Shown: positions 1 through 64,000 of the stretch, piece by piece
Numbering within the stretch: position 1 is the stretch's first letter
Layout of the letters: each line of letters starts with the position of its first letter
Source: Streptomyces sp. SCSIO 30461
Lineage (GTDB): Bacteria; Actinomycetota; Actinomycetes; Streptomycetales; Streptomycetaceae
Assembly (NCBI RefSeq): GCF_037023745.1
Contig: NZ_CP146101.1
Location: 2,720,001-2,784,000, forward strand
DNA: 64,000 bases
Reading direction: 5' to 3'
Translations under genes and position numbers: made by a program
The notes under the pieces: model-generated
The model's input: the letters and a program-made list of their open reading frames with translations, nothing else
Databases searched by the model: none
What the model was told of the DNA's origin: nothing

Positions 1-465
1 CTTGGCCCTGGCCTTCTCCTCGTCACGCCGCCCGCCACCGAACACGGCGTCGAAGCGGTGCTGCTGGATGGCCTCGGTCAGCGGCACGGTCTGGAGCGGA
101 TTGCGTGTGCCGTCGGGGCGCTCGCGAAGCTTGCCCGCGTCGATGTAGTCCTGCACGGAGGCGACGTGGAGCCGCAGACCGTGTCGGGCGACCGTGCGGT
201 CGCGGTACTCGATGACCTCGGGGAAGTTGTGCCCGGTGTCCACGTGCAGCAGCGAGAACGGGACCGCGGCGGGCGCGAACGCCTTCAGCGCCAGATGCAG
301 CATCACGATGGAGTCCTTGCCGCCGGAGAAGAGGATCACCGGCCGCTCGAACTCACCCGCCACCTCGCGGAAGATGTGCACCCCCTCGGACTCCAGAGCG
401 TCCAGATGCGTCAGCGCGTACGGGCTGCCGGTGGCACCGCTCGCGATGTCGACACTCGTGGTCAT
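1..465 (-). CDS. cysD: Sulfate adenylyltransferase subunit 2 (CysD), 3' end outside the window
   Basis: CysD is the ATP-pyrophosphatase half of ATP sulfurylase. With the GTPase CysN it makes adenosine 5'-phosphosulfate (APS) from sulfate and ATP in the cytoplasm. The 155 visible residues carry the PP-loop 'LFSGGKDS' near residues 45-52, the downstream 'HVDTGHNFPE' block and a 'GGGRRDEEKARAK' stretch, as in full-length CysD. The C-terminal half lies beyond base 1. The ATG overlaps the cysC stop as ATGA, so the genes are translationally coupled. It is the last visible gene of the minus-strand sulfur operon; cysN is expected next. Confidence 0.95.
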   Translation of the reverse strand, partial: MTTSVDIASGATGSPYALTHLDALESEGVHIFREVAGEFERPVILFSGGKDSIVMLHLALKAFAPAAVPFSLLHVDTGHNFPEVIEYRDRTVARHGLRLHVASVQDYIDAGKLRERPDGTRNPLQTVPLTEAIQQHRFDAVFGGGRRDEEKARAK

Positions 466-1046
466 GCCAGTCCCTTCTCGGTCAGCAGTGCGTAGAGCGC
501 CGCGGCGGATTCCTCGACCGTCTGGGTGTGCGACTCGATCCGCAGGTCCGGGGACTCCGGCGCCTCGTACGGGTCGTCCACCCCGGTGAGACCACTGATC
601 TCACCCGCCGCCTGCTTGGCGTACAGGCCCTTCACGTCGCGTACCGAGCACACCTCCACCGGAGTCGCGACATGCACCTCGACATAGGGCGTGCCCTCGG
701 CGTCGTGGCGCTTGCGGACGGACTCGCGGCTGTCGGCGTACGGAGCGATCACCGGCACCAGGACCTGCACACCGTTCGACGCGAGGAGCTCGGCGACAAA
801 GCCGATGCGCTGCACGTTGGTGTGCCGGTCCTCGCGGTTGAAGCCCAGGCCCGCGGAGAGGAACTCGCGGATCTCGTCGCCGTCGAGCACCTCGACACAT
901 CGCCCGTCCGCGCGCAGCCGGTCCGCCAGCGCGAACGCGATCGTGGTCTTGCCCGCGCTCGGCAGCCCGGTGAGCCAGATGGTGGCCCCAGTCACGTGCT
1001 TCTCCTGTTGGTCGTCGGCCGTCGTTGTCGTTCCGGTCGCATTCAT
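462..1046 (-). CDS. cysC: Adenylylsulfate kinase (CysC)
   Basis: APS kinase phosphorylates APS to PAPS. The 194-residue protein has a P-loop 'GLPSAGKTT' at residues 27-35, then the family's 'DGDEIREFLSAGLGF' and 'GLYAKQAAGEISGLTG' blocks, and is of normal length. The ATG is chosen because it overlaps the cysH stop by one base (TGATG); the open frame continues further upstream without family similarity. The stop overlaps the cysD start (ATGA). Because CysH here has iron-sulfur APS-reductase motifs, PAPS from CysC may serve sulfotransferases rather than reduction; that is inference. Confidence 0.95.
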   Translation of the reverse strand: MNATGTTTTADDQQEKHVTGATIWLTGLPSAGKTTIAFALADRLRADGRCVEVLDGDEIREFLSAGLGFNREDRHTNVQRIGFVAELLASNGVQVLVPVIAPYADSRESVRKRHDAEGTPYVEVHVATPVEVCSVRDVKGLYAKQAAGEISGLTGVDDPYEAPESPDLRIESHTQTVEESAAALYALLTEKGLA

Positions 1047-1756
1047 CAGCCGTGCAGCCCGCACTCGGTCTTGCCGCGGCCCGCCCAGCGGCCGGCCCTG
1101 GCGTCCTCGCCCTCCAGTACGCGGCGGGTGCAGGGGGCGCAGCCGACGGAGGCGTAACCGTCCATCAGCAGCGGGTTGGTGAGGACCCCGTGCTCGGCGA
1201 CATAAGCGTCCACGTCGTCCTGTGTCCAGCGGGCGATGGGGGACACCTTCACCTTGCGGCGCCTCTCGTCCCAGCCGACGACCGGGGTGTTCGCCCGGGT
1301 CGGGGACTCGTCCCGGCGCAGTCCGGTCGCCCACGCGTCGTATCCGGTCAGGCCCTCCTCAAGCGGCTTGACCTTGCGCAGCGCACAGCACAGGTCGGGG
1401 TCGCGGTCGTGCAGCCGCGGGCCGTGCTCCGCGTCCTGCTCGGCCACCGTCAGGCGCGGGGTGAGGGTGATGACGTTGACGTCCATCACGGCGGCCACGG
1501 CGTCCCGGGTACCGATGGTCTCCTCGAAGTGGTAGCCGGTGTCCAGGAAGACCACATCGACTCCGGGCCTGGCCCGCGCGGCGAGATGCGCGACGACCGC
1601 GTCCTCCATGGAGGAGGTGACGCAGAAGCGCGGACCGAAGGTCTCCGCCGCCCAGGTCAGGATCTCCGGGGCGGAGGCGTCTTCGAGGTCCCGGCCGGCC
1701 TGCTCGGCGATGGCCTTGAGCTCTTCCTCGGTGCCGACCGTCTCGGCCGTCGTCAT
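1046..1756 (-). CDS. cysH: APS reductase, iron-sulfur type (CysH)
   Basis: This enzyme reduces adenylyl sulfate to sulfite in the cytoplasm with thioredoxin-type electrons. The 236-residue protein has a Cys-Cys pair at 123-124 ('DLCCALRK') and a CxxC at 206-209 ('CAPC'). Together these form the [4Fe-4S] ligand set that separates APS reductases from cluster-free PAPS reductases. The C-terminal 'ECGLH' holds the catalytic cysteine at 232. The ATG overlaps the stop of the upstream small zinc protein (ATGA). The frame stays open upstream of this ATG but shows no family similarity. The gene sits between sulfite reductase and cysC in one operon. Confidence 0.95.
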   Translation of the reverse strand: MTTAETVGTEEELKAIAEQAGRDLEDASAPEILTWAAETFGPRFCVTSSMEDAVVAHLAARARPGVDVVFLDTGYHFEETIGTRDAVAAVMDVNVITLTPRLTVAEQDAEHGPRLHDRDPDLCCALRKVKPLEEGLTGYDAWATGLRRDESPTRANTPVVGWDERRRKVKVSPIARWTQDDVDAYVAEHGVLTNPLLMDGYASVGCAPCTRRVLEGEDARAGRWAGRGKTECGLHG

Positions 1757-1980
1757 ATCCCGTCCCCTCCCGTGTGGTCCGCCCGGGTCTGCCGCACGCC
1801 CCGGGCGAGCAGCCCGAGGAACTTCAGCCGGAAGGCCCGGTTGCATGCCGCGCACTCCCAGGCTCCTCCCCCGTGACCTCCGCTTCGCTTCGTGTGGGGG
1901 GACCCCCCTCCCTCCTCGCTCGGACGCAGGTCCTCGTCACCGCAGTAGGGGCAGTAGAAGGGGGCGGCGCGCTCGCTCAT
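1753..1980 (-). CDS. Small zinc-finger-like protein of the sulfur operon
   Basis: A 75-residue protein with two CxxC pairs ('YCPYCGDE' near the N-terminus and 'ECAACNRAF' mid-protein) that could bind zinc. Small proteins of this kind commonly lie between sulfite reductase and cysH in Streptomyces; their role is unknown to me. Start and stop both overlap the neighbours by ATGA, which strongly supports a real coupled gene. The segment between the CxxC pairs is glycine-rich and is encoded by a G-run/C-run hairpin element that looks inserted. Rubredoxin-like electron transfer to the reductases is possible but unproven. Confidence 0.75.
   Translation of the reverse strand: MSERAAPFYCPYCGDEDLRPSEEGGGSPHTKRSGGHGGGAWECAACNRAFRLKFLGLLARGVRQTRADHTGGDGI
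1864..1921. repeat. G/C-run hairpin element inside the small zinc-protein gene
   Basis: Runs of five or six C and G flank a 'CTTCGCTTCG' core, which can fold into a strong hairpin. The composition differs from the codon pattern around it and encodes the Gly/Ser/His-rich linker between the two CxxC motifs. A related pattern (GTGGGGG, CACCTCCC, GGGGGGAG) occurs near 19279-19314. From memory, such elements are scattered through Streptomyces genomes, usually between genes. Confidence 0.45.
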
Positions 1981-3674
1981 GAGAGGGCCTCCTCGCCGGC
2001 ACGGGCCACCCAGGCGGCGAAGCGCTCGCCGTCCTCGCGCTGCTCCTGGAAGCGGCGCAGCACGCGCTCGACGTAGTCGGGCAGCTCGGCCGACGTGACC
2101 TTCAGCCCCCGGACCTTGCGTCCGAAGCCGGCCTCCAGGCCCAGCGCGCCGCCGAGGTGCACCTGGAAACCCTCTACCTGGTTGCCGTTGTCGTCCAGCA
2201 CCAACTGCCCCTTGAGACCGATGTCCGCCACCTGGATACGGGCGCACGCGTTCGGGCAGCCGTTGATGTTGATGGTGATCGGCACGTCGAAGTCGGGGAT
2301 ACGGCGTTCGAGTTCGTCGATCAGCGAGGCGCCGCGCGCCTTGGTCTCGACAATGGCCAGCTTGCAGAACTCGATGCCGGTGCAGGCCATCGTGCCGCGC
2401 CGGAACGGGGAGGGCGTGACCCGCAGGTCGAGCGCCTCGAGCCCGGCGACAAGCGACTGCAGGTGCGGCTCGTCCACATCGAGCACCAGCATCTTCTGCT
2501 CGGCCGTGGTGCGCAGCCGGCCGGAGCCATGCCGCTCGGCCAGTTCGGCGATCTTGGTGAGTGTGGTGCCGTCGACCCGGCCGACGCGCGGTGCGAAACC
2601 GACGTAGTAGCGGCCGTCAAGCTGCCGGTGCACACCGACGTGGTCACGCCACTGCTGTACGGGTTGCTCGGGTGCCGGGCCGTCCAGCAGCTCGCGCTTG
2701 AGGTACTCGTCCTCCAACACCTGGCGGAACTTCTCCGCACCCCAGTCCGCGACCAGGAACTTCAGCCTGGCGCGGGTGCGCAGCCGACGGTAGCCGTAGT
2801 CGCGGAAGATCGAGATGACGCCCTCGTAGACATCCGGGACCTCGTCCAGCGGCACCCAGGCGCCCAGCCGCACACCGATCTTGGGGTTGGTGGACAGTCC
2901 GCCGCCTACCCAGAGGTCGAATCCGGGGCCGTGCTCGGGGTGGTTCACACCGACGAACGCGATGTCGTTGATCTCATGGGCCACATCGAGCAGCGGGGAG
3001 CCCGAGATCGCGGACTTGAACTTGCGGGGCAGGTTGGAGAAGTCCTTGTTGCCGACGATGCGGCGCTGGATCTCGTCGATGGCGGGGGTGCCGTCGATGA
3101 TCTCGTCCTCGGCGATGCCCGCCACCGGTGAGCCGAGGATGACGCGCGGGGTGTCGCCGCAGGCCTCTGTGGTCGACAGGCCGACGGCCTCCAGCCGGTG
3201 CCAGATCTCGGGCACGTCCTCGATCCGGATCCAGTGGTACTGCACGTTCTGCCGGTCGGTGATGTCGGCCGTGCCGCGGGCGAACTCCTCGGAGATCTCG
3301 CCGATCACCCGTAGTTGCTGGGTGGTCAGCCGCCCGCCGTCGATCCGCACGCGCAGCATGAAGTACTCGTCGTCCAGCTCCTCCGGCTCCAGGATCGCGG
3401 TCTTGCCGCCGTCGATCCCGGGCTTGCGCTGGGTGTAGAGACCCCACCAGCGCATCCGGCCGCGCAGGTCGCTGGGGTCGATGGAGTCGAATCCGGCCTT
3501 GGAGTAGATCGTCTCAATGCGTGTCCGCACATTGAGACCGTCGTCGTCCTTCTTGAACTGCTCATTGCCGTTCAGCGGCGTGAAGTGGCCAACGGCCCAC
3601 TGCCCTTCGCCGCGGTGGCGACCGGCCTTGCGGCGGGGCGTGGCGGTGGCGGGCTTCTCGGGGGTGGCGGCCAT
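1977..3674 (-). CDS. sir: Ferredoxin-type sulfite reductase (nitrite/sulfite reductase family)
   Basis: Siroheme/[4Fe-4S] enzyme that reduces sulfite to sulfide with ferredoxin electrons. The 565-residue protein has the coupled-cluster cysteines in 'CTGIEFC' (431, 437) and 'NGCPNAC' (473, 477). Tyr80 ('WWGLYTQRK') and Cys172 ('TTEACGD') match the cross-linked Tyr-Cys pair known from the Mycobacterium tuberculosis enzyme, at a constant offset of 11. With cysH, cysC and cysD downstream, a sulfite role is far more likely than a nitrite one. The ATG follows 'GAAGGA' by about 9 nt. A leader-peptide ORF lies about 125 bp upstream, pointing to cysteine-linked attenuation. Its stop overlaps the next start (ATGA). 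Confidence 0.95.
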   Translation of the reverse strand: MAATPEKPATATPRRKAGRHRGEGQWAVGHFTPLNGNEQFKKDDDGLNVRTRIETIYSKAGFDSIDPSDLRGRMRWWGLYTQRKPGIDGGKTAILEPEELDDEYFMLRVRIDGGRLTTQQLRVIGEISEEFARGTADITDRQNVQYHWIRIEDVPEIWHRLEAVGLSTTEACGDTPRVILGSPVAGIAEDEIIDGTPAIDEIQRRIVGNKDFSNLPRKFKSAISGSPLLDVAHEINDIAFVGVNHPEHGPGFDLWVGGGLSTNPKIGVRLGAWVPLDEVPDVYEGVISIFRDYGYRRLRTRARLKFLVADWGAEKFRQVLEDEYLKRELLDGPAPEQPVQQWRDHVGVHRQLDGRYYVGFAPRVGRVDGTTLTKIAELAERHGSGRLRTTAEQKMLVLDVDEPHLQSLVAGLEALDLRVTPSPFRRGTMACTGIEFCKLAIVETKARGASLIDELERRIPDFDVPITININGCPNACARIQVADIGLKGQLVLDDNGNQVEGFQVHLGGALGLEAGFGRKVRGLKVTSAELPDYVERVLRRFQEQREDGERFAAWVARAGEEALS

Positions 3675-3744
3675 GACGATACGTCCTTCGGGACTGCGGG
3701 AGGGCGGCTCTGACCTGCGCTCGGGCAACACCGACCAGGGTGTG

Positions 3745-3758
3745 GCGCAGCGCTGCGC
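3745..3758. promoter_or_regulatory. 14-bp perfect palindrome in the sulfite reductase 5' leader
   Basis: The sequence GCGCAGCGCTGCGC is fully self-complementary. It lies between the end of the leader-peptide ORF and the sulfite reductase start. It could be an operator, or a hairpin that competes with ribosomes in an attenuation mechanism. No U-run follows, so a simple intrinsic terminator is not evident. Confidence 0.4.
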
Positions 3759-3799
3759 AGGAAGCGGGGATATCTCGGGATCGCGGCGGTGCTGGGTCG

Positions 3800-3883
3800 T
3801 CAGCGCGCCGGACACATGGCGCTGGACATGCGGCCGAGATCGACGTGCCGCCGACTCACCAAGGCAATTCCAGCTCGAGACAT
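3800..3883 (-). CDS. Cysteine-containing leader peptide of the sulfur operon
   Basis: A 27-residue ORF with the 'RRHVDLGR' core and a C-terminal 'SSAMCPAR', ending in TGA. This pattern (an RRHVDL core followed by cysteine near the end) marks actinobacterial leader peptides found before sulfur-assimilation genes. In mycobacteria, comparable cysteine-encoding short ORFs act as cysteine-responsive attenuators. No ribosome-binding site precedes the ATG, which fits leaderless or near-leaderless translation. It lies in the transcribed leader of the sulfite reductase operon. The single Cys codon here is weaker than the mycobacterial poly-Cys runs, so the sensing mode may differ. Confidence 0.8.
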   Translation of the reverse strand: MSRAGIALVSRRHVDLGRMSSAMCPAR

Positions 3884-3925
3884 GACGGAAGCGTGGCACG
3901 CTGCTTTGGAACCAGTCCACCGTTA

Positions 3926-3938
3926 TCCATAATATGGA
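3926..3938. promoter_or_regulatory. Palindrome upstream of the sulfur operon leader
   Basis: Arms TCCATA and TATGGA around one A form an AT-rich 13-bp palindrome, conspicuous in this GC-rich DNA. It lies about 45 bp upstream of the leader-peptide ATG. On the minus strand it contains TATTAT, a plausible -10 element, so a repressor here could block the promoter. I cannot name the regulator. Confidence 0.5.
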
Positions 3939-4089
3939 CATCACTGTCCCGCATCGCGAGACAGTGTGTCCCGGGTCACCCAGCCGGGACAGCCCGCCCT
4001 CCCGGTGAGCCGCGCCGCGCGCCGCCTCCAGGGAGCCTCAGCGGCCCTGGCGGCCTCGTCCCGGTGCCGCCAGGGACGCCACCGGGTTC

Positions 4090-4662
4090 TCAGGCGTCCG
4101 TGGCGGCGCCGGGCCAAGGTCCGGGCATCGCGACATCGGGCTCTTCCGCGACCTTGGTGTCGAACAGCGCGAAGCCGCGACGCGTGTAGTTGTCCATCGC
4201 GTGCCGGCCGTCCTCGGAGCAGGTGTGCAGCCAGACCCGCTTCGTCGGCGCGAGCCCCGGCCAGCGGTCCGCCAGGTCCCAGGCGCGTGCCGTGCCGTAT
4301 GCCAGCAGGTGGCCGCCGATCCGCCTCCCCCGGAATGCCGGGATCAGCCCGAAGTAGACGATCTCCACCACACCCTCGCCCTGGGCCTCCAGCTCGATGT
4401 ACCCCGCGGGCGTCCCCTTCTCGTACGCCACCCAGGTCTCGACCCCCGGCCTGCGGAGCATCTCGTCCCATTGCGCGTACGTCAGTCCGAGCCGGTCGGT
4501 CCAGCGGATGTCCCCGCCGACCGCCGTGTAGAGGTAGCGGCTGAACTCGGGCGACGGCACCTCCGCCCGGACGATCCGTACATCGGCGCCGGGCTCGGCT
4601 GCCGGTCGGAGGTCGTCGGGAGAGGTCTGCTCCAGGGACCAGGTGGTCACGGTGATGCTCAT
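4090..4662 (-). CDS. GNAT family N-acetyltransferase
   Basis: A 190-residue acetyltransferase. The GNAT core is visible: a 'WVAYEKGTPAGYIEL' beta strand, the acetyl-CoA binding 'PAFRGRRIGGHLL' (R/QxxGxG/A type, near residues 115-127) and a late 'NYTRRGFALFDT' motif typical of the final strands. The substrate cannot be inferred. The ATG gives the family's normal N-terminus; the open frame extends 12 codons further upstream. It is the same strand as, but about 200 bp downstream from, the sulfur promoter region, so it is probably a separate unit. Confidence 0.85.
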   Translation of the reverse strand: MSITVTTWSLEQTSPDDLRPAAEPGADVRIVRAEVPSPEFSRYLYTAVGGDIRWTDRLGLTYAQWDEMLRRPGVETWVAYEKGTPAGYIELEAQGEGVVEIVYFGLIPAFRGRRIGGHLLAYGTARAWDLADRWPGLAPTKRVWLHTCSEDGRHAMDNYTRRGFALFDTKVAEEPDVAMPGPWPGAATDA

Positions 4663-4739
4663 GACCGCCAGGGAACCACGCCGCGGCCCGGGGTCCAAAC
4701 GGCTCCGAACGCCTCCGGGGCGGGCCGGCGGGCCGTCGG

Positions 4740-5996
4740 CTACGCGGGCGCCTGCCGCCGCTCCCCGGCGACCGCGGGCGCCGACGAGTGCGGCAGCAGG
4801 TCGGCCGGGTTCACGGGGCGCACCACTTCCACCTGTACGCCCTCGTCGAAGCGGTACGGGCGGTGTGCCAGCACCCCCGACAGAGTCCTCCGCACCCGTG
4901 ACATCTCGGCGCGAACCGTCACCGTGCGTGTCGGGTCGCCGAACACGTCCGCCGCCAGCTGCGCCGCCGTGCGCCCGTGCCGGTGGGTGGCCAGCACGAA
5001 CAGCAGCTCGGCATGGCGTGGGCTGAGTTCTTGTGCCCAGCTCCCGGCAGGCCCGCTGACCTCGACCGTCCAGCGGCGCGGGCGGCTCAGATCCAGCACC
5101 ACCCGGCTCACCGGCTCATCATCCGGTCCGGGCTCCGTCGTGTCGGGTCGCACCAGCCAGCCGCCGGGGAGCGGTTCGACGGTGCACATGCCGAGTGAGG
5201 GCAACCAGACCCGCCCGGCCCGGAACGACTTGGGCAGCGGCAGCCGGTCCAGCGGCGCCATTCCGGTCACCGCCGCCGTCCAACCGTGCGGATCGACGGC
5301 CAGTGCCCGGCCCGACAACCGGCACAGGATCGGAGCGGCCACCGAACGCAGCCGCTCGACGGTCCGCAGATGTCTCTCTCTGAGCTCCGCCTCGGCCAGC
5401 CGGGTCACGGAGTCGACCAGGGCGAGCGTCGCGGGATGGAAGGTGGAGGCGGGGCCGCTCACATCCACGATGCCCAGCAGCTGCCCGTCGCGTGGGTCGT
5501 GCACCGGCGCCGCCGCACACGTCCAGTTGTGCAGGGTCCGTACGAAGTGTTCGGCGGAGTGGACCTGCACCGGGCGCTGCGCGGCGAGCGCGGTTCCGAT
5601 GGCGTTGGTGCCCGTGCAGTCCTCGCTCCACGCCGCGCCCTCCTCCAGGCAGATGGCGTCGGCCCGGCGGATCACGCCAGCGTTGCCCGCCCGCCACAGC
5701 ACCCGCCCCTGGGCGTCCGTCACCACCATGATCTGCACGGACGCGTCGGCGATCGAAACCAGGCCCCCGCTCAGGGTCTCCATGGTCTCCCCGAGCGCCG
5801 TCGCCCGGCGCCGGTGCTCCAGTTCGTCCCGCGCGAGAAGCACACTGCTGGTGTCCCGGTCGGGGTCGAGGCCCAGCCGGAACATCCGCCGCCAGGAGGC
5901 GTCGATGACCGGGCGTGGTGCGATCGGCGGGCGCCGGCCGTCCAGTATCGCGGCGCGCACCTGATGGAGCAGCCGGGTCGCGTGCGCGGCGTCCAT
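4740..5996 (-). CDS. GAF-domain transcriptional regulator
   Basis: A 418-residue regulator: an N-terminal segment ('ASWRRMFRLGLDPD') and GAF sensor ('SEDCTGTNAIGTAL', 'VRTLHNWTCAAAPV'), as in AcoR-type activators, then a C-terminal winged-helix region ('ELSPRHAELLFVLATH', 'VTVRAEMSRVRRTL'). The sigma-54 AAA domain of true AcoR is absent, as usual in Streptomyces homologues, which often sit beside alcohol or aldehyde dehydrogenase genes; none is adjacent here. The ATG lacks a ribosome-binding site. A TTG at 6035 in the same frame sits 6 nt after AAGGGGGG and is a credible alternative start adding 13 residues. Phased repeats lie upstream. Confidence 0.85.
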   Translation of the reverse strand: MDAAHATRLLHQVRAAILDGRRPPIAPRPVIDASWRRMFRLGLDPDRDTSSVLLARDELEHRRRATALGETMETLSGGLVSIADASVQIMVVTDAQGRVLWRAGNAGVIRRADAICLEEGAAWSEDCTGTNAIGTALAAQRPVQVHSAEHFVRTLHNWTCAAAPVHDPRDGQLLGIVDVSGPASTFHPATLALVDSVTRLAEAELRERHLRTVERLRSVAAPILCRLSGRALAVDPHGWTAAVTGMAPLDRLPLPKSFRAGRVWLPSLGMCTVEPLPGGWLVRPDTTEPGPDDEPVSRVVLDLSRPRRWTVEVSGPAGSWAQELSPRHAELLFVLATHRHGRTAAQLAADVFGDPTRTVTVRAEMSRVRRTLSGVLAHRPYRFDEGVQVEVVRPVNPADLLPHSSAPAVAGERRQAPA

Positions 5997-6120
5997 GGTG
6001 GCGAGCCGGGTGATGTCGAGAGCCGAGTTCCGCAATGCCAACCCCCCTTTGGAGCCCGTCCCTTCAGGGGCTATCCTGCCGTTCGCGCCCCGGCCCGGAG
6101 ACCCGCTTCGCATATCTTCC

Positions 6121-6150
6121 GCAACTGTCTGCAACCATCTGCAACTCTGG
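6121..6150. promoter_or_regulatory. Three 10-bp direct repeats upstream of the GAF regulator
   Basis: GCAAC recurs exactly every 10 bp at 6121, 6131 and 6141 (GCAACTGTCT, GCAACCATCT, GCAACTCTGG). On the minus strand this reads as GTTGC repeats on one helix face, ending just upstream of GATATG (6110-6115), a possible -10 element for the regulator gene. The layout suits an activator or autoregulator contacting RNA polymerase. The rest of the roughly 300-bp gap shows nothing else I can name. Confidence 0.5.
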
Positions 6151-6309
6151 TGGCCCGCTGTCCCATGCGTGAGGGTGACGTGCGCAGGGGGTGGTGCCGT
6201 GTCGGCGCAGCACCACCCTCGGCTTGGTGAGACCTGCCCGGGCGAGTGCCGCGGACACCGGACCACTCGCGAAAACTGGAACATCCGCGAATATCGGACC
6301 ACCGGCGTA

Positions 6310-7974
6310 TCAGGAACGGACCCGGGCGCGATCCACCACCGCCGCCAGATCGAGTCCATGCGGCAGCGTGCCGAACGCCGCACCCCAATCCCCACCCAGC
6401 CGTGAGGCGCAGAACGCGTCCGCCACCTCCGGCGGCGCCCAGCGCACCAGCAGTGCGCCCTGGAGCACCAGTGCCATCCGCTCCACCAGGCGCCGTGCCC
6501 GTACCTCGGCCGTCTCAAGATCGGCCAGCTCCGTCAACATCCCCTTGATCGCTGCGTCCAGCCGGTGGTCGGCGCCCCGCGCCCGCCCGATTTCCCGCAG
6601 ATACGCGTCCAGCGCGCCGGGCTCACGACGCAGCGCTCGCAGCACGTCCAGCGCCTGGACATTGCCCGAGCCCTCCCAGATCGAGTTCAGCGGGGACTCG
6701 CGCAGCAGCCGCGGCATCCCGGACTCCTCCACGTAGCCGTTGCCGCCCAGGCACTCCAGGGCCTCGGCCGTGAGCGGAGTGCAGCGCTTGGTGACCCAGT
6801 ACTTGGCGGCGGGTACCGCGATCCTCAGCAGCGCGCGCTCGGCCGCGTTCCCTCCGTCGGCTGCTTCCGCCGCCGCCGCGAGCCGCATCCCCAGCACCGT
6901 CGCCGCCTCCGACTCAAGAGCGATATCGGCCAGCACATTGCGCATCAGCGGCTTGTCGATCAGCTTGCCGCCGAAGGCGCCGCGGTGCGCGCAGTGGTGC
7001 ACGGCCTGCGCCACCGCCTGCCGCATGAGCGCCGCCGAACCGATGACGCAGTCCAACCTGGTCGCCGCCACCATCTCGATGATGGTGCGCACCCCGCGCC
7101 CCTCGCCGCCGACCCGCCTGGCCCAGGTCCCGTCGAACTCGACCTCGGCCGAGGCGTTCGACCGGTTGCCCAACTTGTCCTTGAGCCGCTGGACGCGGAA
7201 CACGTTCCGGGTACCGTCATCCAGCACCCGAGGCACCAGAAAGCACGTCAGGCCCCCCGGCCCACCTCGGCACTCCGCTTGCGCGAGCACCAGGAAGGCG
7301 TCGCTCATCGGCGCCGAGCAGAACCACTTGTGTCCCGTCAGTTCGTACTCGCCGTCAGCGGCCAGCCCCCGCGCCCTCGTGGTGTTCGCCCGGACATCGC
7401 TGCCGCCCTGCTTCTCCGTCATGGCCATTCCGAAGAGGACCCCGGCCTTCTCGGCGGGCCGACGCAGGCCCTCCTCGTACGTCCGGGAGGTCAGCAGGGG
7501 CTCCCACCGCGCGGCGAGCTCCGGATCGGAGCGCAGCGCGGGCACCGCGGCGTGGGTCATGGACACCGGGCAGCCCTGGCCGTCCACCTGCGACCACACC
7601 AGGAATCCGGCCGCACGCCGTACGTGACCTCCGGGCCGCCCCCAGGCGGCGGTGAGCCCCGACGACACCGCCTTGCCCAGCAGCCGGTGCCAGGCCGGAT
7701 GGAACTCGACCTCGTCGATCCGGTTGCCGTAGCGGTCGTGGCTGCGCAGTACCGGAGGGTTCTCACCGGCCAGCTCGCCCCACCGCTGCGCCTGCGACGA
7801 ACCGGCCGTCCGACCCAGCAGTTCCAGGTCCTGCCGCACCTCGCCGACGGTATCGGCCGGCAGGTGCGCGAGATGCCGCTCCACCGCCTCGGCCAGGGCG
7901 CGGTCCGAGCTGAAGACGTCGTACCCCACCAGGGGCGGAGCCTGGTTGGTCACGGTGCGGGTGCTGGTCGCCAT
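6310..7974 (-). CDS. AidB-like acyl-CoA dehydrogenase
   Basis: A 554-residue flavoprotein of the acyl-CoA dehydrogenase superfamily. The length, 'MAMTEKQGGSDVRANTT' flavin-binding block, 'HKWFCSAPMSDAFL', 'LKDKLGNRSNASAEVEF' and 'LGGNGYVEESGMPRLLRE' match the AidB branch (adaptive response to alkylation, isovaleryl-CoA dehydrogenase-like) rather than the roughly 380-residue beta-oxidation enzymes. Likely FAD-dependent; the natural substrate of AidB proteins is unresolved. The ATG is only 17 bp from the divergent YihY start, so the promoters must overlap or lie inside the opposite coding sequence. Confidence 0.92.
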   Translation of the reverse strand: MATSTRTVTNQAPPLVGYDVFSSDRALAEAVERHLAHLPADTVGEVRQDLELLGRTAGSSQAQRWGELAGENPPVLRSHDRYGNRIDEVEFHPAWHRLLGKAVSSGLTAAWGRPGGHVRRAAGFLVWSQVDGQGCPVSMTHAAVPALRSDPELAARWEPLLTSRTYEEGLRRPAEKAGVLFGMAMTEKQGGSDVRANTTRARGLAADGEYELTGHKWFCSAPMSDAFLVLAQAECRGGPGGLTCFLVPRVLDDGTRNVFRVQRLKDKLGNRSNASAEVEFDGTWARRVGGEGRGVRTIIEMVAATRLDCVIGSAALMRQAVAQAVHHCAHRGAFGGKLIDKPLMRNVLADIALESEAATVLGMRLAAAAEAADGGNAAERALLRIAVPAAKYWVTKRCTPLTAEALECLGGNGYVEESGMPRLLRESPLNSIWEGSGNVQALDVLRALRREPGALDAYLREIGRARGADHRLDAAIKGMLTELADLETAEVRARRLVERMALVLQGALLVRWAPPEVADAFCASRLGGDWGAAFGTLPHGLDLAAVVDRARVRS

Positions 7975-7991
7975 GCCGATACGGTAAGGAG

Positions 7992-9284
7992 GTGCAGGCA
8001 GCAAACGAAACACCCGAGCGGCGCTCCTCCGGCCGTCTCCACCGGGTCCAGGTCCTCTACCGCAATGTCTCGAAGCGGAAGCTGGTCTGGTTGCTGCTCA
8101 AGGACACCGTGAACTCCTGCATCGAGTACCGCATCCTCGGTCTCGCGGCGGAGGCGGCGTTCTTCACCCTGTTGTCACTGCCGCCGCTGATGCTGGGCAT
8201 GCTCGGACTGCTCGGATACGTCGACGACTGGACCGACACCACCACGGTGGCCTCGATCCAGGAGAACATCCTGCACGCGTCGGGCACAGTGCTCTCCGAC
8301 CGCGGGGTGACCCAGGTGGCCAAGCCGCTGCTGGAGGACGTCACCCGGGTGGGCCGCCCCGACGTGATCTCCATCGGTTTCGCGATCGCCCTGTGGTCCG
8401 GATCGCGGGCCGTGAACGTCTTCATCGACACCATCACCGTCATGTACGGCCTCGACGGGCAGCGCGGCATCGTCGCCACCAGGCTGCTCGCGTTCCTGCT
8501 CTACCTCATCGCCCTGCTCATCGGAGCGGTGGTGCTGCCGCTCGCGGTGGTCGGACCGGACAGGGTGGTGGAGTTCGTGCCCTTCGGCACGGAGGTCGTC
8601 ACCGTCCTGTACTGGCCGGTGGTGATCCTGCTCTCCATCGCCTTCCTGACCACGCTGTACCACGTCTCGGTGCCGGTCCGCTCGCCCTGGGTGGAGGACA
8701 TCCCGGGTGCGCTCGTGGCCCTCACGATGTGGGTGCTCGGCAGTTTCCTGCTGAGGATCTACCTCACCAGCACCGTCGAGGGCCCGACCATCTACGGCTC
8801 ACTCGCCGCGCCCATCGCCGTGCTGCTGTGGATCGGCATCTCCGCGTTCGCGGTCCTGGTGGGCGCCGCGGTGAACGCCGCCATCGACCGCGTCTGGCCG
8901 TCGGCCGCGGCGGCTGCCGCGCGGGCCGCCAACGAGCGAGTGCGCGCGGCCCACGCGGCCGAGCTGGTGGCGCGGGCCCAGGCCGCGGCGGCGGAGCAGG
9001 ACGATCGGGCCGATCAGGACGCGTACGACGACGAAGGCGAGGACGACGGCCTGGGGGACAACGACGGGACCATGCCGTCGGAGTTTCCGGAGCGCTGGTC
9101 GAAGTTCCTTCCCCCGGACGACGTGAAGTCCAGGCTGCACACCGGCTGGGAGCACTGGGGCAGGGACCACGGCGGCACGGACAAGGACAGCGCCACCGGC
9201 CGGAAGGGGAACGGCACCGGTGGCGAGGGGAACGGCAGCAGCGGCGGGGGCGCCGGAAACGGCAACGGCAGCTGCAGCGGATAG
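7992..9284 (+). CDS. YihY/virulence factor BrkB family membrane protein
   Basis: A 430-residue integral membrane protein with the BrkB/YihY core: an N-terminal segment leading into 'AAEAAFFTLLSLPPL', about six hydrophobic helices, and the conserved 'YGSLAAPIAVLLWIGISAF' near residues 260-280. Function in the family is uncertain (formerly called ribonuclease BN). After the membrane part comes an Ala/Arg-rich likely helical region, an Asp/Glu-rich stretch and a Gly/Asn/Ser-rich tail, presumably cytoplasmic and disordered. The GTG is the only in-frame start; AAGGAG directly abuts it. A hairpin follows the stop. Confidence 0.9.
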   Translation: MQAANETPERRSSGRLHRVQVLYRNVSKRKLVWLLLKDTVNSCIEYRILGLAAEAAFFTLLSLPPLMLGMLGLLGYVDDWTDTTTVASIQENILHASGTVLSDRGVTQVAKPLLEDVTRVGRPDVISIGFAIALWSGSRAVNVFIDTITVMYGLDGQRGIVATRLLAFLLYLIALLIGAVVLPLAVVGPDRVVEFVPFGTEVVTVLYWPVVILLSIAFLTTLYHVSVPVRSPWVEDIPGALVALTMWVLGSFLLRIYLTSTVEGPTIYGSLAAPIAVLLWIGISAFAVLVGAAVNAAIDRVWPSAAAAAARAANERVRAAHAAELVARAQAAAAEQDDRADQDAYDDEGEDDGLGDNDGTMPSEFPERWSKFLPPDDVKSRLHTGWEHWGRDHGGTDKDSATGRKGNGTGGEGNGSSGGGAGNGNGSCSG

Positions 9285-9285
9285 A

Positions 9286-9317
9286 CGGCAGCGGACGGGC
9301 CGAAGCCGCCGCTGCCG
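9286..9317 (+). terminator. Hairpin terminator after the YihY gene
   Basis: Arms CGGCAGCGG and CCGCTGCCG (9 bp, perfect) with a 14-nt loop begin one base after the stop codon. There is no T-run, as is usual for Streptomyces terminators. It separates the membrane protein gene from the two-component operon. Confidence 0.6.
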
Positions 9318-9416
9318 AGCCGAGGACTGCATCCGCTCGGCCCCGCCCGGAGCCGTCATGGAACCGTAAGGGGCGCCGGTGTGCCTCGGCCGGGGCGGGC
9401 GGCTCAGACTGGAACC

Positions 9417-10142
9417 ATGCAGAACATCCTGGTCGTCGACGACGACCCGACCGTCGCCGAGGTCGTCACCGGCTATCTCGAACGCGCGGGCTTCACCGTA
9501 CGGCGGACGGCCGACGGGCCCGGAGCCCTGCACGCCGCGGCGGAACGCCGGCCGGATCTGGTCGTCCTGGACCTGATGCTGCCCGGCATGGACGGACTGG
9601 AAGTGTGCCGCAGGCTCCGCGGCGGCGGACCGATCCCGGTGATCATGCTCACGGCCCGCGGCGACGAGGACGACCGCATCCTGGGCCTGGAGGTCGGTGC
9701 CGACGACTACGTGACCAAGCCGTTCAGCCCGCGCGAGCTGGTGCTGCGGGTCGAGTCGGTACTGCGCCGGGCCGGTGCCCTGGCGGACCGGGCCAAGGAA
9801 CCGCCCCTCGACCGCGCGGGCATCACCCTGGACCATGCCGCCCGCCGCGCCACCAAGGACGGGAAGGAACTGGCGCTGACAATGCGCGAGTTCGATCTGC
9901 TCGCCCATCTGATGCGCCATCCGGGACAGGCGATAGGCCGTGAGCAGCTCATGCGGGAGGTGTGGGGCTGGGAGTTCGGGGACCTGTCGACCGTCACGGT
10001 CCACGTCAGGCGGTTGCGCAGCAAGATCGAGGACGACCCGGCTCGGCCTCGGCTGATACAGACGGTCTGGGGCCTCGGCTACCGCTTCGACGTGCCGTCG
10101 GCGGAGACCGAAGCGCCGCGAGGAGGTGCCGGGGATGAGTGA
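9417..10142 (+). CDS. OmpR/PhoB-family response regulator
   Basis: A 241-residue response regulator. The receiver domain (1-120) has the acidic pocket 'VVDDD' (8-10), phospho-acceptor Asp52 ('LVVLDLMLPGMDG'), the switch Thr in 'IMLTARGDE' and Lys101 ('TKPFSP'). A C-terminal winged helix follows ('LTMREFDLLAHLMRHPG', 'TVTVHVRRLRSKIEDD', 'TVWGLGYRF'). The ATG giving 'MQNILVVDDD' is the natural domain start. The 3' end overlaps the sensor kinase start by 8 bp, so the pair is co-translated. Confidence 0.95.
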   Translation: MQNILVVDDDPTVAEVVTGYLERAGFTVRRTADGPGALHAAAERRPDLVVLDLMLPGMDGLEVCRRLRGGGPIPVIMLTARGDEDDRILGLEVGADDYVTKPFSPRELVLRVESVLRRAGALADRAKEPPLDRAGITLDHAARRATKDGKELALTMREFDLLAHLMRHPGQAIGREQLMREVWGWEFGDLSTVTVHVRRLRSKIEDDPARPRLIQTVWGLGYRFDVPSAETEAPRGGAGDE

Positions 10143-11244
10143 TCTGCTGCTCATCGCGCTTTTCGCATTCCTCGGTGCCGCCGTCGCGGGACTGGCCGGC
10201 GCGTGGGTGCTGCGGTTGCTCAGGCACCGCTCGGTCGCCGTGTCGCTGACCGTCGTCGCCGCGGTGACCGTGGTCGCGATGCTCGCCGGGACTCTCGCGG
10301 TCGCGCAGGCGATGTTCCTGTCCTCACACGATCTGACCGTGGTGACGATGGTGGTCGCGATGGCCGCCGTGGTGTCCCTCGCCACCGCGCTGCTGCTGGG
10401 TCGCTGGGTGGTGGCCCGCAGCCGGGAACTGACGGTAGCGGCACGTTCGTTCGGTGACGCGGGCAGCTTCTCCGCGCCGGGCGGCGGCGCGACCGCCGAG
10501 CTCGCGGAACTGAGCCGCGAACTCGCGGCGACCAGCGGCAAGCTGGCCGCCTCCCGGGAGCGGGAGCAGGCCCTGGAGACGTCGCGGCGTGAGCTGGTCG
10601 CCTGGATCTCGCACGACCTGCGCACCCCGCTCGCCGGCCTCCGCGCGATGTCCGAGGCGTTGGAAGACGGCGTGGTCCAGGACCCCGAGCGGTACTTCCG
10701 GCAGATACGCATCGAGGTCGACCGGCTCAACGGCATGGTCGGGGACCTCTTCGAGCTTTCCCGGATCCATGCCGGTGCGCTGGCGCTCTCCCCCACCCGG
10801 ATGTCGGTGTATGACCTCGTCGGCGAGGCCCTGGCCGGGGCCGACCCACTGGCCCGTGAACACGGGGTCCGCCTGGTCGGGGCTCAGGTCGAGGCCGTAC
10901 CGGTGGAGGTGGACGGGAAGGAGATGACCCGCGTGCTGGCCAATCTGCTGGTCAACGCGATCCGGCGGACACCGGCCGACGGGACGGTCGCGGTGGCGGC
11001 GGAACGGCGGGAGGGCAGTGTGGTCCTTTCCGTGACCGACGGTTGCGGGGGTATCCCGGAGGAGGATCTGCCCAGGGTTTTCGACACCGGCTGGCGCGGC
11101 AGTGAGGCCCGGACGCCTCCCGCGGGCGCGGGTTTGGGACTTGCGATCGTCAGGGGCATCGTCGAGGCGCACGACGGCCGAGCCGATGTACGCAACGTGC
11201 TCGGCGGCTGCCGCTTCGAGGTGACGCTACCGGCCGCGCGATAG
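10135..11244 (+). CDS. Sensor histidine kinase
   Basis: A 369-residue membrane kinase, cognate of the preceding response regulator. Hydrophobic helices lie at about 2-27, 34-61 and 66-92, leaving almost no extracellular domain, so it probably senses within the membrane or through a partner. A HAMP-like linker leads to the HisKA box 'AWISHDLRTPLAG' with phospho-acceptor His160, then the ATPase domain with N-box 'VLANLLVNAIRRTP', G1 'VTDGCGGIPEED' and G2 'GAGLGLAIVRGI'. ATG chosen over an in-frame GTG three codons earlier because AGGAGG sits 9 nt upstream. Confidence 0.95.
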   Translation: MSDLLLIALFAFLGAAVAGLAGAWVLRLLRHRSVAVSLTVVAAVTVVAMLAGTLAVAQAMFLSSHDLTVVTMVVAMAAVVSLATALLLGRWVVARSRELTVAARSFGDAGSFSAPGGGATAELAELSRELAATSGKLAASREREQALETSRRELVAWISHDLRTPLAGLRAMSEALEDGVVQDPERYFRQIRIEVDRLNGMVGDLFELSRIHAGALALSPTRMSVYDLVGEALAGADPLAREHGVRLVGAQVEAVPVEVDGKEMTRVLANLLVNAIRRTPADGTVAVAAERREGSVVLSVTDGCGGIPEEDLPRVFDTGWRGSEARTPPAGAGLGLAIVRGIVEAHDGRADVRNVLGGCRFEVTLPAAR

Positions 11245-11346
11245 CGGGGGAGGCTCCGGGGCGGGGGGCGTTGTCAGTGCCGTGGGGCAGGGTGGGACCA
11301 GCCGTGCCAGTGCGCTGACGCGCCATCCGAGAGGAGAGGCCCACCG

Positions 11347-11706
11347 ATGAGTGCCACCACTGCGATGTCGTCCCGCGAACGAGCGGCGGCCCAGGCGTAT
11401 CTCCGGCTGCTCAGTGCCGTGCGCGCCGCACTCACCGATGCCCCCGCACTCACCGATCCCCCCGTACCGCCGGGTCCGTGTCTGTCCCCGGGCCTGCCCG
11501 CGATTCCGGGCCCGCCGCTGCCGCCAGGTACCCCCGTGACCGCCGGATCGACCACGAGGCCCGGGTCGCCGGCGCTCTTCGCCCCCATGGCCGAGGCTGA
11601 TCTGGCTCTCGCGACAGCGGGATTCGCGGGCAATGAGGCCGCGCTCTTCGACCTGGTGACGGGCCTTCACGGGGCGGGCATCAGGTGTCGTGCCGCAGAG
11701 GAGTGA
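11347..11706 (+). CDS. Hypothetical proline-rich small protein
   Basis: A 119-residue ORF with a plausible ribosome-binding site (GAGAGGAGA, about 9 nt before the ATG). The N-terminus looks helical ('SSRERAAAQAYLRLLSAVRAAL'), the middle is Pro/Gly-rich with a short internal repeat ('LTDAPALTDPPVPP'), and the end is again helical ('ALATAGFAGNEAALFDLVTG'). No family is recognised. It overlaps the convergent cupin gene by 26 bp. It follows the kinase by about 100 bp and might be cotranscribed. It could also be a non-coding open frame. Confidence 0.45.
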   Translation: MSATTAMSSRERAAAQAYLRLLSAVRAALTDAPALTDPPVPPGPCLSPGLPAIPGPPLPPGTPVTAGSTTRPGSPALFAPMAEADLALATAGFAGNEAALFDLVTGLHGAGIRCRAAEE

Positions 11707-12247
11707 TCTGCTCGATGTCATAGCGGGCGCGCAGTGCGGCGATCGCCTCGTGGTCGGGCGGGCCGCCCGAGTCGAGGATCTCCAGGAGCTCCTCGAAATA
11801 GCGCTCGTGGTCGGGCGGCGGAGAAGCCTGGAAGAACATTTTCGCCGGTTCGTCCGAGCGGTTGGCGAACGCGTGCGGGCAGCCGGATGGTACGACGATG
11901 ACCGTGCCGGGCTCCGCGCGCACCGTGCGGCGCCCCGAAGGCGACTCCCAGTGCCGCCAGTCGTCCCGTGTCCGTATCCGGGGCTCGAAGGCGAGCACGT
12001 CCAGTTCGCCTTCGAGCACATAGAAGAGCTCCTCGCTGCGTGTGTGCACATGGGCGCCGACGTCGAAGCCCGGCGGCACCACGACCTCGAAGCTGGACGC
12101 CACCCGCGAGTGCTCCCCGGTCACTTTGAACGTCACCTGCTGGGCGGCCGTGTTCAGCGTCCGGCCGTGGCCCGTGGGCACCAGCAGACCGTCGGGGGAC
12201 TCTGCGTACTCGTCGGCGCCGATGGGTGCCCTGATGTGTGCGGTCAC
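11681..12247 (-). CDS. momA: MomA-like cupin monooxygenase of the rppA pathway
   Basis: A 188-residue cupin protein. The cupin motif 'GFDVGAHVHTRSEELFYVLEGELDV' region (about 60-85) supplies the metal-binding His/Glu residues, with a second motif around 'VVPSGCPHAFANRS' (about 122-135). In S. antibioticus the rppA-linked cupin MomA oxidises 1,3,6,8-tetrahydroxynaphthalene (THN) to flaviolin; position next to rppA and a CYP158A-like P450 makes the same quinone-forming role likely here. The GTG overlaps the P450 stop (GTGA), showing translational coupling. The functional call rests on context plus fold. Confidence 0.8.
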   Translation of the reverse strand: MTAHIRAPIGADEYAESPDGLLVPTGHGRTLNTAAQQVTFKVTGEHSRVASSFEVVVPPGFDVGAHVHTRSEELFYVLEGELDVLAFEPRIRTRDDWRHWESPSGRRTVRAEPGTVIVVPSGCPHAFANRSDEPAKMFFQASPPPDHERYFEELLEILDSGGPPDHEAIAALRARYDIEQITPLRHDT

Positions 12248-13467
12248 CAGATCACCGGCAATCTCTCGGGCCCGCGGATCGCGGCGCCGGGCCGCCAGCC
12301 CAGTTCATTCGCCGGCACCGCCAGCCGAAGAGGGGGGAAGCGGTCGAGCAGCGTGGAGACCAGCAGCTCGGCCTCCAGCCGGGCCAGCAGGCCGCCCAGG
12401 CAGTAGTGCGGGCCGTATCCGTAGGCCACATGGGGGTTCGGGCTGCGGTCGAGCACGATCTCCTCCGGGTCGGAGAAGACCTGCGGGTCGCGGTTGGCTG
12501 CCAGATAGGAGACGTATACCGGTTCGCCGGCCCTTATCTCGTGACCCGCCACCACCAGATCCTCCTTGGCGATCCGGGACAGCCCGACTGCCTTGCGGTG
12601 GGGGACGTAGCGCAGCAGCTCGTCGATCGCCGTGGAACGCAGTTCCGGCTCGTCCCGCAGCCGGGCCTGGTGCTCCGGTCGGGTGAGCAGGATGTAGAGC
12701 ATGTTCCCGGTGTTGTGGGTGACCGCCTCGCCGCCTATCTGGATCAGCAGGGCGAGTCCGACCGCCTCGTTCTCGCTGATCCCGCCGTCGGCGATGGCAG
12801 AGGCGAGCAGAGCCGTCACGTCCTCGCCGCCCACGACCCGTCGCTGCCGCAGCAACTCGGCGTAGTAGGCGCACATGCGGGTCTTGGCCTCCTCGCTGCG
12901 CTCGGCGCCCTCGGCCGATGACAGGATGAGGCCGGTCCACTCGTGCATCCGCGGGCGGTCGGCGTCCGGCACCCCCATCAGCTCGCACACCACGGCCAGT
13001 GGGAAGGGGGCGAGGATCCGCTCGGTCAGATCGGCCGGCGGGCCGTCGGACAGCACCCCGTCCACGAGCTCGTCCAGCATCAGCTGGGCACTGGAGCGCA
13101 ACCGCTCCACACCTCGGGTGGTGAACGCGCCGGCGACGGCTCGGCGCAGCCGCGTGTGGTCCGGCGGATCCTCGAATCCCACCGCCCCGGCCACGGGGAT
13201 GAAGTGCGGAAGGAGCCGGGTGACGTCGTGCTCGGCGATCGCCCTGCGGCTGAAGCGGGGATCGTTCGTCACCATGCGCACGTCCTCGTGACGCGTCGCC
13301 AGCCACGCCCAGCCCGTCCCGTTGGGGAGCCGGATACGGGTCAGTGGGCCCTCCCGCATCAGCTCGGCCAGCACCGGGTCGAAGTCCACGCCGGACAGGT
13401 CGTCGACGGGCCAGAAGCGGACTGGCGGGCGGGAGTCGTCGATGGCGGTCGTCGTCTCTTCGTGCAT
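12244..13467 (-). CDS. Cytochrome P450, CYP158A2-like (flaviolin coupling)
   Basis: A 407-residue P450. It has the ExxR motif at Glu283-Arg286 ('DELLRYVPHRKAVG') and a heme loop 'YGYGPHYCLGG' with ligand Cys356. The I helix around 241-252 ('LIQIGGEAVTHN') lacks the usual acid-Thr pair, a hallmark of CYP158A2, which couples two or three flaviolin molecules into dark pigment. 'YLAANRDP' before the heme loop is also typical. It sits between rppA and momA on one strand, 115 bp after rppA, so it forms a THN to flaviolin to polymer pathway. The ATG matches the family N-terminus. Confidence 0.9.
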   Translation of the reverse strand: MHEETTTAIDDSRPPVRFWPVDDLSGVDFDPVLAELMREGPLTRIRLPNGTGWAWLATRHEDVRMVTNDPRFSRRAIAEHDVTRLLPHFIPVAGAVGFEDPPDHTRLRRAVAGAFTTRGVERLRSSAQLMLDELVDGVLSDGPPADLTERILAPFPLAVVCELMGVPDADRPRMHEWTGLILSSAEGAERSEEAKTRMCAYYAELLRQRRVVGGEDVTALLASAIADGGISENEAVGLALLIQIGGEAVTHNTGNMLYILLTRPEHQARLRDEPELRSTAIDELLRYVPHRKAVGLSRIAKEDLVVAGHEIRAGEPVYVSYLAANRDPQVFSDPEEIVLDRSPNPHVAYGYGPHYCLGGLLARLEAELLVSTLLDRFPPLRLAVPANELGWRPGAAIRGPERLPVIW

Positions 13468-13582
13468 CGTTCGGTGCCTCCGTGGGGGAGAGGAGCTGGG
13501 TCTGCCGTGGCAGGGGCGTGGGGGAGTCCGGTGACCGGAGACCAGGCCCTGCGGACATCGGAATCGGCCAGCGGCCGGTCAG

Positions 13583-14686
13583 TCAGTACCCGTACTGGAC
13601 CTGTGGCTGGAGTCCGCGTGACGGAGGGGTCTTCCCGTCCGGGATGCTCCAGCGGCCGAGGGCCATCTCCGCGGTGATGCCGGGGCCGAAGCCTGCGAGG
13701 ATGCCGCGGGCCGTGTCCGGGGTGCCGCCCTCCTCGAACATACGCCGTAGGGCGTCCAGGACGACCGCGCTCGCGATGTTGCCGTACTCGGTGAGTGTCG
13801 CCCGGCTGAACCGGAAGGCCTCCGGGTCCACGCCGAGGAACATGCTCAGGTCGTCCAGGATCCGTGGCCCGCCCGCGTGGATGATGTAGAAGTCCAGCGT
13901 TGTGACGTCCCAGCCATGCTGGCCGGCCAACTCCTTGAGAGCCGGTGCGAGCGGTTCCATGGTTCCGGGCACTCGCTTGTCCAGCTTGAAGTGGAAGCCG
14001 GTTTCGCGGACGTCGTAGGCGATCCAGTCCTCGGTGTGCGGGACCAGATATGCGCCGTTGCGCTCCAGGGTCACTCCGAGTCCGCCCCGGCCGCGTACCA
14101 CCGCGGCTGCGAGGCCGTCCCCGAAGAGGCCGTTGGACAGGAGGTTGCCGACGCTCACATCGGTGGGCTGGTAGCACAGCGAGCAGAACTCGCAGGCGAC
14201 GATGAGGGCGTTGGCCTCGGGGTAGGCGGTGCAGAAGTCGTGAGCCCGGTTGATCGCGGCACCGCCGGCGGCACAACCGAGCTGGGCTATGGGGACTTGT
14301 CGCACGTCTGTGCGGAAGTCCATGGTGTTGATCAGCCACGCGGTGAGCGACGGCATCATGAAGCCGGTGCACGACACGAAGATGATCACGTCCACGTCGG
14401 AGGCGTGGAGTTCGGCGTCGGCCAGTGCCTGCCGTATGACCGCAGGTACTCGCGCCTTGGCCTCGGCTTCGTAGAACGCGTTGCGTGCCTCGAAGCCCGT
14501 GTGCCGCAGCGTCTCCTCGATCGGCCGCAGCAGATGGCGCTTCTCCACCCCCGTGTTCTGGATCAGGCGGAGCGCCAAGGGGAGTTCCGGGTGGTCCGCG
14601 TGAACGGACCGCGCCAGATCAAGGGTCTGCTCCATGGTGATCACGTGCTCGGGCACGGACACCGCGGGTTTACACAGAGTGGCCAT
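13583..14686 (-). CDS. rppA: Type III polyketide synthase RppA (1,3,6,8-tetrahydroxynaphthalene synthase)
   Basis: RppA condenses five malonyl-CoA units to THN, a melanin and flaviolin precursor. The 367-residue protein has the catalytic triad at the positions known for the family: Cys138 ('QLGCAAGG'), His270 ('YIIHAGG') and Asn303 ('YGNIAS'). Cys106 and Cys168, characteristic of THN synthases, are also present. GAGAAGGG lies 9 nt before the ATG; the frame stays open 7 codons further. It is the first gene of the rppA-P450-momA unit and is divergent from a second P450, with 223 bp of shared promoter DNA. Confidence 0.97.
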   Translation of the reverse strand: MATLCKPAVSVPEHVITMEQTLDLARSVHADHPELPLALRLIQNTGVEKRHLLRPIEETLRHTGFEARNAFYEAEAKARVPAVIRQALADAELHASDVDVIIFVSCTGFMMPSLTAWLINTMDFRTDVRQVPIAQLGCAAGGAAINRAHDFCTAYPEANALIVACEFCSLCYQPTDVSVGNLLSNGLFGDGLAAAVVRGRGGLGVTLERNGAYLVPHTEDWIAYDVRETGFHFKLDKRVPGTMEPLAPALKELAGQHGWDVTTLDFYIIHAGGPRILDDLSMFLGVDPEAFRFSRATLTEYGNIASAVVLDALRRMFEEGGTPDTARGILAGFGPGITAEMALGRWSIPDGKTPPSRGLQPQVQYGY

Positions 14687-14909
14687 GAGGTGCTGCCCTT
14701 CTCTCACCTTCCTCCAAAAGGATCAGCGACGACATGCGGTCGCGCGCGCCGGGGAATCCCCTCCCGGTTGCGCTGAAAGGGTGATCCAAAGGCGTGTCCG
14801 AGCCGATGTCCGTGCAATCGGGAAGGGATGGGGTCCTGGCGGGGACGCTGTCGGTCTACTGCATGTGACCCGCTTCGCGCGCGCGTTCACAAACTGGGAG
14901 ATGAACTCC

Positions 14910-16193
14910 ATGACGTCACAACCCCAGCCCGTGCCCGGGGCTCCGACCGGCGCCGAGGGCTGTCCGTTCACCGGAGCGGTGGTACGGCGGGACGGACAGC
15001 AGGAGACGGTCCACGAATGGACACTCGAGGACTTCCGGGCCCTGGAATTCGACCCGTTTCTCGCCGGACTGCTCCGGGATGCCCCGGTCGCCCGTATCCG
15101 GCTCCCGTTCGGTGACGGCACCGCCTGGCTCACCACCCGCTACGAGGACGTCAAGCAGGCATCGGCGGATCCGCGGCTGAGCCGGGCCGCCCTGGTGGAC
15201 CGCGAGGTCACCAGCGGTTCGCCGCACGCCATCGCGGCGAAGCACGCGGCACTCAACTACGCGGACCCGCCCAGGCTCACCACCATGCGCAGCGTCGTCG
15301 CCCGTGCCTTCACCGGCCGGAGCATGCAGCGGCTGAGGCCAATGGCTCAGCGGACCGTCGACCGCCTTCTCGACGAGATGGAACGGCAGGGGCCGCCCGC
15401 GGACCTGATGGAGCACCTGCACGGTCCCTTTCCGCTCTCCGTCGTCTGCGACCTGCTCGGGGTGCCGCAGAAGGAGCGGGAGCGGATGTCCTCCTGGGCG
15501 GACGTCATCATGACCCCTCGGCCCGCCCCGGCCCGCAGCAAGAAGGCCCAGCGCACGGTGCGCGACGTGGTCGTCGCCCTCATCGAACGGCGCCGCACCG
15601 AACCGGCCGACGACCTGGGAGGAGTCCTCGCCGCCGCCCTGGAGGAGGGGGAGATCACCCTGGACGAGGCCGTCTCACTGGCGACGGCCATCCTGGTGAG
15701 CGGCGCTCACGCGGTACGCAACAACAGCGCGAACATGGTGTACGCACTGCTCACCCATCCGGAGCAACTGGCCCGGTTGCGGGCCGCCCCTGGGCTTCTC
15801 CCGCAGGCCGTGGACGAGCTGCTGCGCTGGATCCCGCACCGCAACGGCGTCGGCATCCCGCGGATCGCCACCGAGGATCTGGAGATCGGGGGCGTACGGA
15901 TCCGGCGCGGCGATGCGGTCTACTCGTCGTACCTCGCCGCGAACCGCGACCCGGCGGTCTTCGGTGCCCCGGAGGTCCTCGACCTGGACCGCGGCCCGAT
16001 GGCCCATCTGTCGTTCGGATACGGCCCGCACCACTGCGTCGGGTCGATGCTGGCCCGGATGGAGTCCGAGATCATGATCGGAGCGCTGCTTGAGCGGTAC
16101 CCGCGCCTCGCGCTCGCGGGGCCGCCCGAGGACATGACCTGGCAGCGGGGCGGCCTGATCCGGGGCCCCGAGGTCCTGCCGGTGACCTGGTGA
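14910..16193 (+). CDS. Second CYP158A-type cytochrome P450
   Basis: A 427-residue P450 transcribed divergently from rppA. It has the ExxR motif at Glu303-Arg306 ('DELLRWIPH') and a heme loop 'FGYGPHHCVGS' with Cys376. The I helix 'ILVSGAHAVRNNSANM' (261-276) lacks the conserved catalytic Thr, as in CYP158A enzymes, and 'YLAANRDP' is shared with the P450 at 12244. The proteins are clearly homologous but well diverged, so this is not a recent duplication. It probably also acts on flaviolin or a coupled product. The ATG at 14910 is 9 nt after GGGAG; another ATG three codons earlier is less well spaced. Confidence 0.88.
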   Translation: MTSQPQPVPGAPTGAEGCPFTGAVVRRDGQQETVHEWTLEDFRALEFDPFLAGLLRDAPVARIRLPFGDGTAWLTTRYEDVKQASADPRLSRAALVDREVTSGSPHAIAAKHAALNYADPPRLTTMRSVVARAFTGRSMQRLRPMAQRTVDRLLDEMERQGPPADLMEHLHGPFPLSVVCDLLGVPQKERERMSSWADVIMTPRPAPARSKKAQRTVRDVVVALIERRRTEPADDLGGVLAAALEEGEITLDEAVSLATAILVSGAHAVRNNSANMVYALLTHPEQLARLRAAPGLLPQAVDELLRWIPHRNGVGIPRIATEDLEIGGVRIRRGDAVYSSYLAANRDPAVFGAPEVLDLDRGPMAHLSFGYGPHHCVGSMLARMESEIMIGALLERYPRLALAGPPEDMTWQRGGLIRGPEVLPVTW

Positions 16194-16200
16194 GGCGGCC

Positions 16201-16674
16201 ATGAGCAGTGAGGTGTGCGTCGACCCGAATCGTGGAGTGACCGTGGGACTGAACGGTGGAGCGGTCGAGGAACCGGGTGGTGGAGCGGCCGAGCTGCCGT
16301 CCGGCGAAGTGCGCTGGCGGTCGGACGGTGCGGCCGCCGAGGTGCCGCCCGGCGACGTGGCCGAGGGGCCGCCCGGCCGAGCCGCCAAGGCGCCGGACGG
16401 TGATGTGACCGCTGATCAGGACGCCGATGTGCCGGCCTGTGACGGTGTCGACGTCCGGATCGTGCGGGGAACCCCCGACGAGACCGAGTTGGCCGCCCTG
16501 CTCGCGGTGCTCACCATGGTCGCCGGCCACCGGGGGACGGCCCGGGCCGGGGGGCGGAGCCATCTCTCCTGCCGGGCCCATTGGGACCGCGCCTGGGGCG
16601 GCGGTCTGCACCCCTGCGGTTCCTGGCGGGTACGGGACCGGACGGTGACGGCGTTCGACCCCGGAAGCCGCTGA
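16201..16674 (+). CDS. Acyl-CoA carboxylase epsilon subunit-like protein with repeat extension
   Basis: A 157-residue protein whose second half resembles actinobacterial acyl-CoA carboxylase epsilon subunits (AccE/PccE): 'VRIVRGTPDETELAALLAVL' at about 86-105 and a Trp-containing C-terminal 'GSWRVRD', as in the family's GAWRAS end. Epsilon subunits are normally about 65-90 residues. Here an N-terminal extension holds three imperfect repeats of the AAxxPxGxV type. It starts 7 bp after the P450 stop, so it is probably cotranscribed. It may tune malonyl-CoA supply for RppA (inference). A start at the internal GTG near residue 69 would give a standard-length protein. Confidence 0.65.
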   Translation: MSSEVCVDPNRGVTVGLNGGAVEEPGGGAAELPSGEVRWRSDGAAAEVPPGDVAEGPPGRAAKAPDGDVTADQDADVPACDGVDVRIVRGTPDETELAALLAVLTMVAGHRGTARAGGRSHLSCRAHWDRAWGGGLHPCGSWRVRDRTVTAFDPGSR

Positions 16675-16700
16675 CTGCTGCTCAAGCCGGTCCCGCCGCG

Positions 16701-17594
16701 TCAGACGAGGAGCCGGAGCGAGGTGTCCGACACCCCGAGCCGCACCGTCTGACCCCAGGTCAGCTCGATCGCGTCGGACTCCATCCCGTCGCCGAAGGCC
16801 ACCAGCCGGTCGGACTCCACGGTGAGTGCCAACCGGTCCGCTGCGGCCAGGGTGCCTTCCACCAAGGACGTCCCGGTGGCGGGCGAGGGCCATGCCTCCC
16901 GTACGTACCAGATCAGCCGGCGTTCGGCGGGCCCGGGCAGCGGGGTGGCGGAGCCGCGCTCCAGCCAGAGCGATCGCAGCCAGCCGGTGGCGCCGGTGCC
17001 GGTGCCGACCAGGACCCCGGACGAGGCCTGGGGCTCCACCGCTTCCCGGAGGTCGAGACGGTAGCGGGAGGTCTGGTGTCCCGGGCGGCCGAGGTAGATC
17101 TCGTTCAGTGCCACTACGCGCTGGGTGTCGTCGGCGACCGCCTCCACCATGGTCAGCTCGTCCGCCGTACCGCCGCCTCGGAGTGCCGCGTCGCGCAGCA
17201 GTCGACCGGTGTCGGCGGGCCGGTGCCGGACGAGGACACCCGGATTGCGGCCCGGGTCGGTGTCGATGCCCACGACGGGCTGGCCCGAGAGGTACTTGGC
17301 GGTGTTGGCGACCAGACCGTCCTGGCCGACCACGACCACCACGTCCTGCGGCGCGAACAGGAAGCGGTCCAGGTCGGCGCGTTCCACCCGGGTCTGGCGC
17401 CAGCGCAGCGGCACGGCCGCCGCGACATCGCGCAGAGCGCGCGCGGTGCGCTGGTGGCGCTCGACCACCTCCGCGATGCTCCGGCCGCGCGATGAGAGGA
17501 AGAACTCCGCCTGGCCGTGGGTCCCGTGGCGAACGAGCAGCTCCTCGTACTCGGTGGTGCGGTGCACCAGTACCGCACGCGGGGCGAGACTCAC
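16701..17594 (-). CDS. NAD kinase-like protein paired with SPFH protein
   Basis: A 297-residue protein of the NAD kinase/diacylglycerol kinase superfamily: 'DVVVVVGQDGLVANTAKYL' resembles the GGDG nucleotide loop, followed by 'QPVVGIDTDP' and 'GVLVGTGTGATGWL', the region that binds NAD in NAD kinases. The canonical GGDG is changed to GQDG, so activity should not be assumed. The GTG overlaps the stop of the upstream SPFH gene (GTGA). This two-gene arrangement recurs in actinobacteria as far as I recall. Inverted-repeat operators precede the operon. Confidence 0.78.
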   Translation of the reverse strand: MSLAPRAVLVHRTTEYEELLVRHGTHGQAEFFLSSRGRSIAEVVERHQRTARALRDVAAAVPLRWRQTRVERADLDRFLFAPQDVVVVVGQDGLVANTAKYLSGQPVVGIDTDPGRNPGVLVRHRPADTGRLLRDAALRGGGTADELTMVEAVADDTQRVVALNEIYLGRPGHQTSRYRLDLREAVEPQASSGVLVGTGTGATGWLRSLWLERGSATPLPGPAERRLIWYVREAWPSPATGTSLVEGTLAAADRLALTVESDRLVAFGDGMESDAIELTWGQTVRLGVSDTSLRLLV

Positions 17595-18613
17595 CGCTCC
17601 TCCTCGTCGTGCGGACGCTCCCCACTGCCCAGCCTGGCGAGCAGGCCGGTGAGGATATCGGGCGAGAGGGTGATGCTGTCCACGCGGGGCAGGTTCTCGG
17701 CGAGCCGGGTGACGGCCAGCGCCCGCAGGGTCTCGGACCCGGTCTCGGCGTGCACCCGCAGCCAGGCCGCCTGTGCCGTGGCCCGTGCCTCGCCGGTCTC
17801 ACGGGCCGCCGTCGCCTCGGCTTGTGCCAGCCGCACCCTGCGGGCTGCCTCGGCCTCGGCGCGTACGGCGTCGGCGGCAGCGCTCTCCTCTGCCTCGCGG
17901 CGGGCGTTGGCGCCGTTCTGCTCCACCAACTGCTCTTCCCTGCGAGCCAGCTCGATCTTGCTGGCGAGTTCGTTCTCAGCGATGGCGCGTTCGCGTTCGA
18001 CCGCGACGGCCCGCCGTTCGTAGGTGGCGCGGTCGGCCTCCTGCTGGATCTGCTCACGCGCCGGGGTGCGCAGGGCACGCTCCACCTCGGGCTCCGGTCG
18101 CAGGGCGATCACCCGTACGGCGACGACCTCAAGGCCGGTCGCTGTCAGCCGTGGCTCCGTGCCGAGGCCCCGCGAGATGCGTTCACGCACGGCGGTGACG
18201 CCGTCGGCGAGGGCGGCGGCAAGCGGGGTACGGGCGAGTACGTCGAGTGCGTGCTGTTGTGCGCTCTCGGTGAGCAGGGTGGCGATCTGCTCCAGCGGGG
18301 TGCCCCGCCAGGTGCCCGTGTCGGGATCGATGGAGAAGTCGAGCCGGGTGGCGGCAGCGGCCGGGTCGCTGATCCGGTAGGTCACCGTGGACTGCACCGC
18401 GACGTCCTGGAAGTCTGATGTCCTGGCGTGGAACGTCATGGCCAACTCGCGGTCGTCCACCGGGACCTCGGAGAGCGCGGCGGTCAGCGCGCGGTACCAG
18501 AAGCTGAGCCCGGGGCCGTCGTGGGCCACCTTGCCGCGGGAGTGGTGGCGTACATGGGCGGTGGGCGCGCATCGCAGATGGCGCCAGCCGAGGCGCCGGG
18601 TGATGTCGGCCAT
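17591..18613 (-). CDS. SPFH/Band 7 (prohibitin-like) domain protein
   Basis: A 340-residue protein. The SPFH domain covers about 30-190 ('ELAMTFHARTSDFQDVAVQ', 'VAVRVIALRPEPEVERAL'), followed by a long Ala/Glu/Arg-rich coiled coil (about 190-290) typical of flotillin/stomatin oligomerisation. No N-terminal membrane helix or hairpin is obvious, so it may be peripheral or cytoplasmic. It is translationally coupled to the NAD-kinase-like gene, suggesting a membrane-associated assembly concerned with nicotinamide nucleotides (inference). The upstream region shared with DUF488 carries a near-ideal operator. Confidence 0.85.
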   Translation of the reverse strand: MADITRRLGWRHLRCAPTAHVRHHSRGKVAHDGPGLSFWYRALTAALSEVPVDDRELAMTFHARTSDFQDVAVQSTVTYRISDPAAAATRLDFSIDPDTGTWRGTPLEQIATLLTESAQQHALDVLARTPLAAALADGVTAVRERISRGLGTEPRLTATGLEVVAVRVIALRPEPEVERALRTPAREQIQQEADRATYERRAVAVERERAIAENELASKIELARREEQLVEQNGANARREAEESAAADAVRAEAEAARRVRLAQAEATAARETGEARATAQAAWLRVHAETGSETLRALAVTRLAENLPRVDSITLSPDILTGLLARLGSGERPHDEEER

Positions 18614-18636
18614 GGGTGGCCCCCCTCGTGACTTGA

Positions 18637-18657
18637 TTATCGTCCAGATGACGATAA
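18637..18657. promoter_or_regulatory. Perfect inverted-repeat operator before the SPFH operon
   Basis: Arms TTATCGTC and GACGATAA, perfect over 8 bp with a 5-nt spacer (CAGAT), lie 24 bp upstream of the SPFH ATG. The symmetry and 13-bp centre-to-centre spacing are typical of dimeric repressor sites. Given the NAD-kinase-like gene, a nicotinamide-related regulator is one candidate, but I cannot assign it. Confidence 0.65.
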
Positions 18658-18670
18658 AGGGTTTCCCTGA

Positions 18671-18691
18671 TTTTCGTCAAGGCGACGAGAT
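18671..18691. promoter_or_regulatory. Second, weaker copy of the SPFH operator
   Basis: TTTTCGTC, 5 nt, GACGAGA repeats the architecture of the site at 18637 with mismatches in the outer bases and the identical 5-nt spacer length. The centres are 34 bp apart, about three helical turns, which would let two dimers bind on the same face. It lies between the divergent SPFH and DUF488 genes and could control both. Confidence 0.5.
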
Positions 18692-18743
18692 GGGGGGCGG
18701 TGCCGAGTTTGCGCACCGGCGTCCGGCGCATCAGGCTGACGGG

Positions 18744-19133
18744 ATGGGCGACATCACCGTGCGCAGGGTCTACGACAGTCCGGAGCCGGGTGACGGCGTC
18801 CGTGTCCTGGTCGACCGGCTGTGGCCGCGCGGTGTGTCCAAGGAGCGGGCGGCCATCGACGAATGGCTCAAGGAGGTCGCCCCCTCGGGTGAGTTGCGTA
18901 CCTGGTACCACAAGGACGCTGCCCGTTACGCGGAGTTCGACGCCCGCTATCGGCGGGAGCTCGAAGCGGGCGCAGCGACACAGGCCTTCGCGCACCTGTG
19001 CGAACTGGCCGCCGGAGGTCCCGTCACGCTGGTCACATCGGTGAAGAGTGTCGAGGCCAGCCACGTCCCCACGCTGGTCGGCCTGCTGGAACACGACGCG
19101 TCGGCGCGCGATCCTCAGGGGGGCGGCCCCTGA
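18744..19133 (+). CDS. DUF488 family protein
   Basis: A 129-residue DUF488 protein: 'VRRVYDSPEPGDGVRVLVDRLWPRGVSKE' region at the N-terminus, 'WYHKDAARYAEFDARYRREL' in the middle and 'VTLVTSVKSVEASHVPTL' near the end are family blocks. The biochemical role is unknown; the fold is small, cytoplasmic and soluble. ATG chosen because the domain begins directly after it. It is divergent from the SPFH operon and shares its operator-bearing intergenic DNA. Confidence 0.85.
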   Translation: MGDITVRRVYDSPEPGDGVRVLVDRLWPRGVSKERAAIDEWLKEVAPSGELRTWYHKDAARYAEFDARYRRELEAGAATQAFAHLCELAAGGPVTLVTSVKSVEASHVPTLVGLLEHDASARDPQGGGP

Positions 19134-19278
19134 AAGGGGTGTCCCGTGATGCCCGGCGGATCGGCGCGCGGCGTCAGGATGTATGGGGTCTCCCCCGGCC
19201 CCTGGAGCCGAGGGGACGCATCGCAAGGCGGAGAGCCATCCTCATGCCGGGCGTATGCGGATGATTCGACAACGCAGC

Positions 19279-19314
19279 GTGGGGGCACCTCCCGGCGAAG
19301 TCAGGGGGGAGCAC
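19279..19314. repeat. Dispersed GTGGGGG/CACCTCCC-type Streptomyces repeat
   Basis: A stretch with GTGGGGG, CACCTCCC, a CGAAG core and GGGGGGAG. The C-run and G-runs can pair, giving a hairpin. It overlaps the last codons of the VOC gene and may serve as its terminator. The same style of element lies inside the small gene at 1753. The 145 bp between the DUF488 stop and this element shows nothing else. Confidence 0.45.
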
Positions 19315-20158
19315 CGTAGCCGGTGTCGTGCGCCCGCTGGGGACTGCGGGACAGCCCTTGGTCCGGCGACTGCCGCTCCCCGGAGGTGAGATGGAAGAGG
19401 CCCCCTTCGGGGTCCCTCAGTGTCGCGGTCCTTCCGAGCGGAGTGTCCTCGGGTGCGCAGACCACCGAGCCGCCCGCGGCACCGGCTCGCTCGACCACGG
19501 CGTCGACGTCGGAACGGCAGAAGTGCACATGCCACTGCGGACGGACCACCGAGTCCTGAGCCTCTGTCACGCCGCCGTAGATCCCGGCCACCGCCTGGCC
19601 GTCGGCGCACAGCATCACCCTGTCGTGCTCGTATCGCACATCGATACGGTCAGGCGCCCATGAGTCCCATTCGAACACCTCGCCGTAGAACAAGGCTGCG
19701 GCGAACGGGTCCCCGGTACGCAGCTCCAGCCACGCCACGGCGTTCATCCGGCGCCCGGCGTGCCAGCCGGAGTCGACATGCCCCTCCCAGACACAGAACA
19801 GGGCATCGCCAGGATCGGCCGCCCAGACACTGCGCCCTCGGCCGAAAGCGATCGGGCCCACCGCCACCGTGCCGCCCCGCTCTCTGATCCGAGCGGCCAC
19901 CGCGTCCGCGCTGTCCGCGGCGAAATGCGCGGTCCAGACCGCGGGCAGTTTCACGCCCATGGTCCGCGTGGACTCCACGAGCCCGGCCACCGGCAGACCG
20001 TTGGCCAGCGCGACGGCATACACCCCCTGCCCCTGCACACCGGGCGTGAACTCCCAGCCGAGCACGGATCCGTAGAACGCCTGCGCGACACCGATGTCCT
20101 GGGTTCGCAGGCTCACCCAGCAGGGCGTGCCCTGAAGCCCACGCGCTGTGGTCGCCAA
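19301..20158 (-). CDS. VOC family protein with two glyoxalase-like domains
   Basis: A 285-residue protein of two vicinal-oxygen-chelate domains. The first (about 8-125) begins 'GTPCWVSLRTQDIGVAQAFY', the second (about 135-262) begins 'NAVAWLELRTGDPFAAALFY' and has 'WHVHFCRSDVDAVVE' and 'RTATLRDPEGGLFHLT'. Metal-ligand His/Glu positions are only partly recognisable, so it may be a binding or resistance protein rather than an enzyme. The TTG start is supported by GAGGTGAG 5 nt upstream. The C-terminal tail runs into a dispersed repeat. Divergent from the XRE regulator. Confidence 0.82.
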   Translation of the reverse strand: MATTARGLQGTPCWVSLRTQDIGVAQAFYGSVLGWEFTPGVQGQGVYAVALANGLPVAGLVESTRTMGVKLPAVWTAHFAADSADAVAARIRERGGTVAVGPIAFGRGRSVWAADPGDALFCVWEGHVDSGWHAGRRMNAVAWLELRTGDPFAAALFYGEVFEWDSWAPDRIDVRYEHDRVMLCADGQAVAGIYGGVTEAQDSVVRPQWHVHFCRSDVDAVVERAGAAGGSVVCAPEDTPLGRTATLRDPEGGLFHLTSGERQSPDQGLSRSPQRAHDTGYGAPP

Positions 20159-20440
20159 GGCTGCTCACCTCAATCCGGGCACCCTCGCACAGGTATCCAC
20201 TCCCTCACACCTTTCAGCACAATCGGCGCTCCCGCCACCGCAGCCGCCGCTCGGAGCGGACCGGCATCGACCCGGATCCCTGCCAGGACATCGAGGCGGC
20301 CCTCACATCCGCCGGCGGTTCCGAGTCTGTGACCCGCGCGGTCGGTAAAGTGTTCGAGATCAGGTAGGGCGAGGCCGGCTGTTGAACCGGCCCGTGATCC
20401 TGCTGAGGGGACGTCGGCACAGGGGGGAGGCGCCGGGGCC

Positions 20441-21580
20441 GTGACCCGGACGTCGAGGTCGGATGTGGAATCAGCGGTGAGGGCCGGGCCTGAGGCGTGC
20501 AACGCCATGGTGGCGCAGTTGGTCGGCAGGTCGGCGAAGGCGAGGGGCCTGACCCTGCGCCGGCTCGCGGACGAGATGGGCATCGCGCCGAACTCGCTTC
20601 GCTACTGGCTGAGGCACGCCCACCGGCTTCCGGTGGCCAAGGCCGAGCGGCTGGCCGACGCGCTGGAGATGGGCGCCGATGACCGCCGTGCGCTCGCGCT
20701 GTTGACGGGGAACGCCCGTCCGACCACGCCGCTCCCCGAACAACGGATCCCGGCGGCCGGGGAGCCGGGTGCGCAGAACGCTCTCATCGTCGCGCTGCTG
20801 AGACGGCTGCTCAAGGCCGAGGAGCTCACCTGGAAGGAGCTGGCGAACCGGCTGGGCATCTCCCCGAAGTCGCTGCGGAACTGGATGGCCCGCGCCTACC
20901 GGCTGGAGACACACGAGGTGGAGCGCCTCGCCGAGGCGCTCCACATGAGCGGCGAGAACCGCAAGGACCTCTATGTGCTCACAGGCAAGCTCCCGCCGGC
21001 GCCGCTGGCGAGCGAGCTGCGCCGCAGGCCGGACATGGCTCTCTACCAGGAGCTGATCGACGGCATCGGGCACCTGTCGATGGCCCACACCGAGTGCGTC
21101 GACGTCGTGATCCACAACCGGACCTACTGGGACATCTTCCGGCATGTGCGCCCGCACGTCAGCGCCCACCCGTTCCGCAACGCGCTGCGCTACACCCTCT
21201 TCCACCCCGACTCCTATCTGATCCTCGGCGCAGGCGACCGGGACGCCTGGTTCGAGGACTGGCTCATGCCGACGCTCGCCTACTTCGCCGCGATCATCCA
21301 GCAGTTCCCGGACCACCCGCGGCTGAGGGGCATGGAGCGGGAGATCCGGGAACGCCCGGAACTGCGCCGCGCCTACCGGCAGACACCCGCGTGGATCGCG
21401 GACCACGGCGACATCGCCATGAACCAGTCGGCACGCCGGTTCCGGGACCCCCGGGTGGACAGAGTCGTGGACGCCCACGTGATCACGGAGGCGCACCAGA
21501 GCTACGGCCTCACCCTCCAGCGAGTGACGTTCGTCCTGCGCGACCGGGGGACGGACGAGAAGGCCGGATCCCTCCCGTAG
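20441..21580 (+). CDS. Regulator with tandem XRE-like helix-turn-helix domains and MmyB-like domain
   Basis: A 379-residue DNA-binding protein. Two similar helix-turn-helix units are visible: 'LRRLADEMGIAPNSLRYWL' (about 39-57) and 'WKELANRLGISPKSLRNWM' (about 131-149), each followed by a similar 'ERLAxALxM' segment, indicating internal duplication. The C-terminal half (about 195-370: 'YQELIDGIGHLSMAHTECVDVVIHNRTY', 'HPDSYLILG') resembles the MmyB-like ligand-binding domain of actinobacterial XRE regulators. A GTG with AGGGGGGAGG about 11 nt upstream is taken as start. The 282-bp divergent spacer with the VOC gene probably holds its operator. Confidence 0.78.
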   Translation: MTRTSRSDVESAVRAGPEACNAMVAQLVGRSAKARGLTLRRLADEMGIAPNSLRYWLRHAHRLPVAKAERLADALEMGADDRRALALLTGNARPTTPLPEQRIPAAGEPGAQNALIVALLRRLLKAEELTWKELANRLGISPKSLRNWMARAYRLETHEVERLAEALHMSGENRKDLYVLTGKLPPAPLASELRRRPDMALYQELIDGIGHLSMAHTECVDVVIHNRTYWDIFRHVRPHVSAHPFRNALRYTLFHPDSYLILGAGDRDAWFEDWLMPTLAYFAAIIQQFPDHPRLRGMEREIRERPELRRAYRQTPAWIADHGDIAMNQSARRFRDPRVDRVVDAHVITEAHQSYGLTLQRVTFVLRDRGTDEKAGSLP

Positions 21581-21690
21581 CGGCGTCGGTGCCGGCACCG
21601 GGGACCGGCGATCGGGCATCGGCGTCACGGGCCCGCGAAATGCGGTGGTGCCGCATGAGGCGCCGGGCTATGGTTCCACCTGTCCGTGAC

Positions 21691-21705
21691 ACGGCATCGT
21701 GCCGT
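21691..21705. terminator. Short hairpin between the XRE gene and the rsgA leader
   Basis: Arms ACGGCA and TGCCGT with a TCG loop, about 110 bp after the XRE stop. It may end the XRE transcript or be part of the rsgA promoter region. The remainder of the 315-bp gap contains the small leader ORF at 21756. Confidence 0.3.
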
Positions 21706-21755
21706 ACCTGTTCGGACAAGCCGGATCGTTGAGGAAGCAGGAGGTGAGGACATTG

Positions 21756-21830
21756 ATGACCGTCACGCTGACGGGCGCTGCCCGCACTCAGGAGTTCATC
21801 ACCGCTTCCACCTCCGTGGCCTCCGGCTGA
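21756..21830 (+). CDS. Putative small upstream ORF before rsgA
   Basis: A 24-residue ORF rich in Thr, Ala and Ser ('LTGAARTQEFITASTSVASG'), preceded by a strong AGGAGG 11 nt upstream of the ATG. An in-frame GTG at 21744 overlaps the AGGAGG itself. It ends 65 bp before the rsgA start. A GCGCGC-AGA-GCGCGC hairpin and an AAGGG site follow. It could be a leader peptide controlling rsgA, or chance. No homologue is recognised. Confidence 0.35.
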   Translation: MTVTLTGAARTQEFITASTSVASG

Positions 21831-21895
21831 CACACAGACACACTCAGCGCGCAGAGCGCGCAGCTTGCCGGGGCCACCCTTCGAAGGGCTTCCCC

Positions 21896-23020
21896 TTGTT
21901 CCACGCTTCGTTCAACTCGTTCGACGACACCATCACTTCTGAGACCGCGCACGCCCTCGCTCCCTATGGCTGGGACGAAGCCTGGGCCGCGGAGTTCGGT
22001 CCGCACCTCGCACAGCGCCTGGTGCCCGGCAGGGTCGTACGGGTCGACCGCGGGCAGTGCGATGTCATCACCCCGGATGGAGTCGTCCGGGCCGACACCG
22101 CCTTCGTGACCCCGCACGACCCGTTGCGCGTGATCTGCACCGGTGACTGGGCCGTACTCGACGCGGACGGTACGCCGCGCTATGTGCGCGCCTATCTGCC
22201 GCGGCGCACGGCACTTGTCCGTTCCACCTCCTCCACGCGCTCCGAGGGCCAGATCCTCGCCGCCAACATCGACCACGCGATCATCGCGGTGTCGCTCGCC
22301 GTCGAGGTCGATCTTGGCCGGATCGAGCGCTTCCTGTCCCTGGTCTGGGAGAGCGGCGCCGAGCCGGTCGTCGTACTGACCAAGACGGACCTGGTCGCGG
22401 ACGAGACCACCTGTTCGCATCTTGAGGCCGATGTCCGGGCAATCGCCCCGGGAGTGACCGTCCTGCCCGTCAGCGCGCTGACGGGCGAGGGAATGGAGGT
22501 GCTCTCGGCCGTCGTCTCCGGCGGTACGAGCGCGCTGCTCGGTGTCTCGGGCGCCGGCAAGTCCACTCTGGCGAACGCGCTCATCGGCGAGGACGTCATG
22601 ACGGTGCAGGCAGCCCGTGACGTGGACGGCAAGGGCCGTCACACCACGACCACCCGCAATCTGCTCGCCCTGCCCGGTGGCGGGGTGCTCATCGACACCC
22701 CCGGGCTGCGGGGCGTCGGGCTCTGGGACTCCGGCACGGGCATCGGGCAGACCTTCTCCGAGATCGAGGACCTGGCCGAAGAGTGCCGTTTCCACGACTG
22801 CGCCCACGAGGTGGAGCCGGGGTGCGCCGTACAGGCCGCGATCGAGGACGGGCAGTTGCCGCAGCGCCGCCTGGAGAGCTACCGCAAGCTCTTGCGGGAG
22901 AATCAGCGCATCGTCGCCAAGACCGATGCGCGGCTGCGGGCGGAGATCCGCCGCGACTGGAAGTTGAAGGGCGCGGAGGGCCGCGCGAACATGCAGGCCA
23001 AGCGGGGTCACATGCGCTGA
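21896..23020 (+). CDS. rsgA: Ribosome small-subunit-dependent GTPase RsgA (YjeQ)
   Basis: RsgA is a circularly permuted GTPase that helps mature the 30S subunit. The 374-residue protein has the permuted order: G4 'VVLTKTDL' (about 158-165), then G1 'GVSGAGKST' (about 217-225) and G3 'IDTPGLRG'. The C-terminal zinc knuckle is 'CRFHDCAHEVEPGC'. An N-terminal OB-like domain precedes these. TTG chosen because AAGGG precedes it and it gives the family's length; the open frame extends upstream without similarity. A hairpin terminator follows the stop. Confidence 0.93.
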   Translation: MFHASFNSFDDTITSETAHALAPYGWDEAWAAEFGPHLAQRLVPGRVVRVDRGQCDVITPDGVVRADTAFVTPHDPLRVICTGDWAVLDADGTPRYVRAYLPRRTALVRSTSSTRSEGQILAANIDHAIIAVSLAVEVDLGRIERFLSLVWESGAEPVVVLTKTDLVADETTCSHLEADVRAIAPGVTVLPVSALTGEGMEVLSAVVSGGTSALLGVSGAGKSTLANALIGEDVMTVQAARDVDGKGRHTTTTRNLLALPGGGVLIDTPGLRGVGLWDSGTGIGQTFSEIEDLAEECRFHDCAHEVEPGCAVQAAIEDGQLPQRRLESYRKLLRENQRIVAKTDARLRAEIRRDWKLKGAEGRANMQAKRGHMR

Positions 23021-23028
23021 GCCGGTAG

Positions 23029-23049
23029 GGGCAGGGTCGCGCCCTGCCC
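23029..23049 (+). terminator. Hairpin terminator after rsgA
   Basis: Arms GGGCAGGG and CCCTGCCC (8 bp, perfect) with a 5-nt loop, 8 bp after the stop codon. The 285 bp between rsgA and the next gene show no other feature I can support. Confidence 0.65.
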
Positions 23050-23305
23050 GCACTGAGAGCTCGCGCGGATAGGCGGTCCGAGACGAGGGGGATGGGAGGC
23101 AGGCATGGGTCTTGGGGACGTGCCGTTGCGAACGCTGTGTAGTCGGTCGGGGCCGGTCTGTGTCTGCCTGTCATCGAGGCTGGTGGGCCGGATCTCGGCT
23201 CCGGTCGGTTACCTGCTCCGGGCGTTGCTGTTCCAGGTGCGGCGGGAGCGGAGCTGCTGGGATCATGGGCGGGACCCGTCGTAACCACGTCGAAGGGCCG
23301 CCAGC

Positions 23306-24040
23306 ATGCAGGACGACCATGGCGCCGGATCGGTCGGCGACACAGTGCATCGGGAGGGCCCCACCGCTGCCGAGGGCGTTGACGGGCGCGACATGTACGC
23401 TCTGCTGCGCTCCCTGCCGGTGTTCGCGGACCCGGTGCCGGTGTTCGATCCCGAGGATGTCCCCGCCGACCCGGTCGCACTGTTCGTTCGCTGGTTGCTC
23501 GCCGCCATCGACGCCGGGGTCCCGTCCCCTCACGCCGCGGCACTGGCCACCGCCGACGTACGGGGGCGGCCCTCCGCCCGCATGCTGGTGTGCAAGGACG
23601 TGGACGCGGCCGGCCGCTGGTACTTCGCTTCCAGCGCGACCAGCCGCAAGGGCCTTGAGATCGCCGAGAATCCGCACGCGGCCATGGTGTTCTACTGGCC
23701 GATGCAGGCTCGTCAGATCCGGATCACCGGACCCGCCGCCTCGGCCGGGGCCCGGCGCTCCGCAGCGGACTTCCTGGCCCGGTCCCCGGTGGCGCGGGCC
23801 GAGGCACTGCTGGCCAGGCAGTCGCAGGTCCTGGACGACCCGGCCGGCGCCGCCACGCTCCTGCGCGCTTCACAGGAGCGGCTCGCCGCCCAGCCCGACC
23901 TGGTCGCATCGCACTGGACCCTGTACGCCCTGACCGCCCGGGAAGCCGAGTTCTGGCAGGCCGACGACCAGCGCCGCCACATCCGGCTGCGTTACCGGCG
24001 CACCGACACCGCCTGGACTCGCCAGCGGCTCTGGGCGTAG
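23306..24040 (+). CDS. Pyridoxamine 5'-phosphate oxidase-like flavoprotein
   Basis: A 244-residue FMN-binding split-barrel protein of the PdxH/PhzG type. Visible blocks are 'PHAAALATADVRGRPSARMLVCKD' (about 71-95, FMN-binding Arg), 'SATSRKGLEIAENPHAAMVFYWP' and 'ARQIRITGPA', and a C-terminal 'RLRYRRTDTAWTRQRLW' that takes the place of the canonical PdxH ending RLxP. True PNP oxidase activity is therefore uncertain; PhzG-like oxidation of another substrate is an alternative. About 30 N-terminal residues before the domain look disordered. Confidence 0.82.
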   Translation: MQDDHGAGSVGDTVHREGPTAAEGVDGRDMYALLRSLPVFADPVPVFDPEDVPADPVALFVRWLLAAIDAGVPSPHAAALATADVRGRPSARMLVCKDVDAAGRWYFASSATSRKGLEIAENPHAAMVFYWPMQARQIRITGPAASAGARRSAADFLARSPVARAEALLARQSQVLDDPAGAATLLRASQERLAAQPDLVASHWTLYALTAREAEFWQADDQRRHIRLRYRRTDTAWTRQRLWA

Positions 24041-24269
24041 ACGAAAATGGCCTCTGCCCGTGCTCCAGCGGCCGACGGGCTCGGCCTCCCGACCTCACGG
24101 GGCTGAGCGCGCTTGTGGTGCTCACGGGCTTGTGCTCACGGGTGTCGCCCCGGGCTGCCGTCCCAGCGGTGGGTTGTCCACCCGCGGCGGATCAGGCCGC
24201 GCACCGTGATGATCGTGTCCGCGAGGTCGAAGAAGGCGTCGATGCCGTCATGCCCTCGGTCCATCCGGC

Positions 24270-24752
24270 TCAGCTCGCGACCACCACCCACGCCCAGGCC
24301 GCGACGATCAGCAGACAGCCGAGCAACTCCACCAGTACGCTCGTCCCCGCCGCGCGCATCACCGTGCGTGTCGATGTGATCGCGTCGCCGTGCCCGCCGA
24401 GTCGCAGCCGTTCGGAGCCGTAGACCCCGCCGACGAAACCCGCCACCGCCCCCACGACCGGGACCACCACGAAACCGATCAGTGCGCCGGTGCCCGCGAA
24501 CACCGCCATCCGGGGGGTGATCCCCACACCTCGCATCCGGCGCGGGCCCAGTTGCCAGACCACCATCTGAGTGATCAGCAGCAGCGCCGTTGACCCGACC
24601 AGCAGCCACCAGGCCGACGCTGTCCGCTCCTGCGCCGACCACCACAGCACCCCGGACCAGACCAGCCAACTGCCCGGAACGCCCGGTACCAGCACCCCGA
24701 GCAGGCCGAGCAGCATCACCATGCCGACCAGGACGAGCTGCCATGCCACCAT
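24270..24752 (-). CDS. DUF456 family membrane protein
   Basis: A 160-residue protein of four to five hydrophobic helices. The first helix plus 'GVLVPGVPGSWLVWSGVLWW', the 'GAVAGFVGGVYGSERLRLG' turn (about 100-118) and a final helix match DUF456. Function unknown; Gly-zipper-like motifs suggest tight helix packing in the cytoplasmic membrane. It lies 51 bp downstream of the LuxR-type regulator on the same strand, so it may be cotranscribed. The 230 bp between this gene and the convergent PNPOx-like gene hold no clear feature. Confidence 0.85.
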   Translation of the reverse strand: MVAWQLVLVGMVMLLGLLGVLVPGVPGSWLVWSGVLWWSAQERTASAWWLLVGSTALLLITQMVVWQLGPRRMRGVGITPRMAVFAGTGALIGFVVVPVVGAVAGFVGGVYGSERLRLGGHGDAITSTRTVMRAAGTSVLVELLGCLLIVAAWAWVVVAS

Positions 24753-24803
24753 CTGCCAAGGGTGCCGGAGCGGCTCCGCCGCCGCAGGTCGTGGGGCGCG
24801 GCG

Positions 24804-25862
24804 TCAGCCCGTCCCCGGCGCCGGTCCCCACCGCGGCGCCGATCCGGCCCCCGACTCCGGCGCCCTGACCGGTTCTGGGCCACGGGCGATCCAGCCCTTC
24901 TCGTACGCGTGCCACCCCAGCTGCAGACGGGTCGTCACCCCCGCCAGCTCCATCAGCCCGCTCACCCGTCGCTGCACCGTCCGCAGTCCCAGATCCAGCT
25001 GCTTCGCCACGCTGGTGTCCGTCATCCCTGCGAGCAGCAGGGAGAGGATCTCCAGGTCCACGGCGTCAGGCCCCGGTGCCTGGTCCTCCGTCACCTGGGC
25101 ATGCACACCGAGCCGCAGTGGCATGGCCTCCCGCCACACCGTCTCGAACAAGCCCAACAGGGATTCCAACAGTTCGCTCGGGTGCACCACGAGGGCCGCC
25201 GGCTCCGCCCCTCGTTCGGCGAGCGGGAGCATGGCCAGCGCCCGGTCCGCGATCACGAGCTTGGTCGGCACCCGTTCCGCGGCGCGCACCTGCTCCGCGC
25301 GCCCGAGCGCGGCGGCCAGCTCGGTCACTCCGGCGGGCCTGGCCAGCGCATCGCGCTCGATCACCACCCGGTACGCGACGCCGCGCCGTGCGGCGTGTAC
25401 CTGCGCTTCCTCGTTGTCCGTGCCCGTCACAGCGACCGGCTGCCCGGTGACCAGCGCGCACACCTCGGTGGTGGCGCCGGACTGGAGCTGGCGGAAGCGG
25501 TGGGCCACCGCGCTTGCCCCCGTCACCACCTCGATCAGGTCGTGCACTGCCGGTTCCGCGGCCTCCGTGCGGTACGCCTTGGCAAGCAGCCCCGCCGCGA
25601 GCTCCGCCTGTTCGAGCTCCTGGCGCTGCCGGGTGAGCAGTGCTCCCAGGGCGGCCGCGGGCGGCGCCGCCACCCAGCGGCCCGCGCCGGCCGACGACTG
25701 CGCCGCGAGACCCTGCCGCTCCAGTCGGCGCAGGGTGCTCTCGGTGTCCCCCTCGGGCAGCGCCAGCCGGTGTGCCAGATCGGTGACCTCAGCCGCCCCG
25801 AGCGCCACCAGGGCGCGATACGCCGACTCCTGCCTCGCGTCGATTCCTATTGCTCCCAGCAC
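24804..25862 (-). CDS. LuxR-type regulator with TrmB-like N-terminus
   Basis: A 352-residue regulator. The N-terminal winged helix resembles TrmB ('AYRALVALGAAEVTDLAHRL', residues about 14-33), a middle domain of unknown specificity follows, and the C-terminal LuxR helix-turn-helix is 'EILSLLLAGMTDTSVAKQLDLGLRTVQRRV'-like (about 275-305). This layout is common in Streptomyces and its inducers are unknown. GTG chosen because GGAGGGG sits 5 nt upstream; the frame stays open into octanucleotide repeats upstream that are clearly non-coding. Confidence 0.85.
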   Translation of the reverse strand: MLGAIGIDARQESAYRALVALGAAEVTDLAHRLALPEGDTESTLRRLERQGLAAQSSAGAGRWVAAPPAAALGALLTRQRQELEQAELAAGLLAKAYRTEAAEPAVHDLIEVVTGASAVAHRFRQLQSGATTEVCALVTGQPVAVTGTDNEEAQVHAARRGVAYRVVIERDALARPAGVTELAAALGRAEQVRAAERVPTKLVIADRALAMLPLAERGAEPAALVVHPSELLESLLGLFETVWREAMPLRLGVHAQVTEDQAPGPDAVDLEILSLLLAGMTDTSVAKQLDLGLRTVQRRVSGLMELAGVTTRLQLGWHAYEKGWIARGPEPVRAPESGAGSAPRWGPAPGTG

Positions 25863-25889
25863 CCAGACCCCTCCCCGGACCTGATCATT

Positions 25890-25922
25890 CCCCTTGTCCC
25901 CTTGTCCCCTTGTCCCCCTTGT
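25890..25922. repeat. CCCCTTGT octanucleotide tandem repeat
   Basis: Three exact 8-bp copies plus a 9-bp variant, starting 27 bp upstream of the LuxR-type regulator's GTG. Copy-number change would alter promoter spacing. Together with the GGGCGAGC array just upstream it occupies the regulator's promoter region. Confidence 0.8.
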
Positions 25923-25940
25923 CCCGGTTCCCCTTGCCGC

Positions 25941-25964
25941 GGGCGAGCGGGCGAGCGGGCGAGC
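25941..25964. repeat. GGGCGAGC octanucleotide tandem repeat
   Basis: Three exact 8-bp copies and a partial fourth, 18 bp from the CCCCTTGT array in the 396-bp divergent spacer between the LuxR-type regulator and the PP2C-like gene. The rest of that spacer is ordinary GC-rich sequence until the AT-rich stretch near 26160-26215. Confidence 0.75.
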
Positions 25965-26162
25965 GGGCGCGACGAGACGCAGGCCGGCCGCCACGCGAAC
26001 CTGCCACGTACATCATCCCCGGCACCCCGGGCCTGACCTACCGTCGTGGGCCGGACCCAGGGCCACCTCGGTATCTGGATCCCACGAGGCATCGATTCCC
26101 CCTTCCTGCGGTATACGCCACTTCGTACCGGGGTGAGGTCAGCGTGTTCCATGACGGCTTGC

Positions 26163-26186
26163 CAGGTACATTTATTCGTATACCTG
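26163..26186. promoter_or_regulatory. Inverted repeat in the AT-rich promoter of the PP2C-like gene
   Basis: CAGGTA and TACCTG arms, 12 nt apart, in an AT-rich stretch about 75 bp upstream of the PP2C-like ATG. It may be an operator overlapping a promoter; no regulator is assigned, although the divergent LuxR-type regulator is an obvious candidate. Confidence 0.4.
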
Positions 26187-26258
26187 TTCCTTCACTTGTT
26201 CTGACAAATTCTCCCGTTGACCCGCCTTCGCCCGGGGCTCGCGGTGGACAATGAAGCC

Positions 26259-27707
26259 ATGAGTGAGCAGGGGGAGACACCCGCTTTCGCCGACGACTGG
26301 TGGCATCGGCTGTACGATGCGTCCGCCCCGGACACCGGTCCCGCATCCTCGGCGGGGGACACGGTCGACGACCGGTACGCGTCCGCGGTGGACACGGTCG
26401 GTTCCGAACCCGGCTCCGTGGCATCCTCGGACGCCTGTCCGTCGATGCCCACGACATCGGCATCGCCGAAACCCTTTCCCGCGCCCGACTCCGCGCCCGC
26501 CTCGCCCCGTGCGGCACGCCCCGGAGCCTGGTGGGACTCACTGCTGCCCGGCGCCCGCGCCCCCTGGGAGTCCCCATCCGGCGCGCTGTCCGGCACCCCG
26601 GTACCACCGGAGCAGCGCCCCGTCGCCACCGGCTTCGGGACGGGGCGCGCGGCCGACACCGTCCCCGCCCCCCGGGACAACCCGTCCGTACGCCCCTCGG
26701 TCAGCCACGTGGGTGACGGTCCGCCGACCTACAGCCCCGAGCCCACCGCGCTGCCACCCGCCGACCCCCACGAACTCGACGCACTCGCGGCTGACACCGT
26801 GCTCGACGGGGCTTCGTACGGCACGTACACGCTGCGCGCCGCGTCCGTTCGCGGCGATTCCGCGCGCTTCCGCGGTGAACCCCGCCGCGACGTCCTGCTG
26901 ACCGCGCGCTTCGGCAGCGGCACGGAAGCCCTGGTGCTGGTGGCCGTGGCCACCGGTGCCCGCGCCGGTGAGCGGACACATCTCGCCGCGGCGGACCTCT
27001 CGCGCTGGATCGGGTCGGCCGTCGGCCGCAGTCATGCCCGGCTGGCCGACGACATCCGCACCGGCCGCCGGGGTGACCTCAAGTCAGGACTGCACCGGCT
27101 CACCGACCGCTCCCTCGGCAAGCTCCGCGCCCGCGCAGGAGAACTGGACGTGCCTGCGTACGAGTACACGGCCGGACTGCGTTGTCTGCTGCTGTCGGCT
27201 GACCCCGACTGCCGTACCCGGGTGTTCTTCGGAGTCGGCCACGGCGGGCTCTTCCGGCTGCGGGACGGCGTCTGGCAGGACCTCGACCCGCGGGCACCCG
27301 AGGTTGCCGTAGCACCCGGGGAGCCCGTGGCCGGCTACGGCTCCGTACCCTCGACGCAGCCCCCGCGGTCTCCGGCGTCCCCGCCGTCGGAGACACCCGA
27401 TGGCGACCGGCTCACCATGGACCTCGGCATCGCCACACCACCGGCGCCGCATATCGACGCACCAGTGCCGCCGCCGGCCGAGCCCTTCCGCTTCCGCGCC
27501 TCCGTGGCCCGCCCAGGCGACACCCTGCTGCTGTGCAGCGCGGGCCTCGCCGATCCGCTGCGCGGCGAACCGGCCCTGACCGATCGGCTGGCCCGGCGCT
27601 GGTCCGGATCGGCGCCGCCCGGACTCGCCGCCTACCTCGCCGACATCCAGTCGAGGGTGAAGGGTTACGCCGACGACCGTACGGCCTGCGCGGTCTGGGA
27701 GGCGTGA
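26259..27707 (+). CDS. PP2C-family phosphatase-like protein
   Basis: A 482-residue protein: an N-terminal 170-residue low-complexity Pro/Ser/Thr-rich region, then a PP2C-like domain ('YTLRAASVRGDSARFRGEPRRD' near 190, 'ALVLVAVATGARAGE', 'FFGVGHGGLFRLRDGVWQDL', 'DTLLLCSAGLADPL', ending 'DDRTACAVWE'). The final Asp-Asp matches a PP2C metal site, but the usual GDSR-type motif before LRDG is GHGG and the early DG motif is absent, so it may be inactive or a binding protein. The ATG follows within the AT-rich promoter region and gives 'MSEQGETPAFADDWWHRLYD'. Confidence 0.75.
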   Translation: MSEQGETPAFADDWWHRLYDASAPDTGPASSAGDTVDDRYASAVDTVGSEPGSVASSDACPSMPTTSASPKPFPAPDSAPASPRAARPGAWWDSLLPGARAPWESPSGALSGTPVPPEQRPVATGFGTGRAADTVPAPRDNPSVRPSVSHVGDGPPTYSPEPTALPPADPHELDALAADTVLDGASYGTYTLRAASVRGDSARFRGEPRRDVLLTARFGSGTEALVLVAVATGARAGERTHLAAADLSRWIGSAVGRSHARLADDIRTGRRGDLKSGLHRLTDRSLGKLRARAGELDVPAYEYTAGLRCLLLSADPDCRTRVFFGVGHGGLFRLRDGVWQDLDPRAPEVAVAPGEPVAGYGSVPSTQPPRSPASPPSETPDGDRLTMDLGIATPPAPHIDAPVPPPAEPFRFRASVARPGDTLLLCSAGLADPLRGEPALTDRLARRWSGSAPPGLAAYLADIQSRVKGYADDRTACAVWEA

Positions 27708-27735
27708 GGGTACCGGCCGTGGGATGGATGGACCC

Positions 27736-29118
27736 ATGGTCAAGCAGAACGTCGCAGAACAGTTCGTCGACACGCTCGTCCGGGCCGGTGTGCGCCGACC
27801 GTACGGAGTCGTCGACGACAGCCTCAACCCTGCCGTCGACGCCGTCCGGCGCACCCCGGGCATCGATTGGATCCAGGTGAGCCAGGAGGAGACCGCGGCT
27901 TTCGCCGCCGGCGCCGAGGCACAGATCACCGACCGGCTCGCCGCCTGTGCCGGTTCCCGCGGACCCGGGCCCGCATGATCGACGAGGCCGACCGTGTCAC
28001 CCTCTTCCGTGGTAGGGGAACGGCCCGCGCGCACGCCGAGGTCATGCAGTTCGCGGAGCGCATCAAGTCACCTGTCGGTCATGCGCTTCGCGGCAAGGAG
28101 TGGATCAGTACGACAGTCCCTACGACGTCGGTATGAGCGGACTGCTCGGCTACGGCGCCGCCTACGAGGCCGCCCATGAGTGCGATCTGCTGATCCTGCT
28201 CGGCACGGACTTCCCGTACAGCGCCTTCCTCCCCGACGACGTCCGGGTCGCCCAGATCGATGTGCGGCCCGAGCGCCTCGGCCGCCGGTCCGGGCTCGAC
28301 CTCGCAGTCTGGGGCGATGTACGTGAGACACCGCGCTGTTTCACTCCGCGGGTACGCGCGAAGAACGACCGGCGCTTTCTCGACAAGATGCTGAGGAAGT
28401 ACGCCGACGCACTCGAAGGAGTCATCAGGGCGTACACCCGCACGGTGGACAAGCACACTCCGATCCATCCCGAGTACGTGGCCTCTGTGCTCGATGAACT
28501 CGCTGCGGATGACGCGGTGTGCACTGTGGACACCGAGATGTGCGATGTGTGGGCTAGCTCATGCCCAACGGGCGACGTCGGATCATCGGTTCGTTCAGCC
28601 ACGGCTCGATGGCCAATGCGCTGCCCCAGGCCATCGGCGCGCAGTTCATCGACGGGGACCGGCAGGTGGTGTCGGTGTCCGGTGACGGTGGATTCAGCAT
28701 GCAGATGGGCGACTTCCTCACCCTCGTCCGGTACGGCCTGCCGGTGAAGGTCGTGCTCTTCAACAACTCCTTTCTGAGTATGGTGGAGTTGGAGATGCTG
28801 GTGGCCGTACTTCCTCCGTACGGGACGGCCTACGGCAACCCCGACTTCGCGGCGATCGCCCGTGCGGCTGGTGTCCACGGTGTGCGGGTGGAGGAGCCGA
28901 AACGGCTCGCCGGGGCGTTGAGGGAGGCCTTCGCGCACAAGGGTCCCGCCCTCGTGGATACCGTCACCGACCCCAACGCGCTGTCCATTCCGCCGAAGAT
29001 CCGCGCCGAGACGGCCACAGGTTTCGCGCTCTCCGCCAGCAAGATCGTGCTGGAGGGTGGTGTCGGCCGGATGGTGCAGATGGCTCGTTCCGATCTGCGG
29101 AACGTACCGCGTCCTTGA
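27736..29118 (+). pseudogene. Decayed pyruvate oxidase/dehydrogenase (PoxB-type, ThDP-dependent)
   Basis: Four reading-frame pieces line up in order with a roughly 580-residue PoxB-type enzyme: 'NVAEQFVDTLVRAGVRRPYG' (27736-27978), 'IDEADRVTLF...GHALRGKEW' (27975 to about 28105), 'YDSPYDVGMSGLLGYGAAYE' (to about 28558), and 'PNGRRRIIGSFSHGSMANAL' (28561-29118). About 110 residues are missing after the first piece (the 'CAGSRGPGP' point), and two frameshifts follow. The ThDP/Mg motif 'SGDGGFSMQMGDF...LFNN' survives but cannot be joined to the N-terminal catalytic half. No intact product is possible. Confidence 0.88.
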
Positions 29119-29258
29119 CGAAACGGAGGGTACCTCTGCAATCACGCCCCGTGAATTCGCATGCGTTGGCGGCTCAGAGGCGGGGCATGCATTTCGGGGT
29201 GCCTGCTCGGACTGCGAGCAGGGCGAGACGAAGGGACCGTTCCGACGTGCTGTGGGGG

Positions 29259-29687
29259 ATGATGACGAGGCGTCAGGGAAGGTCCGAGCCCGCCCAGTTG
29301 CGACGCAGAGTGGCCAGGTCGGATCTGCGAGCCGTGCCCGAAGTGCGACGCGCGCTGCGCGATTTGCTGGGGCACGGCGACTGGAGCGAATCGGGCTCGG
29401 CCGACGTGGCGGAGCTGCTGATCAGTGAACTGGTGACCAATGCGCTGGTGCACACCGACGAGGGCGCGGTGGTCACGGCAACCGTCGCGCCCGCCCGGCT
29501 GCGGGTCGAGGTGCGGGACTTCACCACCGGAGTGGCGGATCCGCATCTGCCGGTGCCTGCCGTGGGTGATGACAGCACGCACGGCAGGGGGTTGTTACTG
29601 GTGCAGAACCTGGCGGATGCCTGGGGGGTGCGAGCCCACGCCCTGGGCAAGGTGGTGTGGTTCGAGTTGGACGGTGCCAGGAAGTGA
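29259..29687 (+). CDS. HATPase_c (RsbW-like anti-sigma/regulatory kinase) protein
   Basis: A 142-residue ATPase of the RsbW/SpoIIAB type abundant in Streptomyces. N-box 'ELLISELVTNALVHT' (about 50-64), G1-like 'VRDFTTGVAD' and G2 'HGRGLLLVQNLADAWG' are visible. It could act as a serine kinase or anti-sigma factor on an unknown partner; no anti-anti-sigma gene is adjacent. Leu113 is encoded by TTA at 29595, so translation should depend on the bldA tRNA in Streptomyces. ATG-ATG at 29259/29262 is preferred; starts at 29187 (ATG) or 29151 (GTG) in frame are possible. Confidence 0.8.
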   Translation: MMTRRQGRSEPAQLRRRVARSDLRAVPEVRRALRDLLGHGDWSESGSADVAELLISELVTNALVHTDEGAVVTATVAPARLRVEVRDFTTGVADPHLPVPAVGDDSTHGRGLLLVQNLADAWGVRAHALGKVVWFELDGARK

Positions 29688-29693
29688 CGGCGT

Positions 29694-29740
29694 GCCTCGG
29701 CCCGGTCGGCGGTCACACCTCCTGACCGGGCAGCCGAGGC
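29694..29740. terminator. Bidirectional hairpin terminator
   Basis: GCCTCGGC-CCGGTC on the left pairs with GACCGG-GCA-GCCGAGGC on the right, 14 paired bases interrupted by a 3-nt bulge, with a 16-nt loop. It lies between the convergent HATPase and DUF2637 genes, 7 bp after the HATPase stop, and can end both transcripts. Confidence 0.7.
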
Positions 29741-29782
29741 AGGTGCCCGGCGCACCGTCCCATCGGAGACTGCGGGACAGCC

Positions 29783-30844
29783 TCAGCCGAACTGCCGCTC
29801 GAGATCCTGGAGTTTGCGCTCCAGTGAGTCCAGCCGCGGCAGCGCCTGAGTGTCGTCCTCGGCGGTCAGGTCGACCGTGACGGGGGTGCGGGCCTCAGTG
29901 GTTCGTACGGCCTGAAGGGAGGGCCGGGAGGGAGCGGGCAGTTGTCCTGTCTCGGATAGGGCAGGCTCCGCTGATGACCCTACGGCCGCCGGTGGGGAGC
30001 CCGCCGAGCCGCCCATCGCGGTGACGTCCACCTGCCGCCCGCCACGGGCCCGGTTCCACGCGCGGTGCTGTCGGTTGAGCGCCCGGAGCCTGGCTCGCTC
30101 CAGCTTGTCCTGCTCACGTCGGCGCAGCCGGTTCCGCTCCTTCTCGCGGCGGTCCTCTCGCACCTCGTCCACGGCCTCGTCCAGTGTGCGTACGCCCTCG
30201 AGGAGCATCAGCGACCAGGCGCCGAAGGTCTCGCGGGGTGCCCGTAGCCAGCGCACTACCCGGATCTGCGGCAGCGGGCGCGGCACCAGTCCCTGTTCGC
30301 GCAGCGCTGCCCGGCGCGTCTGCTTGAGCGCCCGGTCGAAGAGCACCGCGGCGGACAGCGACATGCCTGCGAAGAACTGGGGGGCGCCCGCGTGGTCGAG
30401 TCCGCGTGGCGCGTGCACCCAGTTGAACCAGGCCGCGGCGCCGGCGAACATCCACACCAGCAACCGGGAGCCGAGGGCGGCGTCGCCGTGGCTGGCCTCG
30501 CGTACGGCAAGCACCGAACAGAACATCGCGGCGCCGTCCAGGCCGAACGGCACCAGGTACTCCCAGCCTCCGGAGAGGTTCAGGTTCTGCCGGCCGAAGC
30601 CGACCAGTCCATGGAAGGACAGCAGCGCGGCCACTGCCGCGCAGCAGAAGAGGAGTACGTAGGAAGCGGTCCCGTAGATCGCTTCCTTGCGGCGCCTGCG
30701 CTCCTCGCTGCGCTCCCAGGAGTCCTCGGCTGCGGAGCCTCTGCCGGCACGCTTGGCGCGCGCGAGCACCGCCACCGCCACGGCGCCCGCGAGCAGCACG
30801 CCACCCGGAAGCAGCCAGTTCAGCGCTATGTCGGTCAGTCTCAT
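29783..30844 (-). CDS. DUF2637 membrane protein
   Basis: A 353-residue protein. One N-terminal helix (about 9-27), then four hydrophobic segments (about 58-80, 92-112, 122-142, 152-166) of the DUF2637 type ('YLVPFGLDGAAMFCSVLAVREAS', 'WMFAGAAAWFNWVHAP'). A charged Arg/Glu-rich coiled coil follows (about 225-270) and a C-terminal helix 'LERKLQDLERQFG'. DUF2637 proteins resemble plasmid-spread SpdB proteins but many are chromosomal; the role is unknown. The ATG has AAGGG 6 nt upstream. Upstream DNA carries an AT-rich near-palindrome. Confidence 0.85.
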   Translation of the reverse strand: MRLTDIALNWLLPGGVLLAGAVAVAVLARAKRAGRGSAAEDSWERSEERRRRKEAIYGTASYVLLFCCAAVAALLSFHGLVGFGRQNLNLSGGWEYLVPFGLDGAAMFCSVLAVREASHGDAALGSRLLVWMFAGAAAWFNWVHAPRGLDHAGAPQFFAGMSLSAAVLFDRALKQTRRAALREQGLVPRPLPQIRVVRWLRAPRETFGAWSLMLLEGVRTLDEAVDEVREDRREKERNRLRRREQDKLERARLRALNRQHRAWNRARGGRQVDVTAMGGSAGSPPAAVGSSAEPALSETGQLPAPSRPSLQAVRTTEARTPVTVDLTAEDDTQALPRLDSLERKLQDLERQFG

Positions 30845-30980
30845 CGGGGTCCCTTGCATCCTTGCTACTGCACCGCGGTAGGGCCTTTCGGGCGTCATAC
30901 TGGCCGAAGTCCCGTTACAGGCAGGGTGTTTTGTGGCAAGAGAACGCCATCGAGGCACAGCCGTAGACGAATAGATGACA

Positions 30981-30997
30981 AATAGGTACGTACTATT
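30981..30997. promoter_or_regulatory. AT-rich near-palindrome upstream of the DUF2637 gene
   Basis: AATA-G-GTACGTAC-TATT: a GTACGTAC palindrome with AATA/TATT flanks and one unpaired G, about 137 bp upstream of the DUF2637 ATG. A second TCGAACG motif repeats nearby at about 30997 and 31034. It is the only AT-rich part of the 400-bp spacer and probably contains the promoter; the remainder shows nothing coding. Confidence 0.4.
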
Positions 30998-31251
30998 CGA
31001 ACGCTTCTGTGTGTGTGGACATGAGTTCGATCACTCGAACGCCAAGTGATCGTTCCGGTTCGGCCGCCCCCGCTCGTGCCGGATGCGCGCCTCGCCCCGA
31101 GGCCGCCGTGTGACGCAACGGTGTCCGGGGTGGAGTCGGTGGAGAGTTCGTGCCGGTCAGGTGCGCTTCGGTCTCGGGGCGAGAAGATCCGGTGCGGCGG
31201 GGGGTGTGACATGCCTTGGCCGGGCGCGTATCACGTGAGCGGCGGCCCGTC

Positions 31252-31294
31252 GTGAGCCGACCGTCATCCGGGCTCCTGCCCATGGTCGGCTCAC
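31252..31294 (-). terminator. Hairpin terminator after the FhuF-like gene
   Basis: Arms GTGAGCCGACC and GGTCGGCTCAC, 11 bp perfect, with a 21-nt loop, beginning 14 bp downstream of the ferric reductase stop codon on the minus strand. Confidence 0.7.
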
Positions 31295-31307
31295 TCGGGT
31301 GCGCGGG

Positions 31308-32174
31308 CTACCCGGCCCTGCGCAGCCGGTCAGCGTCGCTGGTGCGCGGGCAGGTGAGGCAGGTGTCATCGGGCCGGAGGGTGTAGAAGAAGCAGCAGCT
31401 CGCCCGGTCGCGGGTGGGTAGCGGTGTCCCGTCTGGGCGGATGAGGTCACGGAAGCCAGGCGTTCCGACGTACGGCTTCACCGTGCCCGGCAGCAGCGCT
31501 TCGAGCTCCGCGATGCCTCGCTGCTCTTCCCCCAGCAGATGGGCGATGTGCCAGAGCCCCTCGACGACCTCGTCGGTCGCCATGCCCCACAGGGCGCGCC
31601 TGCCCCGCCGCATCCGAGGGCCGATGCCTTCGAGTACGGGGGCGAGGTGCTCGGTGACCGCGTCCCGTACCTCGGTGCGCAGAGCCTCCTCGTCGGCGAC
31701 GACACGGGCTCCCGGGTGGGTGGCGGCGGGGTCGACGGGCAGGCAGGCGAATTCGCGCACCCGGGCGGTCATCCGGCCGAGGCCGCGCTGGAAGGCCACG
31801 TCCTCGACGGGCACCCGCGGTACCCTCCGGTGCAGGAACCACGGCACTGTGATCAGCAGGCAGGCGGGCCAGGCGTACCGGTGCAGCCCGAAGCCGGCGA
31901 CCACGTCGGGACGTGCCTGGCGGCCGTAGTCACGCAGCACCTGGGCGTTGTCCCAGGCGAGGAAGGCATCGAGCGCCGGTCCGCCGGCCGCGAGGTCGGC
32001 CGCCGTGACCCAGCCGCCATCCCGCGGGGTCGGTTCGCCGTCCGCGAGCTCTTGGATCGTGAGTCCGGGAAACACCTCGGTCAGCCGTGTGTACGCGGCT
32101 GTGACGGGTGTCCCGGCGGTGGCAGCCGTGACCCCGGGCTGAGCGCCGGGGCTGACTGCGTGGGAGACGGTCAT
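31308..32174 (-). CDS. FhuF-like [2Fe-2S] ferric siderophore reductase
   Basis: A 288-residue protein of the FhuF-like ferric iron reductase group, thought to release iron from imported siderophores by reduction in the cytoplasm. The C-terminus has the diagnostic CC-x10-C-x2-C cluster ligand set at 260, 261, 272 and 275 ('CCFFYTLRPDDTCLTC'). 'AFLAWDNAQVLRDYGRQARPD' and 'YAWPACLLITVPWFL' are typical upstream blocks. The ATG is 29 bp downstream of an IdeR/DmdR-type iron box, so expression should be repressed in iron-replete cells. No transporter gene is adjacent. Confidence 0.9.
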   Translation of the reverse strand: MTVSHAVSPGAQPGVTAATAGTPVTAAYTRLTEVFPGLTIQELADGEPTPRDGGWVTAADLAAGGPALDAFLAWDNAQVLRDYGRQARPDVVAGFGLHRYAWPACLLITVPWFLHRRVPRVPVEDVAFQRGLGRMTARVREFACLPVDPAATHPGARVVADEEALRTEVRDAVTEHLAPVLEGIGPRMRRGRRALWGMATDEVVEGLWHIAHLLGEEQRGIAELEALLPGTVKPYVGTPGFRDLIRPDGTPLPTRDRASCCFFYTLRPDDTCLTCPRTSDADRLRRAG

Positions 32175-32202
32175 GGACGGACCACCGAATCGCGATCGTT
32201 GG

Positions 32203-32220
32203 TAGGTTAGCCTAACCTTA
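32203..32220. promoter_or_regulatory. Iron box (DmdR/IdeR-type operator)
   Basis: TAGGTTAGCCTAACCTTA matches the actinobacterial iron box (TTAGGTTAGGCTAACCTAA) at nearly every position. It is 28 bp upstream of the FhuF-like ATG, where bound DmdR1 would block the promoter. The divergent GntR gene starts about 110 bp away and could be affected too. Confidence 0.9.
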
Positions 32221-32330
32221 TCCGATTCGGCTGGTGCTTGCCCCTTTACACTGGGGGCTTCCAGTCCCGGTGTCAGCGTATGTGGGTATGTGCCGGGCTC
32301 GCACCAGGCCGACGCCGAGGAGGATCCCGA

Positions 32331-33137
32331 GTGGAGCAGCGCAGAGCGCGCGGTATTTCCGCGACGCGTCCGCCGGGGTCCCCGAGTGAAGCAGCCGACG
32401 GCGTGCGCGGTGAACACACGCACAGCGAGCCCACGGCCCCCGGCGCCCCTGTCGCCGGGCACATCCCGGGGCCGCGTCCCCCCGTCAGGGCCGTGCGCCG
32501 CCATTCCGTGCGCGGCCAGGTCCTCCAGGCGTTGCGTACGGCCCTGGTCGGCGGTGAGATGACCCCGGGCGAGGTCTACTCCGCCCCTGCGCTGGCCGAG
32601 CGCTTCGGCGTCTCCGCCACCCCCGTACGCGAGGCGATGCAGCAGCTGGCCACCGAAGGCGCCGTGGAGGTCGTCCCCAACCGCGGCTTCCGAGTCATCG
32701 AACGCGACGCCCGCGAGCTGGCCGAGCTCGCCGAGGTCCGCGCCCTGATCGAGGTGCCCGTCGTCCTGCGGCTCGCCCGGACCGTCCCCGCCGCCCGCTG
32801 GAGCGAGCTGCGCCCGCTCGCCGACGCCACCGCACGGGCGGCCGCCACCGGCGACCGCGCGGTCTACGCGGAATCGGACCGTGCCTTCCATCGTGCCGTC
32901 CTCTCCCTCGCAGGGAACGGCCGACTCGTCACCATCGCCGACGAACTGCACCGCCGCTCCCAGTGGCCGCTGCTCGCCCCCCGCGCCGCCGTCGACTCCG
33001 CCGCTCAGCCGCCACCGCGCGCCCTGCTGATTGCCGACGCTGCCGAACACACCGCGCTGCTTGACGCGTTGATCGACCAGGATCTGGATGTGGTGGGCGC
33101 ACTGGTGCGGGAGCACTTCGCGGGAGCAGACTGCTGA
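32331..33137 (+). CDS. GntR family regulator (FadR/FCD subfamily)
   Basis: A 268-residue repressor. After a 55-residue low-complexity N-terminus, the winged helix reads 'LRTALVGGEMTPGEVYSAPALAERFGVSATPVREAM'-like sequence (about 67-102), followed by the FCD effector domain (about 125-260) with 'EVRALIEVPVVLRLAR', 'ESDRAFHRAVLSLAGN' and a late 'EHTALLDALIDQD', which supply the metal-binding His/Asp residues. The ligand is unknown, probably a carboxylate. The GTG has GAGGAGG 7 nt upstream, which settles the start; the frame is open 31 codons further. Confidence 0.88.
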   Translation: MEQRRARGISATRPPGSPSEAADGVRGEHTHSEPTAPGAPVAGHIPGPRPPVRAVRRHSVRGQVLQALRTALVGGEMTPGEVYSAPALAERFGVSATPVREAMQQLATEGAVEVVPNRGFRVIERDARELAELAEVRALIEVPVVLRLARTVPAARWSELRPLADATARAAATGDRAVYAESDRAFHRAVLSLAGNGRLVTIADELHRRSQWPLLAPRAAVDSAAQPPPRALLIADAAEHTALLDALIDQDLDVVGALVREHFAGADC

Positions 33138-33528
33138 AGCCGGGTGAGGTGAGGGCTTGGAGGGGACCTCGAAGCGCTGGTCGTTGTTTGTCGAGGAGTC
33201 AGCGGTCGACGTCCAGCAGCCACCAGCGGTCGACTCGGACGGTGTAGAAGCGGCGTGGGCCGGGGGTCATGGAAGTTGGATTCGGGCAGTGGCCACTCGT
33301 GGCGTGCTGCGAGGTCGAGCCGTTGATTACGCCCCGTGATCAGGCTCTGCGGATGCGAGCCAGGGGGTGGGGGGTTACCCTGCCCTTGTGTCTCGTGATT
33401 CTTTTCGTGTCACTCGCGCTCGACCTGAAGGTGCTGGTCAGCGCCTTGCGTGGCGTCAACTGGCATGACATCAACGGAACACGAGACACTAGGGGGAGAA
33501 ATGATCTCTTGATGCAGGAGTGCCGGAA
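33138..33528. other. Intergenic region between the GntR and malic enzyme genes
   Basis: 391 bp without an intact gene. The proximal part holds a 23-codon minus-strand ORF resembling the first strand of HicB-like antitoxins (33199-33270); the distal part presumably carries the malic enzyme promoter. No strong inverted repeat or terminator was seen. Confidence 0.5.
33199..33270 (-). pseudogene. Possible remnant of a HicB-like antitoxin gene
   Basis: A 23-residue ORF ('RRFYTVRVDRWWLLDVDR' core) recalls the N-terminal beta strand of HicB-type antitoxins, which begin with similar YTxxVxRxGxWW patterns, but it stops at once and no toxin gene is near. It may equally be chance. Confidence 0.25.
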
Positions 33529-35202
33529 ATGCATCGTACCGGGATGCCCCAGGTCATGAGTGACCCCTTGACTAACCGCGGGACCGCCTTCACGGCGGAG
33601 GAGCGCCAGCGTCTCGGGCTCGTAGGACGGTTGCCCGACGCTGTGCTCACCCTGGAGCAGCAGGCACGCCGTGCCTACGAGCAGCTGTGCCGACAGCCGG
33701 ACGACCTGGCCAAGAACGTCTACATGGAGCAGCTGCACGACCGGAACGAGGTGCTGTACTACCGGTTGCTGACGGACCACCTGTCCGAGATGCTGTCCAT
33801 CGTCTACGACCCGACCGTGGGCGAGGCGATCAAGAAGTACAGCCATGAGTACCGTCGTCCTCGTGGGGTGTATCTGTCGATCGACCGGCCGGAGGACGTA
33901 CGGCCGTCGTTCGAGGCGCTCGGGCTGGGCCCCGAGGAGGTGGACCTGCTGGTGGTCACCGACGCCGAGGAGATCCTGGGCATCGGCGACTGGGGAGTCA
34001 ACGGCGTCCAGATCTCGGTGGGCAAGCTCGCGGTCTACACGGCAGCAGCCGGGCTCCACCCCGGCCGCTGCATCCCGGTGGTGCTCGACGTCGGCACGGA
34101 CAACGAGAATCTGCTCAACGATGCGCTGTACCTCGGCGCGCGCCACAGCCGGGTGCGCGGTGCGCGGTACGACGAGTTCGTCCGGACGTACCTCGAGACG
34201 GCCTCGTCCCTGTATCCCAACGCCCTGCTGCACTTCGAGGACTTCGGTCCGGGCAATGCCCGGCGCATTCTGGAGACGTACGGCCAGAACTACCGGATGT
34301 TCAACGACGACATGCAGGGCACCGGAACCATCACCCTGGCCGCGGCGATCTCGGCCCTGAAGGTCACCAAGGTGCCGTTCCGTGACCAGCGGGTGGTGGT
34401 GTTCGGCGCCGGTACGGCCGGTGTGGGCATCGCCGACCAGCTGCGCGAGTCCATGATCCTGGACGGCCTGGACGAGGAGGAGGCGGCCCGGCGCGTCTGG
34501 CTGGTCGACAGGCAGGGGCTGCTGCTGGACAGCATGAAAGATCTGCGGGACTACCAGCAAGGCTATGCCCGGCCGGCGTCGGAGGTCAATGGCTGGGTCA
34601 CGGGCGGCCCGATCGACCTGCTGACGACCGTGAAGAACGTGCAGCCCACGATCCTGGTGGGTACCTCGACCGCGCGCGGCGCCTTCACCCGGGACGTGGT
34701 GGCCGAGATGGCCCGGCACGTGGACCGTCCGGTCATCTTCCCGCTGTCCAATCCCACCGAGCGGATAGAGGCGATGCCCGCCGATCTGCTGGCCTGGACC
34801 GACGGCCGGGCCCTGTGCGTCACCGGCATCCCGGTCGACCCCGTGGAGCTGAACGGGGTCCGGCACGTCATCGGCCAGGGCAACAATGCCCTGGTCTACC
34901 CCGGGCTCGGCCTCGGTGTGGTGGTGTCCCAGGCCAAGCGGGTGACCCCGCGCATGCTGCGGGCCGCCGCCGAGGCGGTCGCCGGACAGGTCCACCAGCC
35001 CGGCGAGGAAGGCCCGCTACTGCCACCGGTGGAGAACCTGCGCGCCTCGTCGGCGACGATCGCGCTGGCAGTGATCCAAGCGGCCGTCGAGGACAAGGTG
35101 GCCGCCGCCAAACTCGACGATCCGGTGCAGGCCGTCCGGGACGCCATGTGGGAACCTGTCTACGGGCCCGTGGCCGACGACCGGCACGGGGCACACCGAT
35201 GA
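33529..35202 (+). CDS. NAD-dependent malic enzyme
   Basis: Oxidatively decarboxylates malate to pyruvate. The 557-residue protein is of the large malic enzyme type: N-terminal 'AFTAEERQRLGLVGRLPDAV', catalytic-region 'GLGPEEVDLLVVTDAEEILG', 'LLHFEDFGPGNARRIL', the metal-binding 'FNDDMQGTGTITLAAA', then the nucleotide fold 'VVVFGAGTAGVGIADQL' with an acidic residue consistent with NAD. The ATG has AGGAG 8 nt upstream; a GTG three codons earlier is in frame. The last few residues ('ADDRHGAHR') differ from the usual family ending, and insertion-sequence DNA starts right after the stop. Confidence 0.93.
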   Translation: MHRTGMPQVMSDPLTNRGTAFTAEERQRLGLVGRLPDAVLTLEQQARRAYEQLCRQPDDLAKNVYMEQLHDRNEVLYYRLLTDHLSEMLSIVYDPTVGEAIKKYSHEYRRPRGVYLSIDRPEDVRPSFEALGLGPEEVDLLVVTDAEEILGIGDWGVNGVQISVGKLAVYTAAAGLHPGRCIPVVLDVGTDNENLLNDALYLGARHSRVRGARYDEFVRTYLETASSLYPNALLHFEDFGPGNARRILETYGQNYRMFNDDMQGTGTITLAAAISALKVTKVPFRDQRVVVFGAGTAGVGIADQLRESMILDGLDEEEAARRVWLVDRQGLLLDSMKDLRDYQQGYARPASEVNGWVTGGPIDLLTTVKNVQPTILVGTSTARGAFTRDVVAEMARHVDRPVIFPLSNPTERIEAMPADLLAWTDGRALCVTGIPVDPVELNGVRHVIGQGNNALVYPGLGLGVVVSQAKRVTPRMLRAAAEAVAGQVHQPGEEGPLLPPVENLRASSATIALAVIQAAVEDKVAAAKLDDPVQAVRDAMWEPVYGPVADDRHGAHR

Positions 35203-35307
35203 GCTGACCCTGGATCCTGCTGGCCAAATGTCGTGTCCTGGGGTCGGGGGATGGCGTTGGCACTGTGGTGGCCGGTCTTGTCGTTCCCGGTTGCCGGGGG
35301 TGGTGTG

Positions 35308-36095
35308 GTGTCGTTGCGGCCGGAGGAGTGGCCCGAGGTCCCCGAGGCGACGGCGCGGGTCGCACGGGCCATGGCAGGACGCGGGGCACTGCCGTTGGCG
35401 ATGCGGGTGCGGGACGAGCTGGGTGAGCTGTTCGCGGATGCGGAGTTCGCCGAGGCGTTCGGCCGCAGGGGCCGGCGTGGCTGGTCGCCGGGGCGCCTCG
35501 CGATGGTGACCGTGCTGCAGAAGGCGGAGAACCTGACCGGCCGTGCCTCCGCGCACAGAGTCCGGTTCGACTTGTCGTGGAAGTACTGCCTGGGTCTGGA
35601 GCTGGAGGACGTCGGTTTCGATGCGTCGGTGCTGTCGGAGTTCCGTACCCGGGTGGTCGAGCACGGCTTGGAGGAGCGTGTGCTGGATCTGCTGCTGGCC
35701 GCGTTGAAGGAGAAGGGCCTGGTCAAGGCAGGAGGCAAGCAGCGTACCGATTCCACCCATGTGCCGGCGGCGGTGCGGGAGTTGAACCGGCTGGAGCTGG
35801 CCGGGGAGACGGTGCGGGCCACGCTGGAGGCCCTGTCCGCTGCGGCCCCCGACTGGGTGGCGCAGGCCCTGGCAACCGGTGAGTGGAACCGCCGCTGCGG
35901 GCGGCGGATCGATGAGTCCTGGCGTCCGCCCGGCTCCCAGGCCCAGCGGGACCAGCTCGCACTGGACTACGGCCGCGACGCGGTGGCCTTGCTGCGGGCG
36001 GTCTACCAGGCGGCCGCGCCGGCCTGGCTGCGTCAACTGCCCGCGGTCCAGGTGCTGCGGAAGATCACCGTGCAGAACTACCTGATCACGGGCAT
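35308..36095 (+). pseudogene. IS1182-family transposase, 3'-truncated
   Basis: About 262 residues of an IS1182-type DDE transposase: 'MSLRPEEWPEVPEATARVAR' start (GTG), 'RLAMVTVLQKAENLTGRASA', 'GFDASVLSEFRTRVVEHGLE' and 'QRTDSTHVPAAVRELNRLE', which contains the first catalytic-region Asp. The similarity ends around 'KITVQNYLITG'. The 3' half with the remaining catalytic residues is missing, replaced by antisense IS701 DNA. An in-frame ATG at 35251 is an alternative start. Non-functional. Confidence 0.82.
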
Positions 36096-36759
36096 CGCTA
36101 CCGTCGGCGGTGGTGACGGTGTCGTTGACCTTGGTGGCCAGCACATATGCCACCCGGCGTTCCTCCCGCCGCGTGCGGAAGTGTTCGACCTGCCCGTATG
36201 CCTCATCCGCGGTGACCCAGGCGAACGGTACCGCTGCGTCGATGGCGCGTTGCAGCATCCACTTGAGGTGCTCGATCTTCGTGGCGAACGGCACCTCGTC
36301 GGTGATCCCCGCCTTCCGGCAGCGGTCGCGGTCGTCGGTCCAGGACTTCGGGACATAGGGTTCCCGGTCGATCAGTGCCCGTCCCTTGGCGGAGGCGTAG
36401 GCCAGGAAGGTGCCGATCTGGCAGTTCTCGGTGCGGCCCGCGGTACCGGAATATCGCCGCTGGACACCGGCTGACCTGGTGCCCTTCTTCAGGAAGCCGG
36501 TGTCGTCCCCGATGAGCACACCGTCCTTGGCGCCGGTGCTCTCCACCACGAAGTCCCGGACATCATCGCGGACCGCGTCCTCGTCCCACTCGGAGTGGTT
36601 CAGCAGGCGCTGCACACCGTCCGGACGGAGCTGGCCGACCTGCTCCGCCAGCGTCCATCCGTTTTTCTTCCCCAAGGGCGCCAGCAGGCCCCTGAGATAG
36701 TCCAGAGCCCGATCGCGCGGCTCCGACCTGCCAAAACGATGCCCGAACCGGGCATGCAA
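36096..36759 (-). pseudogene. IS701-family transposase, 3'-truncated
   Basis: About 220 residues of an IS701-type transposase: 'EPRDRALDYLRGLLAPLGKKNG', 'LIGDDTGFLKKGTRSAGVQR', 'YSGTAGRTENCQIGTFLAY', 'ALIDREPYVPKSWTDDRDR' and 'VTADEAYGQ', ending at 'VNDTVTTADGSDA' where it joins the IS1182 remnant. The first catalytic Asp is present, the C-terminal part is absent. A long open frame continues through the junction but is antisense to IS1182 and malic enzyme and carries no transposase similarity. The true start may lie slightly upstream of this TTG. Confidence 0.8.
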
Positions 36760-36902
36760 CCCCGCTATCCCTTCGGACCACGACTCGATCTGCTCAACCG
36801 TCAGCGACTGATCACACTGTCAGACCAACGAGCGACAACGCCTACCGTCACGCCACATGCGGTTGCAGTATTAAGGGAAAGGGCTGTTGAATACTTGTCG
36901 GC

Positions 36903-37664
36903 ATGCTGAGTCGTGTAGCCGTACTCTCCGACGTCCATGGCGTGCTGCCTGCGGTCGAGGCGGTGCTGGCCGAGCCCGATGTGGCCGCCGCCGATCTGAT
37001 CGTGCTCACCGGTGACATCACCTGCGGCCCCCAGTCCGCCAGAGTGATGGACCGGTTCCTCGGCCTCGGCGACCGCGTGGCGTGGATCAGGGGCAACGCG
37101 GACCGCGAACTCGTCGAGTTCCGGCGCGGGTCGCGCGTCTCCATTCCCGACCCCATCGGGGAATCGGCCGCCGAAGGCCTTCGCGAGGAGCATGTCGACT
37201 TCCTGGAAGGGCTGCCGACTTCGCTCATCCTGGAGGTCGATGGGCTCGGCCGGGTGCTCTTCTGCCATGCCACTCCCCGTTCCGACGAGGAGGTGGTCCT
37301 GGTCGACTCGGACCCCGCGCGGTGGGCGGAGGTGCTCGCCGAGGTCGACCCCCAGGTCACCACGGTCGTCTGCGGCCACACCCACATGCCGTTCACTCGT
37401 CTCGCCGCGGGCCTGTTGGTGGTGAACCCGGGCAGTGTGGGCATGCCATACGGCAGGTCGGGAGCGCACTGGGCGCTGCTCGGCCCGGGTGTCGGGCTGC
37501 GGCGTACGCCGATGGACGTGGCGGCCGCGATGGCGAGCGTCGTCGCGGACTCCACGTTCGAGCAGGTGGGGGAGTGGGCCGACTACTTCCTCAACGCCAG
37601 GGCCACCGAGGACGATGCCTGGGCGGTCCTCGCGCCGCGAGACGGGCGTGACACGGCGGGGTGA
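36903..37664 (+). CDS. YfcE/ApaH-like metallophosphoesterase
   Basis: A 253-residue calcineurin-like phosphoesterase. Metal motifs are in order: 'VLSDVHGVLPA' (DxH, about 8-18), 'VLTGDITCG' (GD, about 34), 'IRGNADREL' (GNxD/E form, about 62), 'FCHATP' and 'VVCGHTHMPF' (GHTH, about 158), with 'VVNPGSVGMPY' following. This is the small phosphodiesterase class with broad phosphatase or cyclic-nucleotide activity in vitro. It follows the IS scar directly and has a moderately AT-rich promoter region at 36860-36900. Convergent with the TPR-like gene, 6 bp between stops. Confidence 0.9.
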   Translation: MLSRVAVLSDVHGVLPAVEAVLAEPDVAAADLIVLTGDITCGPQSARVMDRFLGLGDRVAWIRGNADRELVEFRRGSRVSIPDPIGESAAEGLREEHVDFLEGLPTSLILEVDGLGRVLFCHATPRSDEEVVLVDSDPARWAEVLAEVDPQVTTVVCGHTHMPFTRLAAGLLVVNPGSVGMPYGRSGAHWALLGPGVGLRRTPMDVAAAMASVVADSTFEQVGEWADYFLNARATEDDAWAVLAPRDGRDTAG

Positions 37665-37670
37665 GCGTGC

Positions 37671-38453
37671 TCAGGCCGCAGGCGCGGTCGGCGGTGACAA
37701 CTGCTCGGCGAGCCAGGTCGGTACGCCCCCCAGCAACCGGAACAGCCGCCCCGCCTCGGCCCGCAACCGTCCCGCCTCGGGCTCTGGTTCGGTGTCGGCG
37801 AGCGCGGCCAGTGCCGGGGCCGTGCCGACGAGATAGCCCAGCTCCTCGCGGATGCGCAGCGACTCCCTGAACCCCTCGCGGGCCTCGGTCAGTTCACCGT
37901 CCCGCAGCGCCAGCGCGGCGAGATGGCGCCAGGTGCAGGAGAGCAGCAGGGTGTCGTTCTGGGCGACGGCTCCCGCATGGGCGCGGTGATAGGCGGCGCG
38001 TGCCGACTGCGGCGAGTCGGCGAGGTGTTCGGCGACCAGTCCCCGCCGGAAGTGCAGCAGAGCCCGCCCGGGAGCATCCGGTGCGAGCAGCGCGGCGGCC
38101 CTGCCCAGCGCCGCACTGGCCTCGTCCGCCCGGTCCCGTACGCCCAGCACGGTCGACGCGTAGGCGAGATGGCCCCGCTCGCAAGCCGCCGCACCGCGCT
38201 CGTCATCACTGCCCGCCGCTGCCTCCGCCGTGCGCAGGGCGTCATCGGCGTCCTCCCAGCCGGATCCGGTGAACAGGCACCGCTCCACCAGCAGCGCGGT
38301 GCGCTGCAGGGTGAGGGCCGGAGACGAGGGATGAGGCGCCAGCAGGGCCGCCGCGTCGGTCCAGCAGCCGCGCGAACGCAGCCGCCACACCGCGGTCTGG
38401 AGCGGCTCGTCACCTGCGGTGGTTCCGGAACCAGACATGGCGGTATACGCCAC
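37671..38453 (-). CDS. TPR-like helical repeat protein
   Basis: A 260-residue all-helical protein with repeated Ala/Leu-rich helix pairs of tetratricopeptide character ('LHFRRGLVAEHLADSPQSARAAYHRAHA', 'WRHLAALALRDGELTEAREG' and 'LRIREELGYLVGTAPALAAL' regions). No enzymatic motif. Likely a cytoplasmic protein-interaction module; function unknown. The GTG at 38453 is preferred because GGGGAGGG sits 4-5 nt upstream; an ATG five codons in is the alternative. Convergent with the metallophosphoesterase gene. Confidence 0.78.
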   Translation of the reverse strand: MAYTAMSGSGTTAGDEPLQTAVWRLRSRGCWTDAAALLAPHPSSPALTLQRTALLVERCLFTGSGWEDADDALRTAEAAAGSDDERGAAACERGHLAYASTVLGVRDRADEASAALGRAAALLAPDAPGRALLHFRRGLVAEHLADSPQSARAAYHRAHAGAVAQNDTLLLSCTWRHLAALALRDGELTEAREGFRESLRIREELGYLVGTAPALAALADTEPEPEAGRLRAEAGRLFRLLGGVPTWLAEQLSPPTAPAA

Positions 38454-38658
38454 ATTGCCCTCCCCTAGCGCGCCATTGTGCTGTTGGGACAGACCGAATC
38501 TCAGCATGGATGGGTACGCCTGGCCAAGCCCTCTGGTGAATCAGTTCACAAACGCTCGGTTCCGGTCGATCAAGATCACAAAAGCGGGCATCCCTCGCGC
38601 CGCGCGCCGCGGGTGGGAAGTGTCGTGGATCGTCGGCTTCGTGCCGGCGCGGTCGTCG

Positions 38659-38859
38659 TCAGCGCATGGCGTGGCTTGGCTTCCGCGGCGTCCCGAGGGC
38701 GAGCCGCAGTCTTTGTTCGGCGGTCGGTGCCCAACGCCCCCTGCATCCGCAGCAGTACCACTGCCATCGGTCATCGTGGCCGGGCGCGGTGCGGGAAGTG
38801 TCCTTCCACAGCAGTGTGTGGGCAGGGCAGTGAGGGCAGTTCGGCGGCTGATGCACCAT
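38659..38859 (-). CDS. Small zinc-ribbon-like protein
   Basis: A 66-residue protein with two CxxC pairs, 'NCPHCPAH' (about 7-14) and 'WYCCGCRGRW' (about 34-43), suggesting one zinc site. The ATG has a very good ribbon of support: AAGGAG 6 nt upstream. Function unknown; the size and single ribbon recall DNA- or ribosome-associated small proteins. It stands alone between the TPR-like and PucR genes. Confidence 0.65.
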   Translation of the reverse strand: MVHQPPNCPHCPAHTLLWKDTSRTAPGHDDRWQWYCCGCRGRWAPTAEQRLRLALGTPRKPSHAMR

Positions 38860-38966
38860 GTGGTTCTCCTTCCACGTCGTGCTCAGCAGCGTGGTGCGTC
38901 GGCCCGCGTCCCACGGCCCGAACGCCGGCTCCCCACTCCATCGGGGGACCCGCCCGAGGCGGACCC

Positions 38967-40730
38967 TCAGCTCATCCGCAGCGCGAGGAAGAAGTCCAGC
39001 TTGTCCTCCAGTCGGGACAGGTCACGCCCCGTCAGCTGCTCGATCCGGCCCACCCGGTACCGCAGTGTGTTCACATGCAGATGCAGCCGCGTCGCACAGC
39101 GCGTCCAGGAGCCATCGCAGTCCAGGAATGCCTCCAGGGTGGGGATCAGCTCCGCGCGGTGGCGCTCGTCGTAGTCGCGCAGGGGGTCGAGCAGCCGTGC
39201 GGTGAAGGCGCGGCGGACGTCGTCGGGGACGAACGGGAGGAGCAGGACGTGGGAGGCCAGTTCGTGGTGGCCTGCCGCACAGACACGGCCGGGGCGGGCG
39301 GCGGCGACACGGCGGGCGTGGCGGGCTTCCTCCAGGGCGCCGCGGAGGCCCTCGGCGGAGTGGACGGCTGCGCTGACGCCGAGGGTGAGACGGCCGTCGC
39401 CGTCGAGGCCCGATGACAGCGGGGCGAGCACGGCGGCGAGGAGGGCGTCGGCGTGCAGGCCCGCGCTGCTGGTGCCGACGTCGGCCGCCGGGCCTTCGAG
39501 GAGGTCGCCCGCCGACCCGTCCGCCTCGTCGGGGCCCGCCGTCGCGGCGACCGCGGGGAGCGGCACCAGGGCGATGGCCTCGTCGCCGCTGTGGGCGACG
39601 GCGATACGGTCGGCCGAGTCCGGGCCCGTGGTCGCCGGGTCGACCAGGATCTCCTCGAGCAGTGACTGGGCCACCGGGCCGGGTTCGACCGGCGCGCCGC
39701 CGGTCTCGTCCCACTCCACCTTCGCGACCACGACCTGCCAGTGCGGGGCCGCCCCGAGTCCGGGGAGCAGCACGGGTGCGGCGACCCGCAACCGGGCGGC
39801 GATCTCGGGGGGTGCGGCCCCGGTCTGGACGAGTTCGAGTACTTCCTGGGCGAGGCGGCGGCGTACCGTGCGGGCCGCCTCGCGGCGGTCGCGTTCCACG
39901 GCGATCAGCTGGGTGACGCCCTGGAGCAGATCCAGCCGGGCGGCGGGCCAGTCCGACGCGTCCGCCTCGACGGCGAGCAGCCAGTCGGACAGCACGGATG
40001 CCCGGATGTCGCGGGGGTCCCGGAGGTTCGTGTCCTCGCGTGCCGCGGTCCCTGCGGCCCGTCCGGTGTTGCGGATCGGGAAGAGCGAATACGTTGAGCC
40101 TTCAACGGTCGCGCGGTAGGGGGCGCGACGTCCGCCGCGGCTGGCCGCCAGGTGCTCACCCGCGAGGGTGGCGCTGACCTCTTGAGGCAGCGGCTCACCC
40201 GCGCCCGCGATCTGCCGACCGGTGGGCGAGAGTACCCAGGCGCGCAGGTCCAGGTCGGTGCCGAGTAGGTCGAGCACCACATCCGGGCCGCCGCCCGCGG
40301 GGCCCGAGGTCATCATCCGGCGGTGCCGGTCCACCACCGCGGCCAGGTCTCCGGCGCGCTCGCCCGAGACCTGGCGGACGACATGCTCGGTGATCGTCGC
40401 GAAGGCAACGGACTCGTGGACCGCGAACAGCGGCATCTTGTGCCGTCGGCAGGCCTCGATCAGGTCGTCGGGGATGTCGCCCAGCTCCGCCTCGCCCGCC
40501 GCTAGACCCGCGACCCCCGCTGTTGCGAGAATGCGGACGAAGGATTCGGAATCCTCGGGTGCGTGGCGCCAGGCCAGACCGGTGAGGACCAGTTCGCCGC
40601 CCGACAGATAGCGGCTCGGGTCCCGCAGGTCGGTCGTCATCACGCCGCGCACGCCTCGGTCCAGCTCGTCGTCACCGCCGAGCAGCCGCAGTCCCAGCGC
40701 GTCGGTCTCCAGCAGTGCGCGCAGCCGCAT
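38967..40730 (-). CDS. PucR family regulator of purine catabolism
   Basis: A 587-residue PucR-type regulator: N-terminal PucR domain (about 1-125, 'LLGGDDELDRGVRGVMTTDL', 'RYLSGGELVLTGLAW'), a middle GGDEF-like/linker region, and the C-terminal helix-turn-helix 'ATRLHLHVNTLRYRVGRIEQLTG' (about 553-575). It is divergent from the xanthine dehydrogenase genes with a 294-bp spacer, so it very likely controls them, as PucR does for purine degradation in Bacillus. Activator or repressor mode cannot be told. I saw no convincing palindrome in the spacer. Confidence 0.9.
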   Translation of the reverse strand: MRLRALLETDALGLRLLGGDDELDRGVRGVMTTDLRDPSRYLSGGELVLTGLAWRHAPEDSESFVRILATAGVAGLAAGEAELGDIPDDLIEACRRHKMPLFAVHESVAFATITEHVVRQVSGERAGDLAAVVDRHRRMMTSGPAGGGPDVVLDLLGTDLDLRAWVLSPTGRQIAGAGEPLPQEVSATLAGEHLAASRGGRRAPYRATVEGSTYSLFPIRNTGRAAGTAAREDTNLRDPRDIRASVLSDWLLAVEADASDWPAARLDLLQGVTQLIAVERDRREAARTVRRRLAQEVLELVQTGAAPPEIAARLRVAAPVLLPGLGAAPHWQVVVAKVEWDETGGAPVEPGPVAQSLLEEILVDPATTGPDSADRIAVAHSGDEAIALVPLPAVAATAGPDEADGSAGDLLEGPAADVGTSSAGLHADALLAAVLAPLSSGLDGDGRLTLGVSAAVHSAEGLRGALEEARHARRVAAARPGRVCAAGHHELASHVLLLPFVPDDVRRAFTARLLDPLRDYDERHRAELIPTLEAFLDCDGSWTRCATRLHLHVNTLRYRVGRIEQLTGRDLSRLEDKLDFFLALRMS

Positions 40731-41024
40731 CTCGTCGCCGCCGATCTGTCTCGTTGTGGCCGTTGGGGTGATCCGGAGGCAGCGCCCCCGGTTTCAGGAG
40801 GAAAGCGGGGAGGTTACCGGGGCCCACCTTTCGTTCGAATCTACAAGACCAGGGTGCCCACCAGCCAACTCCTTCATGGTTTCGGTGACTGCACTCGCCG
40901 AGGACGCTGCTTGTGTACTGGTGCGACATCGCGCTGAGGAACCGACAGGAACCGAACGCCTGTGCCCTGGGCCGGCCGTACCCAGCCCCTGAGAACGACC
41001 GAATCACGAAGAAGAGAGCCGCTC

Positions 41025-41915
41025 ATGGACTTCCTTCGCCCCAGTAGCTGGGAGGAGGCGCTCGCCGCGAAGGCCGAGCACCCCACGGCCGTGCCCATCG
41101 CGGGTGGCACCGACGTCATGGTCGAGATCAACTTCGACCACCGGCGCCCCGAGTACCTCATGGACCTGGGCCGCGTCGCCGAGCTGTCCGAGTGGGAAGT
41201 GGGTGAGGGGTCCGTCCGCCTCGGCGCATCCGTGCCGTACTCCCGGATCATGGAGCACCTCAGGACCGAGCTCCCCGGCCTCGCGCTCGCCTCGCACACC
41301 GTGGCTTCCCCGCAGATCAGAAACCGCGGCGGCGTCGGGGGCAATCTCGGCACCGCCTCGCCCGCCGGTGACGCCCACCCCGCCCTGCTGGCCGCCGGCG
41401 CCGAGGTCGAGGTGGCGTCGGTGCGCGGCACCCGGCGCATCCCGATCGACGAGTTCTACACCGGGGTGAAGCGCAACGCCCTCGCGCCGGACGAGCTGAT
41501 CAGGGCCGTCCACATCACGAAGGCCGACGGCCCGCAGCAGTACTCCAAGGTCGGCACCCGCAACGCGATGGTCATCGCGGTGTGCGCCTTCGGAATCGCC
41601 CTGCACCCGGAGACCCGCACCGTGCGCACCGGCATCGGCTCGGCCGCCCCGACCCCGGTGCGCGCCAAGGCCGCCGAGGAGTTCCTGAACGCCGCGCTGG
41701 AAGAAGGCGGCTTCTGGGACAGCGGCAGGATCATCACCCCCTCGGTCGCCAAGCAGTTCGCGGAGCTGGCCGCGGGCGCCTGCAACCCGATCGACGACGT
41801 CCGCGGCACCGCCAGGTACCGCCGCCACGCGGTCGGCATCATGGCCCGCCGCACCCTCGGCTGGACCTGGGAGCAGTACCGCGGCACCGGCCGCACGCTG
41901 GAAGGAGCTGCCTGA
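41025..41915 (+). CDS. Xanthine dehydrogenase FAD-binding subunit
   Basis: The flavin subunit of a three-subunit molybdenum hydroxylase. The 296 residues contain the CO dehydrogenase flavoprotein pattern: 'TAVPIAGGTDVMVEI' (FAD pyrophosphate loop, about 21-35), 'TVASPQIRNRGGVGGNLGTASPAGD' region (about 88-112) and a C-terminal domain ending 'ARYRRHAVGIMARRTL'. It passes electrons from the iron-sulfur subunit to NAD. First gene of the xdh operon; the stop lies 2 bp before the next ATG. Confidence 0.95.
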   Translation: MDFLRPSSWEEALAAKAEHPTAVPIAGGTDVMVEINFDHRRPEYLMDLGRVAELSEWEVGEGSVRLGASVPYSRIMEHLRTELPGLALASHTVASPQIRNRGGVGGNLGTASPAGDAHPALLAAGAEVEVASVRGTRRIPIDEFYTGVKRNALAPDELIRAVHITKADGPQQYSKVGTRNAMVIAVCAFGIALHPETRTVRTGIGSAAPTPVRAKAAEEFLNAALEEGGFWDSGRIITPSVAKQFAELAAGACNPIDDVRGTARYRRHAVGIMARRTLGWTWEQYRGTGRTLEGAA

Positions 41916-41917
41916 TC

Positions 41918-42574
41918 ATGCGCGTCAACTTCACCGTCAACGGGCGCCGTCACGAAGCCGACGACGTATGGGAAGGCGAGAGCCTCCTCTACGTACTGCG
42001 TGAACGGCTCGGCCTCCCAGGCTCCAAGAACGCCTGCGAGCAGGGCGAATGTGGTTCCTGTACCGTCCGCCTCGACGGCGTCCCGGTATGTGCCTGCCTG
42101 GTGGCCGCGGGACAGGCCGAGGGGCGCGACGTCGTCACCGTCGAGGGCCTCGCCGACTTCGCCAAGCAGCGCAGCGCCTCCTGCGCCACGGGCGCCTGCG
42201 GCGACGCGGGCACCTCCGCAGGCTCCGGTACGTGCGGTGGCACCGAGGCGGGTACGACTGCTACCTCGGGTAACCCGGGTACGTCCCTCCAGGACGCCCA
42301 CCGTTGGAGCGCCCGCGGCACCGACTCGCAGACCGGCGAGGGCACCGAGCTCGCCCCCATCCAGCAGGCGTTCATCGACGCCGGAGCCGTGCAGTGCGGT
42401 TTCTGCACCCCGGGCCTGCTGGTCGCCGCGGACGAGCTGCTGGAGCGCAACGACTCCCCCTCCGACGCGGACATCCGCGAGGCGCTGTCCGGCAACCTCT
42501 GCCGCTGCACCGGTTACGAGAAGATCCTGGACGCGGTCCGCCTGGCGGCCGCCCGTCAGGGAGAGGCGGTCTGA
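41918..42574 (+). CDS. Xanthine dehydrogenase [2Fe-2S] subunit with unusual linker
   Basis: Electron-transfer subunit with two [2Fe-2S] clusters. The plant-ferredoxin-like site is C40, C45, C48, C60 ('CEQGECGSC'), the second 'QCGFC' at 160-163 and 'CRC' at 195-197. Between the domains, about residues 84-143 form a Ser/Gly/Thr-rich insert that contains three extra cysteines ('SCATGACGDAG', 'GTCGGTEAG'). Family members of about 160 residues lack it. It starts 2 bp after the FAD subunit stop, and the molybdopterin subunit follows 5 bp later. Confidence 0.93.
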   Translation: MRVNFTVNGRRHEADDVWEGESLLYVLRERLGLPGSKNACEQGECGSCTVRLDGVPVCACLVAAGQAEGRDVVTVEGLADFAKQRSASCATGACGDAGTSAGSGTCGGTEAGTTATSGNPGTSLQDAHRWSARGTDSQTGEGTELAPIQQAFIDAGAVQCGFCTPGLLVAADELLERNDSPSDADIREALSGNLCRCTGYEKILDAVRLAAARQGEAV

Positions 42575-42579
42575 GCACC

Positions 42580-45021
42580 ATGGCGCTGAACCCCCGAGTC
42601 ACCGCGACTCCCGATGCCACCGCGAGCCCCCGGGCGGCCACCGCCCCGGCAGGCGCTCCCACCAAGGTCACCCAGGGCTCCCCGACCAAGGGCGGCATCG
42701 GCGAGTCCACCCTGCGCCCCGACGGCACCCTGAAGGTCACCGGCGAGTTCGCCTACTCGTCCGACATGTGGCACGAGGACATGCTGTGGGGCCAGATTCT
42801 GCGGTCCACCGTGGCCCACGCCGAGATCGTGTCCATCGACATCTCCGAGGCACTCGCCCAGGCCGGTGTCCACGCCGTACTCACCTACGACGACCTGCCG
42901 ACCGATGTGAAGAACTACGGTCTGGAGATCCAGGACACCCCGGTCCTCGCCAACGGCGTGGTACGCCATCACGGCGAGCCGGTCGCCCTGGTCGCCGCCG
43001 ACCACCCGGAGACCGCCCGCCGGGCCGCCGCGAAGATCAAGGTCGAGTACCGCGAGCTGCCCGTCGTCACCGACGAGGCCTCCGCGACCGCGCCCGACGC
43101 GCCCCTGCTCCACCCGGGCCGCGACGACCACCACGCCGGGCATGTCGCCCACCCCAACATCGTCCACCGCCAGCCGATCGTGCGCGGGGACGCCGACGAG
43201 GCCGCCAAGCGCGCGGACGTGATCGTCAAGGGCGAGTACATCTTCGGCATGCAGGACCAGGCCTTCCTCGGCCCCGAGTCCGGTCTCGCCGTGCCCGCCG
43301 AGGACGGCGGCGTCGACCTCTACGTGGCCACCCAGTGGCTGCATTCGGACCTGCGTCAGATCGCCCCGGTGCTCGGCCTGCCCGAGGACAAGGTCCGTAT
43401 GACGCTGTCCGGCGTCGGCGGCGCCTTCGGTGGGCGCGAGGACCTGTCGATGCAGATCCACGCCTGTCTGCTGGCGCTGCGCACCGGCAAGCCGGTGAAG
43501 ATCGTCTACAACCGGTTCGAATCCTTCTTCGGGCACGTCCACCGCCACCCGGCGAAGCTGTCCTACGAGCACGGCGCCACCAGGGACGGCAAGCTCACCC
43601 ACATGAAGTGCCGGATCGTGCTGGACGGCGGCGCCTACGCCTCGGCGTCCCCCGCGGTCGTCGGCAACGCCTCTTCCCTCTCCGTCGGCCCGTACATCGT
43701 GGAAGACGTCGACATCGAGGCCATCGCGCTCTACACCAACAATCCGCCCTGCGGCGCCATGCGCGGCTTCGGCGCGGTCCAGGCGTGCTTCGCCTACGAG
43801 GCCCAGATGGACAAGGTCGCGGCCGAACTGGGCATGGACCCCGTCGAGCTCCGGCAGATCAACGCCATGGAGCAGGGCACGCTGCTGCCGACCGGGCAGC
43901 GGGTCGACTCCCCGGCACCGGTCGCCGAACTGCTCCGCAGGGTCAAGGCCATGCCGATGCCACCCGAGCAGCAGTGGGTGACCACCGAGGGCGCCGACGT
44001 GCGCGCGCTGCCCGGCGGGCTGTCCAACACCACCCACGGTGAAGGTGTCGTACGCGGTGTCGGCTATGCCGTCGGCATCAAGAACGTCGGCTTCTCCGAA
44101 GGCTTCGACGACTACTCCACCGCCAGGGTCCGTATGGAGGTCGTGGGCGGCGCGCCCGTCGCCACCGTGCACACCGCGATGGCGGAGGTCGGTCAGGGCG
44201 GTGTCACCGTGCACGCCCAGATCGCCCGCACGGAACTGGGCGTCACCCAGGTGACGATCCAGCCGGCCGACACCCGGGTCGGCTCGGCCGGTTCCACGTC
44301 GGCCTCCCGCCAGACCTATGTCACCGGAGGCGCGGTCAGGAACTCCTGCGAGGCCGTGCGCGAGCGGGTCCTGGAGCTCGGCCGCCGCAAGTTCGGCTCG
44401 TACCACCCGGCCTGGGCCACCGCAGAGCTGCTCCTCGAAGGCGGCAAGGTCGTCACCGACGGCGGCGAGGTGCTCGCCGATCTGGTGGACGTGCTGGAGG
44501 ACGAGGCCGTCGAGGTCGAGCTCGAATGGCGCCACCGCCCCACCGAGGCCTTCGATCCGCGCACAGGCCAGGGCAACGGCCATGTGCAGTACTCCTTCGC
44601 CGCCCATCGCGCGGTGGTGGAGGTGGACACCGAGCTCGGCCTGGTCAAGGTGGTCGAACTGGCCTGTGCCCAGGATGTCGGCAAGGCGCTCAACCCGCTC
44701 TCCGTCGTCGGCCAGATCCAGGGTGGCACCACCCAGGGCCTCGGCATGGCGGTGATGGAGGAGATCATCGTCGACCCGAAGACCGCGAAGGTACGCAACC
44801 CCTCCTTCACGGACTACCTCATCCCCACGATCCTCGACACGCCGACCATCCCCGTCGACGTGCTCGAACTCGCCGACGAGCACGCCCCGTACGGGTTGCG
44901 CGGCATCGGCGAAGCCCCGACTCTGTCGTCCACCCCGGCCGTCCTCGCGGCGATCAGGAACGCGACAGGACTCGAGCTGAACAGGACACCGGTGCGGCCA
45001 GAGCACCTCACCGGAACCTGA
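42580..45021 (+). CDS. Xanthine dehydrogenase molybdopterin-binding subunit
   Basis: The catalytic subunit that hydroxylates hypoxanthine or xanthine toward urate. The 813-residue protein has 'KVTGEFAYSSDMWHEDMLWG', 'GVGGAFGGRED' (Mo-cofactor loop), 'CGAMRGFGAVQACFAYE', 'GQGGVTVHAQIA' and the catalytic glutamate at Glu778 in 'GIGEAPTL'. The first 40 residues are an Ala/Thr/Pro-rich extension before the domain. ATG chosen as the first start after the upstream subunit stop; GAGAGG lies 13 nt before it. A strong terminator hairpin follows. Confidence 0.95.
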   Translation: MALNPRVTATPDATASPRAATAPAGAPTKVTQGSPTKGGIGESTLRPDGTLKVTGEFAYSSDMWHEDMLWGQILRSTVAHAEIVSIDISEALAQAGVHAVLTYDDLPTDVKNYGLEIQDTPVLANGVVRHHGEPVALVAADHPETARRAAAKIKVEYRELPVVTDEASATAPDAPLLHPGRDDHHAGHVAHPNIVHRQPIVRGDADEAAKRADVIVKGEYIFGMQDQAFLGPESGLAVPAEDGGVDLYVATQWLHSDLRQIAPVLGLPEDKVRMTLSGVGGAFGGREDLSMQIHACLLALRTGKPVKIVYNRFESFFGHVHRHPAKLSYEHGATRDGKLTHMKCRIVLDGGAYASASPAVVGNASSLSVGPYIVEDVDIEAIALYTNNPPCGAMRGFGAVQACFAYEAQMDKVAAELGMDPVELRQINAMEQGTLLPTGQRVDSPAPVAELLRRVKAMPMPPEQQWVTTEGADVRALPGGLSNTTHGEGVVRGVGYAVGIKNVGFSEGFDDYSTARVRMEVVGGAPVATVHTAMAEVGQGGVTVHAQIARTELGVTQVTIQPADTRVGSAGSTSASRQTYVTGGAVRNSCEAVRERVLELGRRKFGSYHPAWATAELLLEGGKVVTDGGEVLADLVDVLEDEAVEVELEWRHRPTEAFDPRTGQGNGHVQYSFAAHRAVVEVDTELGLVKVVELACAQDVGKALNPLSVVGQIQGGTTQGLGMAVMEEIIVDPKTAKVRNPSFTDYLIPTILDTPTIPVDVLELADEHAPYGLRGIGEAPTLSSTPAVLAAIRNATGLELNRTPVRPEHLTGT

Positions 45022-45029
45022 CAGCCGTC

Positions 45030-45052
45030 GCCAGGCCGTGCCACGGCCTGGC
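45030..45052 (+). terminator. Strong terminator after the xanthine dehydrogenase genes
   Basis: Arms GCCAGGCCGTG and CACGGCCTGGC, 11 bp perfect around one base (in practice a 3-nt loop), 8 bp after the stop. It separates the enzyme genes from the permease and XdhC genes; the rest of the 279-bp spacer shows no other feature. Confidence 0.75.
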
Positions 45053-45300
45053 ACCCTCCGGACGGTGCGTGCCTCCCGGTACGCCACAGTCCACGCGCCC
45101 GCGCCGCCGGAGGACCCGTACCGCCACCGCTCGCGGTACGCAGCCCCGCGGTCACCCCCGCCCAGTGGTTGAGCAGCGTCGTTCGTTCGTCTCGGGCCGT
45201 CCCCCGGGTCGTGCAGCCAACGCAAGATCCCAAATCCCGCATTTCCCCCGGCTTCCACGCCGTTCGCGGGTGCCCCTATGAACCTTGGGAGTAGGCAACC

Positions 45301-46776
45301 ATGACCCAGTCATCTGTGGAGCCGAAGGCCACCGCCGCGGATACGGAGGACGCGGGCTCCGACTCGCAGATCCCTGCCGCCGGGCGGTCCTGGCTCGACC
45401 GGTACTTTCACATCTCCGAACGAGGATCCACCGTCGCACGCGAAGTGCGCGGCGGCACCACCACCTTCATGGCGATGGCGTACATCCTCCTGCTCAACCC
45501 TCTGATCCTGAACGGCAAGGACGCCGCGGGGAACGTGCTCGGGCAGCCCGGCCTCATCACGGCGACCGCCTTCGCCGCTGCCGCGACCACCCTGCTGATG
45601 GGCTTCATCGGCAAGGTCCCGCTCGCCCTGGCGGCCGGGCTGAGCGTTTCCGGTGTCGTCGCCTCGCAGGTGGTGCCCCAGATGACCTGGCCGCAGGCCA
45701 TGGCCATGTGCGTGGCGTACGGCGTGGTGATCTGCCTGCTGGTCGTCACCGGACTGCGCGAACTGGTGATGAACGCGATACCGCTGCCACTGAAGCACGG
45801 CATCACCATGGGAATCGGCCTCTTCATCGCCCTGATCGGTCTGGTCAAGGCGGGCTTCGTCGGCCACGGCGCCGAGTTCGGGCCGCCCGTCGAGATGGGT
45901 GATGGCGGTGTGCTCTCCGGCTGGCCGGTACTGATCTTCTGCGTCACCCTACTGATGATCTTCATGCTGCAGGCCCGCCGCGTACCCGGTGCGATCCTGA
46001 TCGGCATCGTCGTCGGCACCGTCGCCGCGGTGGTCGTCCACAATGTCGCCGGTCTGGACGCCAAGGCGTGGAACATGTCCCCGCCGGAGCTGAGCGGCAG
46101 CGCGGTCTCCATGCCCGACTTCTCGCTCTTCGGCCAGGTGGACTTCGGCGGCTGGGGCGACGTCGGCGCGATGACGGTCGGCTTCATCGTCTTCACCCTG
46201 GTACTGGCGGGCTTCTTCGACGCGATGGCCACCATCATCGGTGTCGGCACCCAGGCCAAGCTCGCCGACGACCAGGGACGGATGCCCGGACTCTCGAAGG
46301 CGCTGTTCATCGACGGTGCCGGCGGTGCCATCGGCGGTGTCGCGGGCGGCTCGGGCCAGACGGTTTTCGTGGAGTCGGCCACCGGTGTCGGCGAGGGTGC
46401 CAGAACCGGTCTCGCCTCGGTCGTCACCGGCCTGTTCTTCGCGGCCTGCCTCTTCTTCACCCCGCTCACGGCGATCGTGCCGCCGCAGGTCGCCTCCGCG
46501 GCCCTGGTGGTCATCGGCGCCATGATGATGCAGAACGCCCGGCATGTGGACTGGAACGACCCATCGGTCGCCATCCCGGTCTTCCTCACCGTGGTGCTGA
46601 TGCCGTTCACGTACAGCATCACCCCGGGAGTCGCCGCCGGTGTCATCTCGTACGTCGCCATCAAGGTCGCCCAGGGCAAGGGCCGCGAGGTGGGCGCCTT
46701 CATGTGGGGCCTGACCGCGATCTTCGTGGTCTTCTTCGCCCTCAGCCCGATCGAGGGTTGGTTCGGGGTCCACTGA
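45301..46776 (+). CDS. NCS2 family purine permease (AzgA-like)
   Basis: A 491-residue transporter with about 12-13 hydrophobic helices, in the AzgA branch of the nucleobase-cation symporter-2 family: 'GGTTTFMAMAYILLLNP' in helix 1, 'AGLSVSGVVASQVV', 'HGITMGIGLFIALIGLV', 'FFDAMATIIGVGTQAKLAD' and 'GGSGQTVFVESATGVGEGAR'. This branch takes up hypoxanthine, guanine or adenine by proton symport. It lies between the xanthine dehydrogenase and XdhC genes, so it supplies the substrate. A 35-residue hydrophilic N-terminus precedes helix 1. Confidence 0.92.
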   Translation: MTQSSVEPKATAADTEDAGSDSQIPAAGRSWLDRYFHISERGSTVAREVRGGTTTFMAMAYILLLNPLILNGKDAAGNVLGQPGLITATAFAAAATTLLMGFIGKVPLALAAGLSVSGVVASQVVPQMTWPQAMAMCVAYGVVICLLVVTGLRELVMNAIPLPLKHGITMGIGLFIALIGLVKAGFVGHGAEFGPPVEMGDGGVLSGWPVLIFCVTLLMIFMLQARRVPGAILIGIVVGTVAAVVVHNVAGLDAKAWNMSPPELSGSAVSMPDFSLFGQVDFGGWGDVGAMTVGFIVFTLVLAGFFDAMATIIGVGTQAKLADDQGRMPGLSKALFIDGAGGAIGGVAGGSGQTVFVESATGVGEGARTGLASVVTGLFFAACLFFTPLTAIVPPQVASAALVVIGAMMMQNARHVDWNDPSVAIPVFLTVVLMPFTYSITPGVAAGVISYVAIKVAQGKGREVGAFMWGLTAIFVVFFALSPIEGWFGVH

Positions 46777-46825
46777 CCCCGCACCGAGCCCTACGCACGC
46801 AGCCCGCAGACCCGAGGAGACCGAC

Positions 46826-47989
46826 ATGCTGGACATCGCCGCTGAGCTGCACCGGTGGGTCGAGCAGGGACGTGACTTCGCCGTCGCCACCGTGGTGGCC
46901 GTCGGCGGCAGCGCGCCCCGGCAGCCCGGAGCCGCACTCGCCGTCGACCGCGAGGGCACCGCGATCGGGTCGGTCTCCGGGGGGTGCGTGGAGGGCGCGG
47001 TGTACGAGCTGTGCCGCCAGGCGCTCGAGGACGGCGAGACCGTGCTCGAGCGCTTCGGCTACAGCGATGACGACGCCTTCGCGGTGGGCCTGACCTGCGG
47101 TGGGATCATCGACATCCTGGTCACCCCGGTACGCGTGGCCGACGTCGCCGCCCGGCGGGTCCTCGCGGACGCGCTGTCCGCGGCGGCGCGGGGGCAGGCG
47201 GCGGCCCTCGCCCGGATCACCGAGGGGCCTGCAGACCTCGTGGGGCGTGCCCTGCTGGTGCACCCGGACGGTTCCTACGAGGGCGGCCTCGGAGGCCATC
47301 CCGAACTGGATCGCACCGCGGCGGCCGAGGCCCGCGCACTGCTGGACGCCGGCCGTACCGGCACCATCCCGATCGGCGCGGACGGTGCCCGCTGCGGGCA
47401 GCCACTCACCCTGCTGGTGGAGTCGAGTGTGCCGCCGCCGCGCATGATCGTCTTCGGGGCCATCGACTTCGCGTCCGCGCTGGTGCGGGTGGGGAAGTTC
47501 CTCGGATACCACGTGACCGTCTGCGACGCCCGCCCCGTCTTCGCGACCGGGCAGCGCTTCCCCGAGGCCGACGAGATCGTCGTGGCCTGGCCGCACCGGT
47601 ATCTGGCCTCGACCGATGTCGACAGCCGTACCGTGCTGTGTGTGCTGACCCATGACGCCAAGTTCGACGTGCCCCTGCTGGTGTCGGCGCTGACCCTCCC
47701 CGTGGCCTACGTCGGCGCGATGGGCTCGCGCCGCACCCATGAGGACCGCAACCGCCGGCTGCGCGAGGCTGGGGTCACCGAGGCCGCCATCGCCCGACTG
47801 CGCTCGCCGATCGGCCTCGACCTCGGAGCACGTACTCCCGAGGAGACGGCTCTGTCGATCGCCGCCGAGATCGTCGCGGACCGACGCGGCGGCAGCGGTG
47901 TCCCACTGGCCGGCGCGCACACCCCGATCCACCACGACGCGCCGCGCACGCGCGCCGCAGTGGTCGCGGCCGTCGGCTCCGTGGCCTGA
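46826..47989 (+). CDS. xdhC: XdhC/CoxI family molybdenum cofactor insertion protein
   Basis: XdhC binds and sulfurates the molybdenum cofactor and loads it into xanthine dehydrogenase. The 387-residue protein has the N-terminal XdhC/CoxI domain ('ATVVAVGGSAPRQPGAALAV', 'GSVSGGCVEGAVYE', 'GLTCGGIIDILV') and the C-terminal Rossmann domain ('MIVFGAIDFASALVRVGKFL', 'YVGAMGSRRTHEDR', 'PIGLDLGARTPEETALSIAAEI'). It lies 49 bp after the permease gene and is probably cotranscribed with it. A hairpin lies between it and the convergent PRC-barrel gene. Confidence 0.94.
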   Translation: MLDIAAELHRWVEQGRDFAVATVVAVGGSAPRQPGAALAVDREGTAIGSVSGGCVEGAVYELCRQALEDGETVLERFGYSDDDAFAVGLTCGGIIDILVTPVRVADVAARRVLADALSAAARGQAAALARITEGPADLVGRALLVHPDGSYEGGLGGHPELDRTAAAEARALLDAGRTGTIPIGADGARCGQPLTLLVESSVPPPRMIVFGAIDFASALVRVGKFLGYHVTVCDARPVFATGQRFPEADEIVVAWPHRYLASTDVDSRTVLCVLTHDAKFDVPLLVSALTLPVAYVGAMGSRRTHEDRNRRLREAGVTEAAIARLRSPIGLDLGARTPEETALSIAAEIVADRRGGSGVPLAGAHTPIHHDAPRTRAAVVAAVGSVA

Positions 47990-48029
47990 GCGGCCGCGGC
48001 CCGGTCCAGCCGTTGAGCCGATACGACCG

Positions 48030-48049
48030 GAAGCCCGGCCGGGGGCTTC
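48030..48049. terminator. Bidirectional hairpin between xdhC and the PRC-barrel gene
   Basis: Arms GAAGCCC and GGGCTTC around a GGCCGG loop, in the 81-bp space between two convergent stop codons. Confidence 0.6.
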
Positions 48050-48070
48050 GGGCCGGAAAGCGGTAGCGGG

Positions 48071-48436
48071 TCAGACGATACGTCCGCCGAAAGGACCGCC
48101 CAAGCCGTAGTACGCGCTCAGCGCCTCGTGGTAGCCGATGTCGCCGAGGTGCTTGTCCTCGTGGAATTCCGGAGCGCCCTTGATCTGGTCCTTCGTCCTG
48201 TCGACGTGGATCCTGCGCTCGTCCACGTCGACGCGGGTCACCGTACTCGCCGGGAGCAGGACCTCCTTGCCGAAGATCCACACACCGGTGTCCACCACCA
48301 GGTACGCGTCGGAGACCTCGTCGGAATGCTTGTCGACCTTGCCGATGGCGCCGTCGGCGGCCTCGACCTCGTAGCCGGTCAGGTCGGTGCCTGCCAGGTG
48401 GCCGGCCGTGGACTTGTAGCTCCACCTCTCACTCAC
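48071..48436 (-). CDS. PRC-barrel domain protein
   Basis: A 121-residue protein whose first 65 residues form a PRC-barrel ('LAGTDLTGYEVEAADGAIGKVDK', 'AYLVVDTGVWIFGKEVLLPAS'), the fold shared with photosynthetic H subunits and RimM. The end ('HVDRTKDQIKGAPEF', 'YHEALSAYYGLGGPF') is typical of stress-related actinobacterial PRC-barrel proteins. Role unknown. The GTG is supported by AAGGA about 7 nt upstream. Confidence 0.88.
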   Translation of the reverse strand: MSERWSYKSTAGHLAGTDLTGYEVEAADGAIGKVDKHSDEVSDAYLVVDTGVWIFGKEVLLPASTVTRVDVDERRIHVDRTKDQIKGAPEFHEDKHLGDIGYHEALSAYYGLGGPFGGRIV

Positions 48437-48580
48437 GCCAAATCCTTCCTGTGGACGAAGCAACTGCCTGCCTCGATGTGTCCTGTCGAAGTCCGGGGTG
48501 GATCCGACGTATCCGCCGAACGGGCCCTGCCGCCCCGCGGTGTTCCCGCGTCAGCGCCAGGCCTGCCGCTCTCGCCGTCC

Positions 48581-48890
48581 TCACTCGTCTGCCCCGGTAT
48601 TCGGGGAGGACACCGACGCCTCTACTCGGCCGGAGACTCGGAGCGCTACCGGCCCGATGAGAGCACCGGTGGCCAGCGAACCCAGGATGACCGTCGTGAT
48701 GTAGATCGTCTTGTCGGTCTGCCCCGGCTTCTGGAAGGCCGGGGTGAACACGACCGTGAGCAGGAGCCGAAGAGGATCTGGACACCCGTCTGCGTGACTC
48801 GTATCTCCTGGATGAGTTCCTGCCAGCGACGGTCAGCTCGCTCGTCCTCCGTCTCGCGGTGGTTGTCGTGTCCTCCGTGGCCTGCGTGAA
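48581..48890 (-). pseudogene. Frameshifted and truncated DUF6328-type membrane protein
   Basis: On the minus strand, 'ETEDERADRRWQELIQEIR' and 'VTQTGVQILFG' read in one frame from about 48890, then the sequence resumes one base out of frame as 'LLLTVVFTPAFQK' and 'TIYITTVILGSLATGALIGP', ending at a TGA at 48581. This is the N-terminal part of a DUF6328 protein with a single-base deletion near 48765, no clear start and a lost C-terminal third. It overlaps the promoter region of the FHA-ABC gene. Confidence 0.7.
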
Positions 48891-48917
48891 GGAAGCCCCA
48901 AAGATAAAATCGGGGGC

Positions 48918-51350
48918 ATGGCTGAGCGGCCCGCAGCGCGCACAGCGCCCGAGCTGGTCATCGAAACCGACCGGGGCTCGACGCTGATGAGCCCGGGCCG
49001 GGTCTACCACGTCGGGCGGGACCCGCTGAGCGACGTCGTGATCGACGACGTCAGGGTCTCCTGGCACCACGCGGTGCTCAGGACCGAGGCGGACCACTGG
49101 ACGCTGGAGGACGAGAACAGCACCAATGGCACCTACACCGACGGTCGGCGTATCCGTGCATCGGGCGTGGGGCCCGGCAGCGTCATACGCTTCGGCAGCC
49201 CACAGGACGGTCCGCGTGCCGTCCTCGTCGGTACCGGACCGGCGGCCCCTCCCGAGCCACCCGAGCCGGCGGGGGCCACTCCTCTCACGCCGGTCGCTCC
49301 GGTCACTCCGACCGGTCCCTACTCCGCACCGGCGCCGTCACCGGACGCACCCCGGCGCCCCGCCGCCACCGGTACGTTCCGGCAGCCCACCACCGTACGG
49401 CCGCTGCCGACCCGCACGGTCAGGATCGGCCGCTCGCCGGAAAACGACCTGATCATCGAGGACCTCATCGTCTCGCGCCGGCACGCCGAACTGCGGGCCC
49501 TGCCCGACGGCAGCTACGAGATCGCGGACCTCGGCAGTCACAACGGCACCTATCTCAACGGCCGGCGCATCACCCGCGCGGCCGTCACCCCCGCGGACAT
49601 CGTCGGCATCGGCCACTCCACCTTCTGCCTCGTCGGCGACGAACTCCAGGAGTTCGAGGACTACGGCGAGGTCTCGCTCGACGTCCAGGACCTCGCCGTC
49701 TCGGTGTCCGACGGGAAGCGCGGCACCAAGCTGCTGCTCGACCACGTCTCCTTCCCGGTCGGCGAGAAGTGCCTGCTCGGGGTGGTGGGTCCCAGCGGCG
49801 CCGGGAAGTCCACCCTGCTCAACGCGCTCACCGGGCTGCGCCCCGCCAACCACGGCACGGTCCTCTACGACGGCCGCGACCTCTACCGCGACTACGCCGA
49901 ACTGCGCCGACGTATCGGACTCGTACCGCAGGACGACATCCTGCACCTCCAACTGACCGTGCGCAGGGCCCTGTCGTACGCTGCGGAGCTGCGCTTCCCC
50001 GAGGACACCGCGCGCGCCGAGCGTGAGGCCAGGGTCGAGGAGGTCATCCAGGAGCTCGGGCTCGAACAGCGCGCGGACCAGCCGATCCACACCCTCTCCG
50101 GCGGCCAGCGCAAACGTGTCAGCGTCGCACTCGAACTGCTCACCAAACCCTCGCTGCTGTTCCTCGACGAACCGACGTCCGGACTCGACCCCGGGATGGA
50201 CCGCTCGGTCATGCATATGCTGCGAGGGCTCGCCGACGACGGCCGCACGGTCATCGTCGTCACGCACAGCGTGCTCAGTCTGGATGTGTGCGACCGGCTG
50301 CTCGTGCTCGCACCGGGCGGGCGGATCGCCTTCTTCGGCGCGCCCGATGACGCTTTGCCGTTCTTCGGCTTCGACGACTGGCCCGTGGCCTTCGAGGCGT
50401 TCGAGAACGACCGGGGCCGCGACTGGGCGGGCCAGTACCAGGCGTCCTCGTACTACCACCAGTACATCGGCGCGGCGGCTCAGCCCAGGGCCGAGCCGGA
50501 CCGGCAGTCCGTGGATGTGGCGCCACCACCCAAGTCACAGAGCTGGTTCGCCCAACTGCGGACGCTCGTGCGCCGCTACGCCTCGGTGTTGAGCGCGGAC
50601 CGCACTTTCCTGATCATCATGATCGTCCTGCCGTTCGGCATGGGCGCGATGGCTCGGGGACTGGCAGGCAGCAAGTTCACCCAGGAGACCGCGCTCGACG
50701 CCCTGCTCGTGCTGTGCGTCGGCGGGGTGCTGACCGGCGCGGCCAATGCGGTGCGCGAACTGGTCAAGGAACGCGTCATCTACCAGCGCGAGCGTGCCGT
50801 AGGGCTGTCCAGATCCGCGTATCTGATGTCCAAGGTCGTGGTGCTGGGCGTGATCACGATCGCCCAGGCCGTGGTGCTCACCCTCGTCGCCCTGCTCGGC
50901 GTGGATCTGAGCGCCCCCGGTGGCGAGGGGGTGCTGATGCCACCGCTGGTCGAGATCACGCTGGCCGTCGCGGTGCTGTCCTTCACCTCGATGATGATGG
51001 GCCTGGTGATCTCCGCCCTGGTGCCGAAGGAGGAAGTGACCATGCCGCTGCTGGTCCTCCTCACCATGGTCCAGATCGTGTTCTGCGGGGCGCTGCTGGA
51101 GCTGGACGGGGTGCGGGTGATGGAGCAGATCGCCTGGCTGGTCCCGGCCCGCTGGGCTTTCGCCGCCATGGCGGACACCGTGGACATCGCCCGTATCGTC
51201 CAGGGCCCCGACACCGACGATCCCCTCTTCGAGCACTCCGCCGAGCTGTGGGCGCAGAACATGGCGGTGATGGTGGTGTACTGCGTGTTCCTCTGGTTCG
51301 TGGTCGCGAGGCTGCTCCGGCGCCATGAACCCGAGGTCATGCGGAAGTAG
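48918..51350 (+). CDS. FHA-domain ABC transporter (ATPase-permease fusion, Rv1747-like)
   Basis: An 810-residue fusion. Two FHA phosphothreonine-binding domains lie at about 28-100 ('HVGRDPLSDVVIDDVRVS', 'NSTNGTY') and 168-240 ('RIGRSPENDLIIEDLIVS', 'SHNGTYLNGR'), with a Pro/Thr-rich linker that may hold phosphosites. The ABCG-type ATPase follows (about 255-475; Walker A 'GPSGAGKST', signature 'LSGGQRKRVS', Walker B 'LLFLDEPTSGLDP') and a six-helix permease (about 550-805). M. tuberculosis Rv1747 has this architecture and is regulated by Ser/Thr kinases. The transported substrate is not inferable. The ATG opens the domain directly. Confidence 0.93.
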   Translation: MAERPAARTAPELVIETDRGSTLMSPGRVYHVGRDPLSDVVIDDVRVSWHHAVLRTEADHWTLEDENSTNGTYTDGRRIRASGVGPGSVIRFGSPQDGPRAVLVGTGPAAPPEPPEPAGATPLTPVAPVTPTGPYSAPAPSPDAPRRPAATGTFRQPTTVRPLPTRTVRIGRSPENDLIIEDLIVSRRHAELRALPDGSYEIADLGSHNGTYLNGRRITRAAVTPADIVGIGHSTFCLVGDELQEFEDYGEVSLDVQDLAVSVSDGKRGTKLLLDHVSFPVGEKCLLGVVGPSGAGKSTLLNALTGLRPANHGTVLYDGRDLYRDYAELRRRIGLVPQDDILHLQLTVRRALSYAAELRFPEDTARAEREARVEEVIQELGLEQRADQPIHTLSGGQRKRVSVALELLTKPSLLFLDEPTSGLDPGMDRSVMHMLRGLADDGRTVIVVTHSVLSLDVCDRLLVLAPGGRIAFFGAPDDALPFFGFDDWPVAFEAFENDRGRDWAGQYQASSYYHQYIGAAAQPRAEPDRQSVDVAPPPKSQSWFAQLRTLVRRYASVLSADRTFLIIMIVLPFGMGAMARGLAGSKFTQETALDALLVLCVGGVLTGAANAVRELVKERVIYQRERAVGLSRSAYLMSKVVVLGVITIAQAVVLTLVALLGVDLSAPGGEGVLMPPLVEITLAVAVLSFTSMMMGLVISALVPKEEVTMPLLVLLTMVQIVFCGALLELDGVRVMEQIAWLVPARWAFAAMADTVDIARIVQGPDTDDPLFEHSAELWAQNMAVMVVYCVFLWFVVARLLRRHEPEVMRK

Positions 51351-51400
51351 TGAAAGCATGCGACGGACGGTGCCTTCCGAGACTCCGGTGGATCGTGCTG

Positions 51401-51432
51401 CCGACGTGCCGACGTGCCGACGTGCCGACGTG
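51401..51432. repeat. CCGACGTG octanucleotide tandem repeat
   Basis: Four exact 8-bp copies with a partial fifth, between the FHA-ABC stop and the next start codon (51457). Length variation here would change the distance between promoter or ribosome-binding site and the downstream gene. Confidence 0.85.
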
Positions 51433-51456
51433 CCGACCCGGCCGAGCTGAGCTGAC

Positions 51457-52110
51457 ATGGCTGATATGACTGGCATGACAGAGTTCGACACCGTGCCCGG
51501 CTTCCGGCCGACGCATGTCGTCCCCGGTGACGGGCTGCCCACCTGGGAGAGCCCGGACGCCGCCCGGCCCAGCGCGCCCCTCGACCCCTTCCTGCCGGTG
51601 GAACTGCTCGACCGGCGCGGCGACTGGGGACGTGTGCTGTGTGCCAACGGATGGTCCGCCTGGGTCGACGGACGGCTGCTGGTCCCGGTGCCGCAGTCCC
51701 CGCCACCGGCCGGGCAGCCGCTCGCCCGCACGGCGGATCCGCGGCCCCTGCTGGCACGTGCCGCGGAACTGCTGGCCCGTTACCGGCGCGCGGTGGACGA
51801 CCTGGCGGGGGAGCATGCGGACGGGGAGGCCTTCCGCAGGGCCACCCAGGGCATGCGGGTGGGCATGGTCGTCGACGGTGAGGCGATGTGGTTGTACGAG
51901 GCCGAGCATGAGCGCTGGGTGTACTGCGACGGTCGGCATCTGGCCGTGTTCGCCACGGAAGGCTCCCCGCAGGGCGGCGGTGGTGGAAGCGGTGACAGCG
52001 GCGCGGGCGATGAAGGTGGCGAAGGCGACGGACGGCCCACCCGGCCGCCCACACAGATCGTCAGCCGCGAGGGCACCATGTCTGCCGACCGCGACCGCGA
52101 CCCCGGCTGA
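51457..52110 (+). CDS. SH3-like domain protein of unknown function
   Basis: A 217-residue protein. Residues about 20-80 form a small beta-rich domain like bacterial SH3 ('LPVELLDRRGDWGRVLCANGW', 'SAWVDGRLLVPVP'). A helical segment follows, then 'YEAEHERWVYCDGRHLAVF' and a Gly/Asp-rich disordered tail. No catalytic motif is recognised. It follows the FHA-ABC gene by 106 bp and may be functionally linked to it. The ribosome-binding site is poor and several ATG codons (51457, 51466, 51475) are near. Confidence 0.7.
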   Translation: MADMTGMTEFDTVPGFRPTHVVPGDGLPTWESPDAARPSAPLDPFLPVELLDRRGDWGRVLCANGWSAWVDGRLLVPVPQSPPPAGQPLARTADPRPLLARAAELLARYRRAVDDLAGEHADGEAFRRATQGMRVGMVVDGEAMWLYEAEHERWVYCDGRHLAVFATEGSPQGGGGGSGDSGAGDEGGEGDGRPTRPPTQIVSREGTMSADRDRDPG

Positions 52111-52111
52111 G

Positions 52112-53395
52112 CTATCGCGGGCCGTCGTCCTTCGCCCGTGCGGCGGCGCGGCGGCGTACGGACTCGGCCGGCACCGATCCGATCAGCCCCGCAGCGAGCC
52201 CCCAGACCAGGGCGAGCCCCAGCGCACCCCACAGCCGCGGCTGCAGGGACACTTCGCCGCCCAGGCCCTCGATGTCGCCGATCCCGATGACGGAGAGGTC
52301 GTACCGTGCGGTGACGCGGGCCAGCAGGCAGACGACGAGCACGGTCAGCACCAGCGCGACGCCCATCCGGCCGGCGTGCTGCCAGGTCCTGACACCGGCG
52401 GGCGATCGTAGGGCCATCAGGAACGCGGCACCGACCACCAGCACCACGGCGGCCACCAGCAGCCACCAGGCCCGGCCGTCGCGTTCGGACAGCGTGGAGA
52501 GATTGAGCGTGGAACCACCGGGCGTACGCAGCACCTCTTCCAGCTCGTGCGGCAGCGATAGTCCGAGCGGGCCCTTGACCGTGCCGTCCCAGGAGGCGCC
52601 CATTCCCAGGGTGAGCGCCGGCCACGCCAGGTTCGGCAGGGCGAGCAGGATCACCGCGAACGTCCGCCCCGCGTGCCCCTGCGTCGCGGCGGCGACAAGA
52701 CCGGCGCACAGAGCGATGACCACATAGGCGAGCAGCAGCGACAGCATCGCGAACGCGGCCGGCCGCACCGACTCCTGGAAGCGCACCAGCCGTGCGGGCA
52801 GCGGGGCCCGCCGTGACACCAGCAGCGCCACCGCGACGACGCCGACCAGCCACAGTAGGCCGTACGGCAGCGTGGGCCCGATACCGGCGGCGAAGCCGAC
52901 GCGGGGGGAGGCGTCGAAGAGGTCCCCGATGTCGCTGAGCGGGGAGTCGCCCAGCGAGACCTCGAAGGTCTCGCGGGCTGCCGCGGCCAGGCACACGAGC
53001 CCCAGCAGCCAGAAGACCGCCAGCTGGACGAAGCGGAGCAGCAGCTCGCCCGTTCCCGCGACGGCGCGGTGCCGCAGCGGACGCAGGAAGAGCCAGCCGA
53101 TCACCAAGGCGCCGACGAGGCTCACGGACAGGGGCGTCATGCTGAGTTCGGCCCGGGTCTCGGCGATCACCCCTGCGTCCCCGGACAACTGCACGGTACC
53201 GCCCGCCGCCATGACGACGATGGCGGCCACGACTCGGGGGAAGGCGCCCCCGGGCGGCACGGTGCCCGCGACCCACAGACCGAGCGCGGCGATGATGATC
53301 ATCGTGACCAGTCCCGCGAAGGCCGCGGCCAGCGCCTCGGCCCAGCCCCGGACCGATCGGCCGAGGCCGCTCCGGGGGGCTGAGTGCTGGCTCAC
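52112..53395 (-). CDS. Streptophobe family membrane protein
   Basis: A 427-residue integral membrane protein with about 10 hydrophobic segments ('AFAGLVTMIIIAALGLWVAG', 'LVGALVIGWLFLRPLRHRAV', 'LVAAVVLVVGAAFLMALRSP' and others) and little loop sequence. Size, GTG start and position next to the SH3-like protein fit the Streptomyces-specific streptophobe group, whose function is unknown. Its stop is 2 bp from the SH3-like stop (convergent). Confidence 0.85.
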   Translation of the reverse strand: MSQHSAPRSGLGRSVRGWAEALAAAFAGLVTMIIIAALGLWVAGTVPPGGAFPRVVAAIVVMAAGGTVQLSGDAGVIAETRAELSMTPLSVSLVGALVIGWLFLRPLRHRAVAGTGELLLRFVQLAVFWLLGLVCLAAAARETFEVSLGDSPLSDIGDLFDASPRVGFAAGIGPTLPYGLLWLVGVVAVALLVSRRAPLPARLVRFQESVRPAAFAMLSLLLAYVVIALCAGLVAAATQGHAGRTFAVILLALPNLAWPALTLGMGASWDGTVKGPLGLSLPHELEEVLRTPGGSTLNLSTLSERDGRAWWLLVAAVVLVVGAAFLMALRSPAGVRTWQHAGRMGVALVLTVLVVCLLARVTARYDLSVIGIGDIEGLGGEVSLQPRLWGALGLALVWGLAAGLIGSVPAESVRRRAAARAKDDGPR

Positions 53396-53499
53396 GGTGC
53401 CACCGTAAGCAGCGGTGCCGGGCAGGCGCGCGCCAAAGGCGGCCGATCGCGTACGGCTACGGCTTGCAGGCGGTGCGGAGCCGGGGCAGAAATGGGAGG

Positions 53500-54831
53500 G
53501 TGAGCGACCAGCCGCCTCCCGGCCGACCCGAAGGGCCTCCCACCGGTCCTCTTTCCGGCCGGGACTCAGCGCCGTCGCGGTCGCCTTCGGGGCCGCCCGC
53601 CGGGCCGCCGAGCGGAGGCGGATCCCGCCCGCCCGGTGGTGGCCCGCCGAGTAGCGGTGGCAGCACCGGCGGAGGGGGCGGAGCGGGGGAGGGGAGGGGC
53701 GGTGGCGAAGCCTGGTACCGGTCCGTTCCCAAGCTCGCGACGCTCACCGCGGCGGTCGTCGCGGCCGTCGTGCTCGCCGTCGTGCTCACCCGTGGCGGCC
53801 AAACGGCGGCACCGGGCGAGATCTTCATGCAACCGGCGAACGAGAGCGGTCCCGACCCGTTCACCGCCTCCACGGCGAACGGCACGGTGGACGCCCCGCC
53901 GGCCGGCCTGCCCGCATCGGACACCGGCGGGGTCACCCGGTCGCCGTCCCGGACCCTGGTGCGAGTGGTGGACGGCGCGACACCCGCCCTCTACGGCGGC
54001 GCCCGTGCCACCGCGAGCTGCGACACGGAGAAGCAGATCCGGTTCCTCGCCGCCCAGCCCGAGAAGAACCGCGCGTTCGCCGCGGCCCTTGGCATCGAGC
54101 CGTCCGCCGTCGCGACCCGCCTGCGCGCGATGACCTCCCTGCGGCTGAGGCTGGACACCCGGGTCACCAACCACGGTTACCAGGACGGCAAGGCGACCGC
54201 CTACCAGGCCGTTCTGCAAGCCGGTACGGCCGTACTCGTCGACGAGCGGGGGCTGCCACGGGTGCGCTGCGCCTGTGGCAACCCCCTGTCACCGCCCGTG
54301 GAGGTCCAAGGCGATCCGAAGCGGACCGGTACGAGCTGGTCCGGATTCGACCAGGCCCGGGTGGTGACCGTCCGGCCCGCGTCGCGGACCGTGGACGCCT
54401 TCGTCGTGCTGGACTTCGGGGACGACACGTACTTCTCCCGTGAGCGCGCCGGCACCGGTGCCCACGACAGGTCGGTGGCGCCTCCCGAGGACCCCGCCAC
54501 CCCGACCGAGGTCCCCGAGCCGGTGCGGAGCGACGATTCGCCCCCGACCGGAAAGCCGCCGGATTCCCCCCGGGCCACCAGCCCGGGGGAGAGCCCCGTG
54601 AGTGCGACCTGCGAACCGGGTGACGGCGCCCCGGGCTGCCCGCCGACCACGCCGCCCAGCGAGGGTTCCGGCCGGGAGTCGCATCCGTCCGACGGCCCGG
54701 CGACACCACGGCCGTCGGACGGCGAACCCGAGCAGCGGGAGACCCCGCCTCCGGGCACACCACCGATCGAGCCGCCGACCGGCGTCCCCGACGGCGGGCC
54801 GGTCACCCCGGAGTCCTCGCCCGCGCCCTGA
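53500..54831 (+). CDS. DUF6777-type anchored extracytoplasmic protein
   Basis: A 443-residue protein: a Pro/Gly-rich cytoplasmic N-terminus (about 1-72), one transmembrane helix ('LATLTAAVVAAVVLAVVL', about 80-98), a DUF6777-like extracytoplasmic domain (about 105-320) with 'GEIFMQPANESGPDPFTAS', 'LYGGARATASCDTEKQIRFL' and 'RCACGNPLSPPV', and a Pro/Ser/Thr/Glu-rich wall-spanning tail. The two or three cysteines could form a disulfide. A GTG is taken as start, though GGGAGG touches it; a TTG at 53464 is the in-frame alternative. Function unknown. Confidence 0.8.
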   Translation: MSDQPPPGRPEGPPTGPLSGRDSAPSRSPSGPPAGPPSGGGSRPPGGGPPSSGGSTGGGGGAGEGRGGGEAWYRSVPKLATLTAAVVAAVVLAVVLTRGGQTAAPGEIFMQPANESGPDPFTASTANGTVDAPPAGLPASDTGGVTRSPSRTLVRVVDGATPALYGGARATASCDTEKQIRFLAAQPEKNRAFAAALGIEPSAVATRLRAMTSLRLRLDTRVTNHGYQDGKATAYQAVLQAGTAVLVDERGLPRVRCACGNPLSPPVEVQGDPKRTGTSWSGFDQARVVTVRPASRTVDAFVVLDFGDDTYFSRERAGTGAHDRSVAPPEDPATPTEVPEPVRSDDSPPTGKPPDSPRATSPGESPVSATCEPGDGAPGCPPTTPPSEGSGRESHPSDGPATPRPSDGEPEQRETPPPGTPPIEPPTGVPDGGPVTPESSPAP

Positions 54832-55076
54832 TGGCCCGATCGCACGGATGCGCCCGCCTCGGCCCAGGACCGGCACCTCGTCGGCTGGGCCGAGCCCGAC
54901 CCCCGCGGGGCGGTGACCCCAGCTTGCGCCACGGCCCTACCGCTCGCGCCATCTGGTGGCGACATCCCGACGGGAATGCCGGTTCCATCGTTCCGAGTAG
55001 ATCTCGAACGGTTGTCCATGATCCTGCTCGGAGTCTCGATGGTCCTGGCGGCACCCCGAGGTGCCGACGCGTTTGA

Positions 55077-57296
55077 TCAGACCGTAGTACGGCCCTCGTC
55101 GCCGCGGCCACGCCGGGGACGCATCGAGGCCTCGACCGTCGGCTCGACCCGGGAGAGCTGCGCCAGCAGGCTGTTCAGCCACACTTCGAGGTCGATCAGC
55201 ATGGGCAGCGGACGATCGTCGGTAGGCACGGGGACGCGGGTGGTGTCCATGGTCCGATGACATGCGTTGTCGTCGGCGGCCAGCTCGGCGATGTGGTCGC
55301 TGGTCTCGCCCAGCCTGGCTGCGCTGTCCCGGGCCCAGCTCGCCGCCTCGTACGGGACCGGCACCACCGGAAGGTCGATCTTCGGCAGCCACAGCGCACC
55401 GAGGAGCAGGTGCTCCGTCGCGACCAGCACACCGTGCCAGTCGGCGTAGGGCCCGGAGGAGAGCGGCGGTTCGCTGCGGAACTGGGCGTACGCCGTCTCC
55501 GCGAGCCGCAGCCGGTGCAGGGCCGGCAGCGTCGAAGGCGGCGGCTTGGCGCCGGGCGGGACGGCCAGCAGTACTTCGACGGTGCCCGTGACCAGTGGGC
55601 GGTACGCCCGCAGCAGCTCCGCCATGGTCCGGCGCACCTCACGCCGGGCACCGGCCGGCCAGGCGATCAGTCCGCACAGCAGTCCGATCATGCTGCCCGT
55701 GACGATGTCGATGATCCGTTCCTCCGCGAGCTGCCATGACGCGGGCGCCATCTGGGCGAACACACAGGCCACCACCAAGGTGAACAGCGCCTGCGACCAG
55801 GCGATCCCGAGCATGGGGCCCAGTGCGAAGGCGGCGAGCATACCGGGCACGAACACGATCGCGTACGCCACGGAGTGCTGGCCGAAGCCCACGAGCAGCG
55901 CCCCGGCGGCCACCGCTCCCACGAGGTTGCCGAGCAGTGCCTGACGGACCGTCCACCAGGTCTCTCCCGCGGTGGTACGGCCCAGCGTCAGCACCGCGAG
56001 CAGCACCCAGAACCCGTGCGCCAGGTCCAGCGATCCCGCCACGAGCCGGGCGGCGCCGAGGCCCAGGGCGATGCGCACCGCGTTCTGGAACATCACCGAG
56101 TGCAGGGTCATGTTCCCCAGCAGGCGCTTGGCCCAGAGGCGCGAGGTGCTCATGTCCGCGTACCAGAAAAGCTCCTGCGGGGGGATCGGTTCCGTCATGC
56201 GCCCCACGAGACCCACCTGGATGGAGGTCTCCACGATCCGCGCGGTCTCGGCGACGCCCAGCACCAGCGCCTGCCGACGCAGCAGGGGCACCGACGGTAC
56301 GCCGCCCGGTGGCCCGATCGCCTGCCTGATCCGCAGCGACTGGAAGTCGGTCATGGCGTCCGCGAGCGTGCCGGTGAGCGCGGGCGGACGGCCCTCGCGC
56401 AGGGCCGCCGCCGTTTCGGTGCACAGCCGGGAGACGCGTTCGAGCAGGGTGTCGCACGAGGTGCGGGCGAGTTCCCTGGCACCCGGGGACTGCCTCGTCT
56501 CCTGGACCGGTGCGGTCGCGTCCGAGTCAGGCACCCGGTCCGATGCCGGGGCGCGGTTCGACTCGCGGTTCGTCTCGCCGTAGCGGGCGAGCTGGTCGAG
56601 GAGGCGGCGGACCGCGTTGCTTCCTTGCGCGAGGGCCCGGTCGCGGCGCCCGGGGCCGGCTGGTCGTTCGGCCGGCGGCAGTTTGGAGAACCTCAACTCC
56701 TGACCGGTCGCGCGGAGCCGCTCGGGCGGGATCGCGGTGGGGTTGGCGGCGGCGGCGGCGGCGATGTCGAGGGCGTCTGCCAGCCGCGTCCGGTAGCCGG
56801 GCGGCGCGGGCGCGGGGAGCATCACCACCTCGAAGGCGGCGAGCAGCAGCACGCCCACCGCGAGACCGGCCAGTCGGAGCACGAGGGTGTCGGGGGCATA
56901 GGGCGGGAAGCACGCCAGGATGTAGAAGAGCTGGAGTCCCGGAGCGGCTCCGGCGGGCAGTGGACCGGCGACCGCGGAGAAGGCCAGGCAGAAGCCGACG
57001 ACCAGCATCCCCAGCACCGCGGCCCAGGTGTGTACCGCCAGTAGCGTGCCCAGGGTGACCAGCAGCAGCCCCACGGGCAGTGCCTTGAGCATCGCGACGG
57101 AGCGCTGGCGGCCCGACCCCGGGATCGGGGAGAGCGCGCCGAGTGCGATCGGCGCGAACAGCGCGTACAGCGCCAGTTCGGGTTGCGGCCGGGGCAGCGC
57201 GTAGAGGAACACGTAGAAGCCGATGCTGCTGGCGACCGTCACCCGGATCGCACGGTGCACGATCTCGGTGCGTTCCGCTTCGCTCTTCCCGGTCAT
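55077..57296 (-). CDS. FUSC family membrane protein (aromatic acid exporter-like)
   Basis: A 739-residue protein of the fusaric-acid-resistance/aromatic-acid-exporter fold: a first membrane bundle (about 18-160), a long soluble part with coiled-coil and low-complexity stretches (about 165-370), and a second six-helix FUSC bundle (about 385-530, 'GFWVLLAVLTLGRTTAGETW', 'GNLVGAVAAGALLVGFGQHS'), then a C-terminal helical domain. Likely exports weak acids or aromatic compounds across the cytoplasmic membrane. ATG start is clean. Divergent from the DMT gene. Confidence 0.88.
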   Translation of the reverse strand: MTGKSEAERTEIVHRAIRVTVASSIGFYVFLYALPRPQPELALYALFAPIALGALSPIPGSGRQRSVAMLKALPVGLLLVTLGTLLAVHTWAAVLGMLVVGFCLAFSAVAGPLPAGAAPGLQLFYILACFPPYAPDTLVLRLAGLAVGVLLLAAFEVVMLPAPAPPGYRTRLADALDIAAAAAANPTAIPPERLRATGQELRFSKLPPAERPAGPGRRDRALAQGSNAVRRLLDQLARYGETNRESNRAPASDRVPDSDATAPVQETRQSPGARELARTSCDTLLERVSRLCTETAAALREGRPPALTGTLADAMTDFQSLRIRQAIGPPGGVPSVPLLRRQALVLGVAETARIVETSIQVGLVGRMTEPIPPQELFWYADMSTSRLWAKRLLGNMTLHSVMFQNAVRIALGLGAARLVAGSLDLAHGFWVLLAVLTLGRTTAGETWWTVRQALLGNLVGAVAAGALLVGFGQHSVAYAIVFVPGMLAAFALGPMLGIAWSQALFTLVVACVFAQMAPASWQLAEERIIDIVTGSMIGLLCGLIAWPAGARREVRRTMAELLRAYRPLVTGTVEVLLAVPPGAKPPPSTLPALHRLRLAETAYAQFRSEPPLSSGPYADWHGVLVATEHLLLGALWLPKIDLPVVPVPYEAASWARDSAARLGETSDHIAELAADDNACHRTMDTTRVPVPTDDRPLPMLIDLEVWLNSLLAQLSRVEPTVEASMRPRRGRGDEGRTTV

Positions 57297-57725
57297 GGCG
57301 AGGCCTCGCCGACCGCGCGCGTCCTCACGGCCGGAGCCGACTCAGCGCGCATGGGCACATTCCTCTCCGCCGGCGGCGCCGCAGCGGCGCCGTGGGCCGG
57401 GACGCATCCCATTGTGTGTCGGGCCCGACACCTCCGCAGCCCGGACGATCACCCGGGCGGTGGTTGCGTCGGCGGTGCGGATCGGGGGTGTGGATCGGGG
57501 GTGCGGACGCGACCGGGCGAGCCCGGATCGCGGTGAGCGGGGGGCGGGGCGACCATGGTGCAGCGGGTACGGGGCGGGACGCCGGCTGAGGTACGGGCGG
57601 GCCCGGTTGCCTGGGCGGGCGTCAGGAGGCGGTCGGACGACAGAGAGCGGGCAGGCACAAGCGGGCGGACAGCGCTCAGGCGATCAGTTGATGAGGCGGT
57701 CAGGCGGTCATCAGGAGGTCCAACG
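57297..57725. other. Divergent intergenic region between the FUSC and DMT genes
   Basis: 429 bp without a supported gene. It contains a 13-bp tandem repeat (GGTGCGGATCGGG, two copies and a partial third, 57474-57508) and otherwise GC-rich sequence. Promoters for both divergent genes should lie here but no clear -10/-35 pair stands out. Confidence 0.5.
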
Positions 57726-58637
57726 GTGTACTTGCTCGTCCCGGTGGTATTCGCGCTCGCCGCGGCGCTCAGCAACGCCATCGCCACCGTGCTCCAACGC
57801 AAGGCCGCGACCAGCGTGCCGAGCTCCCAGGGCTTTCGCGCCGGGCTGATGCTCGACCTGCTGCGGCGGCCCGTGTGGCTCGCCGGCATCGTCGCCGTCA
57901 TCGTCGCGGGACTCTGCCAGGCACTGGCCCTCAACACCGGTCCCCTGACGGTCGTCCAGCCGCTCTTCGTCCTCGAACTGCCCCTCACCCTGATCGTCGC
58001 CTCGCTGCTGATGCGCCGCCATCTCGCCCGCAGCGCCTGGATCGCCGTGGCGTGCGTGGTCGTGGGACTCGGCATCGCCATGGCGGCGCTCGCCCCCACG
58101 GGAAACCGCACCCACGTCCCGCTGGACCGCTGGCTGCCGGCTCTCATCGGATGCGTGGCGGCGGTGGCCGTGCTCTCCGCCGTGGCGCTGCGCCGCCCGG
58201 AGGGCCGGACCCGCGCCGCCTGCCTGGGCACCGCCACCGCCATCTGCTTCGCCCTGACGGCTGCCCTGATGAAGGAGGCCACGCACATCCTGGACGACTA
58301 CGGGGCCGTGGCCTTCTTCACCGCCTGGCAGACCTACAGCTTCGCGGCAGCCGGCGTCGCGGCTCTCTTCCTGCTCCAGAACGCCATGCAGGCGGGCCCA
58401 TTGGTCGCCTCCCAGCCCGCGATCACCCTCGGCGACGCGATGGTGAGCCTCGCCCTCGGTGTCGTCGTCTACGAGGAGCAGGTCCGCTCCGGCTGGTGGC
58501 TGCTGCCTCAGTTGCTCGGGTTCGCGCTGATCGGGCTGGGTGCGGTGGCCCTCGCCCGGATCCCGCTCACCCAGGATCTGGTGGCCCCCGACGACACCGC
58601 CGACGCCCCCGCCCCGGCCGCGCAGCCGCCGCCGTGA
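57726..58637 (+). CDS. DMT superfamily (EamA-like) transporter
   Basis: A 303-residue membrane protein with about 9-10 helices, the size and helix rhythm of drug/metabolite transporters ('VFALAAALSNAIATVLQRKA', 'LALNTGPLTVVQPLFVLELPL', 'ALALVVYEE'-type C-terminal 'GVVVYEEQVRSGWW'). The two halves show weak internal similarity, as expected. The GTG has AGGAGG 7 nt upstream, which settles the start over the longer open frame. The substrate cannot be inferred. Confidence 0.85.
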   Translation: MYLLVPVVFALAAALSNAIATVLQRKAATSVPSSQGFRAGLMLDLLRRPVWLAGIVAVIVAGLCQALALNTGPLTVVQPLFVLELPLTLIVASLLMRRHLARSAWIAVACVVVGLGIAMAALAPTGNRTHVPLDRWLPALIGCVAAVAVLSAVALRRPEGRTRAACLGTATAICFALTAALMKEATHILDDYGAVAFFTAWQTYSFAAAGVAALFLLQNAMQAGPLVASQPAITLGDAMVSLALGVVVYEEQVRSGWWLLPQLLGFALIGLGAVALARIPLTQDLVAPDDTADAPAPAAQPPP

Positions 58638-58689
58638 GTCCGAGTCCCGGGCGAAGTCGGCCAGAGTTGGCCAAAACGGCATAGAAAGC

Positions 58690-58713
58690 GTTTCATTGCA
58701 GGTGAAAGGGTCA
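58690..58713 (+). promoter_or_regulatory. SigB-like stress promoter for the SPW gene
   Basis: GTTT, 14 nt, then GGGTCA resembles the Streptomyces sigma-B consensus (GNNT, 14-16 nt, GGGTAC). The spacer also holds a TTTCA/TGAAA inverted repeat 7 nt apart. About 30 bp downstream, AAAGGAGG 9 nt before the ATG gives a strong ribosome-binding site. Confidence 0.45.
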
Positions 58714-58742
58714 CGCCAGGCTCCCAAAGGAGGCGGCCCACC

Positions 58743-59198
58743 ATGACCACACACCCGAGCATCGAACAACACCCCGACCTCGCGGAGATGCGCGCTCGAT
58801 TCGAACGCGCGACTGCCACCCCGCGTGCCCAGGCGATAGAGACACTGGCCCTGCTCACAGGCCTCTACCTCGCCGCATCGCCCTGGATAGCCGGGTTCAA
58901 CGGCCTTACCACGCTGGCCGTGACCAACCTGATCACCGGCGTCGCCTATGTGCTGTGCATGAGCGGTGTCGGCTCGGCATATGAGCGGACGCACGCCATG
59001 GCGTGGTGCGCCATCGCCATCGGTGCATGGACGATCATCAGCCCGTGGGTCGTCGCCGGCGGTGTCGCCACCGCGCGCACGATCGTCAACAACGTCATCG
59101 TCGGCGCCCTGGCGCTCTGCCTGGGTCTTGCCATGGCCGCCATGAGCGGTGGCGCGACCGGTGGCCGCCGTTCCGGCGGTCTGGGCTCGCTGCGCTGA
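58743..59198 (+). CDS. SPW-repeat membrane protein
   Basis: A 151-residue protein with four hydrophobic helices and two SPW motifs, 'LYLAASPWIAGFNG' and 'TIISPWVVAGGV', that define this small family, usually found as paired repeats. The N-terminal 25 residues are hydrophilic and cytoplasmic. Function is unknown; members are often stress-induced in Streptomyces, in line with the sigma-B-like promoter. The RBS AAAGGAGG fixes the ATG. Confidence 0.9.
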   Translation: MTTHPSIEQHPDLAEMRARFERATATPRAQAIETLALLTGLYLAASPWIAGFNGLTTLAVTNLITGVAYVLCMSGVGSAYERTHAMAWCAIAIGAWTIISPWVVAGGVATARTIVNNVIVGALALCLGLAMAAMSGGATGGRRSGGLGSLR

Positions 59199-59253
59199 CG
59201 TACCGCCCCCGCTGACGTGGCCCTCGGAAGCTCCCGGGCCTCCTCGGCGCCCC

Positions 59254-59282
59254 GGCCGCGGACCACTTCCTGGTCCGCGGCC
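59254..59282. terminator. Strong bidirectional terminator
   Basis: Arms GGCCGCGGACCA and TGGTCCGCGGCC, 12 bp perfect, with a 5-nt loop, midway between the convergent SPW and phosphatase stop codons. Confidence 0.8.
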
Positions 59283-59345
59283 CCGCGGCCTTCGGCGTCC
59301 CCCGGCACCTCCGCGTGAGCCGACGCGTCGCCCCGGCGGCAGGCT

Positions 59346-61427
59346 TCACTCCTTCACATGCGCGATCAGCAGTGCCACATCGTCCTGATCGGTCCCGGCG
59401 CGAAGCGACTCGAGCAGCCGGTCGCACGTCTCCTCAAGGCCCGCACGGGGCCCGTCGAGCAGTCCGAGAAGCACGTTGAGCCGGGCGTCGATGTCCTCGT
59501 CTCGGGTCTCCACCAGCCCGTCCGTGTAGAGCACGAGGCGATCACCCGGATCGACGTCCACGGTCACCGCGCGGAACGGGACCCCGCCCACGCCGAGCGG
59601 TGCGCCGGTGGGCAGTTCGAGCAGTTGCGGCGGACCCTCGGGCCTTACCAGCACCGGGGGCAGGTGCCCCGCGGCTGCGATCGTGCAGTGGCCCTGGTGG
59701 GGGTCGTAGAGCGCGTACAGGCAGGTGGCGATGTACGACCCGAGACCGATGGTGATGTCGTCGAGGTGGCGCAGCACCTGCGCCGGATCGAGGTCGAGCG
59801 CCGACAGGGTGCGGGTGGCCGTGCGCAACTGGCCCATCGCGGTCGCGGCATTGATCCCGCTGCCCATCACATCCCCGACCACCAGCGCGGTCCGGTCCCC
59901 GCTCAGGGGCAGGATGTCGTACCAGTCGCCGCCGACCTCGCTCGCGGCACCGGCCGGCTGGTAGCGGGAGGCGACCTCCAGGCCGGTCACCGGTGGGGGC
60001 TGCTGGGGCAGCAGACTGCGCTGGAGGGTCAGCGCGGTGTTGCGCTGCTGCTGGTACCAGCGTGCGTTGTCGATGCACACGGCCGCCCGTGCGGCCAGCT
60101 CGGAGGCGAGCAGCACGTCGTCCGAGTCGAAGGGCAGCTGGTTGCGGAACCGCTTGAGGTCGAGCGCCCCGAGCACCTCACCCCGTGCGATCAGTGGCAC
60201 GGCGAGATACGAGTGCACTCCCGCCTCGGCGAGCAGGACGGCGGCGTCGGCATCGCGCGCGATGCTGAGCAGATCGTCCTCGTCCACATGCGGGATGACC
60301 ACCGGGGTGCCCGTCCGCACGCACCTGGTGACCAGCCGGGCGGCGTCGTACCGGGCCAGCTCACCGGGCTGGTCGGCCGCCTGTAGCGCGGGTGTCGGCT
60401 CCGCGACGGTGACCGCGAGTGCGCGTATCACCGCCCGGCCGCCTGCCGGGATCTGTTCCCGGCGGCCCTCGACGGCCGAGTCCAGTACATCCACGGCCGC
60501 GATGTCGGCGAGCTCCGGCACCGCGATGTCGGCGAGCTCCCGCGCCGTCTGCCGCAGGTCCAGCGTGGTGCCGACGCGTACCGCCGCGTCGGCCATCGTC
60601 GTCAGCCTCCGCCGGGCCCGCTCGGCGGCCTTGGCGGCGTGGTGTCTGTCGGTCACGTCCACGACCGAGGCGGCAAGGCCGAGGATCCGTCCTCCGGGGT
60701 CCTCCAGCCGGTACAGGGAGACCGACCAGGCCCGCTCGGTGTCGGGCTCGGCCGGGGTACGCCCGACGACCTGCCGGTCCAGCACCGGCGTGCCGGTGTC
60801 CAGGACCTTCCGCATCGAGACCTCGATCGTGCCGTCGTCCTGGAACGGCAGGGTCTCGCCGGCCGGGCGGCCGATCTGCTCGGCGGCCGGGACGCCGTTG
60901 ATCCGTTCCAGCGCGGCGTTGACGGCGACGTAGCGCAGATCGACGTCCAGCACCGCGAGCCCGATGGGGGACTGGTCCACCAGGCGCACGGACAGCGCGA
61001 GGTCTCGCTCGACCCGGCGCAGCGTGGACTGCTCGGTGGCCAGCCCGAGGGCGTAGTAGCCGCCGTCTACGTCCTGGAGGCGCATGTTGCGCATCTCCAG
61101 GTACCGGATTCCGCCGTCCTTGTGCAGGATCGGGAAGACCCCGGCCCAGCTCTCACCGCTGCCCATGACCTGGGCGAACAGATGCACCACCAGGTCGACG
61201 TGCTCGTCGGCCACCAGCAGCCGGGCCGCGTACTGGCCCAGTGCCTCCTCCGCCGTGTAGCCCAGAAGCTGTTCCGCCTGCGGGCTCCACAGGGCGATCT
61301 GCCCCTCGGAGTCGAGCACGATCGCCGCCATCCGCAGGACGTCCAGCAGACCTCCCGGCGGGGCAGGCCCGAACTCCATCTGGCCGACCGGTGCCGGGCC
61401 AGCGGAGAACCCGTCCGTGCCACCCAT
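59346..61427 (-). CDS. PAS-GAF-SpoIIE protein phosphatase
   Basis: A 693-residue signalling phosphatase: PAS 1 (about 30-140, 'ALWSPQAEQLLGYTAEEALG'), PAS 2 (about 150-260, 'LVDQSPIGLAVLDVDLRYVA'), GAF (about 285-460, 'AEAGVHSYLAVPLIARGEVLG') and a C-terminal PP2C/SpoIIE domain (about 480-690, 'EVGGDWYDILPLSGDR', 'GDVMGSG', 'GLVETRDEDIDARL', 'DDVALLIAHV'). Such proteins dephosphorylate anti-anti-sigma factors in stress and development pathways. No kinase or anti-sigma partner is adjacent. ATG start; upstream DNA contains repeat arrays. Confidence 0.93.
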   Translation of the reverse strand: MGGTDGFSAGPAPVGQMEFGPAPPGGLLDVLRMAAIVLDSEGQIALWSPQAEQLLGYTAEEALGQYAARLLVADEHVDLVVHLFAQVMGSGESWAGVFPILHKDGGIRYLEMRNMRLQDVDGGYYALGLATEQSTLRRVERDLALSVRLVDQSPIGLAVLDVDLRYVAVNAALERINGVPAAEQIGRPAGETLPFQDDGTIEVSMRKVLDTGTPVLDRQVVGRTPAEPDTERAWSVSLYRLEDPGGRILGLAASVVDVTDRHHAAKAAERARRRLTTMADAAVRVGTTLDLRQTARELADIAVPELADIAAVDVLDSAVEGRREQIPAGGRAVIRALAVTVAEPTPALQAADQPGELARYDAARLVTRCVRTGTPVVIPHVDEDDLLSIARDADAAVLLAEAGVHSYLAVPLIARGEVLGALDLKRFRNQLPFDSDDVLLASELAARAAVCIDNARWYQQQRNTALTLQRSLLPQQPPPVTGLEVASRYQPAGAASEVGGDWYDILPLSGDRTALVVGDVMGSGINAATAMGQLRTATRTLSALDLDPAQVLRHLDDITIGLGSYIATCLYALYDPHQGHCTIAAAGHLPPVLVRPEGPPQLLELPTGAPLGVGGVPFRAVTVDVDPGDRLVLYTDGLVETRDEDIDARLNVLLGLLDGPRAGLEETCDRLLESLRAGTDQDDVALLIAHVKE

Positions 61428-61580
61428 GCCCAGCAGCTCCTCCCGCCGTCACGGCGTGCTCCTACCGTCCCCCTGACCGCGCGCGTTCCATACTCCCCCC
61501 GCGACCATGGACACGCACCCCCCGCGCACGGATCGGGACAGGGCCGTAACCCTCGGAGAGTTCCCCCGATCGGCTCCCGC

Positions 61581-61668
61581 AGCCCCGTAGCCCCGCAGCC
61601 CCGCAGCCCCGCAGCCCCGCAGCCCCGCAGCCCCGCAGCCCCGCAGCCCCGCAGCCCCGCAGCCCCAC
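61581..61668. repeat. AGCCCCGC octanucleotide array, 11 units
   Basis: Eleven consecutive 8-bp units; the first (AGCCCCGT) and last (AGCCCCAC) differ by one base. It sits in the 415-bp spacer between the divergent phosphatase and RpiR genes. Open frames across it encode only simple repeats and are not genes. Slipped-strand changes are likely. Confidence 0.92.
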
Positions 61669-61673
61669 CGGCC

Positions 61674-61715
61674 GACCTCGCAGGTCCGCCGACCGACCTC
61701 GCAGGTCCGCCGACC
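61674..61715. repeat. Two 21-bp tandem repeats next to the octanucleotide array
   Basis: Two exact copies of a unit beginning GACCTCGCAGGTCCGCC and ending GACC, with an internal GACCT/AGGTC inverted repeat, so each copy could be a protein-binding site. It lies 6 bp beyond the octanucleotide array and about 130 bp upstream of the RpiR gene. Confidence 0.75.
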
Positions 61716-61842
61716 GGTCCGGTGCGCAGACATCGAGGCCCTGTGACCCCCTGCGCGCGGGGCGATCACCTTCCGTCGCCCGCCCCAGGCCACAGCCGGG
61801 GGCGCTATGTTGAGCACGAATGGGACATGAAGGAGGCACACG

Positions 61843-62769
61843 GTGCCGTCAGGACAGCAGCAGGCGCGGGCACAGGCCTCCGCGATCACACCGGGACGGC
61901 ATGCCCCGGACGCGGAACCGTCCCCGGCGGACAAGGTCCGTGCGCTGTTCGGCGGTCACCGCTTGTCTCCGGGGCAGCGACGCATCGCGCAGTACATCAC
62001 CGACCATCTGACCGAGGCCGCGTTCCTGTCCATCACGGACCTCGCGGAGCGAGTCGGGGTCAGCCAGCCCTCCGTCACCCGCTTCGCTTCCTCGCTGGGC
62101 TTCAGCGGCTATCCCGCGCTCCGTGAAGCCCTCCAGCCGATCGCCCTGAGCGCCGTGGCGGGTGCCCAGGACACGGGCGAGGCGGACCGCCGCAACGAAC
62201 TCCAGGCGGCCGTGGACGCCGAGATCGCCAATCTGGAGAGCCTGCGCCGCGTGCTCGCCAACCCCGACCAGGTGCTCGCCCTCGGTCGTGCGCTGGCCCA
62301 ATCGGTACCCTTGACGATCCTGGGTCTGCGTATCTCCGCCTCGCTCGCGGAGTACTTCGCGTACGCCGCCAGGCGTATCCACCCGGATGTGCGGCTGGTC
62401 TCCCGCGGTGGCAGCGTGGCCTATGACGCACTGCTCCAGTCCCGGGAGGCGGGCGGCACCTGGGTGCTCGCGTTCGCGATGCCGCGGCACGCCAAGGAGA
62501 CCCTGGCAGCGGTTCGGGCTGCCCGCCGTACGGGGCTCCGCACGGCTCTGATCACGGATCTCACGCTGGGTCCGCTCGTCGACGAGGCTGATGTGACCCT
62601 CACCGCGGCAACAGGATCACGCCTTGTTTTCGATTCGTACGCGGCGCCGGGTGTGCTCTCCGCCGCCGTGCTCCAAGCCATGGCGGACGCCGACCCGGAG
62701 CGCACGCAAACCCGCCTTGAGCAGTACGAGCAGGCAGCAGAGCAGCACGACTTCTTCCTGGAGGACTGA
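61843..62769 (+). CDS. MurR/RpiR family regulator with SIS domain
   Basis: A 308-residue sugar-phosphate-responsive regulator. The N-terminal HTH is at about 35-110 ('LSPGQRRIAQYITDHLTEAAF', 'SITDLAERVGVSQPSVTRFA') and the SIS domain at about 150-290 ('LTILGLRISASLAEYFAYAA', 'ETLAAVRAARRTGLRTALIT'). Targets of the family are amino-sugar or carbohydrate genes; glgX lies downstream on the same strand. The GTG has AAGGAGG 6-7 nt upstream. An AT-rich palindrome follows the gene and might be its own binding site. Confidence 0.9.
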   Translation: MPSGQQQARAQASAITPGRHAPDAEPSPADKVRALFGGHRLSPGQRRIAQYITDHLTEAAFLSITDLAERVGVSQPSVTRFASSLGFSGYPALREALQPIALSAVAGAQDTGEADRRNELQAAVDAEIANLESLRRVLANPDQVLALGRALAQSVPLTILGLRISASLAEYFAYAARRIHPDVRLVSRGGSVAYDALLQSREAGGTWVLAFAMPRHAKETLAAVRAARRTGLRTALITDLTLGPLVDEADVTLTAATGSRLVFDSYAAPGVLSAAVLQAMADADPERTQTRLEQYEQAAEQHDFFLED

Positions 62770-62815
62770 CCGGCCGAGAGCGCGAAGGCATGGGCGTTTT
62801 CAGCCATCAGTCAGC

Positions 62816-62863
62816 ATGAAATTTTTCATACGCTTGCTTACTTGGCAGTATATTTATTTACTG
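62816..62863. promoter_or_regulatory. AT-rich regulatory island with two palindromes before glgX
   Basis: ATGAAA-TT-TTTCAT (62816-62829) and CAGTA, 8 nt, TACTG (62846-62863) lie within about 50 bp of very AT-rich DNA, with TATATTTAT available as a -10 region. This is far below the local GC level. The first palindrome resembles sites used by RpiR-type regulators; the adjacent RpiR gene is a natural candidate. It is 220 bp upstream of glgX. Confidence 0.55.
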
Positions 62864-62916
62864 TCCCTGGCACCCGGACGGCACTCCTCCTCGTCGGACC
62901 CACGGTGTTCTGTTCC

Positions 62917-62943
62917 GGGCACTCCGCTCCCCTCGGAGTGCCC
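62917..62943 (+). terminator. Hairpin between the AT-rich island and glgX
   Basis: Arms GGGCACTCC and GGAGTGCCC, 9 bp perfect, with a 9-nt loop. A transcript starting in the AT-rich island would reach it after about 60-80 nt, so it may be an attenuator for glgX, the end of a small RNA, or simply a terminator of the RpiR transcript. Confidence 0.55.
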
Positions 62944-63082
62944 GACCCGGTGGCCTCGGTCAACCCCTGGGCCGGGGCCACCGGGCCGTACAGCCCGGCT
63001 GACGGCTGTCCGGGGACACACTGACCCAGACACGCTGAGCCGGTGATCCGCGGCGGACGGGAAACGGGCTACGGTCACCGAG

Positions 63083-64000
63083 GTGAAGACTCGCCCCGGT
63101 CGTCCCTGCCCCCTCGGCGCCACCTACGACGGCACCGGCACCAACTTCGCCCTGTTCTCGGAGGTGGCCGAGAAGGTCGAGCTCTGTCTGATCGACGACG
63201 CAGGCGCCGAAGAACGTCTCGCGCTGACCGAAGTCGACGGCTTCATCTGGCACAGCTACCTACCGCGGGTGGAACCCGGGCAGCGCTACGGGTTCCGGGT
63301 ACACGGGCCCTTCCGACCCGGCAAGGGCCACCGCTGCAACCCCGCGAAACTCCTCCTCGATCCCTACGCCAAGGCCATCGACGGGCAGATCGACGGACAT
63401 CCCTCGCTGTTCGGCCACCGGCTCGACCGGCCCGGCGAAGCCGGTGAACCGGACGTACCCGACAGCAGCGACAACCTCGGCCACACGCCGCTGTCCGTGG
63501 TGACCAACGCCTTCTTCGACTGGGGCAACGACCGGCCGCCCAGCCGCCCGTACCACGAGTCCGTGATCTACGAGGCCCATGTGAAGGGCCTCACCCGGAC
63601 CCACCCCGGACTGCCCGATGCCATCCGCGGCACCTACGCGGGGATCGGGCACCCGGCGGTCATCGAGCACCTCACCGCGCTCGGGGTCACGGCGATCGAG
63701 CTGATGCCTGTGCACCAGTTCGTCCAGGACGGGCATCTGCGGCAGCTCGGGCTGTCCAACTACTGGGGCTACAACACCATCGGATTCTTCGCACCGCACA
63801 ACGCCTATGCCTCCACCGGTAGCCGCGGCCAGCAGGTGACCGAGTTCAAGAGTATGGTCAAGGCCCTGCACGAGGCCGGCATCGAGGTCATCCTCGACGT
63901 CGTCTACAACCACACCGCCGAAGGCAACGAACGCGGCCCCACGCTGTCGTTCAAGGGCATCGACAACGCCGCTTACTACCGGCTGGTGGACGGCGACCGC
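63083..64000 (+). CDS. glgX: Glycogen debranching enzyme GlgX, 3' end outside the window
   Basis: GlgX hydrolyses alpha-1,6 branches of glycogen phosphorylase limit dextrin. The 306 visible residues have the N-terminal CBM48 domain ('PLGATYDGTGTNFALFSEVA', 'GQRYGFRVHGPFRPGKGHR') and the start of the GH13 barrel ('VIYEAHVKGLTRTHPGLP', 'GVTAIELMPVHQFV', 'NYWGYNTIGFFAPH', 'EVILDVVYNHTAEGN', the last containing conserved region I). Later catalytic residues lie past base 64000. The GTG is the only start directly before the domain; ribosome-binding support (GAG just upstream) is weak. Confidence 0.93.
   Translation, partial: MKTRPGRPCPLGATYDGTGTNFALFSEVAEKVELCLIDDAGAEERLALTEVDGFIWHSYLPRVEPGQRYGFRVHGPFRPGKGHRCNPAKLLLDPYAKAIDGQIDGHPSLFGHRLDRPGEAGEPDVPDSSDNLGHTPLSVVTNAFFDWGNDRPPSRPYHESVIYEAHVKGLTRTHPGLPDAIRGTYAGIGHPAVIEHLTALGVTAIELMPVHQFVQDGHLRQLGLSNYWGYNTIGFFAPHNAYASTGSRGQQVTEFKSMVKALHEAGIEVILDVVYNHTAEGNERGPTLSFKGIDNAAYYRLVDGDR

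Follow-up and report, generated by a model that had tools for sequence, protein, structure and literature searches.

Results

The leader and the sir operon

The window, a 64-kb stretch of a single 8.05 Mb contig whose best sir relatives are found in Streptomyces, carries on its minus strand a sulfite reductase gene (sir) together with cysH-like and cysC-like genes (Table 1). A first-pass annotation had pointed to a 27-codon ORF with an RRHVDL core and one Cys in front of the sulfite reductase gene. Re-reading confirmed the ORF at exactly the same coordinates, on the minus strand, with a single Cys codon among its 27 codons. Its place ahead of the operon stands as well: a spacer of 125 nt separates the leader from the sir ATG (3674), which is in a different frame, and sir, cysH and cysC follow. 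A sir gene overlapping the leader was considered and rejected; its frame is open up to 3944, yet the ATG at 3674 with its SD-like sequence fits the start, which is further supported by the presence of this ATG at the same point in 70/70 loci scored. The Rfam scan of the whole window gave no match at gathering scores, and no intrinsic terminator was found in 3600-4000.

Table 1. Features of the leader-sir region in window coordinates
Feature	Position	Strand	Remarks
cysC-like adenylylsulfate kinase	462..1046	minus	PF01583
cysH-like PAPS reductase	1046..1756	minus	PF01507
Small ORF MSERAAPFYCPYCGDEDLRP..., probable operon member	1753..1980	minus	Follows sir
Sulfite reductase (sir), NIR_SIR family, 565 aa	1977..3674	minus	Domain match
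Spacer, leader stop to sir	3675..3799	minus	C-rich, G-poor; holds sir SD-like GAAGGA at 3684-3689
Leader ORF, 27 codons and stop	3800-3883	minus	Peptide MSRAGIALVSRRHVDLGRMSSAMCPAR, then stop
UGU Cys codon (codon 24), +11 from His of HVDL	3812..3814	minus	TGT in 78/78 aligned sir leaders
RRHVDL core, codons 11-16	3836..3853	minus	Core common to NF042934 family
-10-like CACGCT, ends 6 nt before ATG	3890..3895	minus	Predicts leaderless mRNA
-35-like TGGACT, 18 nt from -10-like box	3914..3919	minus	First five bases 78/78, last 76/78

The leader belongs to a catalogued family

Judged by score, the leader is a member of an already catalogued family, NF042934 ("putative leader peptide", cis_reg_atten), to which leaders of many other sulfur genes belong as well. 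The window peptide reaches 32.5 bits against this model (cut-off 27, E 4.4e-8). Against NF042936, the model of the Cys-rich leader Ms4527A, it scores 28.8 bits, below the cut-off of 45. On the grounds of the NF042934 score and of conservation across Streptomyces, the leader ORF is more than a chance reading frame.

Matches to NF042934 occur in 41/41 Streptomyces genomes, in 31/31 genomes of genus g3 (E up to 0.01; 28 over cut-off), in 108 of the 148 genomes of the class (93 over cut-off) and in 16 of 197 genomes drawn from the phylum (13 over cut-off). In these searches none of the 14 control genomes had a match; at E up to 10, matches appear in 10/14 of them, none over cut-off. Leaders of genus g3 also pass the Ms4527A and Ms5788A models.

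The source genome has five likely copies of the leader, located before sir, a ThiS/CysO-like gene, a rhodanese gene, an SDF symporter gene and a 2OG-Fe oxygenase gene, of which the last two score below the NF042934 cut-off. The genes downstream of representative leaders are largely sulfur genes. In relatives, single representatives precede genes for cysteine dioxygenase, luciferase-like monooxygenases, NMT1-type binding proteins, sulfatase and flavin reductases. Representatives without a plain sulfur link downstream precede acyl-CoA dehydrogenase-like, ABC and GST-like genes, and in one case a gene without Pfam match.

Conservation of the sir leader

Among the best 80 Streptomyces sir loci, one (L039) could not be scored because only 116 nt precede its sir gene. 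The leader was found upstream of sir in all 79 testable loci, 77 by regex and two (L083 and L096) with HVDH for HVDL. Comparison of the peptide across Streptomyces had been proposed in the first-pass annotation as a test, and its outcome was conservation throughout.

In an alignment of 78 rows (the 77 regex-positive loci and the window) the leader ORF is kept almost base by base, and conservation collapses directly after the stop. Mean synonymous entropy at codons of conserved amino acids is 0.236 in the leader against 0.677 in degeneracy-matched sir codons; not one of 20000 random draws of sir codons was as low, although 3 of 382 sliding windows within sir were as frozen as the leader. The bases of the leader are thus under selection beyond what the peptide would require. 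The Cys codons of the sir gene in the same strains are TGC in 387 cases and TGT in 5, whereas the leader Cys codon is invariably TGT. Codons 6, 8 and 10 of the Streptomyces sir leader (ATT, TTG and AGT) are nearly fixed too; in the source genome they are uncommon, serving for 1.9, 4.1 and 3.0% of their amino acids, respectively.

Start region

The first-pass annotation had noted the absence of a Shine-Dalgarno sequence before the leader, and on re-reading none is visible there. This fits a predicted leaderless start, which is indicated by a conserved NANNNT box and would explain the missing Shine-Dalgarno sequence. In the 78 rows the A and T of this box, at -12 to -7 from the ATG of the sir leader, are invariant; the TGGACT box, at -36 to -31, hardly varies. 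The two boxes are spaced as in a promoter that would start transcription (+1) on the A of the leader ATG. Since both lie upstream of the ATG, they give no sign of a transcription start downstream of 3800, which the first-pass annotation had named as an objection. Such geometry suggests that the sir leader mRNA is probably leaderless, with its start at or near the ATG. Leaderless mRNAs account for 21% of primary starts in S. coelicolor, as stated in the accessible text of one report (PMC4895711).

Over the family, 105/256 leaders have TANNNT 6-7 nt upstream of an in-frame start codon (ATG, GTG or TTG), compared to 1 to 41 in shifted controls (eight distinct shifts); the looser NANNNT is found at the same distance in 161 leaders, compared to 18 to 91. 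Four of the five leader copies of the source genome have TANNNT when inspected by eye, the sir copy with its CACGCT being of the weaker kind.

Strongly conserved GGAC/GTCC boxes (GGGAC, TGTCC, TGGA(C/T), TGGACT) are located upstream of the leader start, at 3914-3950 on the minus strand. They overlap the -35-like box and are perhaps a candidate regulator site. As a regulon motif, TGTCCNNATNNTGGAY was tried and set aside: with at most one mismatch allowed, it matched at 18+24 places, two of them exactly, compared to 18+8 with the motif reversed, and no clear regulon emerged.

A fixed UGU codon in register with the peptide

With the His of HVDL numbered 0, codons were counted over 268 loci (162 + 106), best-scoring first, among the matches listed. 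Of 276 regex matches, 16 were removed by inspection as non-leaders (L008 second, L111, L256 second, L257 plus, L261 second, L269 plus, L289 second, L293 plus, L299 second, L310 second, L315 plus, L318 minus, L336 plus, L338 plus, L339 plus, L344 plus), leaving 260 leaders, 258 of them distinct. Codon +11 is TGT in 253 of these 258, the rest being one TGC, two TGA, one TAG and one GGG. Loci without regex match were inspected at the position of the HMM match, and L336 at its correct position, by which 12 leaders were added (11 TGT, 1 TGC), L356 and L111 being non-leaders. Combined, TGT occupies +11 in 264/270 family leaders; the two TGC codons belong to L227 and L110. A tally by HMM places alone gave TGT in 95/97, the other two being L111 and L009, where the HMM alignment ends early and the actual +11 codon is TGT. 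The loci unscored in that tally (L110, L121, L271, L272, L273, L275, L276; L177, L287 and L294, these three with shifted match; L173) were for the most part read singly or by regex.

TGT makes up 42 of 367 Cys codons in a sample of the source genome (112 roughly called genes). The other Cys codons of the 218 non-mycobacteria-like leaders are TGC in 188 cases and TGT in 22. In the 40 mycobacteria-like leaders, all with TGT at +11, the contrast is weaker (TGC 105, TGT 92). Leader rows are related by descent, so that Fisher values serve to rank the effect and no more, and comparison within leaders is the better control: CAT is used at His 0 in 46/196, GAT at Asp +2 in 65/258 and TGT at Cys +4 in 5/111, versus TGT at Cys +11 in 253/254. 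Since the searches used a protein model, they cannot have favoured one Cys codon over the other. Descent alone was rejected as the cause of TGT; it is unlikely, given the variation seen at other two-fold sites within these leaders.

The number of codons from +11 to the stop varies, being 0 to 6 in 244/258 leaders and 2 to 4 in 191/258. Evidently, TGT is locked to the register of the nascent peptide and not to the stop. This register points to an event that would take place while the ribosome holds the +11 codon, most simply in its A site, and the motif is inside the tunnel. The first-pass annotation had suggested that sensing may rely on the conserved peptide in place of a Cys run. The peptide is indeed conserved and a run is lacking; the sensing, though, is probably done by one UGU codon in register with the conserved peptide and not by the peptide alone.

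Leaders of the cysteine dioxygenase type (L218 and 27 others) have Cys at both +9 and +11, with TGT at +11 in 28/28. Cysteine dioxygenase consumes cysteine, hence its sign of control is expected to be opposite to that of sir.

Composition of the spacer

The spacer of the window, its last 15 nt omitted, has a C content of 0.455 and a G content of 0.273. Similar values are found over the family in the 80 nt after the leader stop (C 0.448, G 0.280), where C exceeds G in 251/256 leaders; upstream of the leaders it does so in 115/256. Control 5' regions of the source genome, their starts crudely called, have C above G in 52/96 (C 0.341, G 0.337). RNA that is rich in C and poor in G suits Rho, which Seliverstov 2005, in its accessible text, suggested weakly for mycobacterial cys leaders (PMC1262725).

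Discussion

Our proposal starts from computed features, namely the ORF and its family conservation, the promoter-like geometry, the codon lock, the composition of the spacer and the sulfur genes downstream. Translation of the leader, its response to cysteine, ribosome arrest at UGU and the kind of output, be it Rho-dependent or translational, are the parts that we infer. We regard it as reasonably probable that the leader acts as a cysteine-responsive attenuator on a leaderless mRNA, the RRHVDL nascent chain contributing to the halt of the ribosome at one slow UGU. Transcription would begin at or beside the leader ATG and the ribosome would load on the 5' end of the mRNA. With RRHVDL in the exit tunnel, it would then reach the lone UGU, 11 codons past the His. 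With charged tRNA-Cys in short supply, the ribosome would halt at this codon, which precedes the leader stop by a few codons. The operon would thereby stay on, the halted ribosome either protecting the first part of the C-rich spacer from Rho or preventing an inhibitory RNA structure from forming. With ample cysteine, the ribosome would be released at the stop and the bare spacer would favour early termination or poor initiation of sir. Leaders of this sort in M. smegmatis respond to cysteine according to papers citing Canestrari 2020, as far as their accessible text goes (PMC9031893).

Several findings speak against parts of this attenuator model. A ribosome stalled at UGU gives no opening of the sir SD in folding models, and it would extend over no more than the first part of the spacer, which leaves the exclusion of Rho unexplained. 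A simple switch turned on by low cysteine does not account for cysteine dioxygenase, which has the same leader and spacer.

Translational attenuation, in which the stalled ribosome would melt a structure hiding the sir RBS and UGU would be merely a slower Cys codon, is possible but doubtful. Attenuation of this kind, the stall freeing a downstream RBS, reportedly operates in M. smegmatis, and homology to mycobacterial leaders as well as the missing intrinsic terminator in 3600-4000 favour it. Over 70 sir loci (eight matched only from residue 14 were omitted), however, mean accessibility of the sir SD in the folding model was 0.498 free, 0.474 with the ribosome stalled at UGU and 0.512 with the ribosome at the stop; stalling at UGU raised it in 19/70 and lowered it in 28/70, so no gain is seen in what is a weak test. 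Pairing of the +11 third base with downstream RNA, in a likewise weak test, was no longer than in shuffled spacers (7.35 nt vs 7.49, n=258). A role of UGU as half of a helix with the spacer was discarded, as neither the folding nor the pairing comparison gave any sign of it. The accessible part of a review describes the cysteine genes of M. smegmatis as translationally attenuated (PMC13236596).

It is quite improbable that the bases are frozen chiefly on account of an RNA or DNA element within the ORF, such as an RNA structure or a regulator site, to which the peptide is irrelevant. Frozen wobble positions in the sir leader and conservation of the DNA upstream of it agree with such an element. 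Over the family, however, the bases differ and yet the peptide motif and the TGT register persist, 124 of the 128 distinct peptides from His to +11 being encoded with TGT only; the sir leader does not stand out in folding energy from randomised synonymous sequences (78 loci, mean z 0.62), and the window has no Rfam match. A leader that merely loads ribosomes for sir, by coupling or reinitiation and with no sensing, is very improbable: this role has been proposed for leader genes generally (PMC4833913, accessible text), but it leaves unexplained both the conserved peptide and codon and the 125 nt spacer devoid of conservation.

Coming back to the attenuator with a register-locked UGU, a more specific variant would make these leaders single-codon sensors gated by the nascent chain. 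RRHVDL would slow the ribosome critically at UGU, whose G-U wobble reading by tRNA-Cys(GCA) would lean on ms2i6A at A37, a modification that takes its sulfur from cysteine. We consider this variant unlikely. A tRNA-Cys(GCA) of the source genome has the loop CTGCAAA with A36, A37 and A38 (one tRNA found, part of the genome scanned). The A36-A37-A38 sequence is the substrate of MiaA. Presence of miaA (148/148 genomes of the class) and miaB (147/148) was dropped as a discriminator, being near universal and thus uninformative. In its accessible part, a review derives the sulfur of ms2i6A from cysteine, describes an effect of i6A on trp attenuation and names a fur leader peptide that is read by an ms2i6A-bearing tRNA (PMC7694415). 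If the variant is true, the leader would read the sulfur state of tRNA along with its charging, and would do so for sulfur genes in several operons across Actinomycetes.

Among the closest known systems are the mycobacterial leaders Ms4527A (before nirA) and Ms5788A (before cysA2), which share with the window leader a homologous core, a sulfur gene downstream and TGT at +11; their leaderless architecture is predicted for the window leader. Shell 2015, in its accessible text, showed leaderless mRNAs that carry small ORFs of this kind ahead of nirA/Msmeg_4527 and cysA2/Msmeg_5788 (PMC4633059). The mycobacterial leaders, however, carry Cys runs or clusters. The pattern of mycobacterial Cys-responsive leaders invoked in the first-pass annotation is therefore borne out in part: there is sequence kinship, and one Cys before sir-cysH-cysC, while a Cys run is absent and the NF042936 score is below cut-off.

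TnaC of the E. coli tna operon resembles the proposed mechanism in that the nascent chain stalls the ribosome late in a short leader, and in a proposed Rho output. Unlike the window leader, TnaC responds to tryptophan, and does so at the stop codon. The tna case is named as a parallel in the accessible text of PMC1262725. The uORFC-8-2 motif before cysS of Rhodobacterales is likewise an upstream ORF with Cys codons ahead of a cysteine-related gene; it differs by two tandem Cys codons, dominant UGC and an intrinsic terminator (PMC8632094, accessible text). A classical terminator/antiterminator attenuator needs an intrinsic terminator, and the leader-sir interval has none within 3600-4000. With Rho-dependent leader attenuators, the window leader has in common the C-rich, G-poor RNA that follows it.

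The NF042934 model covers the peptide only and is silent on the fixed UGU and the spacer. What is new is the single register-locked UGU and the C-rich spacer as features of the whole family. No paper on the Streptomyces sir leader or the fixed UGU was found among the matches listed, nor any mention of RRHVDL, HVDLVR, NF042934 or cis_reg_atten in the literature searched, most subscription papers being outside the scope of both searches. The accessible text of the S. lividans reannotation gives eight leader peptides, the sir leader not among them (PMC8079986).

Runs of regulatory codons are the usual explanation for attenuators. In the present family a single codon seems sufficient, with a third base that stays the same throughout a bacterial class, in register with the nascent peptide. 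If confirmed, peptide arrest and codon identity would be joined in one sensor, and the sulfur genes of antibiotic producers would gain a handle. How a single hungry codon can control an operon would then become a question that changing one base could test.

Of the four non-Cys codons at +11, three are stops, all from just two kinds of leader: TGA in the second leader of L100, TAG in the plus-strand leader of L128 and TGA in the plus-strand leader of L145. Stops at this position fit arrest at that very point, and in these leaders the ribosome could possibly be arrested at termination instead of at Cys. The genes that follow are GST-like (L100) or without Pfam match (L128). In L128 and L145, two family leaders are located near each other on opposite strands, one of the luciferase-like monooxygenase type and the other of the stop-at-+11 type.
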